Virus record (IMG/VR): IMGVR_UViG_3300027763_000032 | Location: 57,011-121,010 of that record | From: a virus | Length of the DNA stretch: 64,000 nucleotides | Strand: one strand, 5' to 3' | Shown: positions 1 to 64,000 of the stretch, one piece after another | How the letters are laid out: the number at the start of each line of letters is the position of its first letter | Position numbering within the stretch: the first letter of the stretch is position 1 | The notes under the pieces: generated by a model | What the model was told of the DNA's origin: nothing | The model's input: only the letters and a program-made list of their open reading frames with translations | Databases searched by the model: none | Made by a program: the position numbers and the translations under genes

Positions 1-1
1 C

Positions 2-454
2 TTAGGTGCGGCTGATGCTGATCGCAACATTATCGGTTTTGGTAGTCAAGAGAATGATTACGAAGATAAAGAACTTAAGAAGTTCTTTGCTCCAGAGTTC
101 CGTAATCGTTTAGATGGTATTATTACATTCAGTAAGTTAAGCAAAGAAACAATGATCAAGATTGTTGGCAAGTTCCTAGTAGAACTTAAAGCACAGGTCA
201 ACGATAAGGGCATTACTGTTACTATTAGCAACGAAGCTATTGACTACTTGGTAGAAAAAGGCTTTGATAGCAAAATGGGTGCTAGACCTTTACAACGTGT
301 TATTGACAAAGACGTTAAGCGTCCATTGTCACGTGAGATGTTGTTTGGTAATCTAAAAGACGGTGGTGCTGTTGAAATTGACGTTAATGACTCTGGTATT
401 ATATTAAAAGTTAAACAGCATGTATCAGAAGAAAACTACCAAACTGTTCTTTAA
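2..454 (+). CDS. clpA: ClpA-type AAA+ unfoldase, C-terminal part (5' end outside window)
   Basis: The frame is open from the window edge to the TAA at 452-454 and reads as the end of the second AAA+ module of ClpA (Hsp100). The segment FAPEFRNRLDGIITF (about 94-138) and the later GARPLQRVI match the sensor-2/C-terminal subdomain of ClpA, including the E. coli pattern PEFRNRLD and MGARP. An I-G-F tripeptide at 32-40 sits where ClpA and ClpX carry the loop (IGL/IGF) that docks on ClpP. ClpA unfolds substrates and feeds them to ClpP; no clpP is visible in this window, so a phage unfoldase using host ClpP is the likeliest reading (inference). The next gene overlaps it by 35 bp. Identity as ClpA rather than ClpB/ClpC rests on the C-terminal match and the docking loop. 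Confidence 0.88.
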   Translation, partial: LGAADADRNIIGFGSQENDYEDKELKKFFAPEFRNRLDGIITFSKLSKETMIKIVGKFLVELKAQVNDKGITVTISNEAIDYLVEKGFDSKMGARPLQRVIDKDVKRPLSREMLFGNLKDGGAVEIDVNDSGIILKVKQHVSEENYQTVL

Positions 455-1073
455 CAAGTACATCTATAAGGTAGCAGTTCGTACCCCGTTGTCTACACTG
501 TTTAGAGGTAAAAATCTACCAGTCACTAGACAACAGATCGAAGCATTATCTGAACGCTTTAGTAATGCAAGAGTAGCATCGACTAATATAACCAACGGCT
601 GGCGTACTAGGCAACAGGCTACATCAGCAGATGTCTTTATTGGTCTGATGCTATTAGATCAACTAGAGTCATTAAGTGATTTTACACTTAGAGTTGAAAA
701 TAGTACGTTAGGATTGTACTGCAATGATCAAGATTTTATTTCAAAAATCACTAATATTAACGATATTGATGTAGAAGAAATTGCAGAGCCAGAAACTGAC
801 GAGATTCGAGAGTATTTGTTATTGAATCCCAAGTCTATTATTCGCGGGGAATATACCCACAAGTATAAAGTAACTATTAATGCATTGTGGGAGTCTGCTG
901 ATAACTTTAAAGAATGGGCTATTAAACTACCTAAAATCAAGACTACTAACAACAGATACCGCTTTGGCGGGCACTTTTATGTAGCAGATGAGAAGACTTT
1001 AAGCCTTTGCCACATCTTTTTAGCTGATAAAATACGCAAAGTAGAACAGCTAGTCACTACAACGGAAATTTAA
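420..1073 (+). CDS. hypothetical phage protein, 217 aa
   Basis: This frame begins inside the last codons of the clpA-like gene (35-bp overlap) and runs to a TAA. The start at 420 gives a Lys/Phe/Tyr-rich N-terminus (MYQKKTTKLFFNKYIYKV). No catalytic motif, signal peptide or membrane segment is evident; the middle is acidic (around residues 105-130) and the C-terminal half has a WGESA-like aromatic stretch and GGHFYV. It is followed by a 47-bp gap containing a late-promoter-like element. Function unknown. The coding call rests on length, codon pattern matching its neighbours and the tight packing. Confidence 0.7.
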   Translation: MYQKKTTKLFFNKYIYKVAVRTPLSTLFRGKNLPVTRQQIEALSERFSNARVASTNITNGWRTRQQATSADVFIGLMLLDQLESLSDFTLRVENSTLGLYCNDQDFISKITNINDIDVEEIAEPETDEIREYLLLNPKSIIRGEYTHKYKVTINALWESADNFKEWAIKLPKIKTTNNRYRFGGHFYVADEKTLSLCHIFLADKIRKVEQLVTTTEI

Positions 1074-1089
1074 CCTAACTTCAAAATAG

Positions 1090-1097
1090 CATAAATA
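1090..1097 (+). promoter_or_regulatory. T4-type late promoter (CATAAATA)
   Basis: CATAAATA lies in the short gap after the 217-aa gene. T4 late promoters consist of TATAAATA with the last A at about -6, which would put the start of transcription near 1103 and give an 18-nt leader before the ATG at 1121. A separate TATAAT occurs at 1101-1106 but has no -35 partner. The element would drive the following cargo-like operon late in infection. Confidence 0.6.
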
Positions 1098-1120
1098 CTC
1101 TATAATAAGGTATTTGTGCT

Positions 1121-1465
1121 ATGAGAATGGATGAAGTTACAAACTCAGCGATCAATCTTGAAGAAGTAGACCTACACGACGATCTACACTTCTTCATGCA
1201 TAACGATCCTAATTTTTACCGCAAGGTGTTTTTTCCTATGATCAGTAAGGTCAAAGCACACATCAAAGCAGGTAATCGTTGTCACGACGGAGTTTTTCGT
1301 CCCTGTGTAGATAGAGCCGCAGAAGCTTACTGTAAAAAGTTTAATATTCCCGATAATGAAAAGTCAGTGTTTACTGATGTTGACCGCGACGAACTAGCCC
1401 GTAAGATTTTTGGGCAAGAGAAAGATCGCATTGAACAGGGTGACTATGATGGAGATGACAAATGA
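1121..1465 (+). CDS. conserved hypothetical phage protein, 114 aa
   Basis: First gene after the late promoter at 1090. The protein is acidic, soluble and without membrane segments; it contains LHDDLHFFMHNDPNFYRKV and a Cys/His pair region (RCHDGVFRPCVDRAAEAYC). I recognise the general style of a conserved small protein of T4-like marine phages but cannot give a function. Its stop overlaps the next start (ATGA at 1462-1465), so translation of the nucleotidyltransferase downstream is probably coupled. A leading Met-Arg-Met allows a start at 1121 or 1127. Confidence 0.72.
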   Translation: MRMDEVTNSAINLEEVDLHDDLHFFMHNDPNFYRKVFFPMISKVKAHIKAGNRCHDGVFRPCVDRAAEAYCKKFNIPDNEKSVFTDVDRDELARKIFGQEKDRIEQGDYDGDDK

Positions 1466-2223
1466 TTTTATTAGAAGGCGGAAATGTATTTGCCAACGCA
1501 ACTCCATTTGACCACAAAGATGTTCCTGCAATACTTAAAACTGTCAACGGAGCACTAGCCGGTACAGGTATTACTGCTATCCCCGTTGGTTCTGCGGCAA
1601 CTCCCAAGCCAGGTAAAACTAGCGGAGACATGGACGTTATTGTTGACGAACAGGCAGTACTAAACTACTTCAAAGCCAAAGATGCTAAGGCAGGCCGTAA
1701 GGCACTAAACGATTATATCAGCAGTAAAGGATTAGAAACTGCACAAAGCGGTATTAATGTACACGTAAATGTTCCAGTCGGTGGAGAGTTTCATCAAGTA
1801 GATGTTATGGTATCAGCTAATGCTGAGAAAGTATCTAAGTTTCACACACATGCTATTCCTGATAACAGTCCGTACAAGGGTGTTAACAAACAACTGATGA
1901 TGGCTATACTAGCCAAACAGAAAAACTACATGTGGTCTGCATGGCAAGGATTGTTTAGTCGTACACCAGAAGGTAAGAAAGGCGACCTAGTTGCCGACAA
2001 TTTAGATGATGTTGCTAAACACCTATTTGGACCAAATGGTAGTGCTAAAGATTTAGGTAGTGTAGAAAGTATACTTGCGGCTTTGCCAAAGCAAGAAGCA
2101 GATGCATTGTTAGCAAGAGCTAAAGAAGATGCCAACTGGAAAGAAGTGCCAGTCCGTCAAGAAAGTTATCGCATTGGAACTAACGAATGGTTCCGTCATA
2201 TGTTGGATAAGGTACAGCTATGA
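1462..2223 (+). CDS. nucleotidyltransferase-like protein, Pol-beta fold
   Basis: The 253-aa product has the signature of the Pol-beta nucleotidyltransferase superfamily: G43-S44, then GDMDVIV with D56 and D58, and a third carboxylate D114 in HQVDVMVS. These residues would bind two metals and transfer a nucleotide to an RNA, protein or small-molecule hydroxyl. The substrate is unknown. The N-terminus MILLEGG contains L-L-E-G, a match to the T4 prohead protease site (L/I-x-E before a small residue). The C-terminus ends in GTNEWFRHML, echoed in the 95-aa protein at 4640. It overlaps both neighbours by ATGA. The superfamily is fairly secure; the biochemical role is not. Confidence 0.78.
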   Translation: MILLEGGNVFANATPFDHKDVPAILKTVNGALAGTGITAIPVGSAATPKPGKTSGDMDVIVDEQAVLNYFKAKDAKAGRKALNDYISSKGLETAQSGINVHVNVPVGGEFHQVDVMVSANAEKVSKFHTHAIPDNSPYKGVNKQLMMAILAKQKNYMWSAWQGLFSRTPEGKKGDLVADNLDDVAKHLFGPNGSAKDLGSVESILAALPKQEADALLARAKEDANWKEVPVRQESYRIGTNEWFRHMLDKVQL

Positions 2224-3362
2224 GATTAAGACAACTGTTTAAAGAAGCAGAAGCACCTAAACAGTTAGGTCGCGCATTTAACCACCTAGAAGATCTAGTT
2301 TTCTTTCATGGTACTAAAGGCACACTTGAAGCACTAAGTCATATTAAAGACTTTGCTAGTCAAGAAGGAGCCAATAGTATTCGCATGAAGTGGGACGGCA
2401 ATCCACAAATATATTGGGGTCGTGCAGAAGCCAACGGTCCTTTAATACTTGCAGGACATAATGGCTGGAGCAAAGGTGCTGTAACAGATAGTCCAGAAGC
2501 GGTACAAGATTTTATTGCCAACAAGTCGGGAAGTCCCAAGACTCCTGAAGAGAAAGAAGCAAGAGATAAATTTGCCAGCGAGTTTGCTAGTCTGTATCCC
2601 CTGTTTGACAAAGCTACTCCACGAGACTTTGTAGGCTTTGTGTATGCAGATGGTTTGTTCTTACAACAACCTCCAGCAGATAAAGAAGGCGTATATAACT
2701 TTTGTCCCAATAATAAAAGTCAAACGTGTTATCATGTAAGATCCAATAGCGGATTGGGTAAGCGTATTGCTAATGCACAAGTAATGGTAGTGGGACATGC
2801 GTTCTTTCCAGAGTTTGGTATGCCAGATGCTAGTCAAAAGCCTATCAGTGACTTCAGTCAGTTCAATAGTAATCCACAGTTAATTGTTCTTGGCCCAATA
2901 TACAACAGCAAGCCTGTTAAAATTGATACTACAGCAGTCGATGCCATTGAGCAGTTTGCACAGGCGCACGGTGGTCAAATGGATGGATTCCTACAAGGGC
3001 TTCCGGGACTAAGCGACCTAAAAAATATTATCTACACTTATGTAAATCAAACTGCCAAAGCAAAACAGTTAGACAGTCTAAGCCCAAAACATTTTACAGA
3101 TTGGTTAGCTGTATCAAAGACTAGTCCAGGAAAACAACAAAAGATTAATGATCTAGTTGCGGCAAATCCTACTGCACTGGCAACTATCTTTACATTGGTA
3201 AAAAGAATACAGGCAATGAAAGACGACATCATTGATCAAATTGAAGGCGAACAGGGTGAGATATGGGACACAAATGGCGAAGGTCGTGTTCGATATGCAG
3301 ATCAAAATAAACAGCTAGGTCACGTTAAACTTGTACCTCGCAAGCGTTGGACGCCGACCTAA
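2220..3362 (+). CDS. ligase-like covalent nucleotidyltransferase
   Basis: 380 aa. K57-W-D59-G60 fits motif I (K-x-D-G) of ATP-dependent DNA/RNA ligases and capping enzymes, where the lysine is adenylylated. RDFVGFVYADG (about residue 138) resembles motif III, KEGVYNF motif IV, and HVKLVPRKRW near the C-terminus motif V. The family appears in T4-like cyanophages as an uncharacterised protein, so ligase activity is inferred from motifs only. The N-terminus MRLRQLFKEAE belongs to the repeated capsid-targeting-like set of this region. It starts in the ATGA overlap with the Pol-beta gene and is followed 9 bp later by the HxGH nucleotidyltransferase. A catalytically dead or non-ligase member remains possible. 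Confidence 0.7.
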   Translation: MRLRQLFKEAEAPKQLGRAFNHLEDLVFFHGTKGTLEALSHIKDFASQEGANSIRMKWDGNPQIYWGRAEANGPLILAGHNGWSKGAVTDSPEAVQDFIANKSGSPKTPEEKEARDKFASEFASLYPLFDKATPRDFVGFVYADGLFLQQPPADKEGVYNFCPNNKSQTCYHVRSNSGLGKRIANAQVMVVGHAFFPEFGMPDASQKPISDFSQFNSNPQLIVLGPIYNSKPVKIDTTAVDAIEQFAQAHGGQMDGFLQGLPGLSDLKNIIYTYVNQTAKAKQLDSLSPKHFTDWLAVSKTSPGKQQKINDLVAANPTALATIFTLVKRIQAMKDDIIDQIEGEQGEIWDTNGEGRVRYADQNKQLGHVKLVPRKRWTPT

Positions 3363-3371
3363 GGACTTATT

Positions 3372-4643
3372 ATGAAACTAAGACAGCTATTTGAAGGACT
3401 AGGACAAGAAGTTGCCATTATATTTGGTCGCTTTAATCCCCCGCACAAGGGACATAGAGCCGCATGGGAACTTGCCGCTAAGAGTCCCGTTTGGTATGTA
3501 GGCACAAACGAAAGCACAGTAGGTCCAAAGGATCCATTACCATATGGTATTAAAGTAGAAGCAATGACTGCCATATGGCCAGAAGTTGAAGGACATATTA
3601 TTGCAGAAACAAGTTGGCTAACACTAGCTAGTCTAGTATACGAAAAGCACGGTGATGTTACACTACTATGCCTAACTGATGAAGATTGGGTTACTAAAAC
3701 TATTGTACAGTACAATGGTAAAGAAGGTGCCCACGGTTTCTATAATTTTAAAACTATTAAACAAAAACCAACACCACGTTTAAGTTCAGCTACTGCCCTA
3801 CGTGATGCAGTTTCTAAAGGTGATCGTGAAGCCTTTGCCACTGCCGCAGGTGTAGATGCTGATACGCCTGTTGCTGGTAAACCGTTCTTTGATCTAGTAG
3901 CAGAATACCTGCTACCATACTCTAATGCACCTGTAAAGAAAACTGCAAAGAAAAAAGTTGCGGCTCCTGTGGAAGGCATAGATGAAGGCTGGAAGGATTT
4001 GGCAATAGGTGGAGCAATGGCTTTGGGCGCTCTAGGTGCAGGACACTCTCAGGCAGCAGACTTGAGTCATTTTAACACACAATATCTACAACAAGTGGTC
4101 AAAGGAGAACATCCTCGTCCAATGGTTAGCATTGATGATGCTAAACAAGAATTACAGGATAGAGCAAACGGTAAGAAACAAGCTACAGCTCCTGCTAGAA
4201 TTGATTTACCGAGCGGATCGAATGGTTTTAGTAAAGAATATCTACAAAAGGCGGCGGACCCAGATCGATTTGGTAGATACATGATTAGCGTAGAAAAGGC
4301 GCAAGAACTATTGAATAAAATAAACAAAGGTACGACAGAAGGTATTATGAGTTTTTTAAAAAGCGAGCCTCCTAAAAAGAAATGGAATCCTGCTAAAGAT
4401 TCAATAGTAGTTAGTAACAAAAAAGACGACGAAGCATGGATCAAACTTTTATTAGATAAACATCGTAGAGGTATCGAACTTACAGATCGTGAATGGAATT
4501 CAATCCAGCAATGGAAACTAAAACGTAATATGAAAGGTGAGGATGCGGCAGGTGTAGGTATTATTACTAAACAGAATTCAACTGTGGATGTAAACAAAGG
4601 TACGCCCCGTAAAAATCTCAAAGCATTTAGACTAGTAAAATGA
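3372..4643 (+). CDS. HxGH nucleotidyltransferase (cytidylyltransferase/NMNAT-like) with C-terminal extension
   Basis: 423 aa. Residues about 14-185 form a nucleotidylyltransferase domain: IFGRFNPPHKGH carries H25-x-G-H28, and LSSATALR (137-144) fits the ISSTxxR nucleotide-binding motif. Relatives transfer a nucleotide to NMN, pantetheine phosphate or a phospho-alcohol; the acceptor here is unknown. After a Lys/Ala/Pro linker comes a Gly/Ala hydrophobic stretch (GGAMALGALGAG, about 218) and a basic C-terminal region of about 180 residues without recognised motif. The N-terminus MKLRQLFEG is a clear capsid-targeting/protease-site candidate (L-F-E before G). Third nucleotidyltransferase fold in a row in this operon. 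Confidence 0.8.
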   Translation: MKLRQLFEGLGQEVAIIFGRFNPPHKGHRAAWELAAKSPVWYVGTNESTVGPKDPLPYGIKVEAMTAIWPEVEGHIIAETSWLTLASLVYEKHGDVTLLCLTDEDWVTKTIVQYNGKEGAHGFYNFKTIKQKPTPRLSSATALRDAVSKGDREAFATAAGVDADTPVAGKPFFDLVAEYLLPYSNAPVKKTAKKKVAAPVEGIDEGWKDLAIGGAMALGALGAGHSQAADLSHFNTQYLQQVVKGEHPRPMVSIDDAKQELQDRANGKKQATAPARIDLPSGSNGFSKEYLQKAADPDRFGRYMISVEKAQELLNKINKGTTEGIMSFLKSEPPKKKWNPAKDSIVVSNKKDDEAWIKLLLDKHRRGIELTDREWNSIQQWKLKRNMKGEDAAGVGIITKQNSTVDVNKGTPRKNLKAFRLVK

Positions 4644-4927
4644 AACAATATAAGATAACAAGTCAAGACTTAAATCAGGATAGCCCTGATGATTGTTATC
4701 TTGCGCCTGATGATCCTGTACACGAACTAAAAATATTATCAGGCATGGGCGGACTAGGTGCCGAAGCTAGACTACATGAGTATCGTGCTAATCAAGGCAG
4801 TAACATTAGTGTTACCGGCAACAGTAAGGGCGAGCTAATGAAGAAGCATAACATACAGCCAGGAACTCAAGAATGGTTTAAGCTATGGTTTAGTCTGCCT
4901 TATCTCACAGGGGAGCCACCTGTATGA
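4640..4927 (+). CDS. hypothetical phage protein, 95 aa
   Basis: Starts in an ATGA overlap with the preceding gene and ends in an ATGA overlap with the next one. The C-terminus (PGTQEWFKLWF) resembles the C-terminal motif of the Pol-beta protein at 1462 (IGTNEWFRHML), suggesting a shared interaction element. No catalytic motif was recognised. It lacks the MKxRELxE N-terminus of its neighbours. Confidence 0.68.
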   Translation: MKQYKITSQDLNQDSPDDCYLAPDDPVHELKILSGMGGLGAEARLHEYRANQGSNISVTGNSKGELMKKHNIQPGTQEWFKLWFSLPYLTGEPPV

Positions 4928-5058
4928 GATTACGCGAACTGTTTGAACATAAAAAAGGCATTCGTGCCAAAAAATATAACAAAAAACCTAAGAAGTTTAT
5001 TGAACCTATTAAACCTAAAAAAGCGGAGTCGCCGCAAACTACTAAGGAACCATCATGA
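4924..5058 (+). CDS. small basic protein with capsid-targeting-like N-terminus, 44 aa
   Basis: A 44-codon frame fills the gap between the 95-aa gene and the gene at 5055, overlapping both by ATGA. It begins MRLRELFEHKKG and continues with many Lys/Pro residues. The first nine residues match the shared N-terminus of this region, and what remains after a cleavage at L-F-E would be a DNA-binding-like basic peptide, as in small T4 internal proteins. The double ATGA coupling supports it being real despite its size. Confidence 0.65.
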   Translation: MRLRELFEHKKGIRAKKYNKKPKKFIEPIKPKKAESPQTTKEPS

Positions 5059-5387
5059 AAATACGTGAACTATTAGAAGCAAAAACTAAAAAAGCCGAAG
5101 CACCTAAGCCTCGTAACTTTGTAGCTAAAAATGCTATTAATACAGGCGCTGGCGCACACAAAGACAAAAAGAAAGCCGCAAAGCAAGGTGATGCTAAACA
5201 CAAGAATAAAGACTATGAAATGGCTGAATCTGCTAGTGCAGGTGCAACTAGTGCGGCTAACGTAGGAGTTGGTCCAGTATACCCTAACAAAACAGGTAAA
5301 ACTAATAAGAATAAAGACGGTACAACAAAAAATGCGCTGGATGTTAAGGGCACTAACTTACTCACCGGTGGCAGCTTAAAACGCTAA
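5055..5387 (+). CDS. basic low-complexity protein with capsid-targeting-like N-terminus, 110 aa
   Basis: Begins MKIRELLEAKTKKAEAPK, with L-L-E before A as a predicted prohead protease site. The remainder is Lys/Ala/Asn/Gly-rich and probably disordered (HKDKKKAAKQGDAKHKNKD), and a second possible cleavage region MAESASAG lies mid-protein. Composition fits an internal, DNA-associated virion protein. No enzyme motif. It ends 26 bp before the next gene. Confidence 0.68.
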   Translation: MKIRELLEAKTKKAEAPKPRNFVAKNAINTGAGAHKDKKKAAKQGDAKHKNKDYEMAESASAGATSAANVGVGPVYPNKTGKTNKNKDGTTKNALDVKGTNLLTGGSLKR

Positions 5388-5390
5388 ATA
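5383..5390 (+). promoter_or_regulatory. possible weak late promoter (GCTAAATA)
   Basis: GCTAAATA just at the stop of the 110-aa gene is a 6-of-8 match to TATAAATA. It is correctly placed to start a transcript ahead of the 352-aa gene at 5414, which has its own ribosome site (CGGAG at 5402-5406). The match is weaker than the other late promoters in this window. Confidence 0.33.
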
Positions 5391-5413
5391 TATAAAGATA
5401 ACGGAGTTACCTC

Positions 5414-6472
5414 ATGCAACCACAAGTACAAATGCAAGGACCAGATGACGAAGGCGGAATGGCCCGTGCTGACCTATATAGAGCTGCCAAGCACTCTATG
5501 AAACTGTTTCAAATGATTCAGAATAACCAACAGTTAGAAGGTTGGGTACAAGCAAAGATTACTAAAGCGGCAGATTACTTAGACAGTATCTACCACTATA
5601 TGGAATATCAAGTAAAGTTTGGACAAGGCGCTGTTGCGTCAAGTGTTGATGACATTACTGGAGATATGGAAACTGCCGCTCGTGCCGCAGAAGAAGCCGA
5701 TGACGAAAAAACTGATATGGAAGAATCTATGAACTACGAACAAAAACTACAGGCACTATTAGAAAGTGCCGTTAAGAAAGCCAAGAAAGATTATGATGGC
5801 GATGGCAAAGTTGAAACAAACAAAGATGAAGTTTGGGGATCACGTGCCAAGGCTGCGGCAAAAGCAGGCAAGCCATTCAAAGAAGGTTTCCCAACTGTCG
5901 ATGATGCAAAGAAAAATGCACAGGGTACAGCAGGCATGAAGCCAGGCGAAAAGAAAAAGTCTAGCACTGGTGGTACTATTGAAAAGACAGCAACAGGTAT
6001 CAAACATACTGCTGGTAAGAACTACAGCGGCAAAGGTGCTGAAGCTGATAAGAAAGTCAAAGAAGAAAAGTTTGATCCATTAAAGCACGTTAAGAATCCT
6101 ACTCCAGGTGAGAAGAAAGCCGCTAAAGATGTCAAGCGCGGTAGCTATGCAGATCGTGCGGCAATGTTAAAGTCAGCTGAAAGAGACGGACGTTTAAAAG
6201 AAGCTGATGCTAAATGTAATCACACTGAAAAGGGCGAGAAGTGTCCAGTACACGGTCTAAAAGAATGTGGTAGTACAATGGCATACGAAGCGGCAAAACC
6301 AAGTGCAGGCATGAGTAAAGGTGCTAAGTCAGCATTAGTTAAAAAAGCTAAAGCTGGCGGTGACGTTGGCAAGCCAGGCAAGAGTTTTGACAAAGTAGCC
6401 AAGTCAGCAGGTGGTGGTGAGAAAGGCAAACGTATTGCCGCTGCCGCTATGTGGAAGAACGCTGCCAAATAA
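5414..6472 (+). CDS. putative virion/core structural protein with EF-hand-like segment, 352 aa
   Basis: The N-terminal third (to about 110) is helical and acidic toward its end. It is followed by MNYEQKLQALLESAVKKAKK, which includes an L-L-E-S protease-like site. DYDGDGKVETNKDE (about 136-149) resembles a calcium-binding EF-hand/Excalibur loop and is followed by a GSRAKAAAKAGKPF segment seen in marine T4-like phage proteins. A small Cys/His patch (CNHTEKGEKCPVHGLKEC, about 269-286) could bind metal. The rest is Lys/Gly/Ala-rich. Together this suggests a scaffold or internal head protein, by inference only. Confidence 0.7.
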   Translation: MQPQVQMQGPDDEGGMARADLYRAAKHSMKLFQMIQNNQQLEGWVQAKITKAADYLDSIYHYMEYQVKFGQGAVASSVDDITGDMETAARAAEEADDEKTDMEESMNYEQKLQALLESAVKKAKKDYDGDGKVETNKDEVWGSRAKAAAKAGKPFKEGFPTVDDAKKNAQGTAGMKPGEKKKSSTGGTIEKTATGIKHTAGKNYSGKGAEADKKVKEEKFDPLKHVKNPTPGEKKAAKDVKRGSYADRAAMLKSAERDGRLKEADAKCNHTEKGEKCPVHGLKECGSTMAYEAAKPSAGMSKGAKSALVKKAKAGGDVGKPGKSFDKVAKSAGGGEKGKRIAAAAMWKNAAK

Positions 6473-6485
6473 GGAATAGACAAAA

Positions 6486-7574
6486 ATGGATATGAAGAAA
6501 ATATTACAAGCCTTTGACGGGGCAACTACAAAGAAGCCTGTTCAAGGTGCTAATGATATGAAGAAGTTTGTATCTATTGTTCGAGAAAGTACGAATCCTT
6601 ACACACCTGCACAAGAATCTGTTATTACAAGTTTTGAAGAAGGTTCAGTAGGCGGTGATGCTAATGCATTTTTATTGGCTGCGGATACTATTCAAGACGA
6701 AGTAATGGCACAGGTCAACAAGATTAAAATCAACGCAGACGAAGCTAGTCTACGTGACATGATGGAAAAGTTTAATGCTTTCATGACTGCTTACCACAAC
6801 GTCGGTAAAGGCATTCTACAACCAGACATGTTTAATGACAGCATGGGAGAAAGCGCAGAAGAACAAGTTGATGAAGCAGGTTCATATCGTCGTCCAGGTA
6901 GCTCATCTGCATACGATAGAGATTATGCATCAAGTGTAAGCGGCATGGGCAAGAAGGATTCATTAGCCTATCAACAAGACGGCGGAGCCAACGACGAAGG
7001 TTGGGGTAAAGAGCCGTATCAAGCACCACAAGACAAACCTAAAATGACCGGCATGTTCTTTTATAATGTGCAACCTGGACAAGAACAAGAGGCGGCCAGC
7101 TTGGGCGTTAAGAAAACCAAGAGCGGTAAATGGGCAAAGACCAAGTATAATACAAGTGGTCGATCATTTAATATGCAAAAAGATCTAGCTGACAAAGCAT
7201 TTGGTGTTGGCAAGTGGTGGGCTCCTAAAAACGAAAGCATTGAAGAAGGTACAGAAAATCGTTGTATGCAATGCGGTATGACAAGTTGCAAGTGTCCAGG
7301 TGATAGTTGCAAGTGTAAACCTATTGCAGGATGGGTACCAGGCAAGGGTTTTAAGAAAGCCATGGAAGAAGCTAAAGAAAAAACAATGAGTCGTGCGGCT
7401 AAAGGCAACGAAAAGTATGGCAAGGACGGAATGAAAGAGCTTGCTAAAGCAGGTCGTGAAGGTGCTAGCGAAGAACAGTTAGATAAAATCCGTGACAAGC
7501 ATGACAAATATAGCGAAGGCCTAAGTTTTAAAGATTATGTAAACTTAGCAGAAGCTAAGAAAGGTCTAGAATAA
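6486..7574 (+). CDS. putative structural/internal protein with six-cysteine cluster, 362 aa
   Basis: Starts MDMKKILQAFDG with a second start-like segment MKKFVSIVRES. The first ~120 residues are helical; the middle is Gly/Ser/Tyr-rich. CMQCGMTSCKCPGDSCKC (about 259-276) packs six cysteines in 18 residues, a likely zinc or disulfide knuckle. The C-terminus FKDYVNLAEAKKGLE contains another x-x-E-A site. It lies 13 bp after the EF-hand-like protein and abuts the lipoprotein gene (stop/start overlap of 1 bp), so it is in the same operon. Function unknown; no enzymatic motif. Confidence 0.68.
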   Translation: MDMKKILQAFDGATTKKPVQGANDMKKFVSIVRESTNPYTPAQESVITSFEEGSVGGDANAFLLAADTIQDEVMAQVNKIKINADEASLRDMMEKFNAFMTAYHNVGKGILQPDMFNDSMGESAEEQVDEAGSYRRPGSSSAYDRDYASSVSGMGKKDSLAYQQDGGANDEGWGKEPYQAPQDKPKMTGMFFYNVQPGQEQEAASLGVKKTKSGKWAKTKYNTSGRSFNMQKDLADKAFGVGKWWAPKNESIEEGTENRCMQCGMTSCKCPGDSCKCKPIAGWVPGKGFKKAMEEAKEKTMSRAAKGNEKYGKDGMKELAKAGREGASEEQLDKIRDKHDKYSEGLSFKDYVNLAEAKKGLE

Positions 7575-7963
7575 TGAGACTATTAGCATTAGTATTAGCA
7601 GTTGCTTTAACTGGCTGTGCAAGTGTTAAAGATATGATTCCTAGTTTTCAGGATCCTAATCAGTCAGCTAAAATTATTGATGTGCGTCAAAGTGTAGCAC
7701 AGTTAGATTGCAAACAACCACACGCACCGCAAGTTAAACAGATTAAAGATAACCTACAATGGTTTGAACTATATAGTACTAGCAAAGGTTCTAGACAAAA
7801 CGATGTATTACGTTTAATCAAGCCAATGCAAGAGACTGTAGATGATTTTTACAAGCGCAGTACAAGCGAAAAGCAAGGCAGTGATGCATATTGCGAGATT
7901 AAGAAAAAGTTAATGTCTACACAAGCTGAACGTGCGGCTAGTGCAGTACTAGGGAGATTCTAA
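7574..7963 (+). CDS. phage lipoprotein, 129 aa
   Basis: A classic lipoprotein signal peptide: MRLLALVLAVALTGC with lipobox L-T-G-C and the modified cysteine at 15. The mature part is helical with two or three Cys. Export and lipidation of a phage protein late in infection fits an outer spanin or a superinfection-exclusion/immunity lipoprotein; nothing in the sequence decides between them, and no inner spanin or lysin is adjacent. Start and stop overlap both neighbours by 1 bp. Confidence 0.75.
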   Translation: MRLLALVLAVALTGCASVKDMIPSFQDPNQSAKIIDVRQSVAQLDCKQPHAPQVKQIKDNLQWFELYSTSKGSRQNDVLRLIKPMQETVDDFYKRSTSEKQGSDAYCEIKKKLMSTQAERAASAVLGRF

Positions 7964-8196
7964 TGAACGAACTTATTCAATGTATTAACTCAGGTAAAGG
8001 TTGGGCCGCTGAACGTGCTAACACAGCATATCAGATTGGTCAAGCACTACAAGCTGGACAGATTAATCCAAGCGAAGCAAAAGAATTATTAGAGGACCTA
8101 GTTAGAACAGATAGATTAGATGCTGAAGCAGACGATATGGCTCTTAAGGCCATGTTAGTAACAGGCATCTATGCAGTAATACAAATATGTGGATAA
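7963..8196 (+). CDS. hypothetical phage protein, 77 aa
   Basis: Short helical protein (MNELIQCINSGKGWAAERAN, then two amphipathic helices and LKAMLVTGIYAV at the C-terminus). Starts on the last base of the lipoprotein stop and overlaps the Dps gene by 8 bp. No recognised domain. Position in a tightly coupled operon supports it as a gene. Confidence 0.65.
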   Translation: MNELIQCINSGKGWAAERANTAYQIGQALQAGQINPSEAKELLEDLVRTDRLDAEADDMALKAMLVTGIYAVIQICG

Positions 8197-8632
8197 TATG
8201 GAACAGTTAATCAACGCATTAAAAATAGCATTTGCTAGCGAATATGCATTTGCACTAAAGGCACAAAACTTTCATTGGAATACAGAGGGTGCAGACTTCT
8301 ACGAATTTCACTTGTTGTTTGAAACAATATATGACGAAGTATACGGAAGCATAGATGCATTCGCAGAAAATATTCGTAAGAGCGGAGGTTATACTCCGGC
8401 AAGTCTAGCTAAGTTTAGTATGCTAACTGTAGTTGAAGATGAAAATGCTGTTCCAGATGCTAGAGCCATGACTGCTGAACTATTAGCAGACAGCGATAAA
8501 TTAGCACAGATGATGGCAATGGTTTACAAGATGGCTGATGCGGCCGGAGAATACGGGCTAAGTAATTTTCTTGCAGAGCGTCAAGATGCACATCGCAAGC
8601 ACAGTTGGTTTTTACGTTCTACACTAAAATGA
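8189..8632 (+). CDS. dps: Dps-like ferritin (DNA-protection protein)
   Basis: 147 aa, close to the usual Dps length. The ferroxidase residues are all present with the exact family spacing: H29 (NFHWN), H41 (EFHLLFE), D56 and E60 (SIDAFAE), i.e. 12, 15 and 4 residues apart as in E. coli Dps. Dps dodecamers oxidise and store iron with peroxide and shield DNA. The phage copy may protect DNA in the infected cell or in the virion; the neighbouring genes look like virion cargo, but this protein has no capsid-targeting-like N-terminus. The start could be 8189 or the internal ATG at 8198. Confidence 0.9.
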   Translation: MDNMEQLINALKIAFASEYAFALKAQNFHWNTEGADFYEFHLLFETIYDEVYGSIDAFAENIRKSGGYTPASLAKFSMLTVVEDENAVPDARAMTAELLADSDKLAQMMAMVYKMADAAGEYGLSNFLAERQDAHRKHSWFLRSTLK

Positions 8633-8706
8633 ACCCAGATCAATATCCAGTATACCCAGAAGATGATGGCTATGACCGTTTCCGCAATCCTTACAGCCCT
8701 GTTTGA
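8629..8706 (+). CDS. possible 25-aa peptide
   Basis: Frame MNPDQYPVYPEDDGYDRF starts in an ATGA overlap with the end of dps, the coupling pattern used throughout this operon, and ends at a TGA at 8704-8706. It is rich in Pro, Tyr and Asp. It is too short for composition to prove coding and it conflicts with the frame starting at 8663. Confidence 0.33.
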   Translation: MNPDQYPVYPEDDGYDRFRNPYSPV

Positions 8707-8794
8707 CAATATGATTGAAGGACTTGCTCGCTTTGGTTGGGGCATGGTCGGAGTAGCGTATCCTATTATAGAAAATGATTATGAGAGCAAATGA
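8663..8794 (+). CDS. possible small membrane-associated protein, 43 aa
   Basis: A 43-codon frame spans the gap between dps and the gene at 8781 (MMAMTVSAILTALFD at the start, FGWGMVGVAYP in the middle). It has amphipathic to hydrophobic segments and ends 14 bp inside the next gene. The Trp/Gly/Tyr content and fit to the gap favour it as a real small protein, but there is no strong ribosome site. Confidence 0.4.
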   Translation: MMAMTVSAILTALFDNMIEGLARFGWGMVGVAYPIIENDYESK

Positions 8795-9503
8795 ATTTAT
8801 AACTGAATCGTGGAGTCAAAAATACAAAAAGAGTATTAACTGCTCACACCCTAAAGGCTTTAGTCAAAAGGCACACTGTGCCGGCAAGAAGAAACACAAC
8901 GAAAGTGTTGAAATGGAAATGGTCTTCCCTGATTGCAATATGTGTGAATCCCATGGCAATGTTATGGAAATTAAGAAAGGTGCTAAAGACAGCAACGGCT
9001 TTACTAAATGTTGGTCTGGATATCATGCCGCAGGTACAAAACAAGGTAAGAACGGTTCAGTACGTAACTGTGTAAAGAATGAAAGCACAGAGCTAGAAGA
9101 AGAGTTCGATCTTATTGAATCAATTATATCCGACCTAGCTTTACGCAATGGTGTTAACGAAGATGCTGTCTGGGAAGATTTAGAAACACTCACAGACGAT
9201 GAGCTATATGTGTTTGCTGTTACACAACCAGTTAATGAAGATTGGCAAAAAGTCAACAAACATGATAAGACTTCAGGTATGAGTCAAAAGGCTGTTAATG
9301 CCTATCGCAGAGAAAACCCAGGTAGTAAATTAAAAACTGCTGTAACGACTAAACCTAGTAAACTAAAAAGAGGTAGCAAAAGTGCCAAACGTCGATCAAG
9401 CTATTGTTCTAGATCAGCTGGTCAAAAACGTATGCATCATATAGATTGTTCAAAGACTCCAGATAAAGCAATCTGTGCGGCACGTCGTCGTTGGAACTGT
9501 TAA
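8781..9503 (+). CDS. putative internal virion protein, Cys/Lys-rich, 240 aa
   Basis: I chose the ATG at 8781 over 8775 because it gives MRANEFITES, the shared N-terminus of this region with I-T-E before S. Two segments look like repeated phage modules: CSHPKGFSQKAHCAGKKK (about 21-38) and, near the C-terminus, GSKSAKRRSSYCSRSAGQ with further cysteines. The middle is acidic (STELEEEFDLIES). A His/Cys-rich segment near 50-90 may bind metal. Composition suggests a DNA-associated structural protein; function unknown. Confidence 0.68.
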   Translation: MRANEFITESWSQKYKKSINCSHPKGFSQKAHCAGKKKHNESVEMEMVFPDCNMCESHGNVMEIKKGAKDSNGFTKCWSGYHAAGTKQGKNGSVRNCVKNESTELEEEFDLIESIISDLALRNGVNEDAVWEDLETLTDDELYVFAVTQPVNEDWQKVNKHDKTSGMSQKAVNAYRRENPGSKLKTAVTTKPSKLKRGSKSAKRRSSYCSRSAGQKRMHHIDCSKTPDKAICAARRRWNC

Positions 9504-10264
9504 TGCGAGCAAAAGAGTTCCAGCCAAAAAAACTAGTTATCTTTGATATAGATGACACGCTGGTTCATACACAAACTAAAGTCCACGTGGTCAAAGACGG
9601 ACAGGTAACTAAAGAACTTAACAGTCATGAGTTTACACACTATAAACTACAACCGGGAGAACAGTTTGATTTTGAGAACTTTCGTAACGCACATGACTTT
9701 TTCCACAAAAGTAAACCGATCATTCCAATGATGAATCAACTCAAGCAAGACATCGCTACTGGTAACAAAGTAGTAATGGTAACTGCTCGTGCTGACTTTG
9801 ATGATAAAGAGCTATTCTTAGATACATTCCGCAAGTATGGTGTAGACATGGCAAAAGTTCATGTTTATCGTGCAGGCAATATGACTGGCAAGATTCAAAC
9901 AGAAGAAAAGAAAAAAATTATTATACGTAACTTGTTAGACAAGGACATTTATACTAAAGCCATAATGTATGATGATGCTGTTCCTAACTTAGAATCATTT
10001 GTAGAACTTAAGAAAGAATATCCAAAGACCAAGTTCTATGCCTGGCATGTTAGCTTAGAGGGCAAAGCAAGCGAATATCAACGTACCGATGAAAATTTTG
10101 CTGATGGAAAGCACCCAGAAGATAAAGGTGATGCTAAACGTCACGGCATTAACACTAAAGCATCAGTAAGCAGTTTACGTAAAACTGCTAAACAAGGTGG
10201 CCGTAAAGGTCAACTAGCACACTGGTTAGCTAACATGAAAGCAGGGCGAGCAAAGAAACATTAA
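9503..10264 (+). CDS. HAD-superfamily phosphatase
   Basis: The ATG at 9503 (TAATG overlap) is preferred to an upstream TTG because it gives MRAKEF, shared with other genes here. D15-x-D17-x-T19 in VIFDIDDTLVH is HAD motif I, VVMVTAR is motif II, and AIMYDDAVPNL is motif IV, so a full catalytic set is present. The enzyme would remove phosphate from a nucleotide, sugar or nucleic-acid 3' end. The C-terminal ~45 residues (SSLRKTAKQGGRKGQ and following) are very basic and could bind nucleic acid. It is the last gene before the structured intergenic region at 10285. Confidence 0.8.
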   Translation: MRAKEFQPKKLVIFDIDDTLVHTQTKVHVVKDGQVTKELNSHEFTHYKLQPGEQFDFENFRNAHDFFHKSKPIIPMMNQLKQDIATGNKVVMVTARADFDDKELFLDTFRKYGVDMAKVHVYRAGNMTGKIQTEEKKKIIIRNLLDKDIYTKAIMYDDAVPNLESFVELKKEYPKTKFYAWHVSLEGKASEYQRTDENFADGKHPEDKGDAKRHGINTKASVSSLRKTAKQGGRKGQLAHWLANMKAGRAKKH

Positions 10265-10284
10265 AGAACACACTACCTTAGGAC

Positions 10285-10373
10285 CAGTACTCGTTACTGA
10301 CTCAAGTGTGCGCAGGCTGCTGGCGCAGGACGGCCCGATTCGCTACCGGGAATCCTGGAAGTGAGCATTTTTT
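10285..10373 (+). ncRNA. candidate structured RNA or elaborate terminator
   Basis: The 125-bp gap after the HAD gene is much richer in G+C than the rest of the window. It can form hairpin CAGTA/TACTG (10285-10299), then a three-way junction: CTCA/TGAG closing (10301-10304 with 10362-10365), TGCGC/GCGCA (10309-10327) and GGA..CCCG/CGGG..TCC (10328-10355). A run of seven T follows (10368-10374). A tRNA fold was tried and does not fit. It could be a small RNA, a riboswitch-like element or a terminator. No family was recognised with confidence. Confidence 0.5.
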
Positions 10374-10377
10374 TACG

Positions 10378-10385
10378 GATAAATA
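10378..10385 (+). promoter_or_regulatory. T4-type late promoter (GATAAATA)
   Basis: GATAAATA directly follows the T-run of the structured region. With the T4 spacing, transcription would begin at about 10390-10391, that is, at or next to the desaturase ATG (10390), implying an almost leaderless message. Confidence 0.65.
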
Positions 10386-10389
10386 TTAG

Positions 10390-11094
10390 ATGATTATATT
10401 ATATACGCTAATAGTAACACATATTACAATTGTCTGCGTTACCCTGTTCCTACATAGGGGACAAGCACATAGAGGATTTGTGTTTAATCCCCTGCTAGAA
10501 CACTTTATGAGATTCTGGCTATGGCTAACAACTGGCATGGTTACTAAACAATGGGTGGCTATACACCGCAAGCATCACAGATTTAGTGATGAGTCTGGTG
10601 ATCCGCATAGTCCTCATGTATATGGTATATGGCGAGTACTATTTAAAGGTGCAGGATTATATCATTCTGCAAGCAAAGACGCTGAAATGATCCAACAGTA
10701 CGGTGTAGGTACACCTGATGATTGGGTCGAACGCAACGTGTACACCCAACACAGTCGCCTGGGCATTCTCCTAATGTTAGTCATAGACTTATTGTTATTT
10801 GGGCCGTTAGGCATTGTAGTGTGGGGTGTACAAATGATATGGATTCCATTCTGGGCCGCTGGTGTTATTAACGGTGTCGCTCATTGGATAGGATATCGCA
10901 ATGGCACTACTAAAGATCAAAGCCGCAATATCAGTCCTTGGGGTATTATAATAGGCGGTGAAGAACTGCATAACAACCATCATCTCGAGCCGGCAAACCC
11001 TAAACTAAGCAGACGTTGGTTTGAGTTTGACTTGGGCTGGATGTGGTTTACTGTATTTAAAACACTTAGACTAGCTAAACTTAGATCAGTTTAA
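10390..11094 (+). CDS. acyl-lipid/acyl-CoA fatty acid desaturase
   Basis: 234 aa with the three histidine boxes of the membrane di-iron desaturase family: HRGQAHR (about 19-25), HRKHHR (about 57-62) and HNNHH (about 197-201). FWLWLTTGMVTKQW precedes the second box as in delta-9-type bacterial desaturases. Four hydrophobic segments are seen, so it is an inner-membrane enzyme that would add a double bond to acyl chains using O2 and an electron donor. It is shorter at the N-terminus than many relatives but complete for the active site. It is transcribed from a late promoter and converges with the sulfotransferase gene (4-bp overlap). Confidence 0.9.
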   Translation: MIILYTLIVTHITIVCVTLFLHRGQAHRGFVFNPLLEHFMRFWLWLTTGMVTKQWVAIHRKHHRFSDESGDPHSPHVYGIWRVLFKGAGLYHSASKDAEMIQQYGVGTPDDWVERNVYTQHSRLGILLMLVIDLLLFGPLGIVVWGVQMIWIPFWAAGVINGVAHWIGYRNGTTKDQSRNISPWGIIIGGEELHNNHHLEPANPKLSRRWFEFDLGWMWFTVFKTLRLAKLRSV

Positions 11095-11762
11095 AATTTA
11101 TAGTTAAAACGATCAATTAATGGTTTTGAAGAGTCAGCAACTACAATTCTTAAATGATCTGTGTATAATGTTTGATAGCTAACTAAACGATTTTCAACAT
11201 TTTTATGTTGGGCTGTATTTAATAACAGATCAATCTCACTATTTAAATCACCCGACTCTACTAACATCTGTCGAAGGTCAGCGGCAATATTCTCAGTAGT
11301 TCCTATCTTAGTTGCGGTAGCAATAAAATTACTGCTAACTACATCATACAAACTTCCGCTAGTAGATAACCACATTTCCCAAAACGGTGATTGTGAAGTA
11401 TTCCTTACTAAATCCGAGGACTTAGATAATATTGACACTTTCTTTTTATACATGTCTGTAGGACAGCATAAAGTTTCTGTAAATTCAGCAAACGACGGAG
11501 TATTGCCAAATGCACGGATTAGGGGGTCGATAAAATTGTCTGCTGGATTATAAATTTCCGACCCATAAATTAAATAATGATACAGACTGTTATACCATTG
11601 CCATGGGTTCCTAACAAACAAATATACGTTAGGACGATGAAAATCATTGGATGGTAGCCTATGTCCAAAATCCTCAATTGTTATTGATTTCAAAACTTCT
11701 CTAACCCAGTTCCCACCAGTCTTAGGCATGTGCAGATATAGCGCATTATTAGTAACTATCAT
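11091..11762 (-). CDS. sulfotransferase-family protein
   Basis: The Met at 11762 is taken as start (223 aa) because it lies just after a perfect late promoter and gives MIVTNNALYLHMPKTGG. HMPKTGGNWVREVL is the 5'-phosphosulfate-binding loop, and VYLFVRNPWQWYNSLYHY is the 3'-phosphate motif (R-x-P followed by S) of PAPS-dependent sulfotransferases. Such enzymes move sulfate to a carbohydrate or lipid. It is the only minus-strand gene within the first 36 kb and is flanked by a convergent desaturase and a divergent virion gene, the layout of a separately acquired unit. The acceptor is unknown. Confidence 0.78.
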   Translation of the reverse strand: MIVTNNALYLHMPKTGGNWVREVLKSITIEDFGHRLPSNDFHRPNVYLFVRNPWQWYNSLYHYLIYGSEIYNPADNFIDPLIRAFGNTPSFAEFTETLCCPTDMYKKKVSILSKSSDLVRNTSQSPFWEMWLSTSGSLYDVVSSNFIATATKIGTTENIAADLRQMLVESGDLNSEIDLLLNTAQHKNVENRLVSYQTLYTDHLRIVVADSSKPLIDRFNYKF

Positions 11763-11769
11763 ATAGAAA

Positions 11770-11786
11770 TATTTATATGATAAATA
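11770..11786. promoter_or_regulatory. divergent back-to-back late promoters in a palindrome
   Basis: The 17-bp sequence has inverted arms TATTTAT and ATAAATA around ATG. Read leftward it is TATAAATA (11777 to 11770), read rightward GATAAATA (11779-11786). With T4 spacing the starts of transcription would be near 11764 (sulfotransferase ATG at 11762) and 11792 (ATG of the next + strand gene), so both messages would be leaderless or nearly so. Confidence 0.72.
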
Positions 11787-11791
11787 ATAGC

Positions 11792-12175
11792 ATGAGAGCA
11801 AAAGAATTTATTGTTGAGCAGGGCAAGGGCGGAATGAAGAAAATTGATCCCGCCTTTAAAGCCGCGATGAAAAATGCCATGACCATTCCTTCAATGAATC
11901 AAAGTACAGGTTCAGCGTACTTAGGGTGGAGAATGAACATTGCTCTTGCAGGTGCTCCTGATTATCCAACCAAGATGGAAGCAGATAACTGGATTGGTGG
12001 AGATCCTTTAATTAGTACATATACAGAAGAAGAATATGAAATGGTCAAGGCCGCATCATTAGCAGTAGGCGGAGGCTCTATTCAAAATTGGTCTGGCAAA
12101 CGCAGTGAAGAACTGCCAGATACTAATAAAACAAGCACAGTGGCTAAACCAAAACGTAACAAATACGGCGTATGA
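11792..12175 (+). CDS. putative internal/virion protein, 127 aa
   Basis: The ATG at 11792 gives MRAKEFIVEQGKGG, a match to the shared N-terminus (I-V-E as the protease-like site). It coincides with the predicted transcription start of the rightward late promoter. An alternative start at 11834 has a GGGCGG ahead of it. The body contains GSAYLGWRMNIALAGAPDYP and a Gly-rich loop (LAVGGGSIQNW) followed by a Lys-rich tail. No enzyme motif. It overlaps the next gene by ATGA. Confidence 0.68.
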   Translation: MRAKEFIVEQGKGGMKKIDPAFKAAMKNAMTIPSMNQSTGSAYLGWRMNIALAGAPDYPTKMEADNWIGGDPLISTYTEEEYEMVKAASLAVGGGSIQNWSGKRSEELPDTNKTSTVAKPKRNKYGV

Positions 12176-12486
12176 AAATAAACGAACTATTAACAGAAGC
12201 ACCCATTGACTTTGATCCTAGTGAACCAATGAATCCCTTAGTACATAGTCATCAGGGAGCCAATCCAGGCAAGCTACAATATCGTATGCTACGTGCGGCA
12301 GGACAGTTAAAGGATCTTGCCAAAAGAGCAGAACACGCTAGTCCTTTAGAATGGGAAATGATTTCCAAAAACTTTTCAGAGCTAGCAATGAACGTTGAAC
12401 AGATTAGACATGGTCTAGAAGAACTTGCCGCACAACGTAAAAAGGGTGGCGTCCGTTCAAGAGGCATTGATCCAAACATTGGATAA
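12172..12486 (+). CDS. putative internal/virion protein, 104 aa
   Basis: Begins MKINELLTEAPIDFDP, again with the shared N-terminus and L-T-E before A. The rest is mainly helical (LQYRMLRAAGQLKDLAKRA, then MNVEQIRHGLEELAAQRKKG) and ends in a basic RSRG segment. It is the last gene of the cargo-like block; a strong early-type promoter follows. Function unknown. Confidence 0.68.
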   Translation: MKINELLTEAPIDFDPSEPMNPLVHSHQGANPGKLQYRMLRAAGQLKDLAKRAEHASPLEWEMISKNFSELAMNVEQIRHGLEELAAQRKKGGVRSRGIDPNIG

Positions 12487-12492
12487 AATATA

Positions 12493-12522
12493 GTTGACAC
12501 AGTCAACACAAGGCTATATAAT
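12493..12522 (+). promoter_or_regulatory. sigma70-type promoter with palindrome over the -35 box
   Basis: TTGACA (12494-12499) and TATAAT (12517-12522) are separated by exactly 17 bp, a full consensus match. The -35 box lies inside a perfect inverted repeat, GTTGAC-ACA-GTCAAC (12493-12507), which could be an operator. It would drive dsbA and the polymerase operon from the start of infection. The dsbA ribosome site AAGGAGA follows at 12534-12540. Confidence 0.82.
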
Positions 12523-12544
12523 AAGGCGATACTAAGGAGAAGTT

Positions 12545-12805
12545 ATGGGCGCACGTACCTATGGGCCAGAAGAAAAGGCCAAACTAGAAAGACTCATCAA
12601 CGAAGGCGTACAAATCAAATATGAAATGGAAAGCCTGTCAGAAGGACTCAAAGAAACTGTTAAAGCAGTTGCCGAAGAGTTAGAAATTAAACCCTCACTA
12701 ATTAACAAAGCCATCAGCATTGCCCATAAGGGTAATTGGAATGACGTATTCAGCGACTTTGACGATCTTGAAACATTGATCGTAACTGTAGGCAAGGATA
12801 AATGA
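12545..12805 (+). CDS. dsbA: DsbA-like double-stranded DNA-binding protein
   Basis: 86 aa, similar in length to T4 DsbA (89 aa), a dsDNA-binding protein that stimulates late transcription. The pattern is KLERLINEGVQIKYEME, then LKETVKAVAEELEIKPSLIN and a final acidic segment, matching the phage DsbA style of an alpha-helical domain ending in AKK/HKGN. The gene is first behind a consensus promoter and overlaps the next gene by ATGA. Assignment is by sequence resemblance recalled from cyanophage homologues. Confidence 0.7.
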   Translation: MGARTYGPEEKAKLERLINEGVQIKYEMESLSEGLKETVKAVAEELEIKPSLINKAISIAHKGNWNDVFSDFDDLETLIVTVGKDK

Positions 12806-13095
12806 TCGACACAATATTTGCACCAACTATACAATGGATTAAAGATGACTTTAAGTCTAATAGAGTTCGCTTTGCTGTTGAGTTGCTTGCTTGGACTATC
12901 AGTATTGGTTGCAGTATTACTATGGCGCTCACAGTCCCTACTCCACCGCTTATTATTCTTTATCCTATTTGGATTGCTGGCTGTGCCATGTATGCTTGGG
13001 CTAGTTGGACTAGGAAATCTTTTGGTATGCTGGCTAACTATATACTGTTGACCACTATTGATAGCATTGGCCTAATTAGGATGCTAAGTAATTAA
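12802..13095 (+). CDS. small phage membrane protein, 97 aa
   Basis: Two to three transmembrane helices (about 25-45, 50-67 and 75-95) with LIILYPIWIAGCAMYAW and RKSFGMLANYILL. Small inner-membrane proteins of this type precede the polymerase in marine T4-like phages. It starts in an ATGA overlap with dsbA. An overlapping hydrophobic frame (12818-13051) is a shadow. Function unknown. Confidence 0.72.
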   Translation: MIDTIFAPTIQWIKDDFKSNRVRFAVELLAWTISIGCSITMALTVPTPPLIILYPIWIAGCAMYAWASWTRKSFGMLANYILLTTIDSIGLIRMLSN

Positions 13096-13105
13096 GAGAA
13101 AGGTT

Positions 13106-13153
13106 TAGTCAGCCATAAATGACTACATTGGTATTTGTGAGCCCTAAATCACA
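13106..13153 (+). promoter_or_regulatory. tandem RNA hairpins upstream of DNA polymerase: likely translational operator
   Basis: Hairpin 1: TAGTCA/TGACTA (13106-13111, 13120-13125) with the 8-nt loop GCCATAAA. Hairpin 2: TGTGA/TCACA (13136-13140, 13149-13153) with loop GCCCTAAA, followed at once by the ribosome site AAGGAG (13155-13160). Loops agree at 7 of 8 bases while the stems differ yet still pair. In T4, gp43 represses its own translation by binding a hairpin with a 5-bp stem and 8-nt loop next to the gene 43 ribosome site; the same geometry is seen here, doubled. Confidence 0.75.
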
Positions 13154-13164
13154 TAAGGAGAAAT

Positions 13165-15834
13165 ATGAGCTATGTAGATGCTCTCTTTGACAGAGAGAAC
13201 GACACTATTAAAGTTGTCGAACGAAACAACAAAGGCGAACGGGTCTATAAAGAACACCCTGTACGCTACACATTTTACTATCCGGACCAACGAGGTAAGT
13301 TCACAAGTATTTACGGTGAACCTCTTACTAAGGTAGTATGCAAGAACACTAAAGACTTCCGTAAAGAAGTTTCTATTGCTTCAAATAAAGAACTGTACGA
13401 AAGCGATATTAATCCAATCTTTGTACACCTATCCGAAAACTATTTAAATCAAGATGCACCTAAGCTAAACATCTGCTTCTTCGACATTGAGGTAGACTTT
13501 GATCCAGAACGTGGCTATAGCACTCCAGAAGATGCTTTCATGCCAATCACTGCTATCACTGTTTACCTAAAGTGGATGAAGAAGTTAATCACATTAGCAA
13601 TGCCTCCTAAGGGCATGAAGATGGAAGATGCTGTTAAACTAGTTGCTGATATTCCTGATACACATTTGTTCGACAACGAAGGTGACATGTTGGAAACATT
13701 CCTGGATCTAATCCAAGATGCTGATATTATCAGTGGTTGGAACAGTGAAGGCTATGACGTTCCCTATACTGTTAATCGTGTTACTCGTGTATTAAGCAAA
13801 GAAGATACTAAACGTTTCTGCCTTTGGGGACAGTTGCCTAAGAAACGTGAATATGAAAAATATGGGAAGCAGGCTGTTACATATGACTTCCACGGTCGTG
13901 TACACTTAGACAGTCTTGAACTATATCGCAAATACACTTATGAAGAACGTCACACATATCGATTAGACGCCATCGGTGAAATGGAAGTAGGCGAAAACAA
14001 AACTGTCTACGAAGGTACACTGGATCAACTGTACAACAATGACTTCCATAAGTTTATTGTCTATAACAGACAAGATACCTTACTGCTAAACAAACTAGAT
14101 GACAAATTAAAGTTTATTGACCTTGCTAATACACTGGCACACGAATGTACTGTATTGTTACAGACTACAATGGGTGCGGTTGCTGTAACTGAGCAGGCTA
14201 TTATTAATGAATGCCATCGTAGAGGATTCCAAGTTCCTAATAGACAAAAACGTGACGAGGATGCTGATAATTCAGCCGCAGGTGCGTATGTTGCCTATCC
14301 CAAAGAAGGTATTCATGAATGGATTGGTTCCTTAGACATTAACAGTCTTTATCCCTCAGCTATTCGTGCGCTCAACATGGGTCCAGAGACTATTGTTGGA
14401 CAGTTACGCCAGACTGAAACAGATAACTTTATCCACGAACAAATGACGCTCAAGAAGAAGTCATTTGCCGCAAGTTGGGAAGGTATGTTTGGATCACTAG
14501 AATATCAGTATGTTATGGAACAACGTATCGATAAAACTATTATTATTGATTGGGAAGATGGTAATAGTACAGAACATTCAGCCGCAGAAGTATACAAGTT
14601 AATATTTGACAGCAATCAATCCTGGATGATTTCAGCCAACGGCACACTCTTTACCTACGAGAAAGAAGGTATCATTCCTGGACTACTAAAACGTTGGTAT
14701 GCTGAACGTAAGGAAATGCAGGCCAAACTTAAAGACTGTATCAAAGCAGAGAATAAAGTAGAAGAAGAATATTGGGATAAAAGACAGCTAGTTAAGAAGA
14801 TTAACCTAAATAGTCTATATGGTGCTATCCTTAATGCTGGTTGTAGATTCTTTGACAAGCGTATTGGACAGTCAACTACCCTAACAGGACGACAGATTGT
14901 TAAACATATGGCTGGTAAAGTAAACGAGATTATTACAGGTGATTTTGATTATCGTGGTAAGGCAATTATCTACGGTGATACTGACAGTTGTTATTTTTCC
15001 GGCTACACTACATTAAAGAAAGATATCGACTCTGGTGCTATTCCGTGGACTAAAGAAAACGTCATTGCTCTCTACGATCAAGTAGGTGATGAGGTTAATA
15101 AAACATTCCCAGGCTTTATGGAAAATGCATTTCATTGTCCTCACAGCCGGGGAGAAGTTATCAAAGCAGGTCGTGAAATTGTTGCAATTAAAGGCTTGTT
15201 CATTACTAAGAAACGATATGCTGTTCTTTACTTTGATAAAGAAGGCAAGCGCACTGACGTAGATGGCAAGCCCGGCAAGATCAAGGCCATGGGGTTAGAT
15301 CTGAAACGCAGTGACACACCCGAATTTATTCAAAACTTCTTGAGTGATATTCTAGAACGAGTACTAACTGTAGGGTCAGAAGAAGCAGTACTAGAACACA
15401 TTACTAGGTTCCGTAGTGAGTTTAAGGCTCGACCCGGTTGGGAGAAAGGTAGTCCAAAACGTGCAAACAACATTACCGAGTATCAGGCCAAGGAAGCCAA
15501 AGCAGGTAAAGCCAACATGCCTGGACATGTTCGAGCAAGTATTAATTGGAATACTCTACGCCGTATGAACGGTGACAAGTATTCAATGCAAATTACAGAT
15601 GGACAGAAGGTCATTGTCTGTAAACTAAAGCCTAATCCAATTGGCTTTACCTCAGTTGCCTATCCGGTAGACGAACTACGTTTGCCTAAATGGTTTATGG
15701 AATTACCATTTGACGACGCAGAAATGGAACAGACTATTATTGATAACAAACTAGAAAACCTTATTGGTGTTTTAGGATGGGACATTAAGAGTACGGAAGA
15801 AAAGAACACTTTTAATCAACTCTTTGAGTTTTAA
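13165..15834 (+). CDS. 43: DNA polymerase, T4 gp43-like family B
   Basis: 889 aa (T4 gp43 is 898). The 3'-5' exonuclease motifs are present: FFDIEVDFD (about 105), ISGWNSEGYDVPY (about 190) and YNRQDTLL (about 301). Polymerase motif A is SLDINSLYPSAI (about 389), motif B is KKINLNSLYGAIL (about 544), and motif C is YGDTDSCYF (about 603). It replicates the phage genome with the clamp encoded just downstream. Start set by AAGGAG 5 nt ahead of ATG. It is probably autoregulated through the tandem hairpins upstream. No intein or split is seen. Confidence 0.98.
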   Translation: MSYVDALFDRENDTIKVVERNNKGERVYKEHPVRYTFYYPDQRGKFTSIYGEPLTKVVCKNTKDFRKEVSIASNKELYESDINPIFVHLSENYLNQDAPKLNICFFDIEVDFDPERGYSTPEDAFMPITAITVYLKWMKKLITLAMPPKGMKMEDAVKLVADIPDTHLFDNEGDMLETFLDLIQDADIISGWNSEGYDVPYTVNRVTRVLSKEDTKRFCLWGQLPKKREYEKYGKQAVTYDFHGRVHLDSLELYRKYTYEERHTYRLDAIGEMEVGENKTVYEGTLDQLYNNDFHKFIVYNRQDTLLLNKLDDKLKFIDLANTLAHECTVLLQTTMGAVAVTEQAIINECHRRGFQVPNRQKRDEDADNSAAGAYVAYPKEGIHEWIGSLDINSLYPSAIRALNMGPETIVGQLRQTETDNFIHEQMTLKKKSFAASWEGMFGSLEYQYVMEQRIDKTIIIDWEDGNSTEHSAAEVYKLIFDSNQSWMISANGTLFTYEKEGIIPGLLKRWYAERKEMQAKLKDCIKAENKVEEEYWDKRQLVKKINLNSLYGAILNAGCRFFDKRIGQSTTLTGRQIVKHMAGKVNEIITGDFDYRGKAIIYGDTDSCYFSGYTTLKKDIDSGAIPWTKENVIALYDQVGDEVNKTFPGFMENAFHCPHSRGEVIKAGREIVAIKGLFITKKRYAVLYFDKEGKRTDVDGKPGKIKAMGLDLKRSDTPEFIQNFLSDILERVLTVGSEEAVLEHITRFRSEFKARPGWEKGSPKRANNITEYQAKEAKAGKANMPGHVRASINWNTLRRMNGDKYSMQITDGQKVIVCKLKPNPIGFTSVAYPVDELRLPKWFMELPFDDAEMEQTIIDNKLENLIGVLGWDIKSTEEKNTFNQLFEF

Positions 15835-15838
15835 AAGG

Positions 15839-15867
15839 TTGACAACAGATATTAATCACTATACAAT
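15839..15867 (+). promoter_or_regulatory. sigma70-type promoter for the sliding clamp
   Basis: TTGACA (15839-15844), 17-bp spacer, TACAAT (15862-15867), starting 5 bp after the polymerase stop codon. The clamp ribosome site AAGGAGA (15873-15879) follows. It lets the clamp be made in excess of polymerase. Confidence 0.78.
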
Positions 15868-15885
15868 ACACATAAGGAGAATCAT

Positions 15886-16620
15886 ATGATTAAGGACATT
15901 TTAACAGACATCGTAGCACATACACACAGCTTAGGGTTTTTACCTTTAGTAAAAATTACAGGCGATAAGACTACAACAACCATCGAGTCAATGGCTGAAG
16001 ATCGTTCAGTTATCGTAACTGCTAGTGCTCACAAGGCAGTTGACGTATTTGAAGGCACATTTGGTATGCCAAACTTAGACAAGTTAAATCTTCACTTGAA
16101 GAATCCAGAATATAAAGAGAACGCAAAAATTGATGTTACTAAGGCGCAACGTAATGGTGAAGAAATTCCTGTAGGATTACACTTTGAAAATCAAGCAGGC
16201 GATTTTCAAAACGACTATCGCTTTATGAATGCCGACATCATTAACGAAAAGTTAAAGACTGTTAAATTTAAAGGCGCAAGCTGGGACGTAAGTTTTGAAC
16301 CGAGCGTTACTGCTATTCAACGTTTGAAGTTGCAATCAGCAGTTCATACAGAAGAGACAGTTTTTCAAGTTCGCACAGAAGATGGTAACTTGGTATTTTT
16401 CTTCGGTGACGCAAGCACTCACGCAGGTTCGTTTGTATTTCAACCAAATGTTACTGGTAAACTAAAGCACACATGGGCATGGCCTGTGCAACAAGTTATT
16501 AGCATACTAAATCTTTCTGGTAATGTTACTATGAAGATTAGCGATGCAGGTGCTATGCAAATTACTGTTGATTCCGGTGTTACAGAATATAACTATATTT
16601 TACCAGCACAATCTAAATAA
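15886..16620 (+). CDS. 45: sliding clamp, T4 gp45-like
   Basis: 244 aa (T4 gp45 is 228). The overall pattern of the phage clamp family is recognisable: MIKDILTDIVAHTHSLGFLP at the N-terminus, repeated beta-rich segments, and TWAWPVQQVISIL with MKISDAGAMQITVDSG toward the C-terminus. The trimeric ring tethers gp43 to DNA, and in T4 it also activates late transcription with gp33 and gp55. It has its own promoter and a good Shine-Dalgarno sequence. It shares one base of its stop codon with the next gene. Confidence 0.92.
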   Translation: MIKDILTDIVAHTHSLGFLPLVKITGDKTTTTIESMAEDRSVIVTASAHKAVDVFEGTFGMPNLDKLNLHLKNPEYKENAKIDVTKAQRNGEEIPVGLHFENQAGDFQNDYRFMNADIINEKLKTVKFKGASWDVSFEPSVTAIQRLKLQSAVHTEETVFQVRTEDGNLVFFFGDASTHAGSFVFQPNVTGKLKHTWAWPVQQVISILNLSGNVTMKISDAGAMQITVDSGVTEYNYILPAQSK

Positions 16621-16970
16621 TGAATAGTGTACAAGTATTTTCCGGATGTCTAGCGTTCTTAGTTCTATGTGGTGTTGTATATCGCCACATAGGATTTGCA
16701 AAAATGAAAGAATGTTATGGCATGTGGTTTACAAAGGAATACTGGACCGACTACAACACTGTGGAGTTTGCCAGTTGGGCGGCGAAGGCCTGTATTATTG
16801 TTCCTGGCTTAATATTTGGTATACAAATTTGGTGGTTATATTTCTTTACATTGGCAACAAGTCTAACACTTATTTGGGCTAGTGAGAAAAAGCTACTTCC
16901 AACTCTAGTAGGATTTAACACTATATGGGTATGGATTAGTTGCATGGTATTGGCAAAACATTTAATATGA
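16620..16970 (+). CDS. phage membrane protein, 116 aa
   Basis: Three predicted transmembrane helices: FSGCLAFLVLCGVVY (about 8-22), ACIIVPGLIFGIQIWWLYFF (about 57-76), and LVGFNTIWVWISCMVLA (about 97-113). Starts on the last base of the clamp stop and overlaps the transglycosylase start by ATGA. Function unknown; position between clamp and DpdA may be incidental. Confidence 0.68.
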   Translation: MNSVQVFSGCLAFLVLCGVVYRHIGFAKMKECYGMWFTKEYWTDYNTVEFASWAAKACIIVPGLIFGIQIWWLYFFTLATSLTLIWASEKKLLPTLVGFNTIWVWISCMVLAKHLI

Positions 16971-18499
16971 ATAAAAACTTAACAGCAACGCAAAACGATT
17001 ATGCATATTTCTTGCCAGCTACGTCGGGCTTCTACTCAACGTTTATAGGCAAGCAAAGATATGGTAATTATGTAGACCCTGCACGTATTCCACCGAGTCT
17101 TACTAACGGAGTAGAAAGTCTTAACTATCTTAATCCAGACAAGGGTCAGTTTTACTTTGATCATTGTTTGTATTCAGCAGGTCATGCTAACTTAGACCTT
17201 AACAAGCCAGACGAAACTGAGGACATGTTCCGCAACAGAGATCGTAATACCAGTTGGGTATTAGGTGACTCAGGCGGATTCCAGATTGGTAAAGGTGTTT
17301 GGCCTGCTGACTGGAAAGATCCCAACTGTCCTAAAGCCGCATTAAAACGCAAACAAGTTTTAACGTGGATGGATAGTCTTATGGACTATGGCATGGGCCT
17401 TGATATTCCAGCGTGGGTCGCTCGTAGCCCTGCAGGACGTGCGGCAACTGGTATTAGCACATATAACGAAGCAGTCCAAGGCACGTTTATCAATAATGAA
17501 TACTTTATTAACAATCGTAACGGCAACTGTAAGTTCTTAAATGTTCTTCAAGGTGAAAACCATACTGATGCTGAAGGTTGGTATCAGCATATGAAGAAAT
17601 ATAGTGATCCAACAATCTATGGCGACCGTGCATTTAATGGTTGGGGCATGGGCGGACAAAACATGTGTGATATTCACCTTGTACTCAAACGTCTAGTAGC
17701 ATTACGCTTTGATGGCCTGCTAGAAAAAGGTCAACAAGATTGGATGCACTTTTTAGGTACTAGTAAGTTAGAATGGGCCGTACTATTAACTGACATTCAA
17801 CGTGCTGTACGCAAGCATCACAATAGTCAGTTCACTATTAGTTTTGATTGTGCAAGTCCATTCCTAGCAACTGCTAATGGACAGATCTATATCAACACAG
17901 AAACAGACGATCGTACCAAATGGGTCTATCGTATGCAATCGTCGGCTGATGATAAAAAATATTCTACTGATACTAGACTATTTAAAGATGCAGTATTACA
18001 AGATAAAATATTTGAACGATTTGAGTCAAGTCCTATTATTGATCAAATGCAAATGAAAGATATTTGCATCTATAAGCCAGGCGACCTAAATAAGAATGGT
18101 AAAGAAGGTAAGACGTCTTGGGATAGTTTTAGCTATGCTTTAATGATGGGGCATAATGTTTGGATGCATATTAATGCCGTTCAAGAAGCCAATCGCCAAT
18201 ATGATTTGGGCAAATTGCCGTCCATGTTAGTTGACGAACGCTTTGATAGAGTGTATTATAAGGACATAGTAGAAGCAATATTTTCAACTAGTGATAGAGG
18301 TATAGCTGATGCTGTTGTAGAAGAATACAGCAGATATTGGATGAGTATTATTGGTACTAGAGGTGCAACAGGTAAAAAGACAGTAAACGCACAAACACAT
18401 GCGGACATACACTTTGAAATCGAAGCTAACTTAGAGCCGGAAAAGAAAGCCAAAGTTGAACCTAAAGAAATTATCCTTAACCCGAGTTTATTTGAATGA
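16967..18499 (+). CDS. dpdA: DpdA/Tgt-like 7-deazaguanine transglycosylase
   Basis: The ATG at 16967 (ATGA overlap) gives 510 aa. LGDSGGFQIG with D101 matches the TDSGGFQ motif of tRNA-guanine transglycosylases, FLNVLQGE matches their VQG segment, and FDCASPF places D294 at the nucleophile position of FDCVxPT. The C-terminal zinc motif of bacterial Tgt (C-x-C-x2-C) is absent, as in the DpdA branch that swaps guanine in DNA for a 7-deazaguanine. Phage DpdA enzymes protect DNA from restriction (established). QueD-, FolE- and QueE-like genes lie downstream, which supports a DNA role. A tRNA role is the alternative. Confidence 0.82.
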   Translation: MNKNLTATQNDYAYFLPATSGFYSTFIGKQRYGNYVDPARIPPSLTNGVESLNYLNPDKGQFYFDHCLYSAGHANLDLNKPDETEDMFRNRDRNTSWVLGDSGGFQIGKGVWPADWKDPNCPKAALKRKQVLTWMDSLMDYGMGLDIPAWVARSPAGRAATGISTYNEAVQGTFINNEYFINNRNGNCKFLNVLQGENHTDAEGWYQHMKKYSDPTIYGDRAFNGWGMGGQNMCDIHLVLKRLVALRFDGLLEKGQQDWMHFLGTSKLEWAVLLTDIQRAVRKHHNSQFTISFDCASPFLATANGQIYINTETDDRTKWVYRMQSSADDKKYSTDTRLFKDAVLQDKIFERFESSPIIDQMQMKDICIYKPGDLNKNGKEGKTSWDSFSYALMMGHNVWMHINAVQEANRQYDLGKLPSMLVDERFDRVYYKDIVEAIFSTSDRGIADAVVEEYSRYWMSIIGTRGATGKKTVNAQTHADIHFEIEANLEPEKKAKVEPKEIILNPSLFE

Positions 18500-19044
18500 A
18501 ACGTGATTACACAGACGGTATTAGTGAAGCAGTAAATTTCTTCATTGGTAATGAGGTTGAACACACTCCTGCATTTGGCATGCGTACTTTGTTTGTTACA
18601 GGCATTCATAACGAACAAGTCATTGAACACTTACTAGGTGATCAAAACTGTTTGCTTGACACTAGTAAACATATTAAGCATATCTTCTTTGGTGCTAATC
18701 ACAGTTTCAATCCGCAATGGAATGATTACGAAGGTTGGAAGGCATGGGAAGAAATGATCACATATTTCCTAGATCGAGACTATCTATGTAGTTTAGATAT
18801 TCCGTTAAGTGCTGTAGAAGAATTTAATGATGGCGGATTAAACGACTACAATAATTTTATTCCTCAAATTAGAATTCCAATTCCCTATATTAAATTATGG
18901 AATTATAATACAATGCTTAAAATTGATGACAAAGATTTTAAAGCAACTAATCCCGGCGTGTGGACTCATAGTCTACACAATCTTAAAGACCGTAGCAAGT
19001 TCACTCCGTGGGCAGACTACAAAAACGACACAATCTTAAAATGA
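18496..19044 (+). CDS. hypothetical protein linked to DpdA, 182 aa
   Basis: Overlaps the dpdA stop by ATGA and the queD-like start by ATGA, so it sits between two 7-deazaguanine genes. It is soluble, with LGDQNCLLDTSKHIKHIFF, a Trp-rich middle (FNPQWNDYEGWKAWEEM) and PQIRIPIPYIKLWNYN. The segment DIPLSAVEEF followed by an IPIPY strand hints at an alpha/beta fold, but no known family was identified. A partner or accessory role for DpdA is inferred from coupling only. Confidence 0.68.
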   Translation: MKRDYTDGISEAVNFFIGNEVEHTPAFGMRTLFVTGIHNEQVIEHLLGDQNCLLDTSKHIKHIFFGANHSFNPQWNDYEGWKAWEEMITYFLDRDYLCSLDIPLSAVEEFNDGGLNDYNNFIPQIRIPIPYIKLWNYNTMLKIDDKDFKATNPGVWTHSLHNLKDRSKFTPWADYKNDTILK

Positions 19045-19436
19045 TTATTAAACAAGACATTCGACCAAATAAAATGATCTGGGTTACATTCCGTAAGGAA
19101 GGTATTCACTGCTATCCGGCGGCGGCTACAGATCCAAAACTAGCAACAGGAGATGAATATGATGTATCGTTTCTCGGTACTCCTCATCGCCATATCTTTC
19201 ATTTCAGGGTGTGGCTCAGTGTGCAACACAATGATAGGGACGTCGAGTTCATCCAGTTCAAACGATGGCTCGAGTCGCTGTATAATGGTCAAGGTTCCGT
19301 TTTGAGCCTTGATTACAAGAGTTGTGAAATGATGTCAGATGATTTACATGGCATTATTTCCAATAGGTATCCAGATCGTGAGGTTTGGATTGAGGTCTCC
19401 GAAGACGGAGAAAATGGTTCATTTATTAAATATTAA
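19041..19436 (+). CDS. queD: QueD-like 6-carboxy-tetrahydropterin synthase (phage type)
   Basis: The ATG at 19041 gives 131 aa. H23, H49 and H51 (GIHCYPAA, PHRHIFHFRV) fit the three zinc histidines of the PTPS/QueD fold, with HRH in place of the usual HGH. VEFIQFKRWLESL aligns with the family's V-x-DF-x-x-LK element, and SCEMMSDDLHGII with its T-x-EN-x-A helix; VWIEVSED ends the domain. QueD turns dihydroneopterin triphosphate into 6-carboxy-tetrahydropterin, the substrate for QueE. The sequence is divergent, so activity is inferred. It is coupled to the dpdA operon by ATGA. Confidence 0.7.
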   Translation: MIIKQDIRPNKMIWVTFRKEGIHCYPAAATDPKLATGDEYDVSFLGTPHRHIFHFRVWLSVQHNDRDVEFIQFKRWLESLYNGQGSVLSLDYKSCEMMSDDLHGIISNRYPDREVWIEVSEDGENGSFIKY

Positions 19437-19454
19437 TCTTTAGGAAATACTAAG

Positions 19455-19685
19455 ATGAAAAGAGAAGTCGTTCAGATTTTTGACGATCTAGAGGCCCTGC
19501 TGAATTTTTGCAGGTTAAATATGGCACCTTTTAACGAGGCAGACCTTTATAATAAGGGTTCAAAAGTTTGGAGAGATTACGAATACAGTAAGCGTCCCCG
19601 CAACTATGAGCGTAAAGAGTATCAAGGCAATAAGCCACGCAACAACGGTGGTTACAATAATAACTATCGCAACGGTCGTCAGTAA
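19455..19685 (+). CDS. hypothetical protein with Asn/Arg/Gly tail, 76 aa
   Basis: The first 50 residues resemble short proteins of T4-like marine phages (LNFCRLNMAPFNEADLYN). The last 25 are low-complexity Asn/Gly/Arg/Tyr (NNGGYNNNYRNGRQ), probably disordered and nucleic-acid binding. A ribosome site TAGGA lies 9 nt ahead of the ATG. The next gene starts right after its stop. Confidence 0.66.
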   Translation: MKREVVQIFDDLEALLNFCRLNMAPFNEADLYNKGSKVWRDYEYSKRPRNYERKEYQGNKPRNNGGYNNNYRNGRQ

Positions 19686-20789
19686 ATGGCAACTGTCTAT
19701 CTAGTAGACCTTGAGCCTGTAGAAACTCGCTACACGGCTCAATGGAAGACTCATCTTCCTGCTATCTTACGAAAGAGAGGACATGATGTTCAAATTTTAT
19801 CTGGGCCTGAAGATATTCCTACAGCCACTACTCCTGGTGCTTTTCTTAATTTTGGTGGCACCAATATATACAAGTCTGCTCAAGTTGAGCAAATGGGCAG
19901 GCTATTTTGTAACGGAGCCGTTCATCCCGGCGATCACTTTATCTTTACTGATGCTTGGCATCCTGGTATCATAAACTTAAAGTATATGAGCGAACTACTA
20001 GGTATTCCTGTAGTTACACATGGCCTATGGCATGCTGGTAGTTATGATCCTCAGGATTTCCTAGGACGCTTAGTTGGTAAAAAGGGGTGGGTTAGACACG
20101 CAGAACAAAGTTTTTTCTATGCGTTTGATCACAACTACTTTGCTACTAAATTCCATATTGAGTTATTCCATAGAGAATTGCTCAACGGAGGATTCCAAAC
20201 AGAGAATCCCTGGTATGAAGATGAACTAAGTGAGATCCTAGCAGGTGAGTACACTAAGATTGTACGCACAGGTTGGCCTATGGAGTATATGGACTCAACG
20301 CTAACTATGTATAAAAACATGCCCAAGCGTGATCTTATCTTGTTCCCGCATCGCATTGCTCCAGAAAAACAAGTAGATATCTTCCGTGATTTAGCACAAC
20401 ACCTACCACAATATGAATTTGTTGTTTGTCAAGATCAACAACTAACTAAAAATGAATATCATAATCTATTAGGTGAAGCTAAACTAGTGTTTAGCGCCAA
20501 TCTACAAGAAACGTTAGGCATCAGTTGGTACGAAGGTGCAGTAGTAGATGCTATACCCATGGTGCCAGATAGATTAAGCTACAGTGAAATGGCTTTTGAT
20601 ACCTTTAAGTATCCGAGTGAATGGACTGAAAGTTACGAGGCTTACGATTCTGCAAGACCTGCTGTTTGCAATAAGATCATGCAGTACATGAATCATTACG
20701 ATCAGTTCTTACCGCAACTAAAAAAACAAACGGAGGCTCTACGTGAGCAATACTTCACAGCTAACGGACTGTATAACAATATCAAGTGA
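19686..20789 (+). CDS. GT-B-type glycosyltransferase
   Basis: 367 aa. The C-terminal half has features of GT4/GT1-like enzymes: LILFPHRIAPEKQVDIFRDL (about 217-236) for the donor-site loop and FSANLQETLGISWYEGAV, with E at the E-x7-E-like position (LQETLGISWYEG), about 268-285. The N-terminal half has a DxD-poor Rossmann-like segment with HFIFTDAWHPG. It would move a sugar from a nucleotide donor to an unknown acceptor: DNA base, lipid or protein. Lying between queD and folE, a DNA-base role is conceivable but not shown. The next gene overlaps its end by 47 bp. Confidence 0.78.
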   Translation: MATVYLVDLEPVETRYTAQWKTHLPAILRKRGHDVQILSGPEDIPTATTPGAFLNFGGTNIYKSAQVEQMGRLFCNGAVHPGDHFIFTDAWHPGIINLKYMSELLGIPVVTHGLWHAGSYDPQDFLGRLVGKKGWVRHAEQSFFYAFDHNYFATKFHIELFHRELLNGGFQTENPWYEDELSEILAGEYTKIVRTGWPMEYMDSTLTMYKNMPKRDLILFPHRIAPEKQVDIFRDLAQHLPQYEFVVCQDQQLTKNEYHNLLGEAKLVFSANLQETLGISWYEGAVVDAIPMVPDRLSYSEMAFDTFKYPSEWTESYEAYDSARPAVCNKIMQYMNHYDQFLPQLKKQTEALREQYFTANGLYNNIK

Positions 20790-21150
20790 CGTTGGCGTTA
20801 TTGCACAAGAAGTAGGATCTGTATGTTCCGATACTATTACTCTTGATACCAGTATTTGGAATATGAGTTCGGGCACTGGCACTAGCTATTACTATACAGG
20901 TGCTGGTGTTACAGGGTCTTCTGGAACTATAACTATAAGTGGTGCCGGTAGCGGCGCTAGTGGGTACACTATTGGTAACATCAATACGTCTACATTCAAT
21001 TGGAAGACTGAGGAGTTTGTAGATTGCCTACCAGATTTTGATAGAATTCAAAAGATGTGCGACCAATATCCTGGATTGAAAATAGCATACGAAAAATTTG
21101 TAACAACGTATAAGTTAGTGAAAGATGATTATGATAGTCCAAAAGATTAA
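20743..21150 (+). CDS. Gly/Ser/Thr-rich phage protein with helical C-terminus, 135 aa
   Basis: The GTG start at 20743 is supported by GGAGG at 20732-20736 and by the readable frame inside the last 47 bp of the glycosyltransferase gene. Residues 30-80 are a low-complexity beta-rich stretch (GTGTSYYYTGAGVTGSSG). The C-terminus (DRIQKMCDQYPGLKIAYEKF) matches in plan the C-terminus of the protein at 21573 (a P-x-LK-x-x-Y helix). This looks like a small virion decoration or fibre-associated protein pair. Function unknown. Confidence 0.68.
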   Translation: MSNTSQLTDCITISSDVGVIAQEVGSVCSDTITLDTSIWNMSSGTGTSYYYTGAGVTGSSGTITISGAGSGASGYTIGNINTSTFNWKTEEFVDCLPDFDRIQKMCDQYPGLKIAYEKFVTTYKLVKDDYDSPKD

Positions 21151-21604
21151 AAACCAATTCTTTTCCTTTTTAGAAAACCGAGATCGCAAGCGTATCATTA
21201 TGGATAGGCAATGTAACGAGCCTTTGCTAACTCGTTACTATTTGTTCTTAAAGGATCGTAAGCGTTTTCCATTTAATGTATTCCTACATAAATTTCACAA
21301 AGGTGACCCAGGCGATGTACACGATCATCCATGGCCGTACTTTACTTTAATTTTAGCAGGCGGCTATTACGAATGGGTGCCTAAATTTGCTAACGAGATT
21401 ATGATTGGCGAAATTCGTATGTGGCGAGGTCCCGGCCATTTTAGATTTTGTAGTTCTACTAGCTATCATCGAATTGAATTAAAAGAAGGCATTACGCCTT
21501 GGACCTTGTTTATGCCAGGTCCGCAAAGACGAGAATGGGGATTTCTTGTCAATAATAAATGGATACACACTGATGAGTACCTTGAAACAAACAAGCAACA
21601 TTAA
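21131..21604 (+). CDS. cupin-fold protein, 157 aa
   Basis: DVHDHPWPYFTLILAGGYYE (about 60-79) fits cupin motif 1 (H-x-H, then a Gly-rich turn and E), and FRFCSSTSYHRIEL fits motif 2 with the third histidine. FMPGPQRREWGF follows. Cupins hold a metal in a small barrel and may be oxygenases, isomerases or binding proteins; relatives occur in T4-like marine phages without assigned function. Start taken at 21131, an internal ATG 6 nt after the first one at 21125. Confidence 0.74.
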   Translation: MIVQKIKNQFFSFLENRDRKRIIMDRQCNEPLLTRYYLFLKDRKRFPFNVFLHKFHKGDPGDVHDHPWPYFTLILAGGYYEWVPKFANEIMIGEIRMWRGPGHFRFCSSTSYHRIELKEGITPWTLFMPGPQRREWGFLVNNKWIHTDEYLETNKQH

Positions 21605-21992
21605 AAACGGATTGGTTGGAAGTACGGTGTCTTTTACTGAGACTACTACCGCTACATCAAATCCTTATATAACTACTACTTCAGGAACATCCGGGCAGTT
21701 TTTAACATCAACCGGAAGTAATGGCACGACATGGACTACTGGTACTACTCCATACGATGCTGTAATGTCTATTAATCAATCCAAACCGGCTACTATAGAA
21801 GTTAAAGGTAATATGGTTATTAACGGGCGAGACTTAGAAGAACGGTTAGATACAATTGAAAAAGTCTTGCAAATTCCAGAAAGAGATGTTAAACTAGAAA
21901 AGAAGCATCCAAAGCTAAAGAAGCTGTATGATGAATACATTAATGCATTGGGTAAGTACAGAACATTCGACGCAATAAAAGGAGATGAATGA
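21573..21992 (+). CDS. Thr/Ser-rich phage protein, paralogue-like partner of 20743, 139 aa
   Basis: The ATG at 21573 lies in the end of the cupin gene (32-bp overlap). Residues 15-55 are Thr/Ser/Gly-rich (TTTSGTSGQFLTSTGSNGTT), followed by a short beta segment (PATIEVKGNMVINGRD). A helical C-terminus (KKHPKLKKLYDEYINALGKY) parallels the C-terminus of the protein at 20743. It is probably a virion-associated protein. The start upstream at 21546 would use TTG and is less likely. Confidence 0.66.
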   Translation: MSTLKQTSNIKNGLVGSTVSFTETTTATSNPYITTTSGTSGQFLTSTGSNGTTWTTGTTPYDAVMSINQSKPATIEVKGNMVINGRDLEERLDTIEKVLQIPERDVKLEKKHPKLKKLYDEYINALGKYRTFDAIKGDE

Positions 21993-22222
21993 TGGAACTA
22001 CATGAATCAGTTAGAGATACCTACAAAGAAATGGTTATTAAAGAACACGAAGGCTTTCGCCTAACATTAAAGAAACACGAAGTACTAATGCCTAAAGGAT
22101 TGTTTAGTATTGATATGGTTCAAGAAAGTCTGAAAGACGGCAAAGTAGTTGAGTCACAAGTTTATAATTTCTTTATGACTAAAGAAGAATTGCAAAATCT
22201 TGCACAGGGCTTAACTGCATGA
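21989..22222 (+). CDS. hypothetical phage protein, 77 aa
   Basis: Ribosome site GGAG at 21981-21984 precedes the double ATG (21989 or 21992). A soluble alpha/beta protein (EGFRLTLKKHEVLMPKGLF, then a C-terminal helix KEELQNLAQGL). It overlaps the upstream stop by 4 bp and the phosphoribosyltransferase start by ATGA. No family recognised. Confidence 0.68.
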   Translation: MMELHESVRDTYKEMVIKEHEGFRLTLKKHEVLMPKGLFSIDMVQESLKDGKVVESQVYNFFMTKEELQNLAQGLTA

Positions 22223-22728
22223 AAAAAATATACTACAGTTGGAAAGACGTCGAAGGTGCTTGTTTAGATATTGCTAGACAAGTAATTTCTAGCCAATGGC
22301 GGCCTGACTATATTGTAGGCATTACTCGCGGTGGTGCAATCCCCGCAGTAATGTTAAGTCAGTTTTTTAATATTCCCATGCGTCCACTTCAAGTGTCTTT
22401 AAGAGACGGTGGCGATTGTGTTAGCGATCTAGGCATGGCTGAAGATGCGTTTGGTCATGAAGAAGATCCTAAAAATATCCTTATTGTAGATGACATCAAT
22501 GATCAAGGATCAACTATTGCTTGGATCAAACAAGATTGGCCAAGCGGATGTTTTCCAGATCACAATCAATGGACAAAGACATGGGGGCATAACGTTCGGT
22601 TTGCTACATTAACAAATAATATGGCCAGTAAAGAAACTGTTGACTATTCAGTATGGGAAGTCAACAAAGCAGAGGAAGATTGCTGGCTAGTTTATCCGTG
22701 GGAAGAGTTTTGGCGCAATGACAACTGA
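22219..22728 (+). CDS. phosphoribosyltransferase
   Basis: 169 aa. ILIVDDINDQGST (about 89-101) is the PRPP-binding signature (four hydrophobics, D-D, then G-S/T), and YIVGITRGGAIPAVML (about 31-46) is the pyrophosphate loop. It matches xanthine/hypoxanthine-type PRTases in size and layout, so it may salvage purine bases in the infected cell. Base specificity is undetermined; 7-deazaguanine or nucleobase handling next to DpdA/FolE is a possible link. It overlaps its neighbours by 4 and 11 bp. Confidence 0.82.
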   Translation: MKKIYYSWKDVEGACLDIARQVISSQWRPDYIVGITRGGAIPAVMLSQFFNIPMRPLQVSLRDGGDCVSDLGMAEDAFGHEEDPKNILIVDDINDQGSTIAWIKQDWPSGCFPDHNQWTKTWGHNVRFATLTNNMASKETVDYSVWEVNKAEEDCWLVYPWEEFWRNDN

Positions 22729-23089
22729 TATTGAAAGGGCACTTGATGAAAAACGAGCACCGTGGACAGGTATTGAATACCGAACCAAAGACTATTGGGT
22801 CTTCCGAGATGCATACCCAGTTACGGAAGGACATCTGTTATTTGTGCCTACCAAAGAAGACTGGGACCATCTCTGGGACTGCTACAAAGCCGCATATAAA
22901 TTCGGTTACATGGGAGTCGAATCGGGTAGGTGGGACGCTTTTAATGTCGGACAAAACTGTGGCGAGGCTGCTGGGCAAACAGTAATGTATCCGCATGTAC
23001 ATATGATTCCTCGACGTGCAGGAGATATGGAAGATCCTCGTGGCGGAGTTCGTCATGTTATTCCAGAAAAAGGAAACTACAAAAAATGA
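22718..23089 (+). CDS. HIT-family nucleotide hydrolase-like protein
   Basis: 123 aa, near the family length. YPHVHMIPRRAGD fits the C-terminal histidine-triad motif (H-x-H-x-H-x-IPR) except that the first histidine is replaced by Tyr; the nucleophile-position His and the last His are kept. GQNCGEAAGQTVMYP is the upstream loop. HIT proteins cleave nucleotides bound to phosphate, amide or sulfate. The first-His change may alter activity. It starts 11 bp before the PRTase stop, so the two are coupled, and overlaps the CDGSH gene by ATGA. Confidence 0.78.
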   Translation: MTTDIERALDEKRAPWTGIEYRTKDYWVFRDAYPVTEGHLLFVPTKEDWDHLWDCYKAAYKFGYMGVESGRWDAFNVGQNCGEAAGQTVMYPHVHMIPRRAGDMEDPRGGVRHVIPEKGNYKK

Positions 23090-23265
23090 GTAAATGTACC
23101 TGCGGTCGAACTACTAACGAACCATGGTGTGATGGTAGTCACACATTAACCGAAGCACAATATCAAGAACGTTGCAGAGAAGTTGAACTTGAGGAATACA
23201 AACGTCAAGCTCAAGAATTATGGAATGACTCCTGCACTAGCATTAGGTCTAATGATGTCAAGTGA
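23086..23265 (+). CDS. CDGSH-type iron-sulfur protein, 59 aa
   Basis: A short frame opened by an ATGA overlap with the HIT gene encodes MSKCTCGRTTNEPWCDGSH at its start. This is an exact fit to the CDGSH signature (C-x-C-x2-T-x3-P-x-C-D-G-S-H), with C4, C6, C15 and H19 as the 2Fe-2S ligands of the mitoNEET-like family. The remaining 40 residues are a charged helix (QYQERCREVELEEYKRQAQE). Family members act in redox or cluster transfer; the phage role is unknown. It overlaps the following small gene. Confidence 0.82.
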   Translation: MSKCTCGRTTNEPWCDGSHTLTEAQYQERCREVELEEYKRQAQELWNDSCTSIRSNDVK

Positions 23266-23458
23266 GTGCGATGTTCGTATTGACTGGGATAACCAAAATG
23301 GATTTTGGTGGAATGAAACTTGTGCATTAGTATTGGAAGTTTTTGGATTGCCCGGAAATAGATACGAGTCTCATCCAGACTCAGACTATATGCTGTTTAA
23401 ATTTAAATCAAAAAAGGATGCAGACCTATGCCGCATACTGTTAAGCGAACGATTCTAA
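23252..23458 (+). CDS. hypothetical phage protein, about 68 aa
   Basis: The frame is open from 23183, but most of that lies inside the CDGSH gene. The ATG at 23252 (MMSSECDVRIDWDNQNGFWW) has AGG 8-10 nt ahead and leaves only a 14-bp overlap. Start at 23225 is the alternative. The body is acidic and aromatic, ending LCRILLSERF. No family recognised; the C-terminus overlaps the next gene by 31 bp. Confidence 0.58.
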   Translation: MMSSECDVRIDWDNQNGFWWNETCALVLEVFGLPGNRYESHPDSDYMLFKFKSKKDADLCRILLSERF

Positions 23459-23631
23459 TAACTATAGCAATTGCTGTATATGTTGCTGTAATGTTTTTAA
23501 TATTTCCAATGATGATGCCAAAAAAAGGTGATGTTATTAGAATTGACTGCACATGGAGTGAGATAAGTCCAGACTTTAGTCCAGAAATGAAACAAGCGTG
23601 TCGTAAGGCTCGTATATCAAATCCCACATGA
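23428..23631 (+). CDS. small single-span membrane protein, 67 aa
   Basis: One transmembrane helix (ILITIAIAVYVAVMFLIF, about 9-26) follows a short basic N-terminus. A soluble C-terminal part with two cysteines (DCTWSEISPDF, QACRKAR) probably faces the periplasm. Ribosome site AAGGA at 23415-23419. Overlaps both neighbours. Function unknown. Confidence 0.64.
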   Translation: MPHTVKRTILITIAIAVYVAVMFLIFPMMMPKKGDVIRIDCTWSEISPDFSPEMKQACRKARISNPT

Positions 23632-23930
23632 TAAAATTTAACTTCAGCTTACTAAATCCTTTTAAGCACGAAAACTTCATCGACTTGTATAATTGGCACG
23701 GTAGAATTACTAAAAATAAATCTTGGGAAGTAGAGTTAAACTACTATGCTTACGAATGGTTTGTTGTTAACATAGATCTATCTTGGAAGGGCAGTGATCA
23801 TGCAGGACCTAGTTTTGAAATTGGTTTATTTGGTTATAATCTAGGTGGCAATATATACGACAATAGACATTGGGATTATGAAAATAAATGTTGGGAATCT
23901 CTTGACAACGACCTAAATAAAGTAGTATAA
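23628..23930 (+). CDS. conserved hypothetical phage protein, 100 aa
   Basis: Begins in an ATGA overlap. Aromatic-rich beta pattern: KHENFIDLYNWHGRITKNKS, GSDHAGPSFEIGLFGYNLG and NIYDNRHWDYENKCW. Proteins of this style occur in T4-like marine phages, but no function is known to me. Its 3' end contains the promoter for folE. Confidence 0.7.
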   Translation: MIKFNFSLLNPFKHENFIDLYNWHGRITKNKSWEVELNYYAYEWFVVNIDLSWKGSDHAGPSFEIGLFGYNLGGNIYDNRHWDYENKCWESLDNDLNKVV

Positions 23931-23931
23931 T
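23902..23931 (+). promoter_or_regulatory. sigma70-type promoter for folE
   Basis: TTGACA (23902-23907), 18-bp spacer, TATAAT (23926-23931), located in the last codons of the preceding gene. The following leader has CGGAGA (23959-23964) ahead of the folE start. Confidence 0.72.
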
Positions 23932-23971
23932 AACACAAAGACATCCACGTCATTAACTCGGAGAATTATAA

Positions 23972-24802
23972 TTGACAAACAAATTTACACCAGATCCTGT
24001 TCTTAAAGAACCGCCAGAATTTAAAACAGATGAATATGTACCTTTAAAGAAAGAAGTGTATGTTAAAAAAGAAACTGGCTTAGATGCTATGGCAGGTGAT
24101 GGCGGATACCAGGAAGCATACTTTGCAGATGTTATCCGCACTAAAATGAAACGTGATAATAAACGTTTTTGGGCTGGCGACAACATTAGCGATTATCTAC
24201 ACGAAGGCGATGTAGAAAAATTAATTGACGAAACAACAGAAGCATTTGAACTAGTGCTAGATCGTTTGCTAATTGACCGTGAAAACGATCCCAACAGTCA
24301 AGGCACAGCAAGGCGCCTTGCTAAGATGTATTTTAATGAAATAATGGCAGGAAGATATGAACCAGGCCCAGACGCAACAGCTTTTCCAAATGACTCTGCA
24401 GACCGCTACGAAGGTATGCTTGTGGTTCGCAGTGAGTTACGTTCCATGTGTTCTCATCATCACCAGCCTGTTAGTGGGGTTGCCTACATCGGTATCATTG
24501 CCGCTAATAAACTTATTGGTTTATCTAAGTATACTAGAATAGCACAGTGGTGTGCCCGAAGAGGAACACTACAAGAAGAATTGTGTAACGATATTGCCCG
24601 AGAAGTTAGCAAGGCAACTGACTCAGAAAACGTAGCAGTCTATGTCCAAGCAGTACACGGATGCTGTGAGAATCGCGGTATTATGGCACACTCTAGTCTA
24701 ACACAGACTACAGTATTGCGTGGAACATTTAAAGATGATCCTCACACAAAGAAAGAGTTTTTTGACAACATTAAACTTCAACAAGAGTTTGCACCACGAT
24801 GA
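23972..24802 (+). CDS. folE: GTP cyclohydrolase I (FolE)
   Basis: 276 aa, starting at a TTG placed 8 nt after GGAG; no suitable ATG lies nearby. The zinc site is read from RSMCSHHHQP (C and H, with Ser in place of the usual Glu of CEHH) and VHGCCENRGI (second Cys). AYIGIIAANKLIGLSKYTRI is the strongly conserved core helix, and AHSSLTQT the C-terminal GTP-binding segment. It turns GTP into dihydroneopterin triphosphate, the first step toward folate and 7-deazaguanines. There is an N-terminal extension of about 60 residues relative to E. coli FolE. Its own promoter lies upstream, and it overlaps the nuclease-like gene by ATGA. Confidence 0.92.
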   Translation: MTNKFTPDPVLKEPPEFKTDEYVPLKKEVYVKKETGLDAMAGDGGYQEAYFADVIRTKMKRDNKRFWAGDNISDYLHEGDVEKLIDETTEAFELVLDRLLIDRENDPNSQGTARRLAKMYFNEIMAGRYEPGPDATAFPNDSADRYEGMLVVRSELRSMCSHHHQPVSGVAYIGIIAANKLIGLSKYTRIAQWCARRGTLQEELCNDIAREVSKATDSENVAVYVQAVHGCCENRGIMAHSSLTQTTVLRGTFKDDPHTKKEFFDNIKLQQEFAPR

Positions 24803-25470
24803 CCTACTGTTTAATACCAATGACTGTTCCTGAGATTAATAATCTTTTAGGGGCTAATTTTGTAAATACATTTCAAACTGAGATGGATTTAATTATTGCT
24901 CCTTTAAGAAAATATATTGCAAAAGGATATCCGTTAGCACTAGGTAAAGAGCAGTGGGAGTACGTGGTTTCTGAATCTATTCCTAATGCAGAATGGTGTG
25001 GTGCAGGAAAAAGCATTATCGATGTTAAGATTGGTAGCATAGGTATAGATGTCAAGGGCGTTAGTAAAGAAGAAACATCAACGTCGACTACCGAAGCTAG
25101 TATGTTCCAATCATTTAAAGAAGAAACAAAATTATATTTCAATAAAAAAGATACTGAAAGTATTTGGAATCTATTTGTCGATGGGTGGCTTTCTAAAGTT
25201 AAATCTGTAGATGAATATTATCTTATTGGTATTGTTAGAGAAAAAGAAACGCTTAACTGCTCACTGTGTGCATTTAAGGTTGCTGACACTAATCTATTAT
25301 ACGAGGACGATCTTTGTAAGTTCACAAAAAAGTCTATGAAAGTATCAGGATTAGCAGATTCTGCATTTATTGAAACAAGAGTTTACAGTAGCAAAACTAG
25401 ATTAGAAATTAAATTTAAAAGCAAGGTTTGGCAAGACCCTAACTATGCTTTACCAATTTACAAATTTTAA
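24799..25470 (+). CDS. possible PD-(D/E)XK-type nuclease-like protein, 223 aa
   Basis: The core IIDVKIGSIGIDVKGVSK (about 73-90) has the layout of a restriction-fold active site: a first acidic residue, a turn, then D-V-K. Downstream helices and strands (SIWNLFVDGWL, DEYYLIGIVREKETL) fit an alpha/beta endonuclease. It is coupled to folE by ATGA. No known family was recognised, so the nuclease call rests on the motif alone. Confidence 0.48.
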   Translation: MTYCLIPMTVPEINNLLGANFVNTFQTEMDLIIAPLRKYIAKGYPLALGKEQWEYVVSESIPNAEWCGAGKSIIDVKIGSIGIDVKGVSKEETSTSTTEASMFQSFKEETKLYFNKKDTESIWNLFVDGWLSKVKSVDEYYLIGIVREKETLNCSLCAFKVADTNLLYEDDLCKFTKKSMKVSGLADSAFIETRVYSSKTRLEIKFKSKVWQDPNYALPIYKF

Positions 25471-25480
25471 GGAGACCCAA

Positions 25481-25672
25481 ATGTCACAACTAAGCAAACT
25501 AGCAAAAGTAAATGAAAATATTAGCATAAATCGTTACGACAACGGTTGGATGGTTGAAATCGGTGGACGAGATAAAAAAGAAGAATGGAAAACAACCAAG
25601 ACACTTTGCAACTCAGAAGAAGAAGTTATTACTCTTATCAAAGAGTGGAACACATTACCTTTAGACGTTTAA
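25481..25672 (+). CDS. hypothetical phage protein, 63 aa
   Basis: ATG at 25481 follows AAGGAG (25469-25474). A small alpha/beta protein (NISINRYDNGWMVEIGGRD, then a helix SEEEVITLIKEW). The frame extends upstream to 25445, but that start lacks a ribosome site and lies inside the previous gene. No family recognised. Confidence 0.68.
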   Translation: MSQLSKLAKVNENISINRYDNGWMVEIGGRDKKEEWKTTKTLCNSEEEVITLIKEWNTLPLDV

Positions 25673-25682
25673 GGAGAATATT

Positions 25683-26378
25683 ATGTTTGGAACAAACTTT
25701 ACAGGCGGTGATGTACTAAGTTACCGTAGTGCTAGCGAAATTAACTCAGCGATGGGGCGTGTCTATGGACACATGAGCCTTGCTGTTATTGTATCAATGA
25801 TTGTCAGTTACTTTGTGGGTACTAGTCCAGAGTTACTACAATTCTTTTTTACAGGTGTAATGAAGTGGATTGTAATCTTTGCACCGCTTGCGGCAATCTT
25901 TGGTGTTGCTATGGTGCTAGGTAATAATCCTAGCAAAGGCGTAGCACAGTTATGCCTACATGGATTTGCGGCACTAATGGGATTGAGCTTTGCTACAATC
26001 TTTGCCGTGTTCAATATGGGATCAATTGTTAGTGCCTTTATGGGTGCGGCAATCTTGTTTGGTGTAATGAGTGGTTACGGCTACTTTACCAAACGTAGTT
26101 TAGAAAGCATGGGGCAATTTATGTTTATAGGTTTGATTGCCATTGTTATTGCCAGCATTGTCAATATCTTTATTGGATCAAGTGTAATGGCCATGGTCAT
26201 TAGTGCCTTGGCAATTATTATCTTCCTAGGACTGACTGCCTATGATACACAACGTATTCGTGAAGAACTAAGTGTAGACACTACTCCGGCCGCCGAAGTC
26301 AGCGGTGCTTTAAGCCTATACATGAACTTTATTAACTTGTTTTTAAACTTGTTACAACTATTTGGAGAAAGAAAATAA
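25683..26378 (+). CDS. Bax inhibitor-1 family (TMBIM/YccA-like) membrane protein
   Basis: 231 aa with about seven transmembrane helices. The C-terminal signature GLTAYDTQRIREEL and LSLYMNFINLFLNLLQLFG matches the BI-1/UPF0005 family. Bacterial members include YbhL and YccA; YccA binds and modulates the membrane protease FtsH (established for E. coli), and others conduct calcium. A phage copy may stabilise a membrane protein during infection (inference). Ribosome site AAGGAGA (25672-25678). The next gene starts on its last stop base. Confidence 0.9.
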   Translation: MFGTNFTGGDVLSYRSASEINSAMGRVYGHMSLAVIVSMIVSYFVGTSPELLQFFFTGVMKWIVIFAPLAAIFGVAMVLGNNPSKGVAQLCLHGFAALMGLSFATIFAVFNMGSIVSAFMGAAILFGVMSGYGYFTKRSLESMGQFMFIGLIAIVIASIVNIFIGSSVMAMVISALAIIIFLGLTAYDTQRIREELSVDTTPAAEVSGALSLYMNFINLFLNLLQLFGERK

Positions 26379-26593
26379 TGAACTCAATAGATATGGCCAA
26401 TGACCTAATATTTAGGGCAAAAAACTTACAAGAGTTTGTAGTTGAAACTGATGTGCCGGAAGATTTTAGATTTAATGGTGTAATACCATTTGACATGCAG
26501 ATTAAAGATAGTATAATAAGTGCTAAGGTAATGGCACTCGACTTTGACGAAGCTGTTACACAACTCGATAACTTTTTAGAAAGCTGTAAATGA
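26378..26593 (+). CDS. hypothetical phage protein, 71 aa
   Basis: Starts on the last base of the BI-1 stop. Acidic, mixed alpha/beta (LIFRAKNLQEFVVETDVPED, then DFDEAVTQLDNFLESC). No recognised domain. It overlaps the next small frame by ATGA. Confidence 0.62.
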   Translation: MNSIDMANDLIFRAKNLQEFVVETDVPEDFRFNGVIPFDMQIKDSIISAKVMALDFDEAVTQLDNFLESCK

Positions 26594-26763
26594 ATCCGCA
26601 ACACTTATATACTATCCGCTGGACACAACCATATGCCACTTACCAAATGCGCCCATATCTTCGCCAACTTCGTAACGACTACGAAGTTCAAATTGAAGAT
26701 AAACTGGCTCGTGGTCAGTTTGATGATGCGAAAGCAGTCTTAGAAAGAATTATGAAATTATGA
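26590..26763 (+). CDS. small hypothetical protein, 57 aa
   Basis: Fills the gap between 26593 and 26760, with ATGA overlaps at both ends (26590-26593 and 26760-26763). Sequence begins MNPQHLYTIRWTQPYATYQM and is basic and aromatic, ending in a helix DDAKAVLERIMKL. The double coupling and codon pattern support it. Confidence 0.6.
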   Translation: MNPQHLYTIRWTQPYATYQMRPYLRQLRNDYEVQIEDKLARGQFDDAKAVLERIMKL

Positions 26764-27050
26764 ACTGGTTAAAACTTAAATTTCGAGATTGGATAAACAG
26801 CGCACAAGACATATACGAGACGTCTGGTCGACAAAATCGATTAGTTAGTAGTGCTGAAGAAAAGTCTATCGGTGATGATCCTGTATTAAATTTCAAAGTT
26901 TATTCAGCGGTAGGTGGTAAGGTTGTAGAGTTTAGACGTTATGATCGCAAGAGTGATCGTAACGATAGTACTACATACATTATTACAAATGATCAAGACT
27001 TTGGTGAACGTATTGCAAAAATTGCTACAATGGAAAATTTAAAAGCATGA
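26760..27050 (+). CDS. hypothetical phage protein, 96 aa
   Basis: Begins MNWLKLKFRDWINSAQDIYE and has a central strand-rich part (LNFKVYSAVGGKVVEFRRYD) and a C-terminal helix (DFGERIAKIATMENL). Similar proteins occur near queE-like genes in T4-like marine phages as far as I recall, with unknown function. Overlaps the next start by ATGA. Confidence 0.68.
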   Translation: MNWLKLKFRDWINSAQDIYETSGRQNRLVSSAEEKSIGDDPVLNFKVYSAVGGKVVEFRRYDRKSDRNDSTTYIITNDQDFGERIAKIATMENLKA

Positions 27051-27388
27051 ACGCACAGGTACCTGCAGAAGGCATTTTAAAACATAACGAGTGGGGCGAC
27101 TCAAAAGTTTATCGAGTTTTATGCGAATGTGGAGATAGCAGTCACGAACACAACGTATGGGTAGAAGCTGACGACCACGACATTTCAGTTACTATCTATA
27201 CTACAACTAAGACTAACTTTTGGTCTAAAACACGTTGGTATCATATTTGGACTTTACTATCTAAAGGCTACATCGATACAGAATCAACTGTTTGTTTAAA
27301 AAGACAAAGTGCTTTGAACTATGCAGAAACATTAAAAAGTGCTATAATAGATGTAGAAGAATTTAGGAAGAACAATGTCAAAAATTAA
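27047..27388 (+). CDS. hypothetical phage protein with Cys/His segment, 113 aa
   Basis: YRVLCECGDSSHEHNVWVEA (about 23-42) has two Cys and two His in a possible zinc-binding layout, followed by SVTIYTTTKTNFW. The C-terminal part is helical (ALNYAETLKSAIIDVEEF). Its end overlaps the queE start by 14 bp. Function unknown. Confidence 0.68.
   Translation: MNAQVPAEGILKHNEWGDSKVYRVLCECGDSSHEHNVWVEADDHDISVTIYTTTKTNFWSKTRWYHIWTLLSKGYIDTESTVCLKRQSALNYAETLKSAIIDVEEFRKNNVKN
27340..27348 (+). promoter_or_regulatory. possible extended -10 promoter before queE
   Basis: TGCTATAAT matches the extended -10 form (TG-n-TATAAT). No -35 box lies at the right distance, the best TTGAAC being 23 bp upstream. It would begin a transcript near 27355, just ahead of the queE ATG (27375). 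Confidence 0.33.
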
Positions 27389-28232
27389 AATTGCAGAATT
27401 ATTTTATAGTGTGCAGGGCGAAGGACGCTACATGGGCGTCCCGTCTGTATTTCTACGCACATTTGGTTGTAACTTTAAGTGTGCCGGCTTTGGCATGCCA
27501 CGTGGCGAACTAAGTCACGAAGCAACGGATATTGCGGCTACGCATACTATGATCAAGTCTTTTCAAAATTATAAAGACTTGCCACTAGTTAGCACAGGTT
27601 GTGATAGCTATGCTAGTTGGATGCCCGAGTTTAAAGATCTAAGCCCATTGCTCTCAAGCGATGCTATTGCCGATGGTATTATGGATATGCTACCCTACGA
27701 AGAATGGCGAGATGAACATCTTGTTATTACAGGTGGCGAACCTTTGTTAGGTTGGCAACGTGCCTATCCAGACTTGTTAGATAATCCTAAGATGGCAAGT
27801 CTTAAGGAAATTACCTTTGAGACAAACGGTACTCAATCTTTAACAGACGAATTTAGATCTTATTTGCACAACTGGAAGAAAGCTAGTCCAGATCGAGAAA
27901 TTACATTTAGTGTAAGTGCTAAACTGCCATGTAGCGGTGAAGCATGGGATGAAGCAATTAAACCACAAACAGTGTGCGAGTATGAATGGTTTGGTACAGC
28001 ATATTTGAAATTTGTTATTGCCACAGAACAAGACTTTGCCGATGCAGAGTGTGCTATTGCCGCTTATCGCACAGCAGGGTTTAAAGGACACGTTTACCTA
28101 ATGCCTGTGGGTGGTGTAGAAAGTGTCTATGCGATGAATAATAAGAATGTAGCTATATTGGCTATGAAACACGGCTTACGTTATAGTGACCGTTTGCAAG
28201 TGCCGTTATTTAAAAATGAGTGGGGAACCTAA
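27375..28232 (+). CDS. queE: QueE-like 7-carboxy-7-deazaguanine synthase (radical SAM)
   Basis: 285 aa. FYSVQGEGRYMGVPSVFLR is the QueE N-terminal motif. The iron-sulfur cysteines appear as C32-x3-C36 (GCNFKC), but the third, normally two residues later, is displaced to C76 in TGCDSYASW, which carries the CDSYA context of the canonical third Cys. GGEPLL and TFETNGTQ are SAM and substrate motifs. The reaction converts 6-carboxy-tetrahydropterin to 7-carboxy-7-deazaguanine. The ribosome site is TAGGA (27364-27368). Identification is strong; the 39-residue insert inside the cluster motif is unusual for the bacterial enzyme. Confidence 0.85.
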   Translation: MSKIKIAELFYSVQGEGRYMGVPSVFLRTFGCNFKCAGFGMPRGELSHEATDIAATHTMIKSFQNYKDLPLVSTGCDSYASWMPEFKDLSPLLSSDAIADGIMDMLPYEEWRDEHLVITGGEPLLGWQRAYPDLLDNPKMASLKEITFETNGTQSLTDEFRSYLHNWKKASPDREITFSVSAKLPCSGEAWDEAIKPQTVCEYEWFGTAYLKFVIATEQDFADAECAIAAYRTAGFKGHVYLMPVGGVESVYAMNNKNVAILAMKHGLRYSDRLQVPLFKNEWGT

Positions 28233-28684
28233 TGAATAAATGGATTGAAAAGTTGTTTGGCATTGATAAGATCAAAGCTAGAACTGAAGAGGCATTAAAG
28301 CAAGCAGAAGAATCTATCCAAGTTGCTAATAAGGCCGCAACTGCCGCAGAAGCCGCAGTTAAAGCAGAAGAAATGGCAAAGTTAGGTCCAAAAGAAAGAG
28401 CTACTGCCAAAGGCGAACCTTATGTAGCAGTGTTGGATACTAAAGTAAACCCGGACAATGTACGTAATGGCTTTTTTGAGCTTGACTGGAACGACCTTTT
28501 TGTGTTACAATTGAAACAAGCTGGTTACGGATTTGATGGTGATGCTGACGAAGAAATTGTAGATCGTTGGTTTAGAGGCCTGTGCAAAGACGTAGCTAAC
28601 GAAGAAGGTATTGATATGACTGACCGAGGTGCTGGTTATATTAATGTTCGTAAGTTAACCGAAGACAAAAGCGAAGTTTCATGA
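28232..28684 (+). CDS. conserved phage protein with N-terminal coiled coil, 150 aa
   Basis: The ATG at 28232 shares its A with the queE stop (TAATG). Residues 15-60 form a charged Ala/Glu/Lys coiled coil (EEALKQAEESIQVANKAATA). The rest (NVRNGFFELDWNDLFVLQL, and DEEIVDRWFRGLCKDV) is a conserved-looking globular part. It overlaps the RNase H gene by ATGA. Function unknown. Confidence 0.72.
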   Translation: MNKWIEKLFGIDKIKARTEEALKQAEESIQVANKAATAAEAAVKAEEMAKLGPKERATAKGEPYVAVLDTKVNPDNVRNGFFELDWNDLFVLQLKQAGYGFDGDADEEIVDRWFRGLCKDVANEEGIDMTDRGAGYINVRKLTEDKSEVS

Positions 28685-29646
28685 CATATATTTTAGTAGA
28701 TACTGCTAACACATTCTTCCGTGCCCGTCACGTCATTAAAGGTGACGCTGACACTAAGTTAGGCATGGCATTTCATATTACACTTAACAGTATCCGCAAG
28801 GCTTGGCAAGACTTTGGAGGCACACATGTTGTCTTCTGTCTCGAAGGTCGCTCATGGCGCAAAGACTATTACACTCCATATAAAGCACAGAGAGCGGCGG
28901 CTCGTGCGGCTAAGACTGTAAAAGAACAAGAAGAAGAAACCCTGTTTTGGGAATCGTTTGACGCATTTAAAGATTTTATTACAGAAAAAACTAACTGTAC
29001 AGTATTACAGCATCAGCAACTAGAAGCTGACGATTTAATTGCCGGTTGGATACAGAGTCATCCAAATGACGATCATGTGATTATTAGTACCGATACAGAT
29101 TTTGTACAATTAATTGCTCCTAACGTAAAACAGTACAACGGAGTTATGGAAACTACAATTACACACGAAGGTATCTTTGATAAAAAAGGCAAGCGTGTGA
29201 TTGACAATAAGACTAAAGCTGAAAAAGTTATTCCAGATCCACAATGGTTATTGTTTGAAAAATGTATTCGAGGCGATACTAGCGATAATGTATTCAGTGC
29301 ATATCCTAAAGTGCGTAAGAATAAATTAGAAGAAGCCTTTACTGATAGGGCAAACAAGGGATTCGCGTGGAACAATCTCATGCTTCAGCGTTGGGTTGAT
29401 CATAACGGGGTCGAACATCGTGTGTTAGAAGACTACGAACGTAATCGTCGACTTATTGATCTTACTCAACAACCCGAAGATATTAAAAATATTATTAAAG
29501 AAACAATCTCTACTAATGCGGTTGCTAAAGAAGTTACACAAGTTGGCATTAGACTTTTAAAATTTGCTCAATTATATGATCTACAGAAAGTGTCTGATCA
29601 GGCAGATAGCTATGCCAAACCATTAAATGCAAGGTACGTAAAATGA
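28681..29646 (+). CDS. rnh: RNase H / 5'-3' exonuclease, T4 Rnh-like
   Basis: 321 aa (T4 RNase H is 305). The FEN-1-type acidic residues are readable: VDTANTFFRARH (D7), QLEADDLIAGW, ISTDTDFVQLI and RGDTSDNV. The enzyme removes RNA primers and flaps from lagging strands alongside gp43 and the clamp. It overlaps the preceding gene by ATGA and the next gene by 4 bp. The C-terminal region is less conserved but full length. Confidence 0.93.
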   Translation: MTYILVDTANTFFRARHVIKGDADTKLGMAFHITLNSIRKAWQDFGGTHVVFCLEGRSWRKDYYTPYKAQRAAARAAKTVKEQEEETLFWESFDAFKDFITEKTNCTVLQHQQLEADDLIAGWIQSHPNDDHVIISTDTDFVQLIAPNVKQYNGVMETTITHEGIFDKKGKRVIDNKTKAEKVIPDPQWLLFEKCIRGDTSDNVFSAYPKVRKNKLEEAFTDRANKGFAWNNLMLQRWVDHNGVEHRVLEDYERNRRLIDLTQQPEDIKNIIKETISTNAVAKEVTQVGIRLLKFAQLYDLQKVSDQADSYAKPLNARYVK

Positions 29647-30119
29647 CAGAAATACATGCAAAGCCCGTTGTTGACGGTAAATTTTGGATTGTGGAACAAG
29701 ATGAGAATAAAGTCGGTGTTCTAAAATTAACTGAGCAAAAGAAATTTGTCTTTAGTTCAAAAGATACTATTACGGTATTTGACACTAAGAAAAAATTGTT
29801 TGAGGCATTTGGATCAAATTTCTTTGTAGCTAAAAAGAAAAATGAAGAAGTTGAGGATCTAGACAGAGAAGTACACGGGTATCCAACAAGTAGTGCTCCT
29901 TACAATCCCATGTATGATGTAAAGAAACATTTACCACTCTTTACTAAAAGTAACAAATCAAAATCAGTTTATTGTGCAGGCTACTACATTATCAAATTTG
30001 ATAAAGGTTGGGTTAAGAGTTTTTGTCCTAAACTTATAACTGTTGAGCGTTATCAGTATGAAGGTCCATTTAAAACTGAAATGGAAATGAAACATAGGTT
30101 AAACAATGCAAACAGATAA
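29643..30119 (+). CDS. conserved phage protein, 158 aa
   Basis: REVHGYPTSSAPYNPMYDV (about 77-95) and KSKSVYCAGYYIIKFDKGWV (about 106-125) are segments I associate with a conserved, uncharacterised family of T4-like marine phages; KSFCPKLITVERY follows. Alpha/beta, soluble, no catalytic motif known to me. Overlaps rnh by ATGA and the next gene by 14 bp. Confidence 0.74.
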   Translation: MTEIHAKPVVDGKFWIVEQDENKVGVLKLTEQKKFVFSSKDTITVFDTKKKLFEAFGSNFFVAKKKNEEVEDLDREVHGYPTSSAPYNPMYDVKKHLPLFTKSNKSKSVYCAGYYIIKFDKGWVKSFCPKLITVERYQYEGPFKTEMEMKHRLNNANR

Positions 30120-30348
30120 GATTAATACAACTGTATTGACACAGTTTATGAATCAGGTCAAGGCCGCAGATACTGCTAATCAAAGAGAAATTAGATTAGA
30201 CATTGCCACTGCTAAAAACATTACACATACATTAGCAGTGGTAATGACTAGACTAGCAGGCAACTATGAAGGGCTAATGCAAGCACAGACTAAGGAAGAA
30301 CCAGTAATTACTGTTCAAATGGACGGTGGAATGTGGGCCGAAAAGTGA
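30106..30348 (+). CDS. hypothetical phage protein, 80 aa
   Basis: Helical protein (TVLTQFMNQVKAADTANQRE, NITHTLAVVMTRLAGNYEGL) with a short beta tail (VITVQMDGGMWAEK). Starts inside the previous gene. No known domain. A late promoter-like element lies in the short gap after it. Confidence 0.68.
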   Translation: MQTDKINTTVLTQFMNQVKAADTANQREIRLDIATAKNITHTLAVVMTRLAGNYEGLMQAQTKEEPVITVQMDGGMWAEK

Positions 30349-30357
30349 TGTAAGTGC

Positions 30358-30365
30358 GATAAATA
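30358..30365 (+). promoter_or_regulatory. T4-type late promoter (GATAAATA)
   Basis: GATAAATA lies in the 47-bp gap after the 80-aa gene. T4 spacing gives transcription from about 30371, with GGAG at 30381-30384 in the leader and the ATG at 30396. A late promoter inside an otherwise early/middle region would give the small genes at 30396 and 30677, and perhaps the genes beyond, a late dose. Confidence 0.62.
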
Positions 30366-30395
30366 TATACGTAGTTATTCGGAGATATGTATATT

Positions 30396-30680
30396 ATGAG
30401 TCGACCTAAACCAACAGTAGTACTTGAAAGCGTTAATAAAAAAACGTATAAGAGTGATCAAATCCTGGAAGCGGAAGCTATTTGGGCCGTTTTCCATTTA
30501 GGAAAACCGTTTAACTTAAAAAGTCAAAACAGTCTAAGTGGTTATCCGGGTAGCAAGTATAAGAAAGTCAGTTTTTCAAATCCTGGCCATGCACATAATC
30601 TTGCTAAAAAATTAAACACTTTATTCAATAGCAAAGACTTTGCTGTTTATAAACTAACAACTGGTGAAGAAATAAAGTGA
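30396..30680 (+). CDS. conserved phage protein, 94 aa
   Basis: The ATG at 30396 (MSRPKPTVVLESVNKKTYKS) is preferred to the upstream ATG at 30387 because GGAG is at correct distance. SNPGHAHNLAKKLNTLF (about 63-79) is a characteristic helix, and YPGSKYKKVSF precedes it. Basic; probably nucleic-acid binding. Overlaps the next gene by ATGA. Confidence 0.74.
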   Translation: MSRPKPTVVLESVNKKTYKSDQILEAEAIWAVFHLGKPFNLKSQNSLSGYPGSKYKKVSFSNPGHAHNLAKKLNTLFNSKDFAVYKLTTGEEIK

Positions 30681-31072
30681 ACAGAAAAACCTACACTAAA
30701 ATATTCTTAAAACAAGCCGATGTGGCTTTGACTGAAGAAAACATTAGTGCTAGTATGCGAGTGTGGTGGCAAAACAACAGAACCAAAAGTGAAGGCGGTC
30801 TACGTCTAACCGAAAAAGGTTTGGACTTTGTAAGAACCACTTTGGATTTGGCTGTTTACGAAGTTCCCTTTCCAACCGGATTCGATTTGAAACCACAAGT
30901 AATTATATTTTTGGACAGATTTATTGACTGTCCATATTTCTTAACAGACCGCTCAATAACAGTACTTTCGGAAAGAAAGTGTTTTGAGTTGTACCTATTT
31001 AATGGTGATGTCCAAAAATACGGAATCACCAAAGCCATGCGTAGCAAAAAAGCCACAGACGAAAATAGTTAA
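30677..31072 (+). CDS. hypothetical phage protein, 131 aa
   Basis: An N-terminal helix is followed by SASMRVWWQNNRTKSEGGLR, and a beta-rich half contains PQVIIFLDRFIDCPYFLTDR and ITVLSERKCFELYLFNGD. The general pattern is familiar from cyanophage genomes but has no assigned function. It ends 9 bp before a consensus promoter. Confidence 0.7.
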   Translation: MNRKTYTKIFLKQADVALTEENISASMRVWWQNNRTKSEGGLRLTEKGLDFVRTTLDLAVYEVPFPTGFDLKPQVIIFLDRFIDCPYFLTDRSITVLSERKCFELYLFNGDVQKYGITKAMRSKKATDENS

Positions 31073-31080
31073 AAAAGTTC

Positions 31081-31109
31081 TTGACTTTTCTAGCGTTTTG
31101 CGTTATAAT
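31081..31109 (+). promoter_or_regulatory. sigma70-type promoter for the MoxR-like gene
   Basis: TTGACT (31081-31086), 17-bp spacer, TATAAT (31104-31109). The leader continues to CAGGAG (31151-31156) ahead of the ATG at 31162. Confidence 0.8.
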
Positions 31110-31161
31110 ACTAATACTGCGAAACAAAAGCAGACTAATTTTTTAACACACAGGAGCTAGT

Positions 31162-32256
31162 ATGGCAAAAGCAGAAGTTATCAATCGTCAAGTGAGCCCG
31201 AACGGTGCGAAGAACGCTATTCGTAAGGCATTTAAGAAACAGCGTCCATTGTTCCTCTGGGGTCCCCCAGGCATTGGTAAGTCTGATGTCATTCATCAGT
31301 TAGGCGCAGAAATGGATGCTCATGTTATTGACATTCGTTTGAGTCTTTGGGAACCTACCGACATTAAGGGTATTCCTTACTTTGATAGCAACTCAGGTAC
31401 TATGGTTTGGGGTAGCCCAAGCGAACTGCCTACAAAAGAGTTTGCTTCTAAATTCCCCCACGTTATTTTGTTCTTAGACGAAATGAACTCTGCGGCTCCT
31501 AGCGTACAAGCGGCGGCTTATCAGTTGATTTTGAATCGTCGTGTTGGACAATATCATTTGCCAGATAACGTTCTTATTGTTGCGGCTGGTAACCGTGAAG
31601 CAGATAAGGGTGTTACTTACCGTATGCCTGCTCCGTTGGCTAACCGTTTTGTTCACTTGGAAATGCGTGTAGATTTTGATGACTGGTCACAATGGGCTAC
31701 TGTAAACAAAGTACATCCAGATGTGGTCGGTTACTGCACCTTTGCTAAGAAAGACCTGTACGACTTTGATCCAAAGTCTAGCTCACGTGCCTTTGCTACT
31801 CCACGTAGCTGGTCCTTTGTTAGCGAACTGTTGGAAGATGACGACACTAGCAACGACACATTGACCGATTTGATTGCGGGTGCGGTAGGAGAAGGTTTGG
31901 CTATTAAATTTATGGCTCATCGTAAGATTAGCTCTAAACTGCCTAAGCCAGAAGACATCCTTGCAGGCAAAGTTAAGAAAATGGAAACTAAGGAAATTAG
32001 TGCCATGTATTCTTTGACTGTGTCATTGTGCTATGAGCTCAAAGATGCGGCTGACAAGAATGACAAGAAGTTTAACGACAAAGTCAACTACTTCTTCCAA
32101 TTTATGATGGACAATTTTGAAACTGAATTGGTTGTGATGGGTACTAAACTTGCTCTTACCCAATACCAGTTGCCGTTGGATCCAGATGAGATTGCATGTT
32201 TTGATGACTTCCATACTAAGTTTGGCAAGTACATTGCGGCGGCTCAAACTAAGTAA
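31162..32256 (+). CDS. MoxR-family AAA+ ATPase
   Basis: 364 aa. Walker A is GPPGIGKS (34-41), Walker B is VILFLDEMN (101-109), and APLANRFVHLEM (about 161) supplies the sensor/arginine-finger region. MoxR ATPases act with VWA-domain proteins to remodel or assemble target proteins. The following gene encodes a VWA protein, behind its own promoter. A strong stem-loop ends this unit. Phage function is unknown, though such pairs recur in T4-like marine phages. Confidence 0.88.
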   Translation: MAKAEVINRQVSPNGAKNAIRKAFKKQRPLFLWGPPGIGKSDVIHQLGAEMDAHVIDIRLSLWEPTDIKGIPYFDSNSGTMVWGSPSELPTKEFASKFPHVILFLDEMNSAAPSVQAAAYQLILNRRVGQYHLPDNVLIVAAGNREADKGVTYRMPAPLANRFVHLEMRVDFDDWSQWATVNKVHPDVVGYCTFAKKDLYDFDPKSSSRAFATPRSWSFVSELLEDDDTSNDTLTDLIAGAVGEGLAIKFMAHRKISSKLPKPEDILAGKVKKMETKEISAMYSLTVSLCYELKDAADKNDKKFNDKVNYFFQFMMDNFETELVVMGTKLALTQYQLPLDPDEIACFDDFHTKFGKYIAAAQTK

Positions 32257-32262
32257 CCAAAA

Positions 32263-32290
32263 ATAAAAGGTGTAGAAATGCACCTTTTAT
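32263..32290 (+). terminator. stem-loop terminator between MoxR and VWA genes
   Basis: ATAAAAGGTG and CACCTTTTAT form a perfect 10-bp stem around the 8-nt loop TAGAAATG, starting 7 bp after the MoxR stop; the 3' arm is T-rich. It is immediately followed by a consensus promoter. The stem has few G-C pairs, so partial read-through is likely. Confidence 0.68.
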
Positions 32291-32291
32291 C

Positions 32292-32320
32292 TTGACTTTT
32301 ATATAGAATGACTGTATAAT
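32292..32320 (+). promoter_or_regulatory. sigma70-type promoter for the VWA gene
   Basis: TTGACT (32292-32297), 17-bp spacer, TATAAT (32315-32320), directly after the stem-loop. The ATG at 32352 follows with AGGAG at 32342-32346. Confidence 0.8.
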
Positions 32321-32351
32321 ACATATATACAGTAAAACACTAGGAGCAAAA

Positions 32352-33530
32352 ATGGCACATAGTACCGATCCAATTATTGATAAAATTGTAGTAGCCCGAG
32401 TAGGTCTATTACTCCGCCACCCATTCTTTGGTAATATGGCAACTCGCATGAAGCTTATTGACGCTAGCGATTGGTTGCCTACTGCCGCTACTGACTTCCG
32501 TAACTTCTACTTTAACCGCGAGTTTTTTGACAAGATGACTCCGCGTCAAGTTGAGTTTGTTGTTGCACACGAAATCTTGCATTGCGTATTTGACCATATG
32601 ATGCGTAACGAAGGTCGTGAAAAACAAATTTGGAACATTGCCGCTGACTATTGTGTTAACGGTATTTTGAAACGTGACCGTATTGGTGATGATCCTCCTG
32701 TCAAGTTCTTTTATGATCGCAAGTACGACAACTGGTCAGCTGAACAAGTATATGACGAAATCTTTAATAAGTATGATGAAGAACAACTTAACCAATTAGG
32801 TCAGATGTTAGATCATCATATGGATCCAGAAGGCGGCAAAGATGGACAGCCTCAGTATTCTAAAGACGAGTTAAAAAAGATCCGCGACGAGATCAAAGAA
32901 GCAATGATTCAAAGTGCCAATGCCGCAGGTGCAGGTAATGTGCCAGGTGAAATTGCACGTATGATCAAAGACATGACTGAGCCTAAAATGGATTGGCGCG
33001 AGATGTTGCGTATGAATATCCAAAGTCTTGTTAAGAATGACTTTAGTTTTAGCCGTCCTAACCGTAAAGGTCAAATGACTGGTGCTGTATTGCCCGGTTG
33101 TAATTTTGACACTAGCATTGACGTATGCGTAGCACTTGACATGTCAGGTTCTATTAGCGATGAAATGGGTGCGGATTTCTTAGGTGAAGTCAAAGGCATT
33201 ATGCAAGAGTTTAAAGATTTTAATATTAAGATTTGGTGTTTTGATACCAAAGTCTATAATGAGCAAGACTATGACTCTTACAACGGCGATGAGATTGACG
33301 AATACGAAATCATGGGCGGTGGCGGTACAGAATTTGACTGTAACTGGGACTACATGAAGGAACATGATATTCGTCCTAAGAAGTTTATTATGTTTACAGA
33401 CGGTTATCCTTGGAGTTCATGGGGTGACGAAGACTACTGTGATACAATCTTTGTTATCCACGGTAACGACACTATTGTTCCCCCATTTGGTAGCTATGCC
33501 TACTACGATATGGAAACGTCAACTGCCTAA
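32352..33530 (+). CDS. VWA-domain protein with N-terminal metallopeptidase-like motif
   Basis: 392 aa. HEILH (73-77) with a further His at 82 is an HExxH zinc motif in the N-terminal domain. A charged linker (about 150-195) leads to a C-terminal von Willebrand A domain with the MIDAS motif DMSGS (D263, S265, S267) and GGGGTEFD for the metal-binding Thr. This two-domain plan matches bacterial proteins that pair with MoxR ATPases. Enzyme activity and target are unknown. The next gene starts on its stop. Confidence 0.85.
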   Translation: MAHSTDPIIDKIVVARVGLLLRHPFFGNMATRMKLIDASDWLPTAATDFRNFYFNREFFDKMTPRQVEFVVAHEILHCVFDHMMRNEGREKQIWNIAADYCVNGILKRDRIGDDPPVKFFYDRKYDNWSAEQVYDEIFNKYDEEQLNQLGQMLDHHMDPEGGKDGQPQYSKDELKKIRDEIKEAMIQSANAAGAGNVPGEIARMIKDMTEPKMDWREMLRMNIQSLVKNDFSFSRPNRKGQMTGAVLPGCNFDTSIDVCVALDMSGSISDEMGADFLGEVKGIMQEFKDFNIKIWCFDTKVYNEQDYDSYNGDEIDEYEIMGGGGTEFDCNWDYMKEHDIRPKKFIMFTDGYPWSSWGDEDYCDTIFVIHGNDTIVPPFGSYAYYDMETSTA

Positions 33531-33814
33531 TGTTATCGCTAGATAAGATTAATCCCCTTAATGTATTAGGGTGCAGGGAGGTCGGTGATCCTCCTCCCCA
33601 TTTCCATTATCTCCAATTAAATCTCAAGTATAATATAGTAGAATCTGTTAGACAATGGATTTACGAAAATCTGCATAGTAGATTCTATCTAGGAGAGAGT
33701 TTACAACTTGATGAGAATCAATTTACAATAAAAATCAAAATTGGATTTGAAGAGCCAAAAGAAGCCAGTTTCTTTTTGCTTGCTTGTCCACTTTTAAAGT
33801 ATACAAATCATTAA
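33530..33814 (+). CDS. hypothetical phage protein, 94 aa
   Basis: The start overlaps the VWA stop by 1 bp. DPPPHFHYLQLNLKYNIVES and HSRFYLGESLQLDENQF suggest a small alpha/beta protein, with a beta strand pair and a C-terminal FFLLACPLL. Familiar style of a conserved phage hypothetical; no function assigned. Confidence 0.7.
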   Translation: MLSLDKINPLNVLGCREVGDPPPHFHYLQLNLKYNIVESVRQWIYENLHSRFYLGESLQLDENQFTIKIKIGFEEPKEASFFLLACPLLKYTNH

Positions 33815-33821
33815 AGTGATA

Positions 33822-33827
33822 TATAAT
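33822..33827 (+). promoter_or_regulatory. possible -10 box before the 76-aa gene
   Basis: TATAAT occurs in the short gap before the gene at 33854, with AAGGAG at 33842-33847 as its ribosome site. No -35 match lies at 16-18 bp, so if this is a promoter it needs an activator. Confidence 0.3.
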
Positions 33828-33853
33828 AGTACTTACAACCAAAGGAGTAAAAC

Positions 33854-34084
33854 ATGACTGAAACAACTACACAACCAGAAGCACAAACTACACCAGAAGC
33901 ACCAGCATCTGTAGATTTAACTGTACAAGACCTTGCAGGCCTACGTTCAGTAATCGATGTAGCAAGTTCACGTGGCGCATTTAAAGCCGCTGAGATGGAA
34001 GCTGTTGGAAAATTATTCAATAAGCTAAATGCATTCTTGGACCAAGTAGCTAAACAACAGCCTGCCCCAGCAGAAGGACAATAA
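33854..34084 (+). CDS. conserved small phage protein, 76 aa
   Basis: A disordered N-terminus rich in Thr/Glu/Pro (TTQPEAQTTPEAPASV) precedes a compact helical half (LAGLRSVIDVASSRGAFKA, MEAVGKLFNKLNAFLDQV). Small proteins of this plan are common in T4-like marine phages. Function unknown. Strong ribosome site AAGGAG. Confidence 0.74.
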   Translation: MTETTTQPEAQTTPEAPASVDLTVQDLAGLRSVIDVASSRGAFKAAEMEAVGKLFNKLNAFLDQVAKQQPAPAEGQ

Positions 34085-34088
34085 TCTA

Positions 34089-34703
34089 ATGGCCGATATC
34101 AAACACATTGGAAGGTTCAAATCAAACGGACGTAAATGTCTGATTGCATATAGAACACTGCCCGGTGAAAGTGATTCTGCATTAGTTATCCAAACTGAAA
34201 ATTTGACTGACGAAAATCACGACTCACTAATGAAGTTAGTTGAGTCGCAAGGTGCTCAATCAAGTTATGAATTTGCAGAGGTCCTGGCACGAACAAGATT
34301 CCAAGACGGTAGCATTATGCTATCTAACTTGCATAGTAATAAAAAATTACTTAAAGTAAAAACCAGCGAGATCGAAGTAGTTCCAAATATGAAGGCTGTT
34401 ATTAGTTTAGATCAACTAAATCAACTAATTGCTGAACAAAAAGGAATTAGTGTTAACGATCTAGCATTAGGTAATCAAACATCTGTGCAAGACGTTGCTA
34501 AAGTAAATGATCTAACAGTTGAAGAAGAAACTGTTCCACAAAAAGCATTTGAAACTAAACAATTAGATCAGCCACTTACTGATACTGACCTTGCAAAGAA
34601 ATATCGTTCCGATGCAGATCGTCTGAGCAAGGAAGCCGCTCAACTTCGTAGGATGGCTGAAGAGCTAGTTCCAACAAAGAAGAAAGCTGCCGTTGACGAG
34701 TGA
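34089..34703 (+). CDS. conserved phage protein with coiled-coil C-terminus, 204 aa
   Basis: The N-terminal half (GRKCLIAYRTLPGESDSALV, and NHDSLMKLVESQGAQSSYEF) recalls an uncharacterised family of cyanophage proteins. The C-terminal half is acidic, then helical and charged (SDADRLSKEAAQLRRMAEE). No catalytic motif. Overlaps the next gene by 4 bp. Confidence 0.74.
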   Translation: MADIKHIGRFKSNGRKCLIAYRTLPGESDSALVIQTENLTDENHDSLMKLVESQGAQSSYEFAEVLARTRFQDGSIMLSNLHSNKKLLKVKTSEIEVVPNMKAVISLDQLNQLIAEQKGISVNDLALGNQTSVQDVAKVNDLTVEEETVPQKAFETKQLDQPLTDTDLAKKYRSDADRLSKEAAQLRRMAEELVPTKKKAAVDE

Positions 34704-35020
34704 CAAAAAAGTCTTTGCCAAAAGACGTAGTTGAGTCGTGGCCAGAGATTTTTAGTGATATAGATGTTCGTGCAATACCGTTAGAGTATCTTGATTCCAT
34801 ACGGATCATTTTTGAAAACGGTAAAGTATGGGATATAGACATTGCCAAATATGCTAAACACTCTGGTGAAGATGACTTAGAAGGCCATCTTAAAGAACTA
34901 CTCAGCAACTACGAAGAGTCTATACAACATATAGACTTTCGCTTAGATGTCGCTAAAGTTAAAAAAGATGTGATAAAACAAACTAAGAGTTTTCTTAAAA
35001 AACCGAAAAGAGAAAAATGA
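34700..35020 (+). CDS. conserved phage protein, 106 aa, GTG start
   Basis: GTG at 34700 overlaps the preceding TGA. SLPKDVVESWPEIFSDIDVR and IPLEYLDSIRIIFENGKVWD recall a conserved family of T4-like marine phage proteins. The C-terminus is basic (FLKKPKREK). Overlaps the DHFR start by ATGA. Function unknown. Confidence 0.74.
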   Translation: MTKKSLPKDVVESWPEIFSDIDVRAIPLEYLDSIRIIFENGKVWDIDIAKYAKHSGEDDLEGHLKELLSNYEESIQHIDFRLDVAKVKKDVIKQTKSFLKKPKREK

Positions 35021-35553
35021 TAGCAGGAATGTTTGCAGTAGATAGTGTTGGGGGAATGGGATGGAAAGGTTCAATGCCTTGGCCTAATAACCCCGACGAT
35101 ATGAAATGGTTTAAAGCCACTACACAAAATCAAATTGTTGTCATGGGTAGAAAGACTTGGGATAGTCCCGATATGCCAAGTCCGCTACCAGGAAGACATA
35201 ATGTAGTGTTTACTAACAACTTTTTTGATCAAGACGATATTGAACAAATACGTGGCGATGTATGCGAAGCATTAGTCAGTTTAAAAAGCCACAATAAAAG
35301 AAAAAATATTTTTGTTATAGGTGGTCCAAATTTGCTTATGCAAAGTAGACCTGTACTTGAAAGAGTGTATCTTACTCGAATTTCAGGTGGATACTTAAAT
35401 GACACAACTATTGACCTAGTGGATTTTCTAGACGGAATGGTATTACACCAAACTGTTAATCTTGGATCTTGTATAGTAGAAGAATATCATAATGAAGCAA
35501 TATCATCAAGCGTTAAAGCATATACTAATAAACGGAAAAAACAAGACCGATAG
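35017..35553 (+). CDS. frd: dihydrofolate reductase
   Basis: 178 aa. GGMGWKGSMPWPNNPDDMKW contains the Met20-loop and substrate-binding pattern, VVMGRKTWDS the NADPH-binding core, LPGRHNVVFTN the adjacent strand, and FVIGGPNLLMQ the GG motif. It regenerates tetrahydrofolate for the thymidylate synthase encoded immediately downstream (T4 frd-td arrangement). The C-terminal ~20 residues lie inside the thyA gene, a 62-bp overlap. Confidence 0.93.
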   Translation: MIAGMFAVDSVGGMGWKGSMPWPNNPDDMKWFKATTQNQIVVMGRKTWDSPDMPSPLPGRHNVVFTNNFFDQDDIEQIRGDVCEALVSLKSHNKRKNIFVIGGPNLLMQSRPVLERVYLTRISGGYLNDTTIDLVDFLDGMVLHQTVNLGSCIVEEYHNEAISSSVKAYTNKRKKQDR

Positions 35554-36319
35554 AACGGGGGTAGGAACCCGTAGCGTATTTGGTTATCAAATGCGTTTTA
35601 ATCTGCAAGAAGGTTTTCCAGCTACAACTACTAAGAAGCTCGCCTGGCGAGCGGTTGTAAGCGAACTCCTTTGGTTCTTAGAGGGCAGTGGTGACGAACG
35701 CCGGCTTGCGGAGATCCTACACGGTACTAGAGATTTATCTAAAACAACAATATGGACTGCCAATGCTAAAGCAGACTATTGGTTACCTAGAGCACACTTT
35801 GAAGGTGACCTAGGTCGCGTCTACGGAGTACAGTGGAGAGACTTTCTAGGTGTTGACCAAGTACAACGACTAATCGACGGTATTAAGAACGACCCTAGCG
35901 GACGTAGACATATCCTTTCAGCATGGAATCCTGCCGAACTTACAGATATGGCGCTACCGCCATGTCATGTATTAAGTCAATTTGATGTGACTGACGGTTA
36001 TCTAAGCTGTCAAATGTATCAGCGTAGTTGCGATATGTTCTTAGGTGTACCTTTTAACATTGCCAGCTATAGTTTGCTAACACACATTATCGCTCGCGAG
36101 TGCGGTCTTAAGGTGGGGGACTTTGTTTGGACTGGTGGTGACTGCCATATCTACAACAATCACTTTGAAGCTGTGGAAGTTCAGCTAGGCAGAGAACCTA
36201 AGCCATTACCTACACTAGTTTTTACAACAGGCAAAAAAATCGCCGACTATACTGTCGACGATTTTGTATTGGATAACTATAATCCAGATCCAGCTATTAA
36301 AGCTGAAATGGCTGTTTAA
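35492..36319 (+). CDS. thyA: thymidylate synthase
   Basis: 275 aa with the family landmarks: DRTGVGTRSVFGYQMRF (dUMP-phosphate Arg), SELLWFLEGS, ALPPCHVLSQF with the catalytic Cys, YQRSCDMFLGVPFNIASYS, and GDCHIYNNH. It methylates dUMP to dTMP with methylene-tetrahydrofolate and so pairs with the DHFR upstream. No intron is evident. It converges with the minus-strand fibre gene (4-bp overlap). Confidence 0.96.
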   Translation: MKQYHQALKHILINGKNKTDRTGVGTRSVFGYQMRFNLQEGFPATTTKKLAWRAVVSELLWFLEGSGDERRLAEILHGTRDLSKTTIWTANAKADYWLPRAHFEGDLGRVYGVQWRDFLGVDQVQRLIDGIKNDPSGRRHILSAWNPAELTDMALPPCHVLSQFDVTDGYLSCQMYQRSCDMFLGVPFNIASYSLLTHIIARECGLKVGDFVWTGGDCHIYNNHFEAVEVQLGREPKPLPTLVFTTGKKIADYTVDDFVLDNYNPDPAIKAEMAV

Positions 36320-39300
36320 CGTATAAACGCTTCTATCACTTTAACTCCAGTATCATCACTAGATTCTAACGCAATAGCAAATACATCATTAGCATGTGGT
36401 ACAGCGGCTACTGCACATCCGTCATTGGCAGCTACTAGTCGTTGACCTTTACGTACTGCGCCAATAACCTTAACAGGAACTCTTCCTTTTAGTGCAACTG
36501 CTACGCCACCTTCTAGATCTTTGTTCATTAGATAAGCAGGTTTATCACTAACGACACCAATTGCTAGATCACCGTAGCTACTAGCAGTAACTTCTTTTTC
36601 ACCACCAATAGTTAATACTGTTCCAACTTCATAGTCAGCATCTGGTAGATATTTTTCTGCCAAGTCAGCAAAATATGCTTCGTTAGCAATACCTATAAAT
36701 CTATCAGCAGTAATTTCATTTGCACTAAAATTACCACTACTATTCCTAGCTACAATACTGCTTCCGACATTGCTTGAACTAGCATTAACGCCAATTGTAA
36801 CATTGTCGCCGCCACCCGGTACATAAGGAAGAACACCTTCATTTAATGTTACATAATTGCCAGCAGTTAATTGTCCCACGTAGTTACCTGATAGACTACC
36901 AGTTGAAATAGTAAAATTGTCAGCAAACTCAGCAGTAATAGTAATACCGCCTGAACCGTCAAATGATTGACTGCCTTTTAAGATGCCGCCTAATGTTATA
37001 GTTCTAGCTTGATGTAATTTGTCAGCTGTTGCGGCTTTACCGGTAAAGTAAGCACTAGTACCTGAGCCCGTTCCTTGACTTAAAACTACTGTTCCGTTTG
37101 GAGATAATACATCGCCGTTTACTCGAGCAATTACCGTTCCGTATCCGTTAACGCCATCGCCAAGTGTAAGTTTATTTTGGTTAGTATCATATGAGAATGT
37201 TGTTTGGTCAGCGTATATGCTTCTTGGCTGGCTTCCTGTGCCAGGCAATCCACCTGTAACAAATACAGGATAAAATGTTCCTACATCAGTTGGTTTGTCA
37301 GCAACTAAAATTTGAGAAGAATTACCTACACTAATCTGTGATAAATTTTTCCATTCAGGCACAGTTCCTGTGCTAGATAGTACATATCCAGCGGCGCCTA
37401 TTGAAAGATAGTTGGTAGTATTAGCGGCTGTTTGATATGGTATGTCGCCAAGTGTACCGTCGGATAAGTTTTTAGCCTTAGTAGCTGTTGCCGCGTTACC
37501 GCCAATTCCGTTGCCGTTGTCTGTTGCTACAATAGTTAATGATCCTGCGCCCGCAACTGTTTGACTTGAAAAGGCAACAGTTAAAGTCTGTTGACCTAAT
37601 GCAGGAGAATCAGCAACTATAGCAGTAATTGTTACTGTACCAGTGATTGCTGTACCTGTTACTTTGGCGCCTACTCTCCAATCAGCAAGACCTTGGAAAG
37701 TCCACGGTGCCAAAGAAGTACCCGAACCAGTAAATGTATCAACAAGCACAGTTATTGTTAATGCAATATAGTCAATAGCTGTGACTTTTCCGGACATTGT
37801 TATAGTATCGCCGCTTTGTGCTTTAGTTATTTTAATCCTATCATTAACCTGCCAACCTGGTACTTTTTGTACTGTCCAAGTTTTAGAACCAGTACCTACA
37901 GTATTAGTAGTTACTGAAACAAGATCATCGTAGCCGTTACCTGTAGGCACACTACCCGTATTGGCAACTGTATTAACATTAGATACAACAATAGTAGTAG
38001 ACGTTGCCGCACCGCTTGTCCCTACTAGAGTAGCATTGGTATTAGTAAGAGAAATTGGAACAGCAGTTGGAGCAATATTGATATTCCAAGTAGAGTTAGC
38101 TGTTGCTCCCACACCGTCTGTACGCGGTACTTTAAGGTTAGATCTTGCCTGTGTATCAGTTGATGCGTTTGTTCCGCCTGCGGCAATACCTAAAATACCG
38201 CCAACACCAAATTTAGCATCAACATAAGACTTAGGCACAGCCTGTTGATCACTGGCAACTGCTCCAGTTAATGTAACTGTTGCAAATGTTGGATCAGTTG
38301 GTTTGCCAACTAGGTCAGTGTATTCAATGCTGATATTTGCACTGCCGTCAAACGGTTTGCCGTTAATATTTCTTGGGGTTTTTAATACTGTAGCAGTACT
38401 AGCATTACCTTCAAATGTTGTTGCAGAGATTGTGCTAGATCCGTCAAGATTTCTTTTACGTGCAACTAGTGTATCTCCACTATTTGTAGCCATAAAGCTA
38501 GCTTGTAGATACGATGTTCCGACTCTTAATGTATTAGCCTGTGTTGCGGTGCCATCAAAGTTTGTAGCATATACAGTAGCCCATTTAGCATTAATACTGC
38601 CTAGGTTAAACCCAGAACTTGTTAGGTCTGGTCTAATACCAGCCTGATCAATTATTAATGGAAATACCGGTGTTGTATTTTGTTTAACTGAAAACGTAAT
38701 ACGCTGGCCGCCCAATCTAGCAGATATTTGTGGCTGATTGGCAATGACTTCAATTTTTAGATCGTCGTTTGCGCCTAAAGTGAGACCTTCATCAACACTG
38801 ACTTTAACTTGATATGGTAATGTTAATAAATTGTTTACTGGGCTTAGGTATTGATCTGGAGTTTTTCCGCCAAGACGTAGTGCATTTGAAACTGTACCCC
38901 AAAGTCTATATGTTCCGCCGCCGTTAGATCCGCTTACGCCAACTGCATCAACGTTAGGGAATGTAATACCACGCTTAATTTGTTTAGAAGACGGGTCTGT
39001 AAATCCAACAATTGTACTATCAGGGTCAGCAATGTTTAATACAAATTCATCTTCAGATATAATAAAGTTAACTGCACCGTTGACAGTAGCGGCAATGATT
39101 CCATGAGGCGTATTATTAGCATCAATAACGTTGCGGCTGACCATTTGTGTAATACCAGTGCCTGCATTTTGCGGGCCAACAGTTAACCAATCTGCTGTTA
39201 GGCCGCCAATTCTAACTTTTAATTGATCTTTATTAGAGTCAAACCATAAGTCGCCAGGTGTCGGGAATGGTGGCTCTGTTGCACTGTATTCTGCGCCGGT

Positions 39301-39579
39301 TAGGGTTTTCCATACTTTTGCAGTAGCAGACACATCGCCAGTGTGTACTTTTAATTTTTTGTTAGTTGTATCGTACCATACTTGTCCAGAAATAGCATTT
39401 GGAGGCGGCTGTTGTCTTGCAAAATTCTCCAACATGTGTACAAATGTTTCGTTTTGAATTTCTCCGTAACCGGCATAATTTTTACCGACTAACTGAATAT
39501 CAAGAGTTTGATCAACTGTACCATCTTGTACAGTTGTTACCACTGTTGTATTATCCCATCTGTTTATTGTATATGACAT
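36316..39579 (-). CDS. tail-fibre/baseplate structural protein, 1087 aa, fibre-tip C-terminus
   Basis: The N-terminal ~160 residues share a layout with the two proteins upstream in this operon: IQNETFVHMLENFA, SGQVWYDTTNKKLKVHTGD and PGDLWFDSNKDQLKV. The central part is beta-rich, Thr/Ser/Ala-rich and repetitive, typical of trimeric fibres. The C-terminal ~130 residues (LAEKYLPDADYEVGTVL, then VVSDKPAYLMNKDL and VALKGRVPVKV) resemble the terminal domain of cyanophage tail fibres, a probable receptor-facing tip. It would be assembled at the baseplate. Transcribed from its own late promoter at 39609-39616. Confidence 0.82.
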   Translation of the reverse strand: MSYTINRWDNTTVVTTVQDGTVDQTLDIQLVGKNYAGYGEIQNETFVHMLENFARQQPPPNAISGQVWYDTTNKKLKVHTGDVSATAKVWKTLTGAEYSATEPPFPTPGDLWFDSNKDQLKVRIGGLTADWLTVGPQNAGTGITQMVSRNVIDANNTPHGIIAATVNGAVNFIISEDEFVLNIADPDSTIVGFTDPSSKQIKRGITFPNVDAVGVSGSNGGGTYRLWGTVSNALRLGGKTPDQYLSPVNNLLTLPYQVKVSVDEGLTLGANDDLKIEVIANQPQISARLGGQRITFSVKQNTTPVFPLIIDQAGIRPDLTSSGFNLGSINAKWATVYATNFDGTATQANTLRVGTSYLQASFMATNSGDTLVARKRNLDGSSTISATTFEGNASTATVLKTPRNINGKPFDGSANISIEYTDLVGKPTDPTFATVTLTGAVASDQQAVPKSYVDAKFGVGGILGIAAGGTNASTDTQARSNLKVPRTDGVGATANSTWNINIAPTAVPISLTNTNATLVGTSGAATSTTIVVSNVNTVANTGSVPTGNGYDDLVSVTTNTVGTGSKTWTVQKVPGWQVNDRIKITKAQSGDTITMSGKVTAIDYIALTITVLVDTFTGSGTSLAPWTFQGLADWRVGAKVTGTAITGTVTITAIVADSPALGQQTLTVAFSSQTVAGAGSLTIVATDNGNGIGGNAATATKAKNLSDGTLGDIPYQTAANTTNYLSIGAAGYVLSSTGTVPEWKNLSQISVGNSSQILVADKPTDVGTFYPVFVTGGLPGTGSQPRSIYADQTTFSYDTNQNKLTLGDGVNGYGTVIARVNGDVLSPNGTVVLSQGTGSGTSAYFTGKAATADKLHQARTITLGGILKGSQSFDGSGGITITAEFADNFTISTGSLSGNYVGQLTAGNYVTLNEGVLPYVPGGGDNVTIGVNASSSNVGSSIVARNSSGNFSANEITADRFIGIANEAYFADLAEKYLPDADYEVGTVLTIGGEKEVTASSYGDLAIGVVSDKPAYLMNKDLEGGVAVALKGRVPVKVIGAVRKGQRLVAANDGCAVAAVPHANDVFAIALESSDDTGVKVIEAFIR

Positions 39580-39608
39580 CTAGTAGCCCCTAAAACTAAC
39601 GTTATTAT

Positions 39609-39616
39609 TATTTATC
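39609..39616 (-). promoter_or_regulatory. T4-type late promoter (GATAAATA)
   Basis: Read on the minus strand this is GATAAATA, placing the start of transcription near 39603 and a 24-nt leader before the ATG at 39579. It lies between two fibre genes, giving the distal one extra transcription. Confidence 0.72.
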
Positions 39617-39629
39617 GCTCTTTGTTCTT

Positions 39630-41714
39630 TTAAATTAATGCAAAAAGTTTCCAATTTGTAGCATTTCCTGTAGGGTTTGTTTGTCCTGCTGGTACGTTTG
39701 CAATACAAATCCATTCTTTGTAGTCAAAAATTACAAGATCATTAACTGAGTATGCTGTAGCATTATCCCAATCACCCACTGGCACATAGTCAGTAATATA
39801 TTCCCATGCTAAACTGTTATTTGGTTGTTCAGTAACGACAAATCGCTTGTAAAATCTAGTGGTTACAATGCTAGCTAGCGGTGCTGGAATTACCTGTGTT
39901 TCTATGATATCTTCTACTACTGAGAAGTTTTCATAACTACCTTCACCTTTATTAACTGTATTTTTACTAAATGCAATAGTTTCAGTGCCAGTTAATTCAG
40001 TACCCGTTTGTACTGGTTTATATTGTATAGCGTTAACAACAATTGCCAAATGTGTTGCATGAATTTTAGCAATAGTTCCAAGAATAGCAACACCTTGAGG
40101 GTTATTAACGCCATTATATATAGAAGCAGTATACGTTAAAATTTCAGCTATTTTTTCATTTGCCGCTTCAATTCCGGGCTGTGTTGTTATGTCAAAATCG
40201 CTAATATCTAGTGTTAATGCAATTGGTCGAATACTAACACGCTCATCTACATATTTCTTATTTGGTACATCTGATAAATTACTAGTAACATAATTTAAAT
40301 CTGGTGCATTAGTAAGCGTCTTACCGTCAACATCTATAAAATCTGTAGCAGATGTTATAACTAAATCAGTTGTACTACTAGTAATTGTATTACCGGTAAT
40401 ATTCAATCCAGCGTCCATATCTAACGTGGTTAAATCACCTAGGGTTTTTAAACTTGAATTAACTACAGTAGCTCCTAGTGTAGTGGCCGACAATACAGGA
40501 TTATAATTAATGCTATAAGTCTTGCCAGTAACTATATTAAAATTCTCTGAACTATCCCAACTTGTATGTGCATAAGAATAAGTTAATGTTTTGTCGGTAG
40601 TACCATGTAAAGTAATTCCGCCACCGTCGGCATCGGTATCTGTTACTACACCAGTTGGTGATTTGTTTAGTTCAATATTTTTATCTTCAACTTGTAATGT
40701 AGTTGAATTAATTGTAAAGTTGTCACCTTCAATGATCAAATTACCCGAAACTCTTAAATCTCCAGTAATATCAACTGTCTTTGTTGGGGCTCGATTAAAA
40801 AATCCAACTCTTTGATTTACAGAATCAATGTATATTGCTGTCTTTACACCGCCTACTGGTTGTTTTGTTTTAATTTCAATTGCTCTACTTGACTCACTAT
40901 TTTCAATAACAAAATTGCCGCCTTCAAGTTTTAAACTAGTATCGCCTTGGGCAGAAGTTGTAGTACCAGGATCTCCGCCTAATAATCTAACTCCCGATAC
41001 TGATTGTACCGTTAATGATCCAACAATTGTGCCGTCTTGGTTATTGTATAAAATATCGTCTGCAACTTTAGTTTCGCCTAATGCAGTAACTAGTCCTTCA
41101 GCACGAGAAACAGTGACATTAAACTTAGTGCCAATTAATGTGCCTGCTGAAAATCCAACTCCTATAGGACCGGTGAATCCTTCAATTGCCAATGCTGGTG
41201 TAAATGCACTGTTGCTGAATATACCTAATAATACTCCATTAACAAAAAGTTTAGCAACTACTTTAAGTCTGTTATTAGTATCAATAATATTGTCAATTAT
41301 GAATCCTGAAGTTTTTTGTTGTTCTGTATAGACTGGGCCTGCTAATGTTAAATCAACTCCGTCATAGAAAAATAATTGATTTGTTTCGTTATTGATCCAC
41401 AGATCGCCGGGCACTAAATTAAGAGGACGTATAGAACTTACAAGTGGTCCGCCGCTGGCTCTAAAAGTATTTCCGTCATAGACATTTAATCTACCAGTGC
41501 TAGTATTATACCATAGTTGTCCTTTGATAGGATGTTCTGGTTCTGAACTACTGGAAAAATTTTCTAATAACTTTATCAAGTTTTCATTAAACACTTGACC
41601 AAAATTTGTAACATTTTTTCCGATTAACGTAAGACTACTACTGCCGGTGTCAAATTGACCGTCTGGAATCTCTGCTAATACGTTACCGTCAGTTTTATTA
41701 ATTTTATATGTCAT
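39630..41714 (-). CDS. tail-fibre/baseplate structural protein, 694 aa
   Basis: Second of three paralogues. The N-terminus shows the same order of motifs: NENLIKLLENFSSSSEPEHP, KGQLWYNTSTGRLNVYDGN, PGDLWINNETNQLFFYDG. The middle includes a segment with DITGDLRVSGNLIIEGDNF (a beta-helical fibre repeat), and the end (VGDWDNATAYSVNDLVIFD, then WICIANVPAGQ) looks like a carbohydrate-binding or chitin-binding-like module. It overlaps the next gene upstream in the operon by 1 bp. Role inferred: fibre or baseplate protein. Confidence 0.8.
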   Translation of the reverse strand: MTYKINKTDGNVLAEIPDGQFDTGSSSLTLIGKNVTNFGQVFNENLIKLLENFSSSSEPEHPIKGQLWYNTSTGRLNVYDGNTFRASGGPLVSSIRPLNLVPGDLWINNETNQLFFYDGVDLTLAGPVYTEQQKTSGFIIDNIIDTNNRLKVVAKLFVNGVLLGIFSNSAFTPALAIEGFTGPIGVGFSAGTLIGTKFNVTVSRAEGLVTALGETKVADDILYNNQDGTIVGSLTVQSVSGVRLLGGDPGTTTSAQGDTSLKLEGGNFVIENSESSRAIEIKTKQPVGGVKTAIYIDSVNQRVGFFNRAPTKTVDITGDLRVSGNLIIEGDNFTINSTTLQVEDKNIELNKSPTGVVTDTDADGGGITLHGTTDKTLTYSYAHTSWDSSENFNIVTGKTYSINYNPVLSATTLGATVVNSSLKTLGDLTTLDMDAGLNITGNTITSSTTDLVITSATDFIDVDGKTLTNAPDLNYVTSNLSDVPNKKYVDERVSIRPIALTLDISDFDITTQPGIEAANEKIAEILTYTASIYNGVNNPQGVAILGTIAKIHATHLAIVVNAIQYKPVQTGTELTGTETIAFSKNTVNKGEGSYENFSVVEDIIETQVIPAPLASIVTTRFYKRFVVTEQPNNSLAWEYITDYVPVGDWDNATAYSVNDLVIFDYKEWICIANVPAGQTNPTGNATNWKLFALI

Positions 41715-44161
41715 TATCTATAGTCCGAATCGTAATCTGTTAATTTGCCTGTCCAAATAATCATATTTAGAGCTAGGAACGGGTTCATAATACTAAACGG
41801 TTGGCCAAATGGTCCGCCAACTGGTTCTGTTAATATGCCGCCGCTTGTTCTTAAAAGTCTGCCTGTATCGTTTGCACCACCTAAACCCTTAACTGGAATA
41901 GAATCAGTATCAGCCAATTCTGTTGGGCTGTATGCGCCAAATCTTCCATCTCGATTGCCTGTTAAATCATGTTCGTGATCAGGAAGATTATTTACTGTTA
42001 AATTCATCTGTTCATCGCCAGCGCCAATACGTACAACTGTGGGATCAGCATAGTCAATAGTTGCGTTTGGATCAGTAACTCGGCCAGCTGGACTTGTAAT
42101 AGTATCAATCTTTGACGAAATACTATTTCTATCAGGAACTTTTTTACCATTAAACATATTATCAGCGCCAAGCGGGAAGCGACCTCTTAAGTCAGGAAGT
42201 TTAAATGTGTCAAATCCTTTTGTTCCTAACGGATTATTTGTAGCGTCATATGCATTGGCATTGCCGTATAGTCCAGAAATTACATTATATAATGCTTCAT
42301 ATCGTATTCTAGGAACTTCTGATCCGTCACATAGTAACCAACCCATTGGAGGTGTAAGGCCTGCGTATGGCACAACGGTACCCACTGGCAGTTGCGGGAT
42401 TGCTGAAAATAATGTATTCTTTTTAATTTTCTTAAGGCCGGCAGTTCCTTGACTTATTAAGAAATCATCAGCTTCGCCCAAGTCGGCTGCTTTTGCTACT
42501 TCTGCTTTATCAGAAACAAATGTTTCACTAAGATTAGTAACAAACTGTTTTCTATTACCTAATACTCCAGACGGACTAATAGTTCCAGCAATGGCTTGCG
42601 GGCCTGTAGCTGTTCCGTTAAATGTTATATAAGTTCGTGTTCCTTCAATAACATTATATGTTCCACGATATGCCACTGGAGTAATATTAGATACAACTAC
42701 TACGGTACCTGCCGGAAAAGGTATTACAGTTTGAGCATCAAATTCAAGTTTAATAACAGTTCCGTTACCCGATGCAACAGTAGTAGTCACCGGATTAGTT
42801 CCAGTCTTGCCATCAAATTCAATTTCGTTACTAGTTACATCACCAATCATTTCAAAGATTGTTGAACTAGCTAAGTTTGTAGCAGATCCATCTACTGTTC
42901 CCTTGACAGTTCCTATTAATTTTCCATTAAACTCAGTTGCGGCAAATACTTTATTAGCATATATGTTATTAAATTGTTTTCCGCCTTCGACTGTAGGATC
43001 AGACCCAATTGAAGAACCATTATTAGTTGCAGGTAATATGTTTGTTCCAACAGTGATTTTACCATCTAAACTAATATTTCCGCCAACAAATAAACTCTTT
43101 TCAATACCTGCTCCACCCGCTAATTGGAATGCTCCTGTAACAATACTTGTAGAATCTGTTGTTCCCTTAATGAATAACTGCCCTGACGAGTCTGGATTTT
43201 CTTCTGTTAACCCAAGTCGTATATTTCCACTAATGTCTAATGCTTCTTGCGGAGCAATGTTGTTAATACCCACACGCTCTTGACTGTCTACACGGATAAC
43301 AACTCGTTCGTTACCGTTGTTATTAACACGAATATCTAGACTAGATCCGGATGTCTTTTGGTAAATGTATCCAACACCGTTGTCAACTGCAAGTTCCATT
43401 TGGCCGTCTGCGCCGATTTGAATACCTGTGTTGCTTTTAACGTTAAGACCTTTATAGTTGTTAGTAATTACATCGCCGCGTAAAAAATTGTCTGCTTCAA
43501 GACCGGTTGACAAATATCCCGATACAATTAACTTACTGGCTTTTTCTGCTGTACCAAAATAACCGTTATATAGGCTACTAAGCGTTACACCTGCGTAGAT
43601 ATAAGGAAAGCCGGGTAAAGTAGTTTTAGGTTGAAATTTTTCAGTGCTGAATATTGCTACACGGAATCCACCAACATAATTACTAATAACAGTACGCTCA
43701 ATATTATCAGTGTCTCTAAAACTTTCTGGTTCAGCTCCGGTTCTAGCTCCTGCACTAAAGCGTGGACCAACTAAGATCCAACCCGATCCAGAGAATAAGA
43801 ATAATTGTTGTGTATCAGTATTAACCCATAGATCGCCCGGTAAACTGTTACCCGCATCTGGTTGATTTCCGCTAGATTTTTTAAGTCCGCCTGCGGCAAC
43901 CCACTGAGTTCCATCATATACATTTAATTGTTTTATACTAGCATTAGTGTCATACCATAGTTGACCCTTAACTGGATTGACTGGTTCGCTAGTGTTTGCA
44001 AAATTTTCTAATAGGTGTAGGAAGTTTTCACCAAGTGCTTGTCCATAACCTGTAGTATTTCGTCCTGGAAAATTAAGACTGGTAACTGAATTCGTAGTAT
44101 TATCATCTACGGCTAACGGAGTGTTATTAATTTGATCGGTAAAACGAATTTGGTATGCCAT
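41714..44161 (-). CDS. short-tail-fibre-like protein with tail-collar domain, 815 aa
   Basis: Third paralogue (GENFLHLLENFANTSEPVNP, KGQLWYDTNASIKQLNVYDG, PGDLWVNTDTQQLFLFSG). The C-terminal part contains a phage tail-collar domain: VGTVVPYAGLTPPMGWLLCDG and FKLPDLRGRFPLGADNMF, as in T4 gp12. PDHEHDLTG is an HxH motif like the metal-binding tip of gp12. It would bind the cell surface when the baseplate opens. Position after gp6 and the giant protein fits the T4 gp10-gp12 part of the baseplate set. Confidence 0.85.
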   Translation of the reverse strand: MAYQIRFTDQINNTPLAVDDNTTNSVTSLNFPGRNTTGYGQALGENFLHLLENFANTSEPVNPVKGQLWYDTNASIKQLNVYDGTQWVAAGGLKKSSGNQPDAGNSLPGDLWVNTDTQQLFLFSGSGWILVGPRFSAGARTGAEPESFRDTDNIERTVISNYVGGFRVAIFSTEKFQPKTTLPGFPYIYAGVTLSSLYNGYFGTAEKASKLIVSGYLSTGLEADNFLRGDVITNNYKGLNVKSNTGIQIGADGQMELAVDNGVGYIYQKTSGSSLDIRVNNNGNERVVIRVDSQERVGINNIAPQEALDISGNIRLGLTEENPDSSGQLFIKGTTDSTSIVTGAFQLAGGAGIEKSLFVGGNISLDGKITVGTNILPATNNGSSIGSDPTVEGGKQFNNIYANKVFAATEFNGKLIGTVKGTVDGSATNLASSTIFEMIGDVTSNEIEFDGKTGTNPVTTTVASGNGTVIKLEFDAQTVIPFPAGTVVVVSNITPVAYRGTYNVIEGTRTYITFNGTATGPQAIAGTISPSGVLGNRKQFVTNLSETFVSDKAEVAKAADLGEADDFLISQGTAGLKKIKKNTLFSAIPQLPVGTVVPYAGLTPPMGWLLCDGSEVPRIRYEALYNVISGLYGNANAYDATNNPLGTKGFDTFKLPDLRGRFPLGADNMFNGKKVPDRNSISSKIDTITSPAGRVTDPNATIDYADPTVVRIGAGDEQMNLTVNNLPDHEHDLTGNRDGRFGAYSPTELADTDSIPVKGLGGANDTGRLLRTSGGILTEPVGGPFGQPFSIMNPFLALNMIIWTGKLTDYDSDYR

Positions 44162-44163
44162 GT

Positions 44164-44778
44164 TTACGCTCCGTTAAAACCTGTTAGACTTTGCACTCTA
44201 ACGGTGTAATCAATTTGAATTAAACGATTTAGTGATTTTTGTACAGGATGGAATATAACATGAGTTAATAATTTACCTGTTCCTGTTGGATTGTAAGCCC
44301 TAAGACCTAACTCATCAAACACATATTCACCGTCTAAGTATGTTGTGTTGTCAAATGCTTCTTGATTATTAGGCTCGCCGTAGTCTAGCAAGCAAGTGAC
44401 TAAAATATCTGTATAGTTTGTTCCGGTAACATGACGAACATCAATCTTATTACGAGTTGGATCAACGTTATTTGTGCTACGATCGTTGACTACTTTGGTA
44501 TAGGTTTCGTTGTACAAACTACTATTTGATCCCGTTGTATTTGGCGTCAAATATGTAATGATTCCTGTTGGGTCTACTGCTGTGCCACCGTTGCCGAAGC
44601 TCATTTGATATATTGTTCCTATACCCTCGTTTGCGAGACTCTGTGCCAAGGCAATGCTCATATTCTCATAATGAATAGCATTACGTTTGTTAACGATTAC
44701 TTCTTGAGAGACGGGATCCCAAATTTTAATATGTCCTTGGAGTAATATTCCCGAATTTTCATCTGGTTTTGTTGTCAT
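44164..44778 (-). CDS. baseplate/tail structural protein, 204 aa
   Basis: Located between the giant protein and the fibre genes, in the place of T4 gp8/gp9-class baseplate proteins, but no direct match to either was recognised. Features: GILLQGHIKIWDPVSQEVIV at the N-terminus, IYQMSFGNGGTAVDPTGII and a C-terminal segment LIQIDYTVRVQSLTGFNG. Beta-rich composition. A late promoter variant precedes it. Conserved in T4-like marine phages as far as I recall. Confidence 0.72.
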   Translation of the reverse strand: MTTKPDENSGILLQGHIKIWDPVSQEVIVNKRNAIHYENMSIALAQSLANEGIGTIYQMSFGNGGTAVDPTGIITYLTPNTTGSNSSLYNETYTKVVNDRSTNNVDPTRNKIDVRHVTGTNYTDILVTCLLDYGEPNNQEAFDNTTYLDGEYVFDELGLRAYNPTGTGKLLTHVIFHPVQKSLNRLIQIDYTVRVQSLTGFNGA

Positions 44779-44799
44779 GTTGTTTTCACCTATACAATG

Positions 44800-44807
44800 T
44801 ATTTATT
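44800..44807 (-). promoter_or_regulatory. late promoter variant (AATAAATA)
   Basis: On the minus strand the sequence is AATAAATA, one base from the consensus. The start of transcription would be near 44794 and the ATG follows at 44778 with TAGGTG as a weak ribosome site. It would restart transcription downstream of the giant gene. Confidence 0.55.
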
Positions 44808-44819
44808 TTAATAGTTTTC

Positions 44820-47800
44820 TTATACTTTATTCTTGTCCGGCATCAAAGCGTAAGTTGATCTAATAAACTTAGCCGGATCAGACCCGGAATCAGCTAAACC
44901 AACCCCTTCTGTAGTCCATGCTTGTCCCACACGCTTTTGAACTACAATATACTGCCCTGCTTCGGGTACTTCAGTTAATCGGATCTGCATTGGCTGCTGA
45001 TTGCTTGCAGAAGTTACTGAAAATTCTGCTTCATATGCTTTGTCGCCGCTTGGACTATCTGGTCCAAGATTAGGATTCCAAATAGTATACGAGGTTTTAC
45101 GTAATCTACGACCCGCTACAAATACTTCTACATCATTACACTGGTTGTATGCTGACGGTATGGTTTTTCTATACCAACTAGCATCTGCAACAGGTACAGT
45201 TAGTTTAAAATCTAATTGTATCTTTAGATACTTAATTCCCTTAGAAATTACTCTACTAGTTGGTACTTGATTATTAATATTGAATATTAATGATCCTATT
45301 GTATTTGCACTAGTAGCTGTAACTGTAAATGTAGTCAAACTGTCAATAGACGTAATAATTGCTAGGGCGCCAAAATTTCCTGCGCCAGAAACTTTACTAA
45401 CAACTTGTCCTACAAGTAGGCCGCTTGTATTATTAGGAATAGTTATTCCATTTTTTACATAAGACCCAGTTAATGTAACTGTAGATACTAACCCCGCAGT
45501 ACTAATAGTGCCTGCAATGGTTACAGTTTTTACATCTTCTGTTCCCTTAAACACTATAGAACCGTAGGTATTTGCAGTAGTTGATTTAATAGTAATTTGC
45601 GTATTACTATTAACTTCAGTAATTACAGTAAGGCCGCCAATTGATCCGTCACCGCTAATTTTAGTTAGTACCATACCTGCACGGAATATACTGTTAGCAT
45701 TTGATAGGCCAGTTATTGTAGTAGTTAGACTTGCATCTGTTACTATACCGCTAGCTGAAACTGTTGTAAATTGTGGCAGTGACGAAATTGGAGGATTATA
45801 TATTACTAAATCATATGCACCAACTGATTTTGCAGGGGTTACGAATGTTAATTGTGTATTACTTATTCTGTTAACTACACAATCAACATCGCCAACAAAT
45901 ACCTTAACATTAATTTTAAATCCAGTTCCAGTAACGGTCACTGTTTGGCTTCCAGACAAGTCAGCTGTTTGATCTTCTCCTGGGAATGTCACTGATGTTA
46001 TTGTTAGTTCTGGAGAGTTAGTATAAATGCTAGCGCCATTAGTGTATCCGTCCGATACAGTTACCGATGACATAAATTCATCTTTATACGGAACAGTTTG
46101 AATGACACTTTGATCTCTTACTAAAGTTCCTTCGGCATAAACAGTTTTAACTCCAGTGCCTAAAGTACCTCGTTTTAGTTGTCGAATAACATTACCGTCT
46201 TTTTTCAAGTACTCAATGCGTTCACTATCAATAAACACTACACCAGGTTTGTTTAATCTAGCACTTGGTTCAGGTAGTACTGATCCGTCAACTAGCTCTA
46301 TAGCGGTGTCATAATAATTTAATGTCTTAGCTAGTGTGGTTGAGGACGCATCATCAATTCTTGAGTAAGAATTTTTGTTTAGCATGTCTTTGAATATTTT
46401 ATAACCAAAACTACTTCTTGTTACTTTATTACTAAATGCAATTATGTCTATAATATCAGTTTCTACAAAATCTATTCTTGGTGTAAAACTAATATGATTC
46501 ATATTGCTTTCTAGTGCATAATCAACGTCTGGGGTTAACAGCTTATTGTTTAGAGTTATCCAAACATATTGAGAAGCCACAGCAGGTCTACGCAGTTTAA
46601 TACGTCCGCCGGCTAACTGATTATATCTGTAATATTCTTTGGCTCCAGCAACTAGCGTTGATGCTGAAGTAGTTCTATCATGCTCACGTTCAATTTCAAG
46701 TATATCATGGTTACTAAAAGTAATAACAGTGATTACTGTGTTAGCAGTATATTCTCCTAACAACTCGATAGATAAATTATTATCTGTGGAAATTATATTG
46801 TAGTCAGAATTTGCAACTATTGATAATGAAATTTTATCTCCAGTTTTTGCAACACCTTTTTTAACTTTAAGTTGATTGTTAATTGGGAACCAAAAGTAGT
46901 CAATACCTTGCACAATGTTTACACCGTTAACTGCTACAATAACTGTGCTACTGTCTACAGTATTAAATGCATATCTTGAACTGTCAACAGTATATGTTCT
47001 ACTAGTTCCTGCTACTATAAAATAGAAAGTATCAGCAGGTCTCAAAATACTACCGTCAGTTACTACTAACACATTATTAGCTAGAGGTTTAACAAATTCA
47101 GGATCTGTTGTTAGTTCGTATGTAGTGTCTACACCGTTATGCACAATAGTTTGTTTTTGTACTTTACTAATTGAGTCAACTGCTGATCCTAAAATTGTAT
47201 AGTTGATAATTGCGCCTTCAGTAGGCGGTACAGCAAATCGTATACCAATAGTACCCACTAAGGTATATTGACTATCTGTTTTAAAAACAATTACGTCAAC
47301 TGCTTCACCGTCAATAGTTACAAATGCTGTTGCGTTAGTACTCCATCTAGCAACTGATACAAATTCATCAGTAGTTCCATCGCCAACAAAATAATCTAAA
47401 TCAAGAATATTTAAACCGTTTTGACTTAGGCTAGTAATAACAATTTCAGAATTAGTTGGATAGCTGGTAATTAATTCTATTTGATTTGTGATTGTATCAA
47501 CTGAATAATTAACATTTTGTTTAATGACATTTCCAGCTACTTTTACAATAACAGATGATGATGTTCCTGGACGCTGTCCAATGTCATAGACTTCTATTCC
47601 AGCTTGTTTTAGATAACGATTGCTTTCAATTATAGGGGCACCATCACCAATTTTATGGTAGACAGTGATATCGACTGTATCTACAACTTGGCCGGTAACT
47701 ACTTCTTCTGGGGCATAGCTTGAGGTAGGTGTAACAAATCCGTCACCGTCAACATTGATGTCTTCTGCGGCTAATCCGGTAGCACTTACATAGGCAAAGT

Positions 47801-50800
47801 CGCCGCCAAATAATTGAGTATCGTATTGTATATCACTAGGTTTAAAGCTACCATCACTAGTATTCTTTCTTAGTATGATACTATCCCCAGCTTGAATGTC
47901 TATGCCAAATGCTGTGGTGAATGTTGTGTTATTAGGTATTACAATCGGACCTGTACTTACACCGTCACCGATAAAAGAATTCATAATAGCATCTTGATTT
48001 ACAATACTTGGGAAATTCTCAATTTCATTTTGTACAGTATTAACTTTTCCGTTAAGTGTAACTGTGGCTCCAGGCGTTATTATTCCTGCAGTTGTTACAA
48101 CATCAAATCTATCGTTGCCGGTTGCTAATGCCTTAGCGTATGTACTTGTTATACGTACACTAGTGCTGTTAATAACTTCACCAATATAATACGTTTTACC
48201 AGAAGCATATCCCTGAATAGTACCATTGCTCAGTGTGCCGGTTATTCTAATGCTTTGTCCGACTAGTCTTAAACCGCTTGGTAAAATCAATCTTCCAAAA
48301 ATATCAAATATTTGTACAGAAGCAATAGTGCTTGTTCCCTCGTATGCAACCAGTTGACTAGCACCAGTAGTTATTAAAGCAATTGCATTATCTCTAGCGA
48401 ATTGTGCTGTAACTGCATTTTGCTGGGTAACAATATAATCTGAATTTAAATTATTGTAGATTTCCTGCTTGGCATCTTTTACTTCTTGTCGTTGATCTAT
48501 TAACTGTTGATCGCCAAAAACAATTGCATTGTCTAATGCAATTTGCGCTTGAAGCAATAGAGCCTCGGCGGCAGTTCTAGCATCAAATAGTATATCAAGC
48601 TGACGTGTTAGATCCGCAAGTAATGTAATGTTAAAATCTTTATCTTCTTGAGCAGTAGCTAAGCCGTTTACAATAGCTAGTTTTTCATTTTTAACAGCAA
48701 TTAATTTGTCAAGTAAAGGTTTGACTTTAATATAATTTGGATCATCTAGTCGTCTATTAAAAGTTTCTGTTGTTCTAAACGAATATGTGCCAGACGCTGC
48801 CTGTACTAATGCTTTAGTTAATGTTATTTTTGCGCCAACAATGTCTGATACAGTAGTATTTGACTGAATGCCAGTTCCTAAAACTAACTGACCTTTTTTA
48901 ATTCCATTGGCGTTAGTAACAGACAAAGATGAGCTATTAACATCTCCGGTACCTAGCGGAGTTGCTGTGATATAACTTCTATTGCCGGTCCAGTATACGT
49001 TGATGTATTCTATTTCTGTAGGAGCATAGTTTAAGGTAAATGATCTAGCAATGCCGTCACTCTTAATTAAGAAGTCTGTGAAGTCTGGATCAAATTGATC
49101 GTAGCCTGTGGTAAACCAAGGCAATGCGTCATATCCCGACCCTACATCAAAACCAATACCTGCAATTTCTACGCCGCCGTAATCAACGCCTTGCATTAGT
49201 TGACCGAGATCCTTGCCTAGTTGACCGAATTCAGGATTATAAAAATAATTGATTCTATCAGCCGCATCTAACAAGCTAATATTTTTGTGGTATTCAATTA
49301 CAACTTTAGATAAGTTTGCCGGTGCTGAATTAAACTGCAATATTCCTTTATAACGAGGATATGAGTAACTAGGATCAAGTTCATTGAATACTATGTAATC
49401 AGCCCCTAAAATTTCTCCGTTGTTATCAGATACTGTGGTGCGTGTTTTGATAACATCAATTGGCCACTTTAATTCAAATCTAGTTTTAGATCCGCTGGCA
49501 ATAAATGTTTCCTTGGCTAATATTGAACCAAATGTATATTCAGGGGATACTCTATCAAATTTAATACCAATCTTTGTTGATCGTACTAGACTGTTAGATA
49601 ATATAGCCACTGCTCTAGCAGGTGTGCCGCCATCGGCAATTGATCCTTCTATTCTAATAATAGGAGTTACTAGGAAATTTTCTTTAAATGGGTCACTAAT
49701 AACAATAGTAGAAATTTTGCCAGATGATAGATACGCCTTAGCACTAATAGTAGCAGGTGCCGGTTCAATAGTTACAATAGGAGCAGTTACATAACCTGAG
49801 CCGCCATCTACTATTCGTATTTCTGTTAAATTAAATCCAGTGCTGTATAACCAATCACTATATGGATATTGCTTGATGTCATTGCTACTGTATGTTAATA
49901 TGCCGTCTGAAATACTAGTTTGAAACGGTATTACTGTATTAGTAGTCTGGTCATATTTTGGCGGTAAGTCAAAATCAGACACTTGACTACCAGTTGGTTC
50001 AAAAATTTCATAAGTGCTAACAAACTCACGAATTTTACTTCTATAAGGTTTAGCCTCATTGATATATTCTTGATAACTAGGCAAGTTATCGTTTTGATAC
50101 GTAGGTTTTTGTTTTAAAGGACCAAGATTATGTTTTGATCGTACAAAACTTGTTTTAAAGGCCCAGTCAATAGACTTTTGCTCACTAAATGCATATCTTA
50201 AACTGGCAAAGAATAATTCTTTATATTCTTTGGCCAAGTTGTCAACAAAAATTATATTTTTAATTGTATTAAGAATAATTGTTAATTCAGCTTTGGGTTG
50301 ATCGTCAAACACGTAAGAGTCAAATGTTGGGCCGTCAAAACCTTCTGCATTATCTGCAAAGCGATATAGATTATCAGTAAACTTAATTGTGCCGGACTGA
50401 CGACCAACAATTTTATAATTAACTGTTGTTTCAAGAACTTCTTGGTTGTCAATTTTTTCTAATAGTACCCAACCGCCAATACCTTGATTGTTAACCTTTA
50501 CTATTTCGCCAATTTCAATATTGGCACTAGGTAGCTGATATGCAAAATCAAGAATATGATCTAATTTAGTAAACTCACTGTATCCTGCAGAATACCAATC
50601 AATATATTTCCAATAACGAGTAGTGTCATATGTCTGTGAACGTTCTCTAAACCATGTTTTCTTTAAAGAGTTCCATGTGTACAGTGCCCATCTATTGTTT
50701 GCAGTTTCGTCTGAGGTAACTAAAACAGATAGTGTTCTTACAGATAAACTAGTTGACTCAAGGTATCCGTTACCTGGTTTGTCAACAGTCGCTGAAATAA

Positions 50801-53800
50801 TTTGACCTTTTGATCCAAGTATAGTAGTAATCTTTGCGCCGGACCCTATTCCAGTAATTGTTACTTCTGGCGGATTAATATATCCTTTACCCGAAGTTAG
50901 TATATTAACTCTAGCAAGTTTTCCGTTTTCAATTACCGGAGATAGTACTGCTCTAACAATCTCATTTGTTCCTACAAATCTAATTTGACTATAAGAACTA
51001 ATTTCATAGTCATATTTTCCCGAACCTAAACTTGGTGCTTCATCTTTAGAATTTAAACTAGTAAGGTCAACATCATCTATTATAGATTGCGCGGCCATTA
51101 CAGAATTAACACGTTCAATAAACTGTTTAAGTGCTTCGACTCTATTAATAAACATGCTTTGTCTTGGTCGACTCTGGATACCGTATTTTAATTTTGCTGG
51201 AAGTTTTGCATCAGGAACTTCGTTGCCTAGTTTATCAAAACCTGATAAACTGTCAATCCATTTTTGTTCAATGTATTTGTTAATTGGTTTATCGATATCA
51301 CTTGTAGACAATAATTGATAGTGACTGTGTATATTTGATTGTTCAAAATTGTCAATGATCCAGTAACGAACATTTAACGATACTTTTCTGCTGGCAATTA
51401 AATCTTTACAGTTAACTAGCGAGAACTGATTTGTGCCATGAAACGATATGTAGCTGACTCCCATGTTTTTAGGACTACTAATATAATTTGCAACGTCCCT
51501 AGCAGAAACTGATCTACCAGTAACATTAGGAACTGTGACTTTATTTTTAACCCAGAAATAATATATATTTTTAAATGTTTTACTAATTGTGTCAAATGTT
51601 TTACTAATACTATAAACAGTACTTCCATATTTGCTAGTACCGCTGATGCCGAGAGTTAATCCTGCTTCAGTATCGGCTAGTTTGTCCCACTCTGATGGTG
51701 TGTATTCGCTTTGGACCCACTCGTATACACTTACTAATTGATCTTCAAATAGCGTATTCCATGAATTGGCTTTATATAATATAGGGCCTTGATTAGGGTC
51801 AATAAACTTGGCACTACTTAAATCCCACCATAACTGCCCAACATTTTTTTCTTTCCAACTCATTAGTGTATCTACTACCACTGTATCATCGCCAATAGAG
51901 TAAGTTGCAGGATCGTAGTATGTTTTAAACTTTAATTCATCTTCAGCAATGCTTAAGATTTTACCTTGTAAGGGATCTACAATATCAAGATATGTAATTA
52001 TACTACTATCTTCAATGTCATATAAGAATACAGATTTAATTTTATCTATATTAACTAATTGACTAGGCGTTCTAAATTTATACCAAGATTTATTTTCAGA
52101 ATAAAATTCATGCACTGCGCCAGTTAACGTATTGTAATCACTAATATATACCCTATCGGACATGGCAATAGCAGATCCATATTTAGATCCAACTGCATCG
52201 CCTACGTCTAAACTATCAGAGAAAATAAATTTATTTTCATAATGATCGTACAACATTACACTACCTGATCCTAATTCAGTTTCTAAAAATGTTGTAGAAT
52301 CAAGATCAAAGACAGTCTTATTGTTATCAAATTGTGTACGAGATAATTGGCGTCCGCCAGCACTGGCAATTGCTAATTGGTCTCCAACTGTATTAAATTT
52401 AACAGTTGATCCAAAATATTCACTGCCTCTATTATAAGGATTACTTAATTTTTCTTTAAGTACATATTCTCCAGGAGTATATGCTTCTTTAACGTTAACT
52501 ACTAGCGTAGCAGTAGCATCGTCATATGAAGTTACAACACCAACCATATAATTAGATAAATCATGCGTGATAGTAACACGTTGTAAATCTAAAATGTTTA
52601 AGGGTTTTGGTATAGTTACTGCTGATGGATTAGAATTATAATTTGTACCTCTAGTTAATAGTTCGCCGGCAACGACTGCGCCAGTAGATGGATTAACTTG
52701 CGTAACTTTATAACTTGCTTTGCCGTCACCGCCTGAGATGAAAACAATATCATTTACTGCATAGTTAGTTCCAGCGGCAACAATTACTGGATTTGCTCTT
52801 AGTGTGCCAAAAGTTGCAACTATGTTTAATCGCAATCCAATACCACTTTTTCGTACAGTAAAAGTTTTTATTCCGGGAGTAATTGTTATTTTAGTTGTAG
52901 TAGAAGTTGTCACTCCCGGTAATATAACAGACCATTCAGTAAATGCAGAAGGAATATTATAGTATACTTCAACTGCCCCTTCGTTTAGATGAGCATTAGA
53001 GTATGTTGGTGCTCCTATTGCTAGTTTGACGCCATCTTTAGACACTGCAATAGTAGAACCAAAATTTGACTTTGCTGGTAAAGTAGATTCTATAGTTTGT
53101 ACGTCTTTATTAAATTCGTAATTATTAGAGTAGTTCCATACACGAATTTTATCATTTCCATTAATTGAAGCGTCACTAAAAGAAAGAATAACATTACCGT
53201 TGGCGGCTACTGACATGTCTTTTAACTCAAGGCCTGCCGCAAATTCGCTAGTGAATACTACCGGAGAGCCAACTGTTGCGCTACTGCTAACAAATGTTGA
53301 ATCAAGAGCATTTGCTACAAGTTTTGAAATGTAGTATACTGTCAATGAAGGTGCAACAGTTGCAGAGCCCTTTGATGCTACAAATAATTTGTCGCCAACT
53401 ATTGCTACCTTGTGTCCAAAAAATTGATTATTTGTTTTGGTAGGTGCAGTTACCAAGTTTGAAAATACATAATATCCATTAGCGTTACGGGTGTATAAAA
53501 CTACGTATCCGTGATTTGCATACACTGGCATTGCTCCTGCACGATTTTCTAATACAAAGACTTCTCCGCCAGGAGTAGCTGATATTGTAAAACGTATTGG
53601 ATCTATAATTTGTGACACATAATATGTTCTGCCAGCAACTATAGTACCAAGTGCAGTATTTGAAAAGACAATTGGTCCGTTAAGAATAAAATTAGCAGTA
53701 GTTCCCGCTGACAGTATTAATCTGTTACCGTTTGATGTTGTTGAACCTACAACCAGAGGTGCGGCATTTGCGGCAGGTGCGCCTGCGGCCAAATAAAGAC

Positions 53801-56800
53801 CATCGCCTCTTACAGAGGTTGACGAAGCAAAAGAATTATTTGTCAACAGTATTGTTGGATTAGGATCGTTAGCATCCTGTGTAGTAACGGGACTTAGCTC
53901 TTCTCTGTATGCCCAATTAGATTTAGCAGTAGGTCTAGTATAGTAGAGCATACTGTTTTCTATTGAAACTATCATCACTGTGCTAGCTTCATTCACAGAT
54001 ACATTAATACCAAAATGTGATTTGTTATTAGCAACTGTTGTTGGATTGTAGCTGTTTTGATATTTCCAAACTGCCCATTGATTGTCAATGCCGTCTACCC
54101 AAACTAAGTCACCGTCTTTCTTCTTGGCTATTCCTAAGTTATTAATAATCTCAATTGACGGTACTCGTACTGATACAAACTTGTATAAATTTAAAGTTAA
54201 GTCAACGGTGTTTGCGGTATTAAGTAATTTTGGTTTGTCAAATTCAATGTAATCTACGCCAACCGCAGTAACTTTATAAAACCCTTCTAGCGTTGCTATA
54301 GAATTATTAATACCAATATAGTTGTCAACTTTAATATCAGTATCAACAACTCTGTTTAAAGTGATTCTAATAGTGTTTTGTGTAATGACAAATTTTCTAA
54401 TTAAATTTTCAAATAATGTAAATCGATAAACATTCCAAGTATTTTTATCATTGGCAACCCAGAAATAATATCCGTCATTTAATTTGTTAATATTAACAGA
54501 CACTATCTCGTCTACGGTGTTTAATTTGTATTCAACATCTTCAGCATTAACGTAGCCCGCAGTCGATACATAATAATTTGGCAACTGATGAGTTTCAAAT
54601 GGTGCATGTGAATATGTTTTGCTCTTTAGGTAGACCTGGTCGGGCAAAATTCTATAAACAAAATCTAATAATGAATTATCAATAGATTTAACTAGTTCAA
54701 CTGGCTGCGGATTAATTAAAAACTTAACTTCGTCTAGTCTAAACTCAACTTCGTCAAAGCTGGCATTGGCGCCGTATTGTCCTACACGGATAGCCCACTC
54801 TTCATAAAATTCTAAACTTTCTTTAGTACTAGTGCTTAGTGCGTCAAACAATTTAGCAAAACTATTTTCAGTACCTTTTTCAGTAATGAAACCTTGATAA
54901 AACTTATACTGACTTACATCGTCGTTAATAATGTTTTCAAGGTATTGTCTCTTTTGGTACCCAATAAGATGTTGTGCAAATTTTTGTTGGTCTAAATCAA
55001 AACTGTCAGTATCTAAGTCATAGAAGTCAGGGAATTGATTAGCTCGATAATCCCAGTTGGGAATTAACTTAGGTTCAGGTCTGGCTTCTAACTTATTCCA
55101 TTCAGAATGATCAAATTGTTCGCTACCTGGAACATTAGTTTTTGCGCTGTAATAAAATTCTTTGTACTTGACCGTATCACCTAATTTGTAATCAGTCCAT
55201 ACTTTCCAAAATTTAACTATTGCACGATCGTAGATAAATCCTGGGATATCAAAGTCGCCGTTCCAGTTAGTTGTTCTATAGCCAACTACTTTAATACGTT
55301 CTTGTCTATATCCCTGTACTTGGTCATATATTACATCATTGAATATAGTAGTATTGTCTAAAATAAGAACATGTTCTTTTTGTACTAAATTTAAAGTAGC
55401 ATGGTAAATGCCGTCAGCAGTATTTTTAGGAGACAGAGTGAATAAGTTTCCTTCTCTAGTATTACCTGTGTACAATGAGGATAGAGCCGCGCCGTCTTGT
55501 TTTAATATTGAATATTCATAAAAGCTGTCGTATATGTTATCAACTACTGAATATTTTTGACTAAATTTAACTTCTTCTGCACAAGGGCTTACACTTATTA
55601 CTGCGCCGGCTGACCAATTTTGAGTTGTCCAAAACGCAAATTCTTTTGCGCTAGTTTGAAAATCAGTTATTGTTCTAATAGTAGAATTAAAATTTTCAAA
55701 CAGAACACCAATTGATTTTAAATAGGCTCCGTAGCCTAGTAGAAAATCAACTACTTCTTGAATAGTTCTTAATTCTGCGCCATAGTGTAATGTAGAAACA
55801 GCGTCTTCAAACTTTGTTCTAATAACAATTTGTCTGCCACCGGTTAGTGGCAACGACGGCAATTTAGCAAAATATTTTATTTCAAATACTGCTGATGCTT
55901 GATGCGATACTGTTGTTCTATAGTATTGATTATTAAAAAATATAATTTTATCTTTGGTATAATATTGATTAGCGGTCCAAGTGGTAAAGCTAGCAGACAC
56001 GCCACCTATATTAATTTCAGAATCGTGATTAATGATTAGAGGTTTTAAATATTTAAATGCTGGAAGAAATTTATTATAACCTCTAATAATAAAACCGGTT
56101 GTTGCTTTTTCTATAATTACTGCGCTGTAGTCAATAGAAGCTACAGGACTACTAGTGTTAAGAATTATATTGTAATTTTCTTCTGGTATAAACACATTGC
56201 CTGTGTTTAAAGGATTACGACTATCTAATATTAATTTGAACTTTTCTTTGGTGGTAAACCCGCCAAGTTTGCTTGACAAACGCACTATTAGATTTGTTAG
56301 TTCGTTTTTGTAAACTGAGATTTCTGAAAGAGATTGTCTTCCAATAATATAATCAGTAATATAATTTACTAGTCCAGCAGTATGTACTCTAGATGCACTA
56401 TCTGATGTACTAGGAGTAATTAAATTAACAACATTAAATCTTAAATTTCCGTTATCAACTTTATAAACCAACTGACCAGTATCGTCTCTATACTGTCGAG
56501 TACGGTCAAAACAACTGGCAAATACCTGTGCGGGTCTTAGTATAGTTAATGCGGTTATTAAAGAGAATGGGTACTCTGCGCTACGTCTCCATGCAGATTC
56601 AATTGGCGCTTGATCGCCAAATCTAAATTTACCTTCAATTAATGATGATGTATAACCGTCAATAATACCAATGTCACTAGGGGCTAGTAATTCACCGTCT
56701 TCATTTACAGGCAACATTGATAACAAGTGCGGTCGTACAAATTTAGAATTCTTAACAAAATTACTATTAGGAGATTTGACTATACCGTTGGCTAGATCAT

Positions 56801-59800
56801 TCCATAAAATTAAATTGTTGCTAGTATATGGTGCAGGGCCGTACTCAGCGTCCCACCAAGTTGGTTTGATACTGAGCCCTAACATCTCCCACGGATGGGT
56901 ATGTGGGCGGTCAGTATCGTATACTAATTTAAATATACCTCTCCAGAATCCTGGAAGTTCTGTACCGGTTGATGATCTAAATTCTCTGTAGTTATATGTT
57001 TTTGGATTATTACGTACAAAGAAAGAATGTTTAGTATAATCGTCAGCTATTAAATTTGACCAGTGCAGGAAGTCCCCTGCCATAATGCTGTTTAGGTCGT
57101 CAAACGATACATCGGTAGTTCTGCTGTATCCTGGAATAAAATCATAGATATCAAATAGTCTAGTATCATATGCAACTTTAATATTGTTGTAAATTCTACG
57201 TTCAAATTCTAATAATAAGTCATCTCTAAAATCATTAAATGCCACTGTGATGCTACCATCATGGCCCTGAATAACTTTAGTCGGAGTTTGATAAGTGGTA
57301 TCAATAAAAATTTGAGGTTCAAATTTAGGATACAATCCGTACTTTGTTGGTGTTGGTGGTAAAAAACATCCATCTGTTTTTTCGTATTGTACAATTTTTA
57401 AATTGTCACCAGATGCAATTGTCGATAAGATTTTTACAAAATTAACATCAGCAAATTCATAATCTTTACCGTAGACTAACAAATTGTCATTTACATATAC
57501 AAGTACAGCATGTTCACTGACTGTAGTTAGATCAAAATCAAAAATCAAAGGATACTCAGTAATAGAGTCATCAATTATTTCTTGCTCAAAAATAAAGCTA
57601 GGACCTGCAGGTATCATGTCGCTTAGATAGTACGGACTAGCTGTTGTAAAGTCTTTAACTACTTCTTTTAAAATTAAATCTAGATGAATTCGTGTTACAC
57701 CATCATATCCGTAATCAGTTGCTTTACGTAATAAGTTTCTTTTAAATTTTGCATAATCAAGTCTAGCTGTTTTTAATGCATTAATTACATTATAATTTTT
57801 ATTAGTAATATGATATGCTATAGGTAACAACGGCGCGGCATGCTGAACAATCTTTGTTCCTAGCGGTGTAATATTTCCTAGATCTCGAAGACTTGCTGAT
57901 CCAGGTACCGTACCTATAAACGAATCGATATTGTCTGCAATTGAACTTACGTGATTATTAATTTCGCCTAATGTAAATGTGTCTAGGCTTAAGTTTTGAG
58001 GATTATGTTCTAAGTTAGATGGAAATTCATAATAACCATTAACTTTTGGTGCTGAAGAAGTTGTTTTAACTATCAACACATCGTCAACAACTAAATCCTT
58101 AAAGAATTCAACATAGGCTTGATTGTTAATAATAGTGATTGTATACTCAGTGTTATATTTTCTTTGTCCGTTTACATAGACTCTAACAGTTAAGTCAGTT
58201 AATAAACCACTGTCTGCATATGCATCAATTAAAAACATGTTACGCACTTGATCAATTACATATTGTCTAACAACATATTGTTTAGTTTTTGCAGTAGCAA
58301 TAGACCATCCATTTGCATGATCAAAAGAAGTTAATGTATTATTAAGACGTAGGTAGCCTAGTTCTATATTAATAGGCGCTACTAAAGTTGTGTTACTTTG
58401 ATAGGTATGCTTGTCTGTATGAAGATTAAAATTAAAAACAATATCTCCAAAGTTTCCAATATTCCTATATGTAATATTAAATCCTAGTTCGGTATCATAT
58501 GTAGTGCCAAGTTGATAACTGAATAATTTTGTTCCGCTAAATGTAGTGCCAGGATATTTTGTTGTGTTTCCATAGCTTATTCCGGTAGGGTCTACTACTT
58601 CAAACAATGGGCTTTGATTAATGTCAGTCTTGGCCTGGCTCTGCATCCATGTACCATCCATATAGTGGAACATTGCTCCTCTATAACTACGGCCTTCTGT
58701 TACTAAAACAGTTTCGCCGTCTTGTGGGTCAGTATCATCTGTAGGCAATAATGTAATTCTACGTTGCCCTAGATGTGTAACAAAACTTACTGTAAATATT
58801 CTACCAGAAACTCTAACGTCGGTGTCTGCTGTAAATAGCACACGCATGCCTTCAACTAGATTAATGTTATCAACATTATATCCGTAGCTACCTTCAATTG
58901 TAGAAAATACATCTGTAGTAAAGGTATCAACTAATGTCACGTTCTGTTTAGCAATACGTCCAAAATTCCATAATTGGATGTTTGAATTAAATTCAATAAT
59001 TGGACGCTTGGCCCTTGCTGTTTGATCTAATATCAGTGGTTGATTATTTGCTGTTGCAGATGCTTCAATTAGATTTCTATGGAACCAGCGGTTATGGCGA
59101 CTCCATGGGTTTCTATCTTTGCTTCCTCTATTAATAACCAAGTAATCTTTATTTGCTGGAAAATTATTGTTTACATCAAATCCCTGTGTGTCAAAATTTT
59201 CATTATCAAACTCAACTTCTAAATCAGAAGTATATGCAGACGGCGTTTCAAGATCTTTTTCTGCTACTAGGATAATTGCAGTACCAACACCCTCAACATA
59301 CCAATTACCTGTTGAGTATTTCTCAGGAGTTACCTGTCCAGAGAATGATAGTTTCATTCCGTTAGATAAGGTAGTTCCACTACTAGTAGTGTAATATTTT
59401 TTACCAATGATCTCATTGTCAACGTCTATCTGAGTTGATTCAGTGATATCAAAAACTGTAAAATAGCCCGATGTGTTTATATCAGTTTCGCTAACGTAAT
59501 ATAAAATATTAGGAGCATTTAACGGTACTGTAAATTCAATTGATCCTTTTTTAACATGTGAAGTAGAAGGAACAATTACATTTTTATCATTTCTTACAGT
59601 GATGCCGTTAGTGTATAAGTCTGCATCGCCCGTAGTTCTAACAGTCTTAAATGCAAATGGGCGGTCTTCACAATCTATTTCAAAGGTATATGTTTGTCCG
59701 CGATATAATTTAAATTTAGGGTTTGCTGTTAGGCCGTCAGGGGTAAACAAATAAGCAATATTGTCAACTTCGTTGATTAATTTAACAATATATGTACTGT

Positions 59801-60302
59801 TAATGTCTGTTGACTGTCCTAAAACTGTAATCGGTTGTGGACCCGTTGGTAACCAATAGTATTCTCTATAGTTAACAAATTTATCCCAATCAATATTAGG
59901 ATTCCATGCATAGTATTCTTCGCTATTAACTTTGCTGTGATCTAAAGTAGTTCCTGCAAAGAAATTTAATTGATTGATATAATCATTATAATCTTTAAAA
60001 AATGTAACATTATCTAAAGAATCTTTAGAAATAATAGCCGGTTCGAGTTGATATGCGGCTCTGTCAACGCTGACTTCTTCTAAGTATCTGTCTGCCGATG
60101 TAAATGCAGGTGTATTTTTACGACCAATAAAAGCGTTTACTTTTCCAACAGTTCCCTCGTTGATCATTTGATCAACTGTAGCACTTAAGAATTTTTGGTT
60201 TGCCGGAGTTCTATAATATTTAGGAAGAAAATCTAACGACGTTCTTTTATTATTGTCTCCAATAGGTAACGCTGATTCTTGTTGGTTGTTATCGAATGCC
60301 AT
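44820..60302 (-). CDS. giant virion/baseplate structural protein, 5160 aa
   Basis: A single uninterrupted frame of 15.5 kb, coupled to gp6 and in the position of T4 gene 7 (baseplate wedge). The N-terminus (RTSLDFLPKYYRTPANQKFL, then WDKFVNYREYYWLPTGPQPI) resembles large virion proteins of marine T4-like phages. Five FG-GAP-like repeats near residues 2090-2740 (e.g. KSHFGINVSV, KSNFGSTIAVSKDGVKLAIG) suggest a beta-propeller. Others: G-x-GY...P-VTI repeats, a coiled coil near 3857-3960, GDGTT-x-F beta repeats, and an IPT/TIG domain near 4771-4840 (GSQTVTVTGTGF). Part of the baseplate or an attached appendage by inference. Far longer than gp7 (1032 aa). Confidence 0.85.
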   Translation of the reverse strand: MAFDNNQQESALPIGDNNKRTSLDFLPKYYRTPANQKFLSATVDQMINEGTVGKVNAFIGRKNTPAFTSADRYLEEVSVDRAAYQLEPAIISKDSLDNVTFFKDYNDYINQLNFFAGTTLDHSKVNSEEYYAWNPNIDWDKFVNYREYYWLPTGPQPITVLGQSTDINSTYIVKLINEVDNIAYLFTPDGLTANPKFKLYRGQTYTFEIDCEDRPFAFKTVRTTGDADLYTNGITVRNDKNVIVPSTSHVKKGSIEFTVPLNAPNILYYVSETDINTSGYFTVFDITESTQIDVDNEIIGKKYYTTSSGTTLSNGMKLSFSGQVTPEKYSTGNWYVEGVGTAIILVAEKDLETPSAYTSDLEVEFDNENFDTQGFDVNNNFPANKDYLVINRGSKDRNPWSRHNRWFHRNLIEASATANNQPLILDQTARAKRPIIEFNSNIQLWNFGRIAKQNVTLVDTFTTDVFSTIEGSYGYNVDNINLVEGMRVLFTADTDVRVSGRIFTVSFVTHLGQRRITLLPTDDTDPQDGETVLVTEGRSYRGAMFHYMDGTWMQSQAKTDINQSPLFEVVDPTGISYGNTTKYPGTTFSGTKLFSYQLGTTYDTELGFNITYRNIGNFGDIVFNFNLHTDKHTYQSNTTLVAPINIELGYLRLNNTLTSFDHANGWSIATAKTKQYVVRQYVIDQVRNMFLIDAYADSGLLTDLTVRVYVNGQRKYNTEYTITIINNQAYVEFFKDLVVDDVLIVKTTSSAPKVNGYYEFPSNLEHNPQNLSLDTFTLGEINNHVSSIADNIDSFIGTVPGSASLRDLGNITPLGTKIVQHAAPLLPIAYHITNKNYNVINALKTARLDYAKFKRNLLRKATDYGYDGVTRIHLDLILKEVVKDFTTASPYYLSDMIPAGPSFIFEQEIIDDSITEYPLIFDFDLTTVSEHAVLVYVNDNLLVYGKDYEFADVNFVKILSTIASGDNLKIVQYEKTDGCFLPPTPTKYGLYPKFEPQIFIDTTYQTPTKVIQGHDGSITVAFNDFRDDLLLEFERRIYNNIKVAYDTRLFDIYDFIPGYSRTTDVSFDDLNSIMAGDFLHWSNLIADDYTKHSFFVRNNPKTYNYREFRSSTGTELPGFWRGIFKLVYDTDRPHTHPWEMLGLSIKPTWWDAEYGPAPYTSNNLILWNDLANGIVKSPNSNFVKNSKFVRPHLLSMLPVNEDGELLAPSDIGIIDGYTSSLIEGKFRFGDQAPIESAWRRSAEYPFSLITALTILRPAQVFASCFDRTRQYRDDTGQLVYKVDNGNLRFNVVNLITPSTSDSASRVHTAGLVNYITDYIIGRQSLSEISVYKNELTNLIVRLSSKLGGFTTKEKFKLILDSRNPLNTGNVFIPEENYNIILNTSSPVASIDYSAVIIEKATTGFIIRGYNKFLPAFKYLKPLIINHDSEINIGGVSASFTTWTANQYYTKDKIIFFNNQYYRTTVSHQASAVFEIKYFAKLPSLPLTGGRQIVIRTKFEDAVSTLHYGAELRTIQEVVDFLLGYGAYLKSIGVLFENFNSTIRTITDFQTSAKEFAFWTTQNWSAGAVISVSPCAEEVKFSQKYSVVDNIYDSFYEYSILKQDGAALSSLYTGNTREGNLFTLSPKNTADGIYHATLNLVQKEHVLILDNTTIFNDVIYDQVQGYRQERIKVVGYRTTNWNGDFDIPGFIYDRAIVKFWKVWTDYKLGDTVKYKEFYYSAKTNVPGSEQFDHSEWNKLEARPEPKLIPNWDYRANQFPDFYDLDTDSFDLDQQKFAQHLIGYQKRQYLENIINDDVSQYKFYQGFITEKGTENSFAKLFDALSTSTKESLEFYEEWAIRVGQYGANASFDEVEFRLDEVKFLINPQPVELVKSIDNSLLDFVYRILPDQVYLKSKTYSHAPFETHQLPNYYVSTAGYVNAEDVEYKLNTVDEIVSVNINKLNDGYYFWVANDKNTWNVYRFTLFENLIRKFVITQNTIRITLNRVVDTDIKVDNYIGINNSIATLEGFYKVTAVGVDYIEFDKPKLLNTANTVDLTLNLYKFVSVRVPSIEIINNLGIAKKKDGDLVWVDGIDNQWAVWKYQNSYNPTTVANNKSHFGINVSVNEASTVMIVSIENSMLYYTRPTAKSNWAYREELSPVTTQDANDPNPTILLTNNSFASSTSVRGDGLYLAAGAPAANAAPLVVGSTTSNGNRLILSAGTTANFILNGPIVFSNTALGTIVAGRTYYVSQIIDPIRFTISATPGGEVFVLENRAGAMPVYANHGYVVLYTRNANGYYVFSNLVTAPTKTNNQFFGHKVAIVGDKLFVASKGSATVAPSLTVYYISKLVANALDSTFVSSSATVGSPVVFTSEFAAGLELKDMSVAANGNVILSFSDASINGNDKIRVWNYSNNYEFNKDVQTIESTLPAKSNFGSTIAVSKDGVKLAIGAPTYSNAHLNEGAVEVYYNIPSAFTEWSVILPGVTTSTTTKITITPGIKTFTVRKSGIGLRLNIVATFGTLRANPVIVAAGTNYAVNDIVFISGGDGKASYKVTQVNPSTGAVVAGELLTRGTNYNSNPSAVTIPKPLNILDLQRVTITHDLSNYMVGVVTSYDDATATLVVNVKEAYTPGEYVLKEKLSNPYNRGSEYFGSTVKFNTVGDQLAIASAGGRQLSRTQFDNNKTVFDLDSTTFLETELGSGSVMLYDHYENKFIFSDSLDVGDAVGSKYGSAIAMSDRVYISDYNTLTGAVHEFYSENKSWYKFRTPSQLVNIDKIKSVFLYDIEDSSIITYLDIVDPLQGKILSIAEDELKFKTYYDPATYSIGDDTVVVDTLMSWKEKNVGQLWWDLSSAKFIDPNQGPILYKANSWNTLFEDQLVSVYEWVQSEYTPSEWDKLADTEAGLTLGISGTSKYGSTVYSISKTFDTISKTFKNIYYFWVKNKVTVPNVTGRSVSARDVANYISSPKNMGVSYISFHGTNQFSLVNCKDLIASRKVSLNVRYWIIDNFEQSNIHSHYQLLSTSDIDKPINKYIEQKWIDSLSGFDKLGNEVPDAKLPAKLKYGIQSRPRQSMFINRVEALKQFIERVNSVMAAQSIIDDVDLTSLNSKDEAPSLGSGKYDYEISSYSQIRFVGTNEIVRAVLSPVIENGKLARVNILTSGKGYINPPEVTITGIGSGAKITTILGSKGQIISATVDKPGNGYLESTSLSVRTLSVLVTSDETANNRWALYTWNSLKKTWFRERSQTYDTTRYWKYIDWYSAGYSEFTKLDHILDFAYQLPSANIEIGEIVKVNNQGIGGWVLLEKIDNQEVLETTVNYKIVGRQSGTIKFTDNLYRFADNAEGFDGPTFDSYVFDDQPKAELTIILNTIKNIIFVDNLAKEYKELFFASLRYAFSEQKSIDWAFKTSFVRSKHNLGPLKQKPTYQNDNLPSYQEYINEAKPYRSKIREFVSTYEIFEPTGSQVSDFDLPPKYDQTTNTVIPFQTSISDGILTYSSNDIKQYPYSDWLYSTGFNLTEIRIVDGGSGYVTAPIVTIEPAPATISAKAYLSSGKISTIVISDPFKENFLVTPIIRIEGSIADGGTPARAVAILSNSLVRSTKIGIKFDRVSPEYTFGSILAKETFIASGSKTRFELKWPIDVIKTRTTVSDNNGEILGADYIVFNELDPSYSYPRYKGILQFNSAPANLSKVVIEYHKNISLLDAADRINYFYNPEFGQLGKDLGQLMQGVDYGGVEIAGIGFDVGSGYDALPWFTTGYDQFDPDFTDFLIKSDGIARSFTLNYAPTEIEYINVYWTGNRSYITATPLGTGDVNSSSLSVTNANGIKKGQLVLGTGIQSNTTVSDIVGAKITLTKALVQAASGTYSFRTTETFNRRLDDPNYIKVKPLLDKLIAVKNEKLAIVNGLATAQEDKDFNITLLADLTRQLDILFDARTAAEALLLQAQIALDNAIVFGDQQLIDQRQEVKDAKQEIYNNLNSDYIVTQQNAVTAQFARDNAIALITTGASQLVAYEGTSTIASVQIFDIFGRLILPSGLRLVGQSIRITGTLSNGTIQGYASGKTYYIGEVINSTSVRITSTYAKALATGNDRFDVVTTAGIITPGATVTLNGKVNTVQNEIENFPSIVNQDAIMNSFIGDGVSTGPIVIPNNTTFTTAFGIDIQAGDSIILRKNTSDGSFKPSDIQYDTQLFGGDFAYVSATGLAAEDINVDGDGFVTPTSSYAPEEVVTGQVVDTVDITVYHKIGDGAPIIESNRYLKQAGIEVYDIGQRPGTSSSVIVKVAGNVIKQNVNYSVDTITNQIELITSYPTNSEIVITSLSQNGLNILDLDYFVGDGTTDEFVSVARWSTNATAFVTIDGEAVDVIVFKTDSQYTLVGTIGIRFAVPPTEGAIINYTILGSAVDSISKVQKQTIVHNGVDTTYELTTDPEFVKPLANNVLVVTDGSILRPADTFYFIVAGTSRTYTVDSSRYAFNTVDSSTVIVAVNGVNIVQGIDYFWFPINNQLKVKKGVAKTGDKISLSIVANSDYNIISTDNNLSIELLGEYTANTVITVITFSNHDILEIEREHDRTTSASTLVAGAKEYYRYNQLAGGRIKLRRPAVASQYVWITLNNKLLTPDVDYALESNMNHISFTPRIDFVETDIIDIIAFSNKVTRSSFGYKIFKDMLNKNSYSRIDDASSTTLAKTLNYYDTAIELVDGSVLPEPSARLNKPGVVFIDSERIEYLKKDGNVIRQLKRGTLGTGVKTVYAEGTLVRDQSVIQTVPYKDEFMSSVTVSDGYTNGASIYTNSPELTITSVTFPGEDQTADLSGSQTVTVTGTGFKINVKVFVGDVDCVVNRISNTQLTFVTPAKSVGAYDLVIYNPPISSLPQFTTVSASGIVTDASLTTTITGLSNANSIFRAGMVLTKISGDGSIGGLTVITEVNSNTQITIKSTTANTYGSIVFKGTEDVKTVTIAGTISTAGLVSTVTLTGSYVKNGITIPNNTSGLLVGQVVSKVSGAGNFGALAIITSIDSLTTFTVTATSANTIGSLIFNINNQVPTSRVISKGIKYLKIQLDFKLTVPVADASWYRKTIPSAYNQCNDVEVFVAGRRLRKTSYTIWNPNLGPDSPSGDKAYEAEFSVTSASNQQPMQIRLTEVPEAGQYIVVQKRVGQAWTTEGVGLADSGSDPAKFIRSTYALMPDKNKV

Positions 60303-60316
60303 GTAATATTCCTTCT

Positions 60317-63300
60317 TTACGCACTTGTGATGTCATTGTTGTTTAACGGAATTGATGTTAGTACTGTGCCACTTGCATTAATTCTTGCCGCAGTAATCTC
60401 TGAAATGATCTCAATATCATCAACTGTTGCAGAGCTAATTAATAGTTCATCTGCATTTGACGTTATTTCAAATAAACTACCAAATGCTAAATCTTGTTGT
60501 TTTGGTACAATTACTATGTTTACTAGGTTGGGACTTAGTTGACGAATAATATATGCAGACAGTTCTCCAAAATAAAACGTATCTCCAAATTCCCAATTTT
60601 CTAAAGCAAAAAATTCGTTAATTGCAGTTATGACTCCCGACTTAATGTCATTGTCACTTATTACTACATTAGAATTTTTTACCACTTTGAATACACCCTG
60701 TAGGCTAGTGGCGGCATTTTTACCAAATAGAGGTTTGTATTTTGCAGGGTGATAAACGATCTCATCGCTTATTGATTTTACTTTGTTGATGTCTGTACTA
60801 AAATTTGTGTATAGTGCATCACTGCTAGGAGGCAACGGCTTAGTAATTACTTCACCTGCAAGCCAACGTCTGTATAATACATCATATGTTTTAGTCAACA
60901 TAAAGATATCTATGATGTTTGTTGCGGCAGGGTCTAATCTTGCCGCGTTATCTGCGGCATGTATATACTGAAATTTTAAATTATCTCTGCCCAAGAAACC
61001 TCTATATTCATTAGTAATTATAAAACTAGTTGAGGCTTTATTAAACGTCTTAACTAGATTTTCTTTAATAATATAAATTAACTGGCCGTCATCTAAGGTT
61101 AAAGGAACTGCTTCTTGGCTTAGATATACGTTGATTAAGTCATTTGTATTTTCAATGTAATAAAAATCTGTAGATCCGTCCAGTGCAACTTGTCGCTTTT
61201 GAAAAATAAATTTAGATGTGGTATTTGTTGATGGGCTAACAATGTTTTTAAATAGTTCTGGGTCATCAACTATGCCGTCTTCATTGCTGTCAAAGAAGCT
61301 GATAGAAATTTTCTTAGTGTCAATATAGCCGTCACTACCTAAATATTCGTCAATAATTTCCCAATCAAAATTTTGATTAAACGCAGACAACACGTCAGGC
61401 TGTGTATTAATACTCATGACTGAAATTTTATCTCTAATTACTTTTCCTGTAGATGGATCGTAGACCTTAGAAGTACTATCAAAGAAAAATCTCATTTCTT
61501 TAAAACTTTCAAATACATATCTTAGGCCGCGATACGTTGCAAGATATGATGTTCCGTCAGTTTCAAACAATAATATCCAGCTTGCGTCTAGTTGTTGATT
61601 ACTTGAATCGCCGGTTTTTCCTAGACTAAATGCAGATTTTTTATCAATATTAGATTCTGTAATAATTTTCCATACAGTATCTGAGCTGTCATATCTTAGA
61701 GCAAAATTCTTATTGGCAGCAATTAAATCAATAATTTTATTCTTAACGCTATCTTCAAGCGCAGTAACAAATTTTGGCACCGCAGTATCACAAACAGCAC
61801 CTGATGGCACTATTTCGTTTAGTGTTACCGGGCCGAGTCCCGAAGGTAATACGCCAAGATTTTTTGCTGTACCGTCTCCGACTACCTGTACAACTCGTGT
61901 CCAAATTCCTGTTTTAGCAGATACAGGTGCACCGGCTTCGTCAATTAGTTTATTATCACTACTGAACAATTTACCAGGAGGCGGAGTAAATTTTAACATT
62001 GCCCCGGGAATGATAAATCTTAAATTTGAAAATGTAGCAGATCCTAATTTTTTAATTGCAGTAGTCTGCGTATTATCATTAATATATCCCGTTGATATAT
62101 TTGTAGCAGAAGTAACTTGTGTAAAAGAAGAAAATGCAACTCCCAACGATACAAACGCATAGCTGTCTAAATAAAAATCTTTAATTGTACGACTAGCAAG
62201 TACCGGTTCTATTTGATTCAATACTGCATTTTCAATATCAGTTCTAGTGTTGTATGAAAATTTAAAACTGCCAATGATAGGCTCTTTGTATAAAATGCCG
62301 TCTGTTCCAAACAAATTAGTATGGCTATATTTTCCGGTAGAATCTTTTAGATCAAAGTATCTACTGATGCCGGAACTTACTCGGTTAACTGATTTGACTT
62401 TAATAATTTCTTGATTAACACTCAATGGGAATACGTTGTAGTCTTCTCCGGTAATCATACGATTTTGTGTATAGTATGTTGACGGTGCGTTAGTTTTAAT
62501 GCTGTCACTTGTTTCGCTTGCGGAAGCATTTTGAACAGTATAGTTTAATCCAGCTGAGACTGATAGTATTTCTTGTTTGCCAGATTTGTTACTGATGTAG
62601 GGAATATCAAATGTTACGTTTTTAATATTAGAAGGACTAATTGCATATTCAAATCCATTACTAACTCGGTAGTATACTCTAAAATTGCCTTGAGGCAAAT
62701 CGCCAAACGTGCCGTCAGCAAAGTTTAAACGAACACGATCACCTGTGCGTGTAATTACTGAAAATATTTTTCTAACACTTTTAGAAAGAGAATTATATAT
62801 GATATTATTGCCTTCAACTGCATCAACTTTTGTCCATTCTTGAGACAATAGTCCTGCGCTGTCTAAACTGTACAGCCAAATATCTGAGTTGTTAATATTA
62901 GAACTATCTAGGTCAACAGTTTCATTTGTACTCGGTCGTTGAATAGAAAATGTTCCCTGATTTAAACTTCCCTGACGGAAGTGAACAAAGAATCCAGTAT
63001 TAGTGCTAGGAGAACCGCCACCGTCGTCACGATATAAAAATGCCAAGTTAGTACCGGGCATTGGTGGCTCTTCATAGATGTTTAGAGAATTTTTAATTGC
63101 ACAAGATACAATTTCAAAATTCATATTTCTGCCATCAATGTTCTTGGTAAATCCATAAATTGGAGCATCTGTGTTAGTTGCATTAAAACGATATTGCTGT
63201 GTTCTAATGCCAGCAATAGTTCCAGAATCTTGTGGTTTGCCAAACTGTCCAGTTGACGGCAATGCAGAATTTACTACTTTTATGAACTGTTCGTACCAAT

Positions 63301-63751
63301 TGGTATTGGCACTATCGTTCCACACAATTGTTTGGTTAGCAAGGCTACGGCCGTTGCTGTCTATAATAGCTTCACTAGTTCTTACTGAGCTAAACTTTAA
63401 TAGACCATTAGCACATTGATTTCTTTTGGGGTTATAACTGAGTAGACGTGCTAGACGTAGGACACTTTCACGGCGGTCTGCTAGTTCAAGAAAATTCTCA
63501 CGAGCATTTAAATCAAAGCGGAAGGCAAGATTCTGTCCAAGAAAGGCAATTAGATCAATTAGGGCTAGGTACTCGCTTGACTCAATATAGTCGTTAAAGT
63601 CTTCTGGGTAGTTTTCACGCAGATATGTGATCATTGTTCGACGTAGATTGTCGAAATCGTAGCTTTTAAAATCAGCGTTTTTAAAGCTCTGGTATACCTT
63701 TTTCCAGTCTTCTGCCGCAATTAATTTGTTTTGTCTATCTATACTTGACAT
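60317..63751 (-). CDS. 6: baseplate wedge protein gp6-like, 1144 aa
   Basis: Matches the gp6 family in its N-terminus (NYPEDFNDYIESSEYLALID, then LGQNLAFRFDLNARENFLEL, ADRRESVLRLARLLSYNPKR) and in the segment QNRMITGEDYNVFPL. Both are seen in phage baseplate J/gp6 proteins. It is nearly twice the length of T4 gp6 (660 aa), with added beta-rich parts. gp6 holds the wedges together and moves when the sheath contracts. It follows gp25, as in T4-like phages, and is transcribed from the late promoter at 63771-63778. RBS GAGGA sits 7 nt before the ATG. Confidence 0.93.
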   Translation of the reverse strand: MSSIDRQNKLIAAEDWKKVYQSFKNADFKSYDFDNLRRTMITYLRENYPEDFNDYIESSEYLALIDLIAFLGQNLAFRFDLNARENFLELADRRESVLRLARLLSYNPKRNQCANGLLKFSSVRTSEAIIDSNGRSLANQTIVWNDSANTNWYEQFIKVVNSALPSTGQFGKPQDSGTIAGIRTQQYRFNATNTDAPIYGFTKNIDGRNMNFEIVSCAIKNSLNIYEEPPMPGTNLAFLYRDDGGGSPSTNTGFFVHFRQGSLNQGTFSIQRPSTNETVDLDSSNINNSDIWLYSLDSAGLLSQEWTKVDAVEGNNIIYNSLSKSVRKIFSVITRTGDRVRLNFADGTFGDLPQGNFRVYYRVSNGFEYAISPSNIKNVTFDIPYISNKSGKQEILSVSAGLNYTVQNASASETSDSIKTNAPSTYYTQNRMITGEDYNVFPLSVNQEIIKVKSVNRVSSGISRYFDLKDSTGKYSHTNLFGTDGILYKEPIIGSFKFSYNTRTDIENAVLNQIEPVLASRTIKDFYLDSYAFVSLGVAFSSFTQVTSATNISTGYINDNTQTTAIKKLGSATFSNLRFIIPGAMLKFTPPPGKLFSSDNKLIDEAGAPVSAKTGIWTRVVQVVGDGTAKNLGVLPSGLGPVTLNEIVPSGAVCDTAVPKFVTALEDSVKNKIIDLIAANKNFALRYDSSDTVWKIITESNIDKKSAFSLGKTGDSSNQQLDASWILLFETDGTSYLATYRGLRYVFESFKEMRFFFDSTSKVYDPSTGKVIRDKISVMSINTQPDVLSAFNQNFDWEIIDEYLGSDGYIDTKKISISFFDSNEDGIVDDPELFKNIVSPSTNTTSKFIFQKRQVALDGSTDFYYIENTNDLINVYLSQEAVPLTLDDGQLIYIIKENLVKTFNKASTSFIITNEYRGFLGRDNLKFQYIHAADNAARLDPAATNIIDIFMLTKTYDVLYRRWLAGEVITKPLPPSSDALYTNFSTDINKVKSISDEIVYHPAKYKPLFGKNAATSLQGVFKVVKNSNVVISDNDIKSGVITAINEFFALENWEFGDTFYFGELSAYIIRQLSPNLVNIVIVPKQQDLAFGSLFEITSNADELLISSATVDDIEIISEITAARINASGTVLTSIPLNNNDITSA

Positions 63752-63770
63752 ACTCAGTCCTCATTATAGA

Positions 63771-63778
63771 TATTTATC
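63771..63778 (-). promoter_or_regulatory. T4-type late promoter (GATAAATA)
   Basis: On the minus strand GATAAATA, with the start of transcription near 63765 and the gp6 ATG at 63751. It opens the baseplate operon and is the likeliest driver of the giant gene. Confidence 0.75.
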
Positions 63779-63801
63779 GTATAGATAAAGTGGGCAGTTT
63801 A

Positions 63802-64000
63802 TTAACCGAGTAGACTGTTGTCTTTGTCAAACTTAAATCGCAGGCTTTCTGATATATTGTATATCAAATAAGTTAGCTCGCACTCTATTTGTATGCCGCT
63901 TTCATATTCACTTACTATGACATTTTGAACTCTAACACGAGGATCATGGTTAATAATAGTGGATACATTTTCTACTATAAGACTTTTAACTTCTTCAGTT
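63802..64000 (-). CDS. 25: baseplate wedge protein gp25-like, C-terminal part (5' end outside window)
   Basis: The minus-strand frame is open to the window edge and ends at TAA (63802-63804). The visible 65 residues include IINHDPRVRVQNVIV and QIECELTYLIYNISESLRFK, the C-terminal pattern of the GPW/gp25 lysozyme-like baseplate family (P-R-V-x-V strand). gp25 is a sheath-adjacent baseplate protein. It lies 24 bp upstream of the gp6 late promoter, matching the T4-like order gp25-gp6. Confidence 0.82.
   Translation of the reverse strand, partial: TEEVKSLIVENVSTIINHDPRVRVQNVIVSEYESGIQIECELTYLIYNISESLRFKFDKDNSLLG

Follow-up and report, generated by a model that had tools for sequence, protein, structure and literature searches.

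A Doubled, Probably Pseudoknotted RNA Element in the Leader of a Phage DNA Polymerase Gene: A Candidate for Autogenous Translational Control

Introduction

The phage DNA polymerase gp43 represses its own translation through a hairpin in the leader of its mRNA, a mode of control known or reported for T4, RB69 and RB49; not all gp43 proteins autoregulate (PMC3014915). The hairpins preceding gene 43 read AGCCU-AAUAACUC-GGGCU in T4, AGAC-AAUAACUC-GUCU in RB69 and UCUUU-CGUAAAUG-AAGGA in RB49. The UAAC loop is also favoured in SELEX experiments, where CAAC is the major variant, and RB49 has UAAA (PMC3014915). A related case is the gene 32 mRNA of T4, T2 and RB69, where an H-type pseudoknot in the leader of another replication protein likewise mediates autogenous control (PMC3014915). 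As of the same review, there is no structure of a gp43-RNA complex, and the specific recognition of RNA by a DNA polymerase is structurally unsolved. Our literature search on such polymerase leader control found only reviews of the T4 group.

Here, we analyse the leader of a polymerase gene in a viral record, IMGVR_UViG_3300027763_000032 (121 kb), of which a 64-kb part, termed the window, was studied. Control of gp43 through a leader hairpin is already described; what is probably new at this locus is a doubled, pseudoknotted fold with another loop.

The Polymerase Locus and Its Leader

The gene in question (polB, 13165-15834, plus strand) codes for a family-B DNA polymerase of 889 amino acids, which is of the gp43 type according to Pfam (DNA_pol_B, 3.5e-37) and PHROG (phrog_262, 7e-205), as the first-pass annotation had assumed. 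The best solved relative of this protein is RB69 gp43, and the polymerase is the presumed repressor of its own leader. Directly upstream on the same strand lies a 97-aa ORF (12802-13095), which ends 69 nt before polB, is without PHROG match and matches Pfam only below threshold. It is preceded by an ORF for a DsbA-like transcriptional regulator (12545-12805, plus strand), which matches phrog_639 (transcriptional regulator, 1.6e-10) and, below the curated cut-off, Pfam PF11126 (E 0.00099). A perfect match to the sigma-70 consensus promoter (TTGACA-17-TATAAT, 12/12, spacer 17) is located at 12494-12522 before the DsbA-like ORF, and a terminator scan of the 69-nt gap before polB yielded no terminator-like site; hence, the leader element probably sits within an mRNA. 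The phage genome also harbours a fatty acid desaturase ORF (10390-11094; Pfam PF00487, 4.9e-14).

The 69-nt gap is almost filled by a tandem element on the plus strand. In the DNA, the first hairpin reads TAGTCA-GCCATAAA-TGACTA (13106-13125) and the second TGTGA-GCCCTAAA-TCACA (13136-13153). The initial description of these hairpins, with stems of 6 and 5 bp, a distance of 10 nt and loops identical at 7 of 8 positions, proved accurate, and so did the placement of the second hairpin beside AAGGAG: its 3' arm ends one nucleotide (T) before this Shine-Dalgarno sequence (13155-13160). The coordinates hold for the hairpins, but they omit a conserved GGU upstream of each (13102-13104 and 13130-13132), which belongs to the same unit.

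In the following, S2 denotes the hairpin stem, S1 the putative helix formed by the upstream GGU and the loop, L1 the nucleotides between S1 and S2, and L3 the remainder of the loop. Unit 1 comprises the S1 5' strand GGU (13102-13104), L1, the S2 5' arm UAGUCA (13106-13111; 6 bp, the inner 4 bp of which are the conserved stem), the loop GCCAUAAA (13112-13119; GCC as S1 3' strand, AUAAA as L3) and the S2 3' arm UGACUA (13120-13125). Accordingly, unit 2 consists of GGU (13130-13132), the 5' arm UGUGA (13136-13140), the loop GCCCUAAA (13141-13148; GCC and CUAAA) and the 3' arm UCACA (13149-13153).

When the leader was shuffled 20,000 times with dinucleotides preserved, such tandem hairpins, defined as two hairpins of at least 5 bp each with 8-nt loops and a loop identity of at least 7/8, never arose. 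The folding energy of the isolated leader is no better than that of shuffles (z -0.11), and another nested fold scores better than the two hairpins (-15.1 vs -10.8 kcal/mol); nested folding programs cannot model a pseudoknot. Folding energy being uninformative, the evidence for the tandem element is comparative.

Conservation of Stem and Loop in Related Phages

Queried with the polymerase of the window and four relatives, viral contigs yielded hundreds of loci, and bacterial genomes yielded no polymerase relative; a search of 50,697 phage records for the leader DNA itself gave no match. Related viral contigs supplied 171 distinct polymerase leaders, which were placed on a polymerase tree calculated with FastTree; 138 of them keep the start-proximal unit 2. 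These leaders include the clade of the window, with 76-100% polymerase identity, and a sister clade with 66-68% identity to the window.

Gap-free alignments were made of unit 2 alone and of a set mixing units 1 and 2. The covariation score lies above all 500 shuffles and above all slid registers, and every stem cell is paired, as opposed to 10-52% in the slid registers. The three inner pairs of unit 2 have undergone at least 20, 21 and 20 changes on the tree and are paired in 138/138 leaders; since unit 2 was called only where the stem had 3 bp or more, this percentage is partly selected, the variety of pairs is not. The unit 1 stem of the relatives is likewise always paired, with the pair types AU/GC, CG/GC and UA/CG. 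Two leaders (L004 and L055) differ solely by a compensatory swap, from GUGA/UCAC to GUCA/UGAC. The loop hardly varies at GCC and AA. Thus, both the stem covariation and the loop conservation that the first-pass annotation looked for in relatives are found.

An independent scan used a DNA pattern that specified nothing but the flanking GCATGAATCA, CCNYAA and GGAG, leaving stem, GGY and loop 1 free. It recovered the same paired fold before polB, or before an ORF inserted there, the exceptions being two GC-rich, unrelated contigs. Among the leaders, deviations comprise AC in place of AA (L366), an A-C mismatch in S2 (L102) and an extra G (L387). Taken together, the comparison indicates that S2 is under selection as an RNA structure of about 5 bp with an 8-nt loop, and that the shape of the element is kept while its letters changed in well over a hundred related phages.

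Pairing of the Loop with an Upstream Motif

A GG(U/C) triplet is found 8-11 nt upstream of the loop in 138/138 unit 2 leaders, where it was not selected for; in unit 1 it is invariant in 17 distinct leaders, and there GGY was part of the selection. This GGY is able to pair with the loop GCC. Its third base has changed about 20 times on the tree and is always U or C, each able to pair with G, and a U-G wobble at the third S1 pair, present in 50/138 leaders, points to the RNA level. In the sister leaders L423 and L466, the loop GCU is combined with upstream AGU and AGC, respectively, a two-sided change from G-C to A-U. Furthermore, leaders of the L184 and L280 types carry A at loop position 1, and their ACC goes with GGU, so that pairing is kept. 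One leader type (L239) combines AGC with GCC, which breaks one S1 pair. S1 also alternates between U-A and C-G/U-G pairs. Compensatory change therefore appears to maintain two interleaved helices, strongly in the case of S2, whereas for S1 the support includes a single AGY:GCU lineage.

The consensus of a unit is 5'-GGY, 2-4 nt, stem (3-6 bp), GCC-NYAAN, stem'-3', which yields S1 of 3 bp, L1 of 2-4 nt, S2 of 3-6 bp and L3 with the sequence NYAAN, and leaves no base between the helices. The element had been described as plain hairpins with 8-nt loops. As the first three loop bases pair with the upstream GGY, this part of the description gives way, and each unit most likely is a compact H-type pseudoknot. 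Small pseudoknots of this type have a short S1, a short L1 crossing S2 and an A-rich L3 crossing S1. The units share their fold class, with a short S1 and an A-rich L3, with the luteovirus frameshift pseudoknot and the preQ1-I riboswitch, but differ from these in function, length and sequence, and by the 3-bp S1 and the direct abutment of the helices.

A tandem of plain hairpins, whose 8-nt loops are bound by the polymerase and whose GGY and GCC are contacted by the protein, is an unlikely reading of the same data. Covariation of the stem needs no S1, plain hairpins with loops of 8 nt serve as operators in T4, RB69 and RB49 (PMC3014915), and protein contacts would fit the near-invariance of S1 pairs 1 and 2, which outside the one lineage with the two-sided change (the two sister leaders) are invariant. 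Yet GGY is always there, its third base is restricted to U or C, and the combinations of AGY with GCU and of GGU with ACC are predicted by pairing and not by protein contact.

The Ribosome Site and Proposed Autogenous Control

The location of the element on or beside the ribosome site, as originally described, extends to the relatives: the S2 3' arm of unit 2 overlaps the Shine-Dalgarno sequence in 78 leaders of the sister clade, and in nearly all other leaders the Shine-Dalgarno sequence starts at most 3 nt from this arm. Given this position, folding or protein binding at unit 2 should compete with binding of the 30S subunit.

The element resembles the gene 43 operators of T4, RB69 and RB49 in several respects. 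It occupies the leader of an orthologous gene, where it lies at or next to the Shine-Dalgarno sequence, and it features a stem of 4-6 bp and an 8-nt loop with (U/C)AAN, such that NYAAN resembles the UAAC, CAAC or UAAA core reported for gp43. It deviates from the single plain hairpin of the T4 type by comprising two units, the second of which abuts the Shine-Dalgarno sequence, and by the GGY:GCC pairing, which is absent from the T4, RB69 and RB49 operators. The expected difference in loop sequence from the T4/RB69 loop AAUAACUC was confirmed: the loop GCCNYAAN has YAA at positions 5-7 instead of 3-5, and only the YAAN core is common to both, two positions later than the UAAC core of T4 and RB69. 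In comparison to the single gene 32 pseudoknot, gene and protein are different, and two units of 23-25 nt are present at the ribosome site. The likeness of NYAAN in another register and the absence of GGY:GCC pairing from the known operators suggest a different, pseudoknotted and doubled fold, with autogenous repression as its most likely role.

Comparative analysis establishes that the structure is conserved, is located at polB and, in the scanned records, is restricted to this gene. A pairing-constrained scan of the 121-kb record found the two polB units only. In a 270-kb relative, the same scan gave two further matches, one in the primase reading frame and one without a following gene; convincing copies in both records occur solely at the polymerase gene. 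In a 337-kb record of the sister clade, whose own unit has 3 bp, only near-chance matches were found at 4 bp or more. The primase match (G004), a candidate extra copy before that gene, was rejected for its location inside the reading frame.

Since the gene codes for gp43, and gp43 of T4, RB69 and RB49 is known or reported to employ a leader hairpin, we favour with reasonable confidence a doubled, pseudoknotted translational operator in the polB leader, most likely under autogenous control by the polymerase. In this model, a small RNA fold, present as a tandem of two copies, would form a cis-acting operator on the mRNA. The polymerase, when in excess of primer-template, would bind the element and repress its own synthesis, as in T4; stabilised at the Shine-Dalgarno sequence, unit 2 would block 30S binding, and unit 1 would supply a second binding site.

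That the element is confined to polB speaks for autogenous control and against a global regulator. Any protein site that overlaps the Shine-Dalgarno sequence would create the same anatomy, and a first element that differs between the clades could mean two different binders, such that another phage or host RNA-binding protein, e.g., a RegA-like repressor, a single-strand binding protein or a host factor, might be the ligand. We regard this as improbable, given that in the two records scanned with the pairing constraint the element is found at polB only, and RegA acts on many mRNAs, without structure (PMC3014915). The RegA family (PF01818) has no match in ten relatives, a weak argument, as the positive control was likewise silent.

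The fold itself raises the question of a small metabolite. The aptamers of the preQ1-I and SAM-II riboswitches are H-type pseudoknots with an A-rich third loop, which the units recall, as does their tandem layout. Moreover, a 519-aa ORF (16940-18499) contains a DSGGFQ stretch and, by eye, resembles tRNA-guanine transglycosylase/DpdA. Nevertheless, a riboswitch made of two very small pseudoknot aptamers in tandem, sensing for instance a nucleotide or a 7-deazaguanine, is highly improbable. To our knowledge, known aptamers are larger than about 23 nt with a 3-bp S1, there is a single target gene, and the 519-aa ORF has neither a Pfam nor a PHROG match. Rfam covariance models did not match the window region at E values up to 5 and gave nothing relevant in five relatives at E values up to 1.

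The element family represents a natural library of co-varying operators together with their polymerases; if the autogenous model is true, polymerase-RNA binding specificity can be traced through more than 100 natural pairs, and the compact pseudoknot provides a target for structural work.

Distribution and Variation of the Element

The doubling holds for the window's clade, where both units are of the same type, but not for the sister clade, so that the notion of a doubled operator applies to the former only. The sister clade combines one such unit, unit 2, kept as GGY-N2..4-stem-GCCRYAAN-stem', with a different hairpin. This first element has a stem of 4 bp, which varies and stays paired, and a loop of 7 nt (ACGUUAC, CCGUAAG and others); conserved GANUCG and AUG lie on either side of the hairpin. 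Three leaders (L034, L124 and L135) illustrate the form GANUCG-NNNN-(A/C)CGUNA(C/G)-NNNN-AUG, a covarying stem in the place of unit 1. As the first elements of four leaders look intermediate (L150, with GGAUUC-GCUC-GCCUAAC-GGGC, as well as L165, L167 and L171), the sister-clade hairpin may be a diverged unit 1. It is an even call whether these leaders constitute a new family of tandem pseudoknot operators for the translational self-control of a replicative DNA polymerase, in which the copy at the ribosome site stayed fixed and the upstream one turned into another hairpin in the sister clade.

The element is absent from relatives at 55-57% identity (L038-L049, L051, L053 and L057) and from the polymerase leaders of the jumbo phages Phosso, Atu_ph07, GAP32, RaK2, 121Q, XbC2, XaC1, SCTP-2 and Vibrio 2.275.O. 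Of the 171 leaders, 33 have no unit 2 or hold it in altered or displaced form, and its presence switches about 19 times along the polymerase tree; hence, the unit is dispensable or often displaced. The existence of leaders without the element would suit an RNA element for processing or stability, or a structure that tunes translation without a ligand, and hairpins near a ribosome site can indeed tune translation or be cleaved. This explanation is quite unlikely, as the near-invariant loop GCC and AA and the upstream GGY are unneeded in a passive structure, and the terminator scan was negative. The family of elements as a whole is evidence for a widespread and flexible leader control of the polymerase among large T4-like phages that are known from metagenomes alone.

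In four cases (L077, L089, L183 and L230), inserted sequence separates polB from its leader, which remains upstream. ORFs are inserted at L089:867-1511 and L077:1199-1504, and likewise in L183 and L230, where the motif lies at -1039 and -814. The L089 insert codes for an HNH homing endonuclease (phrog_12324) and starts with the polB start sequence TTGAGTTAT; it thus sits under the polB leader. In four other leaders (L422, L465, L467 and L468), and likewise in L113, promoter-like sequence, such as TTGACA...TATATACAAT, replaces the element directly before the polB start codon. Finally, the leaders L169 and L170 are without unit 2; its place, about 40 nt upstream of polB, is taken by the plain hairpin GUGG-UAUCAUAAC-CCAC, the loop of which contains a T4-like UAAC.
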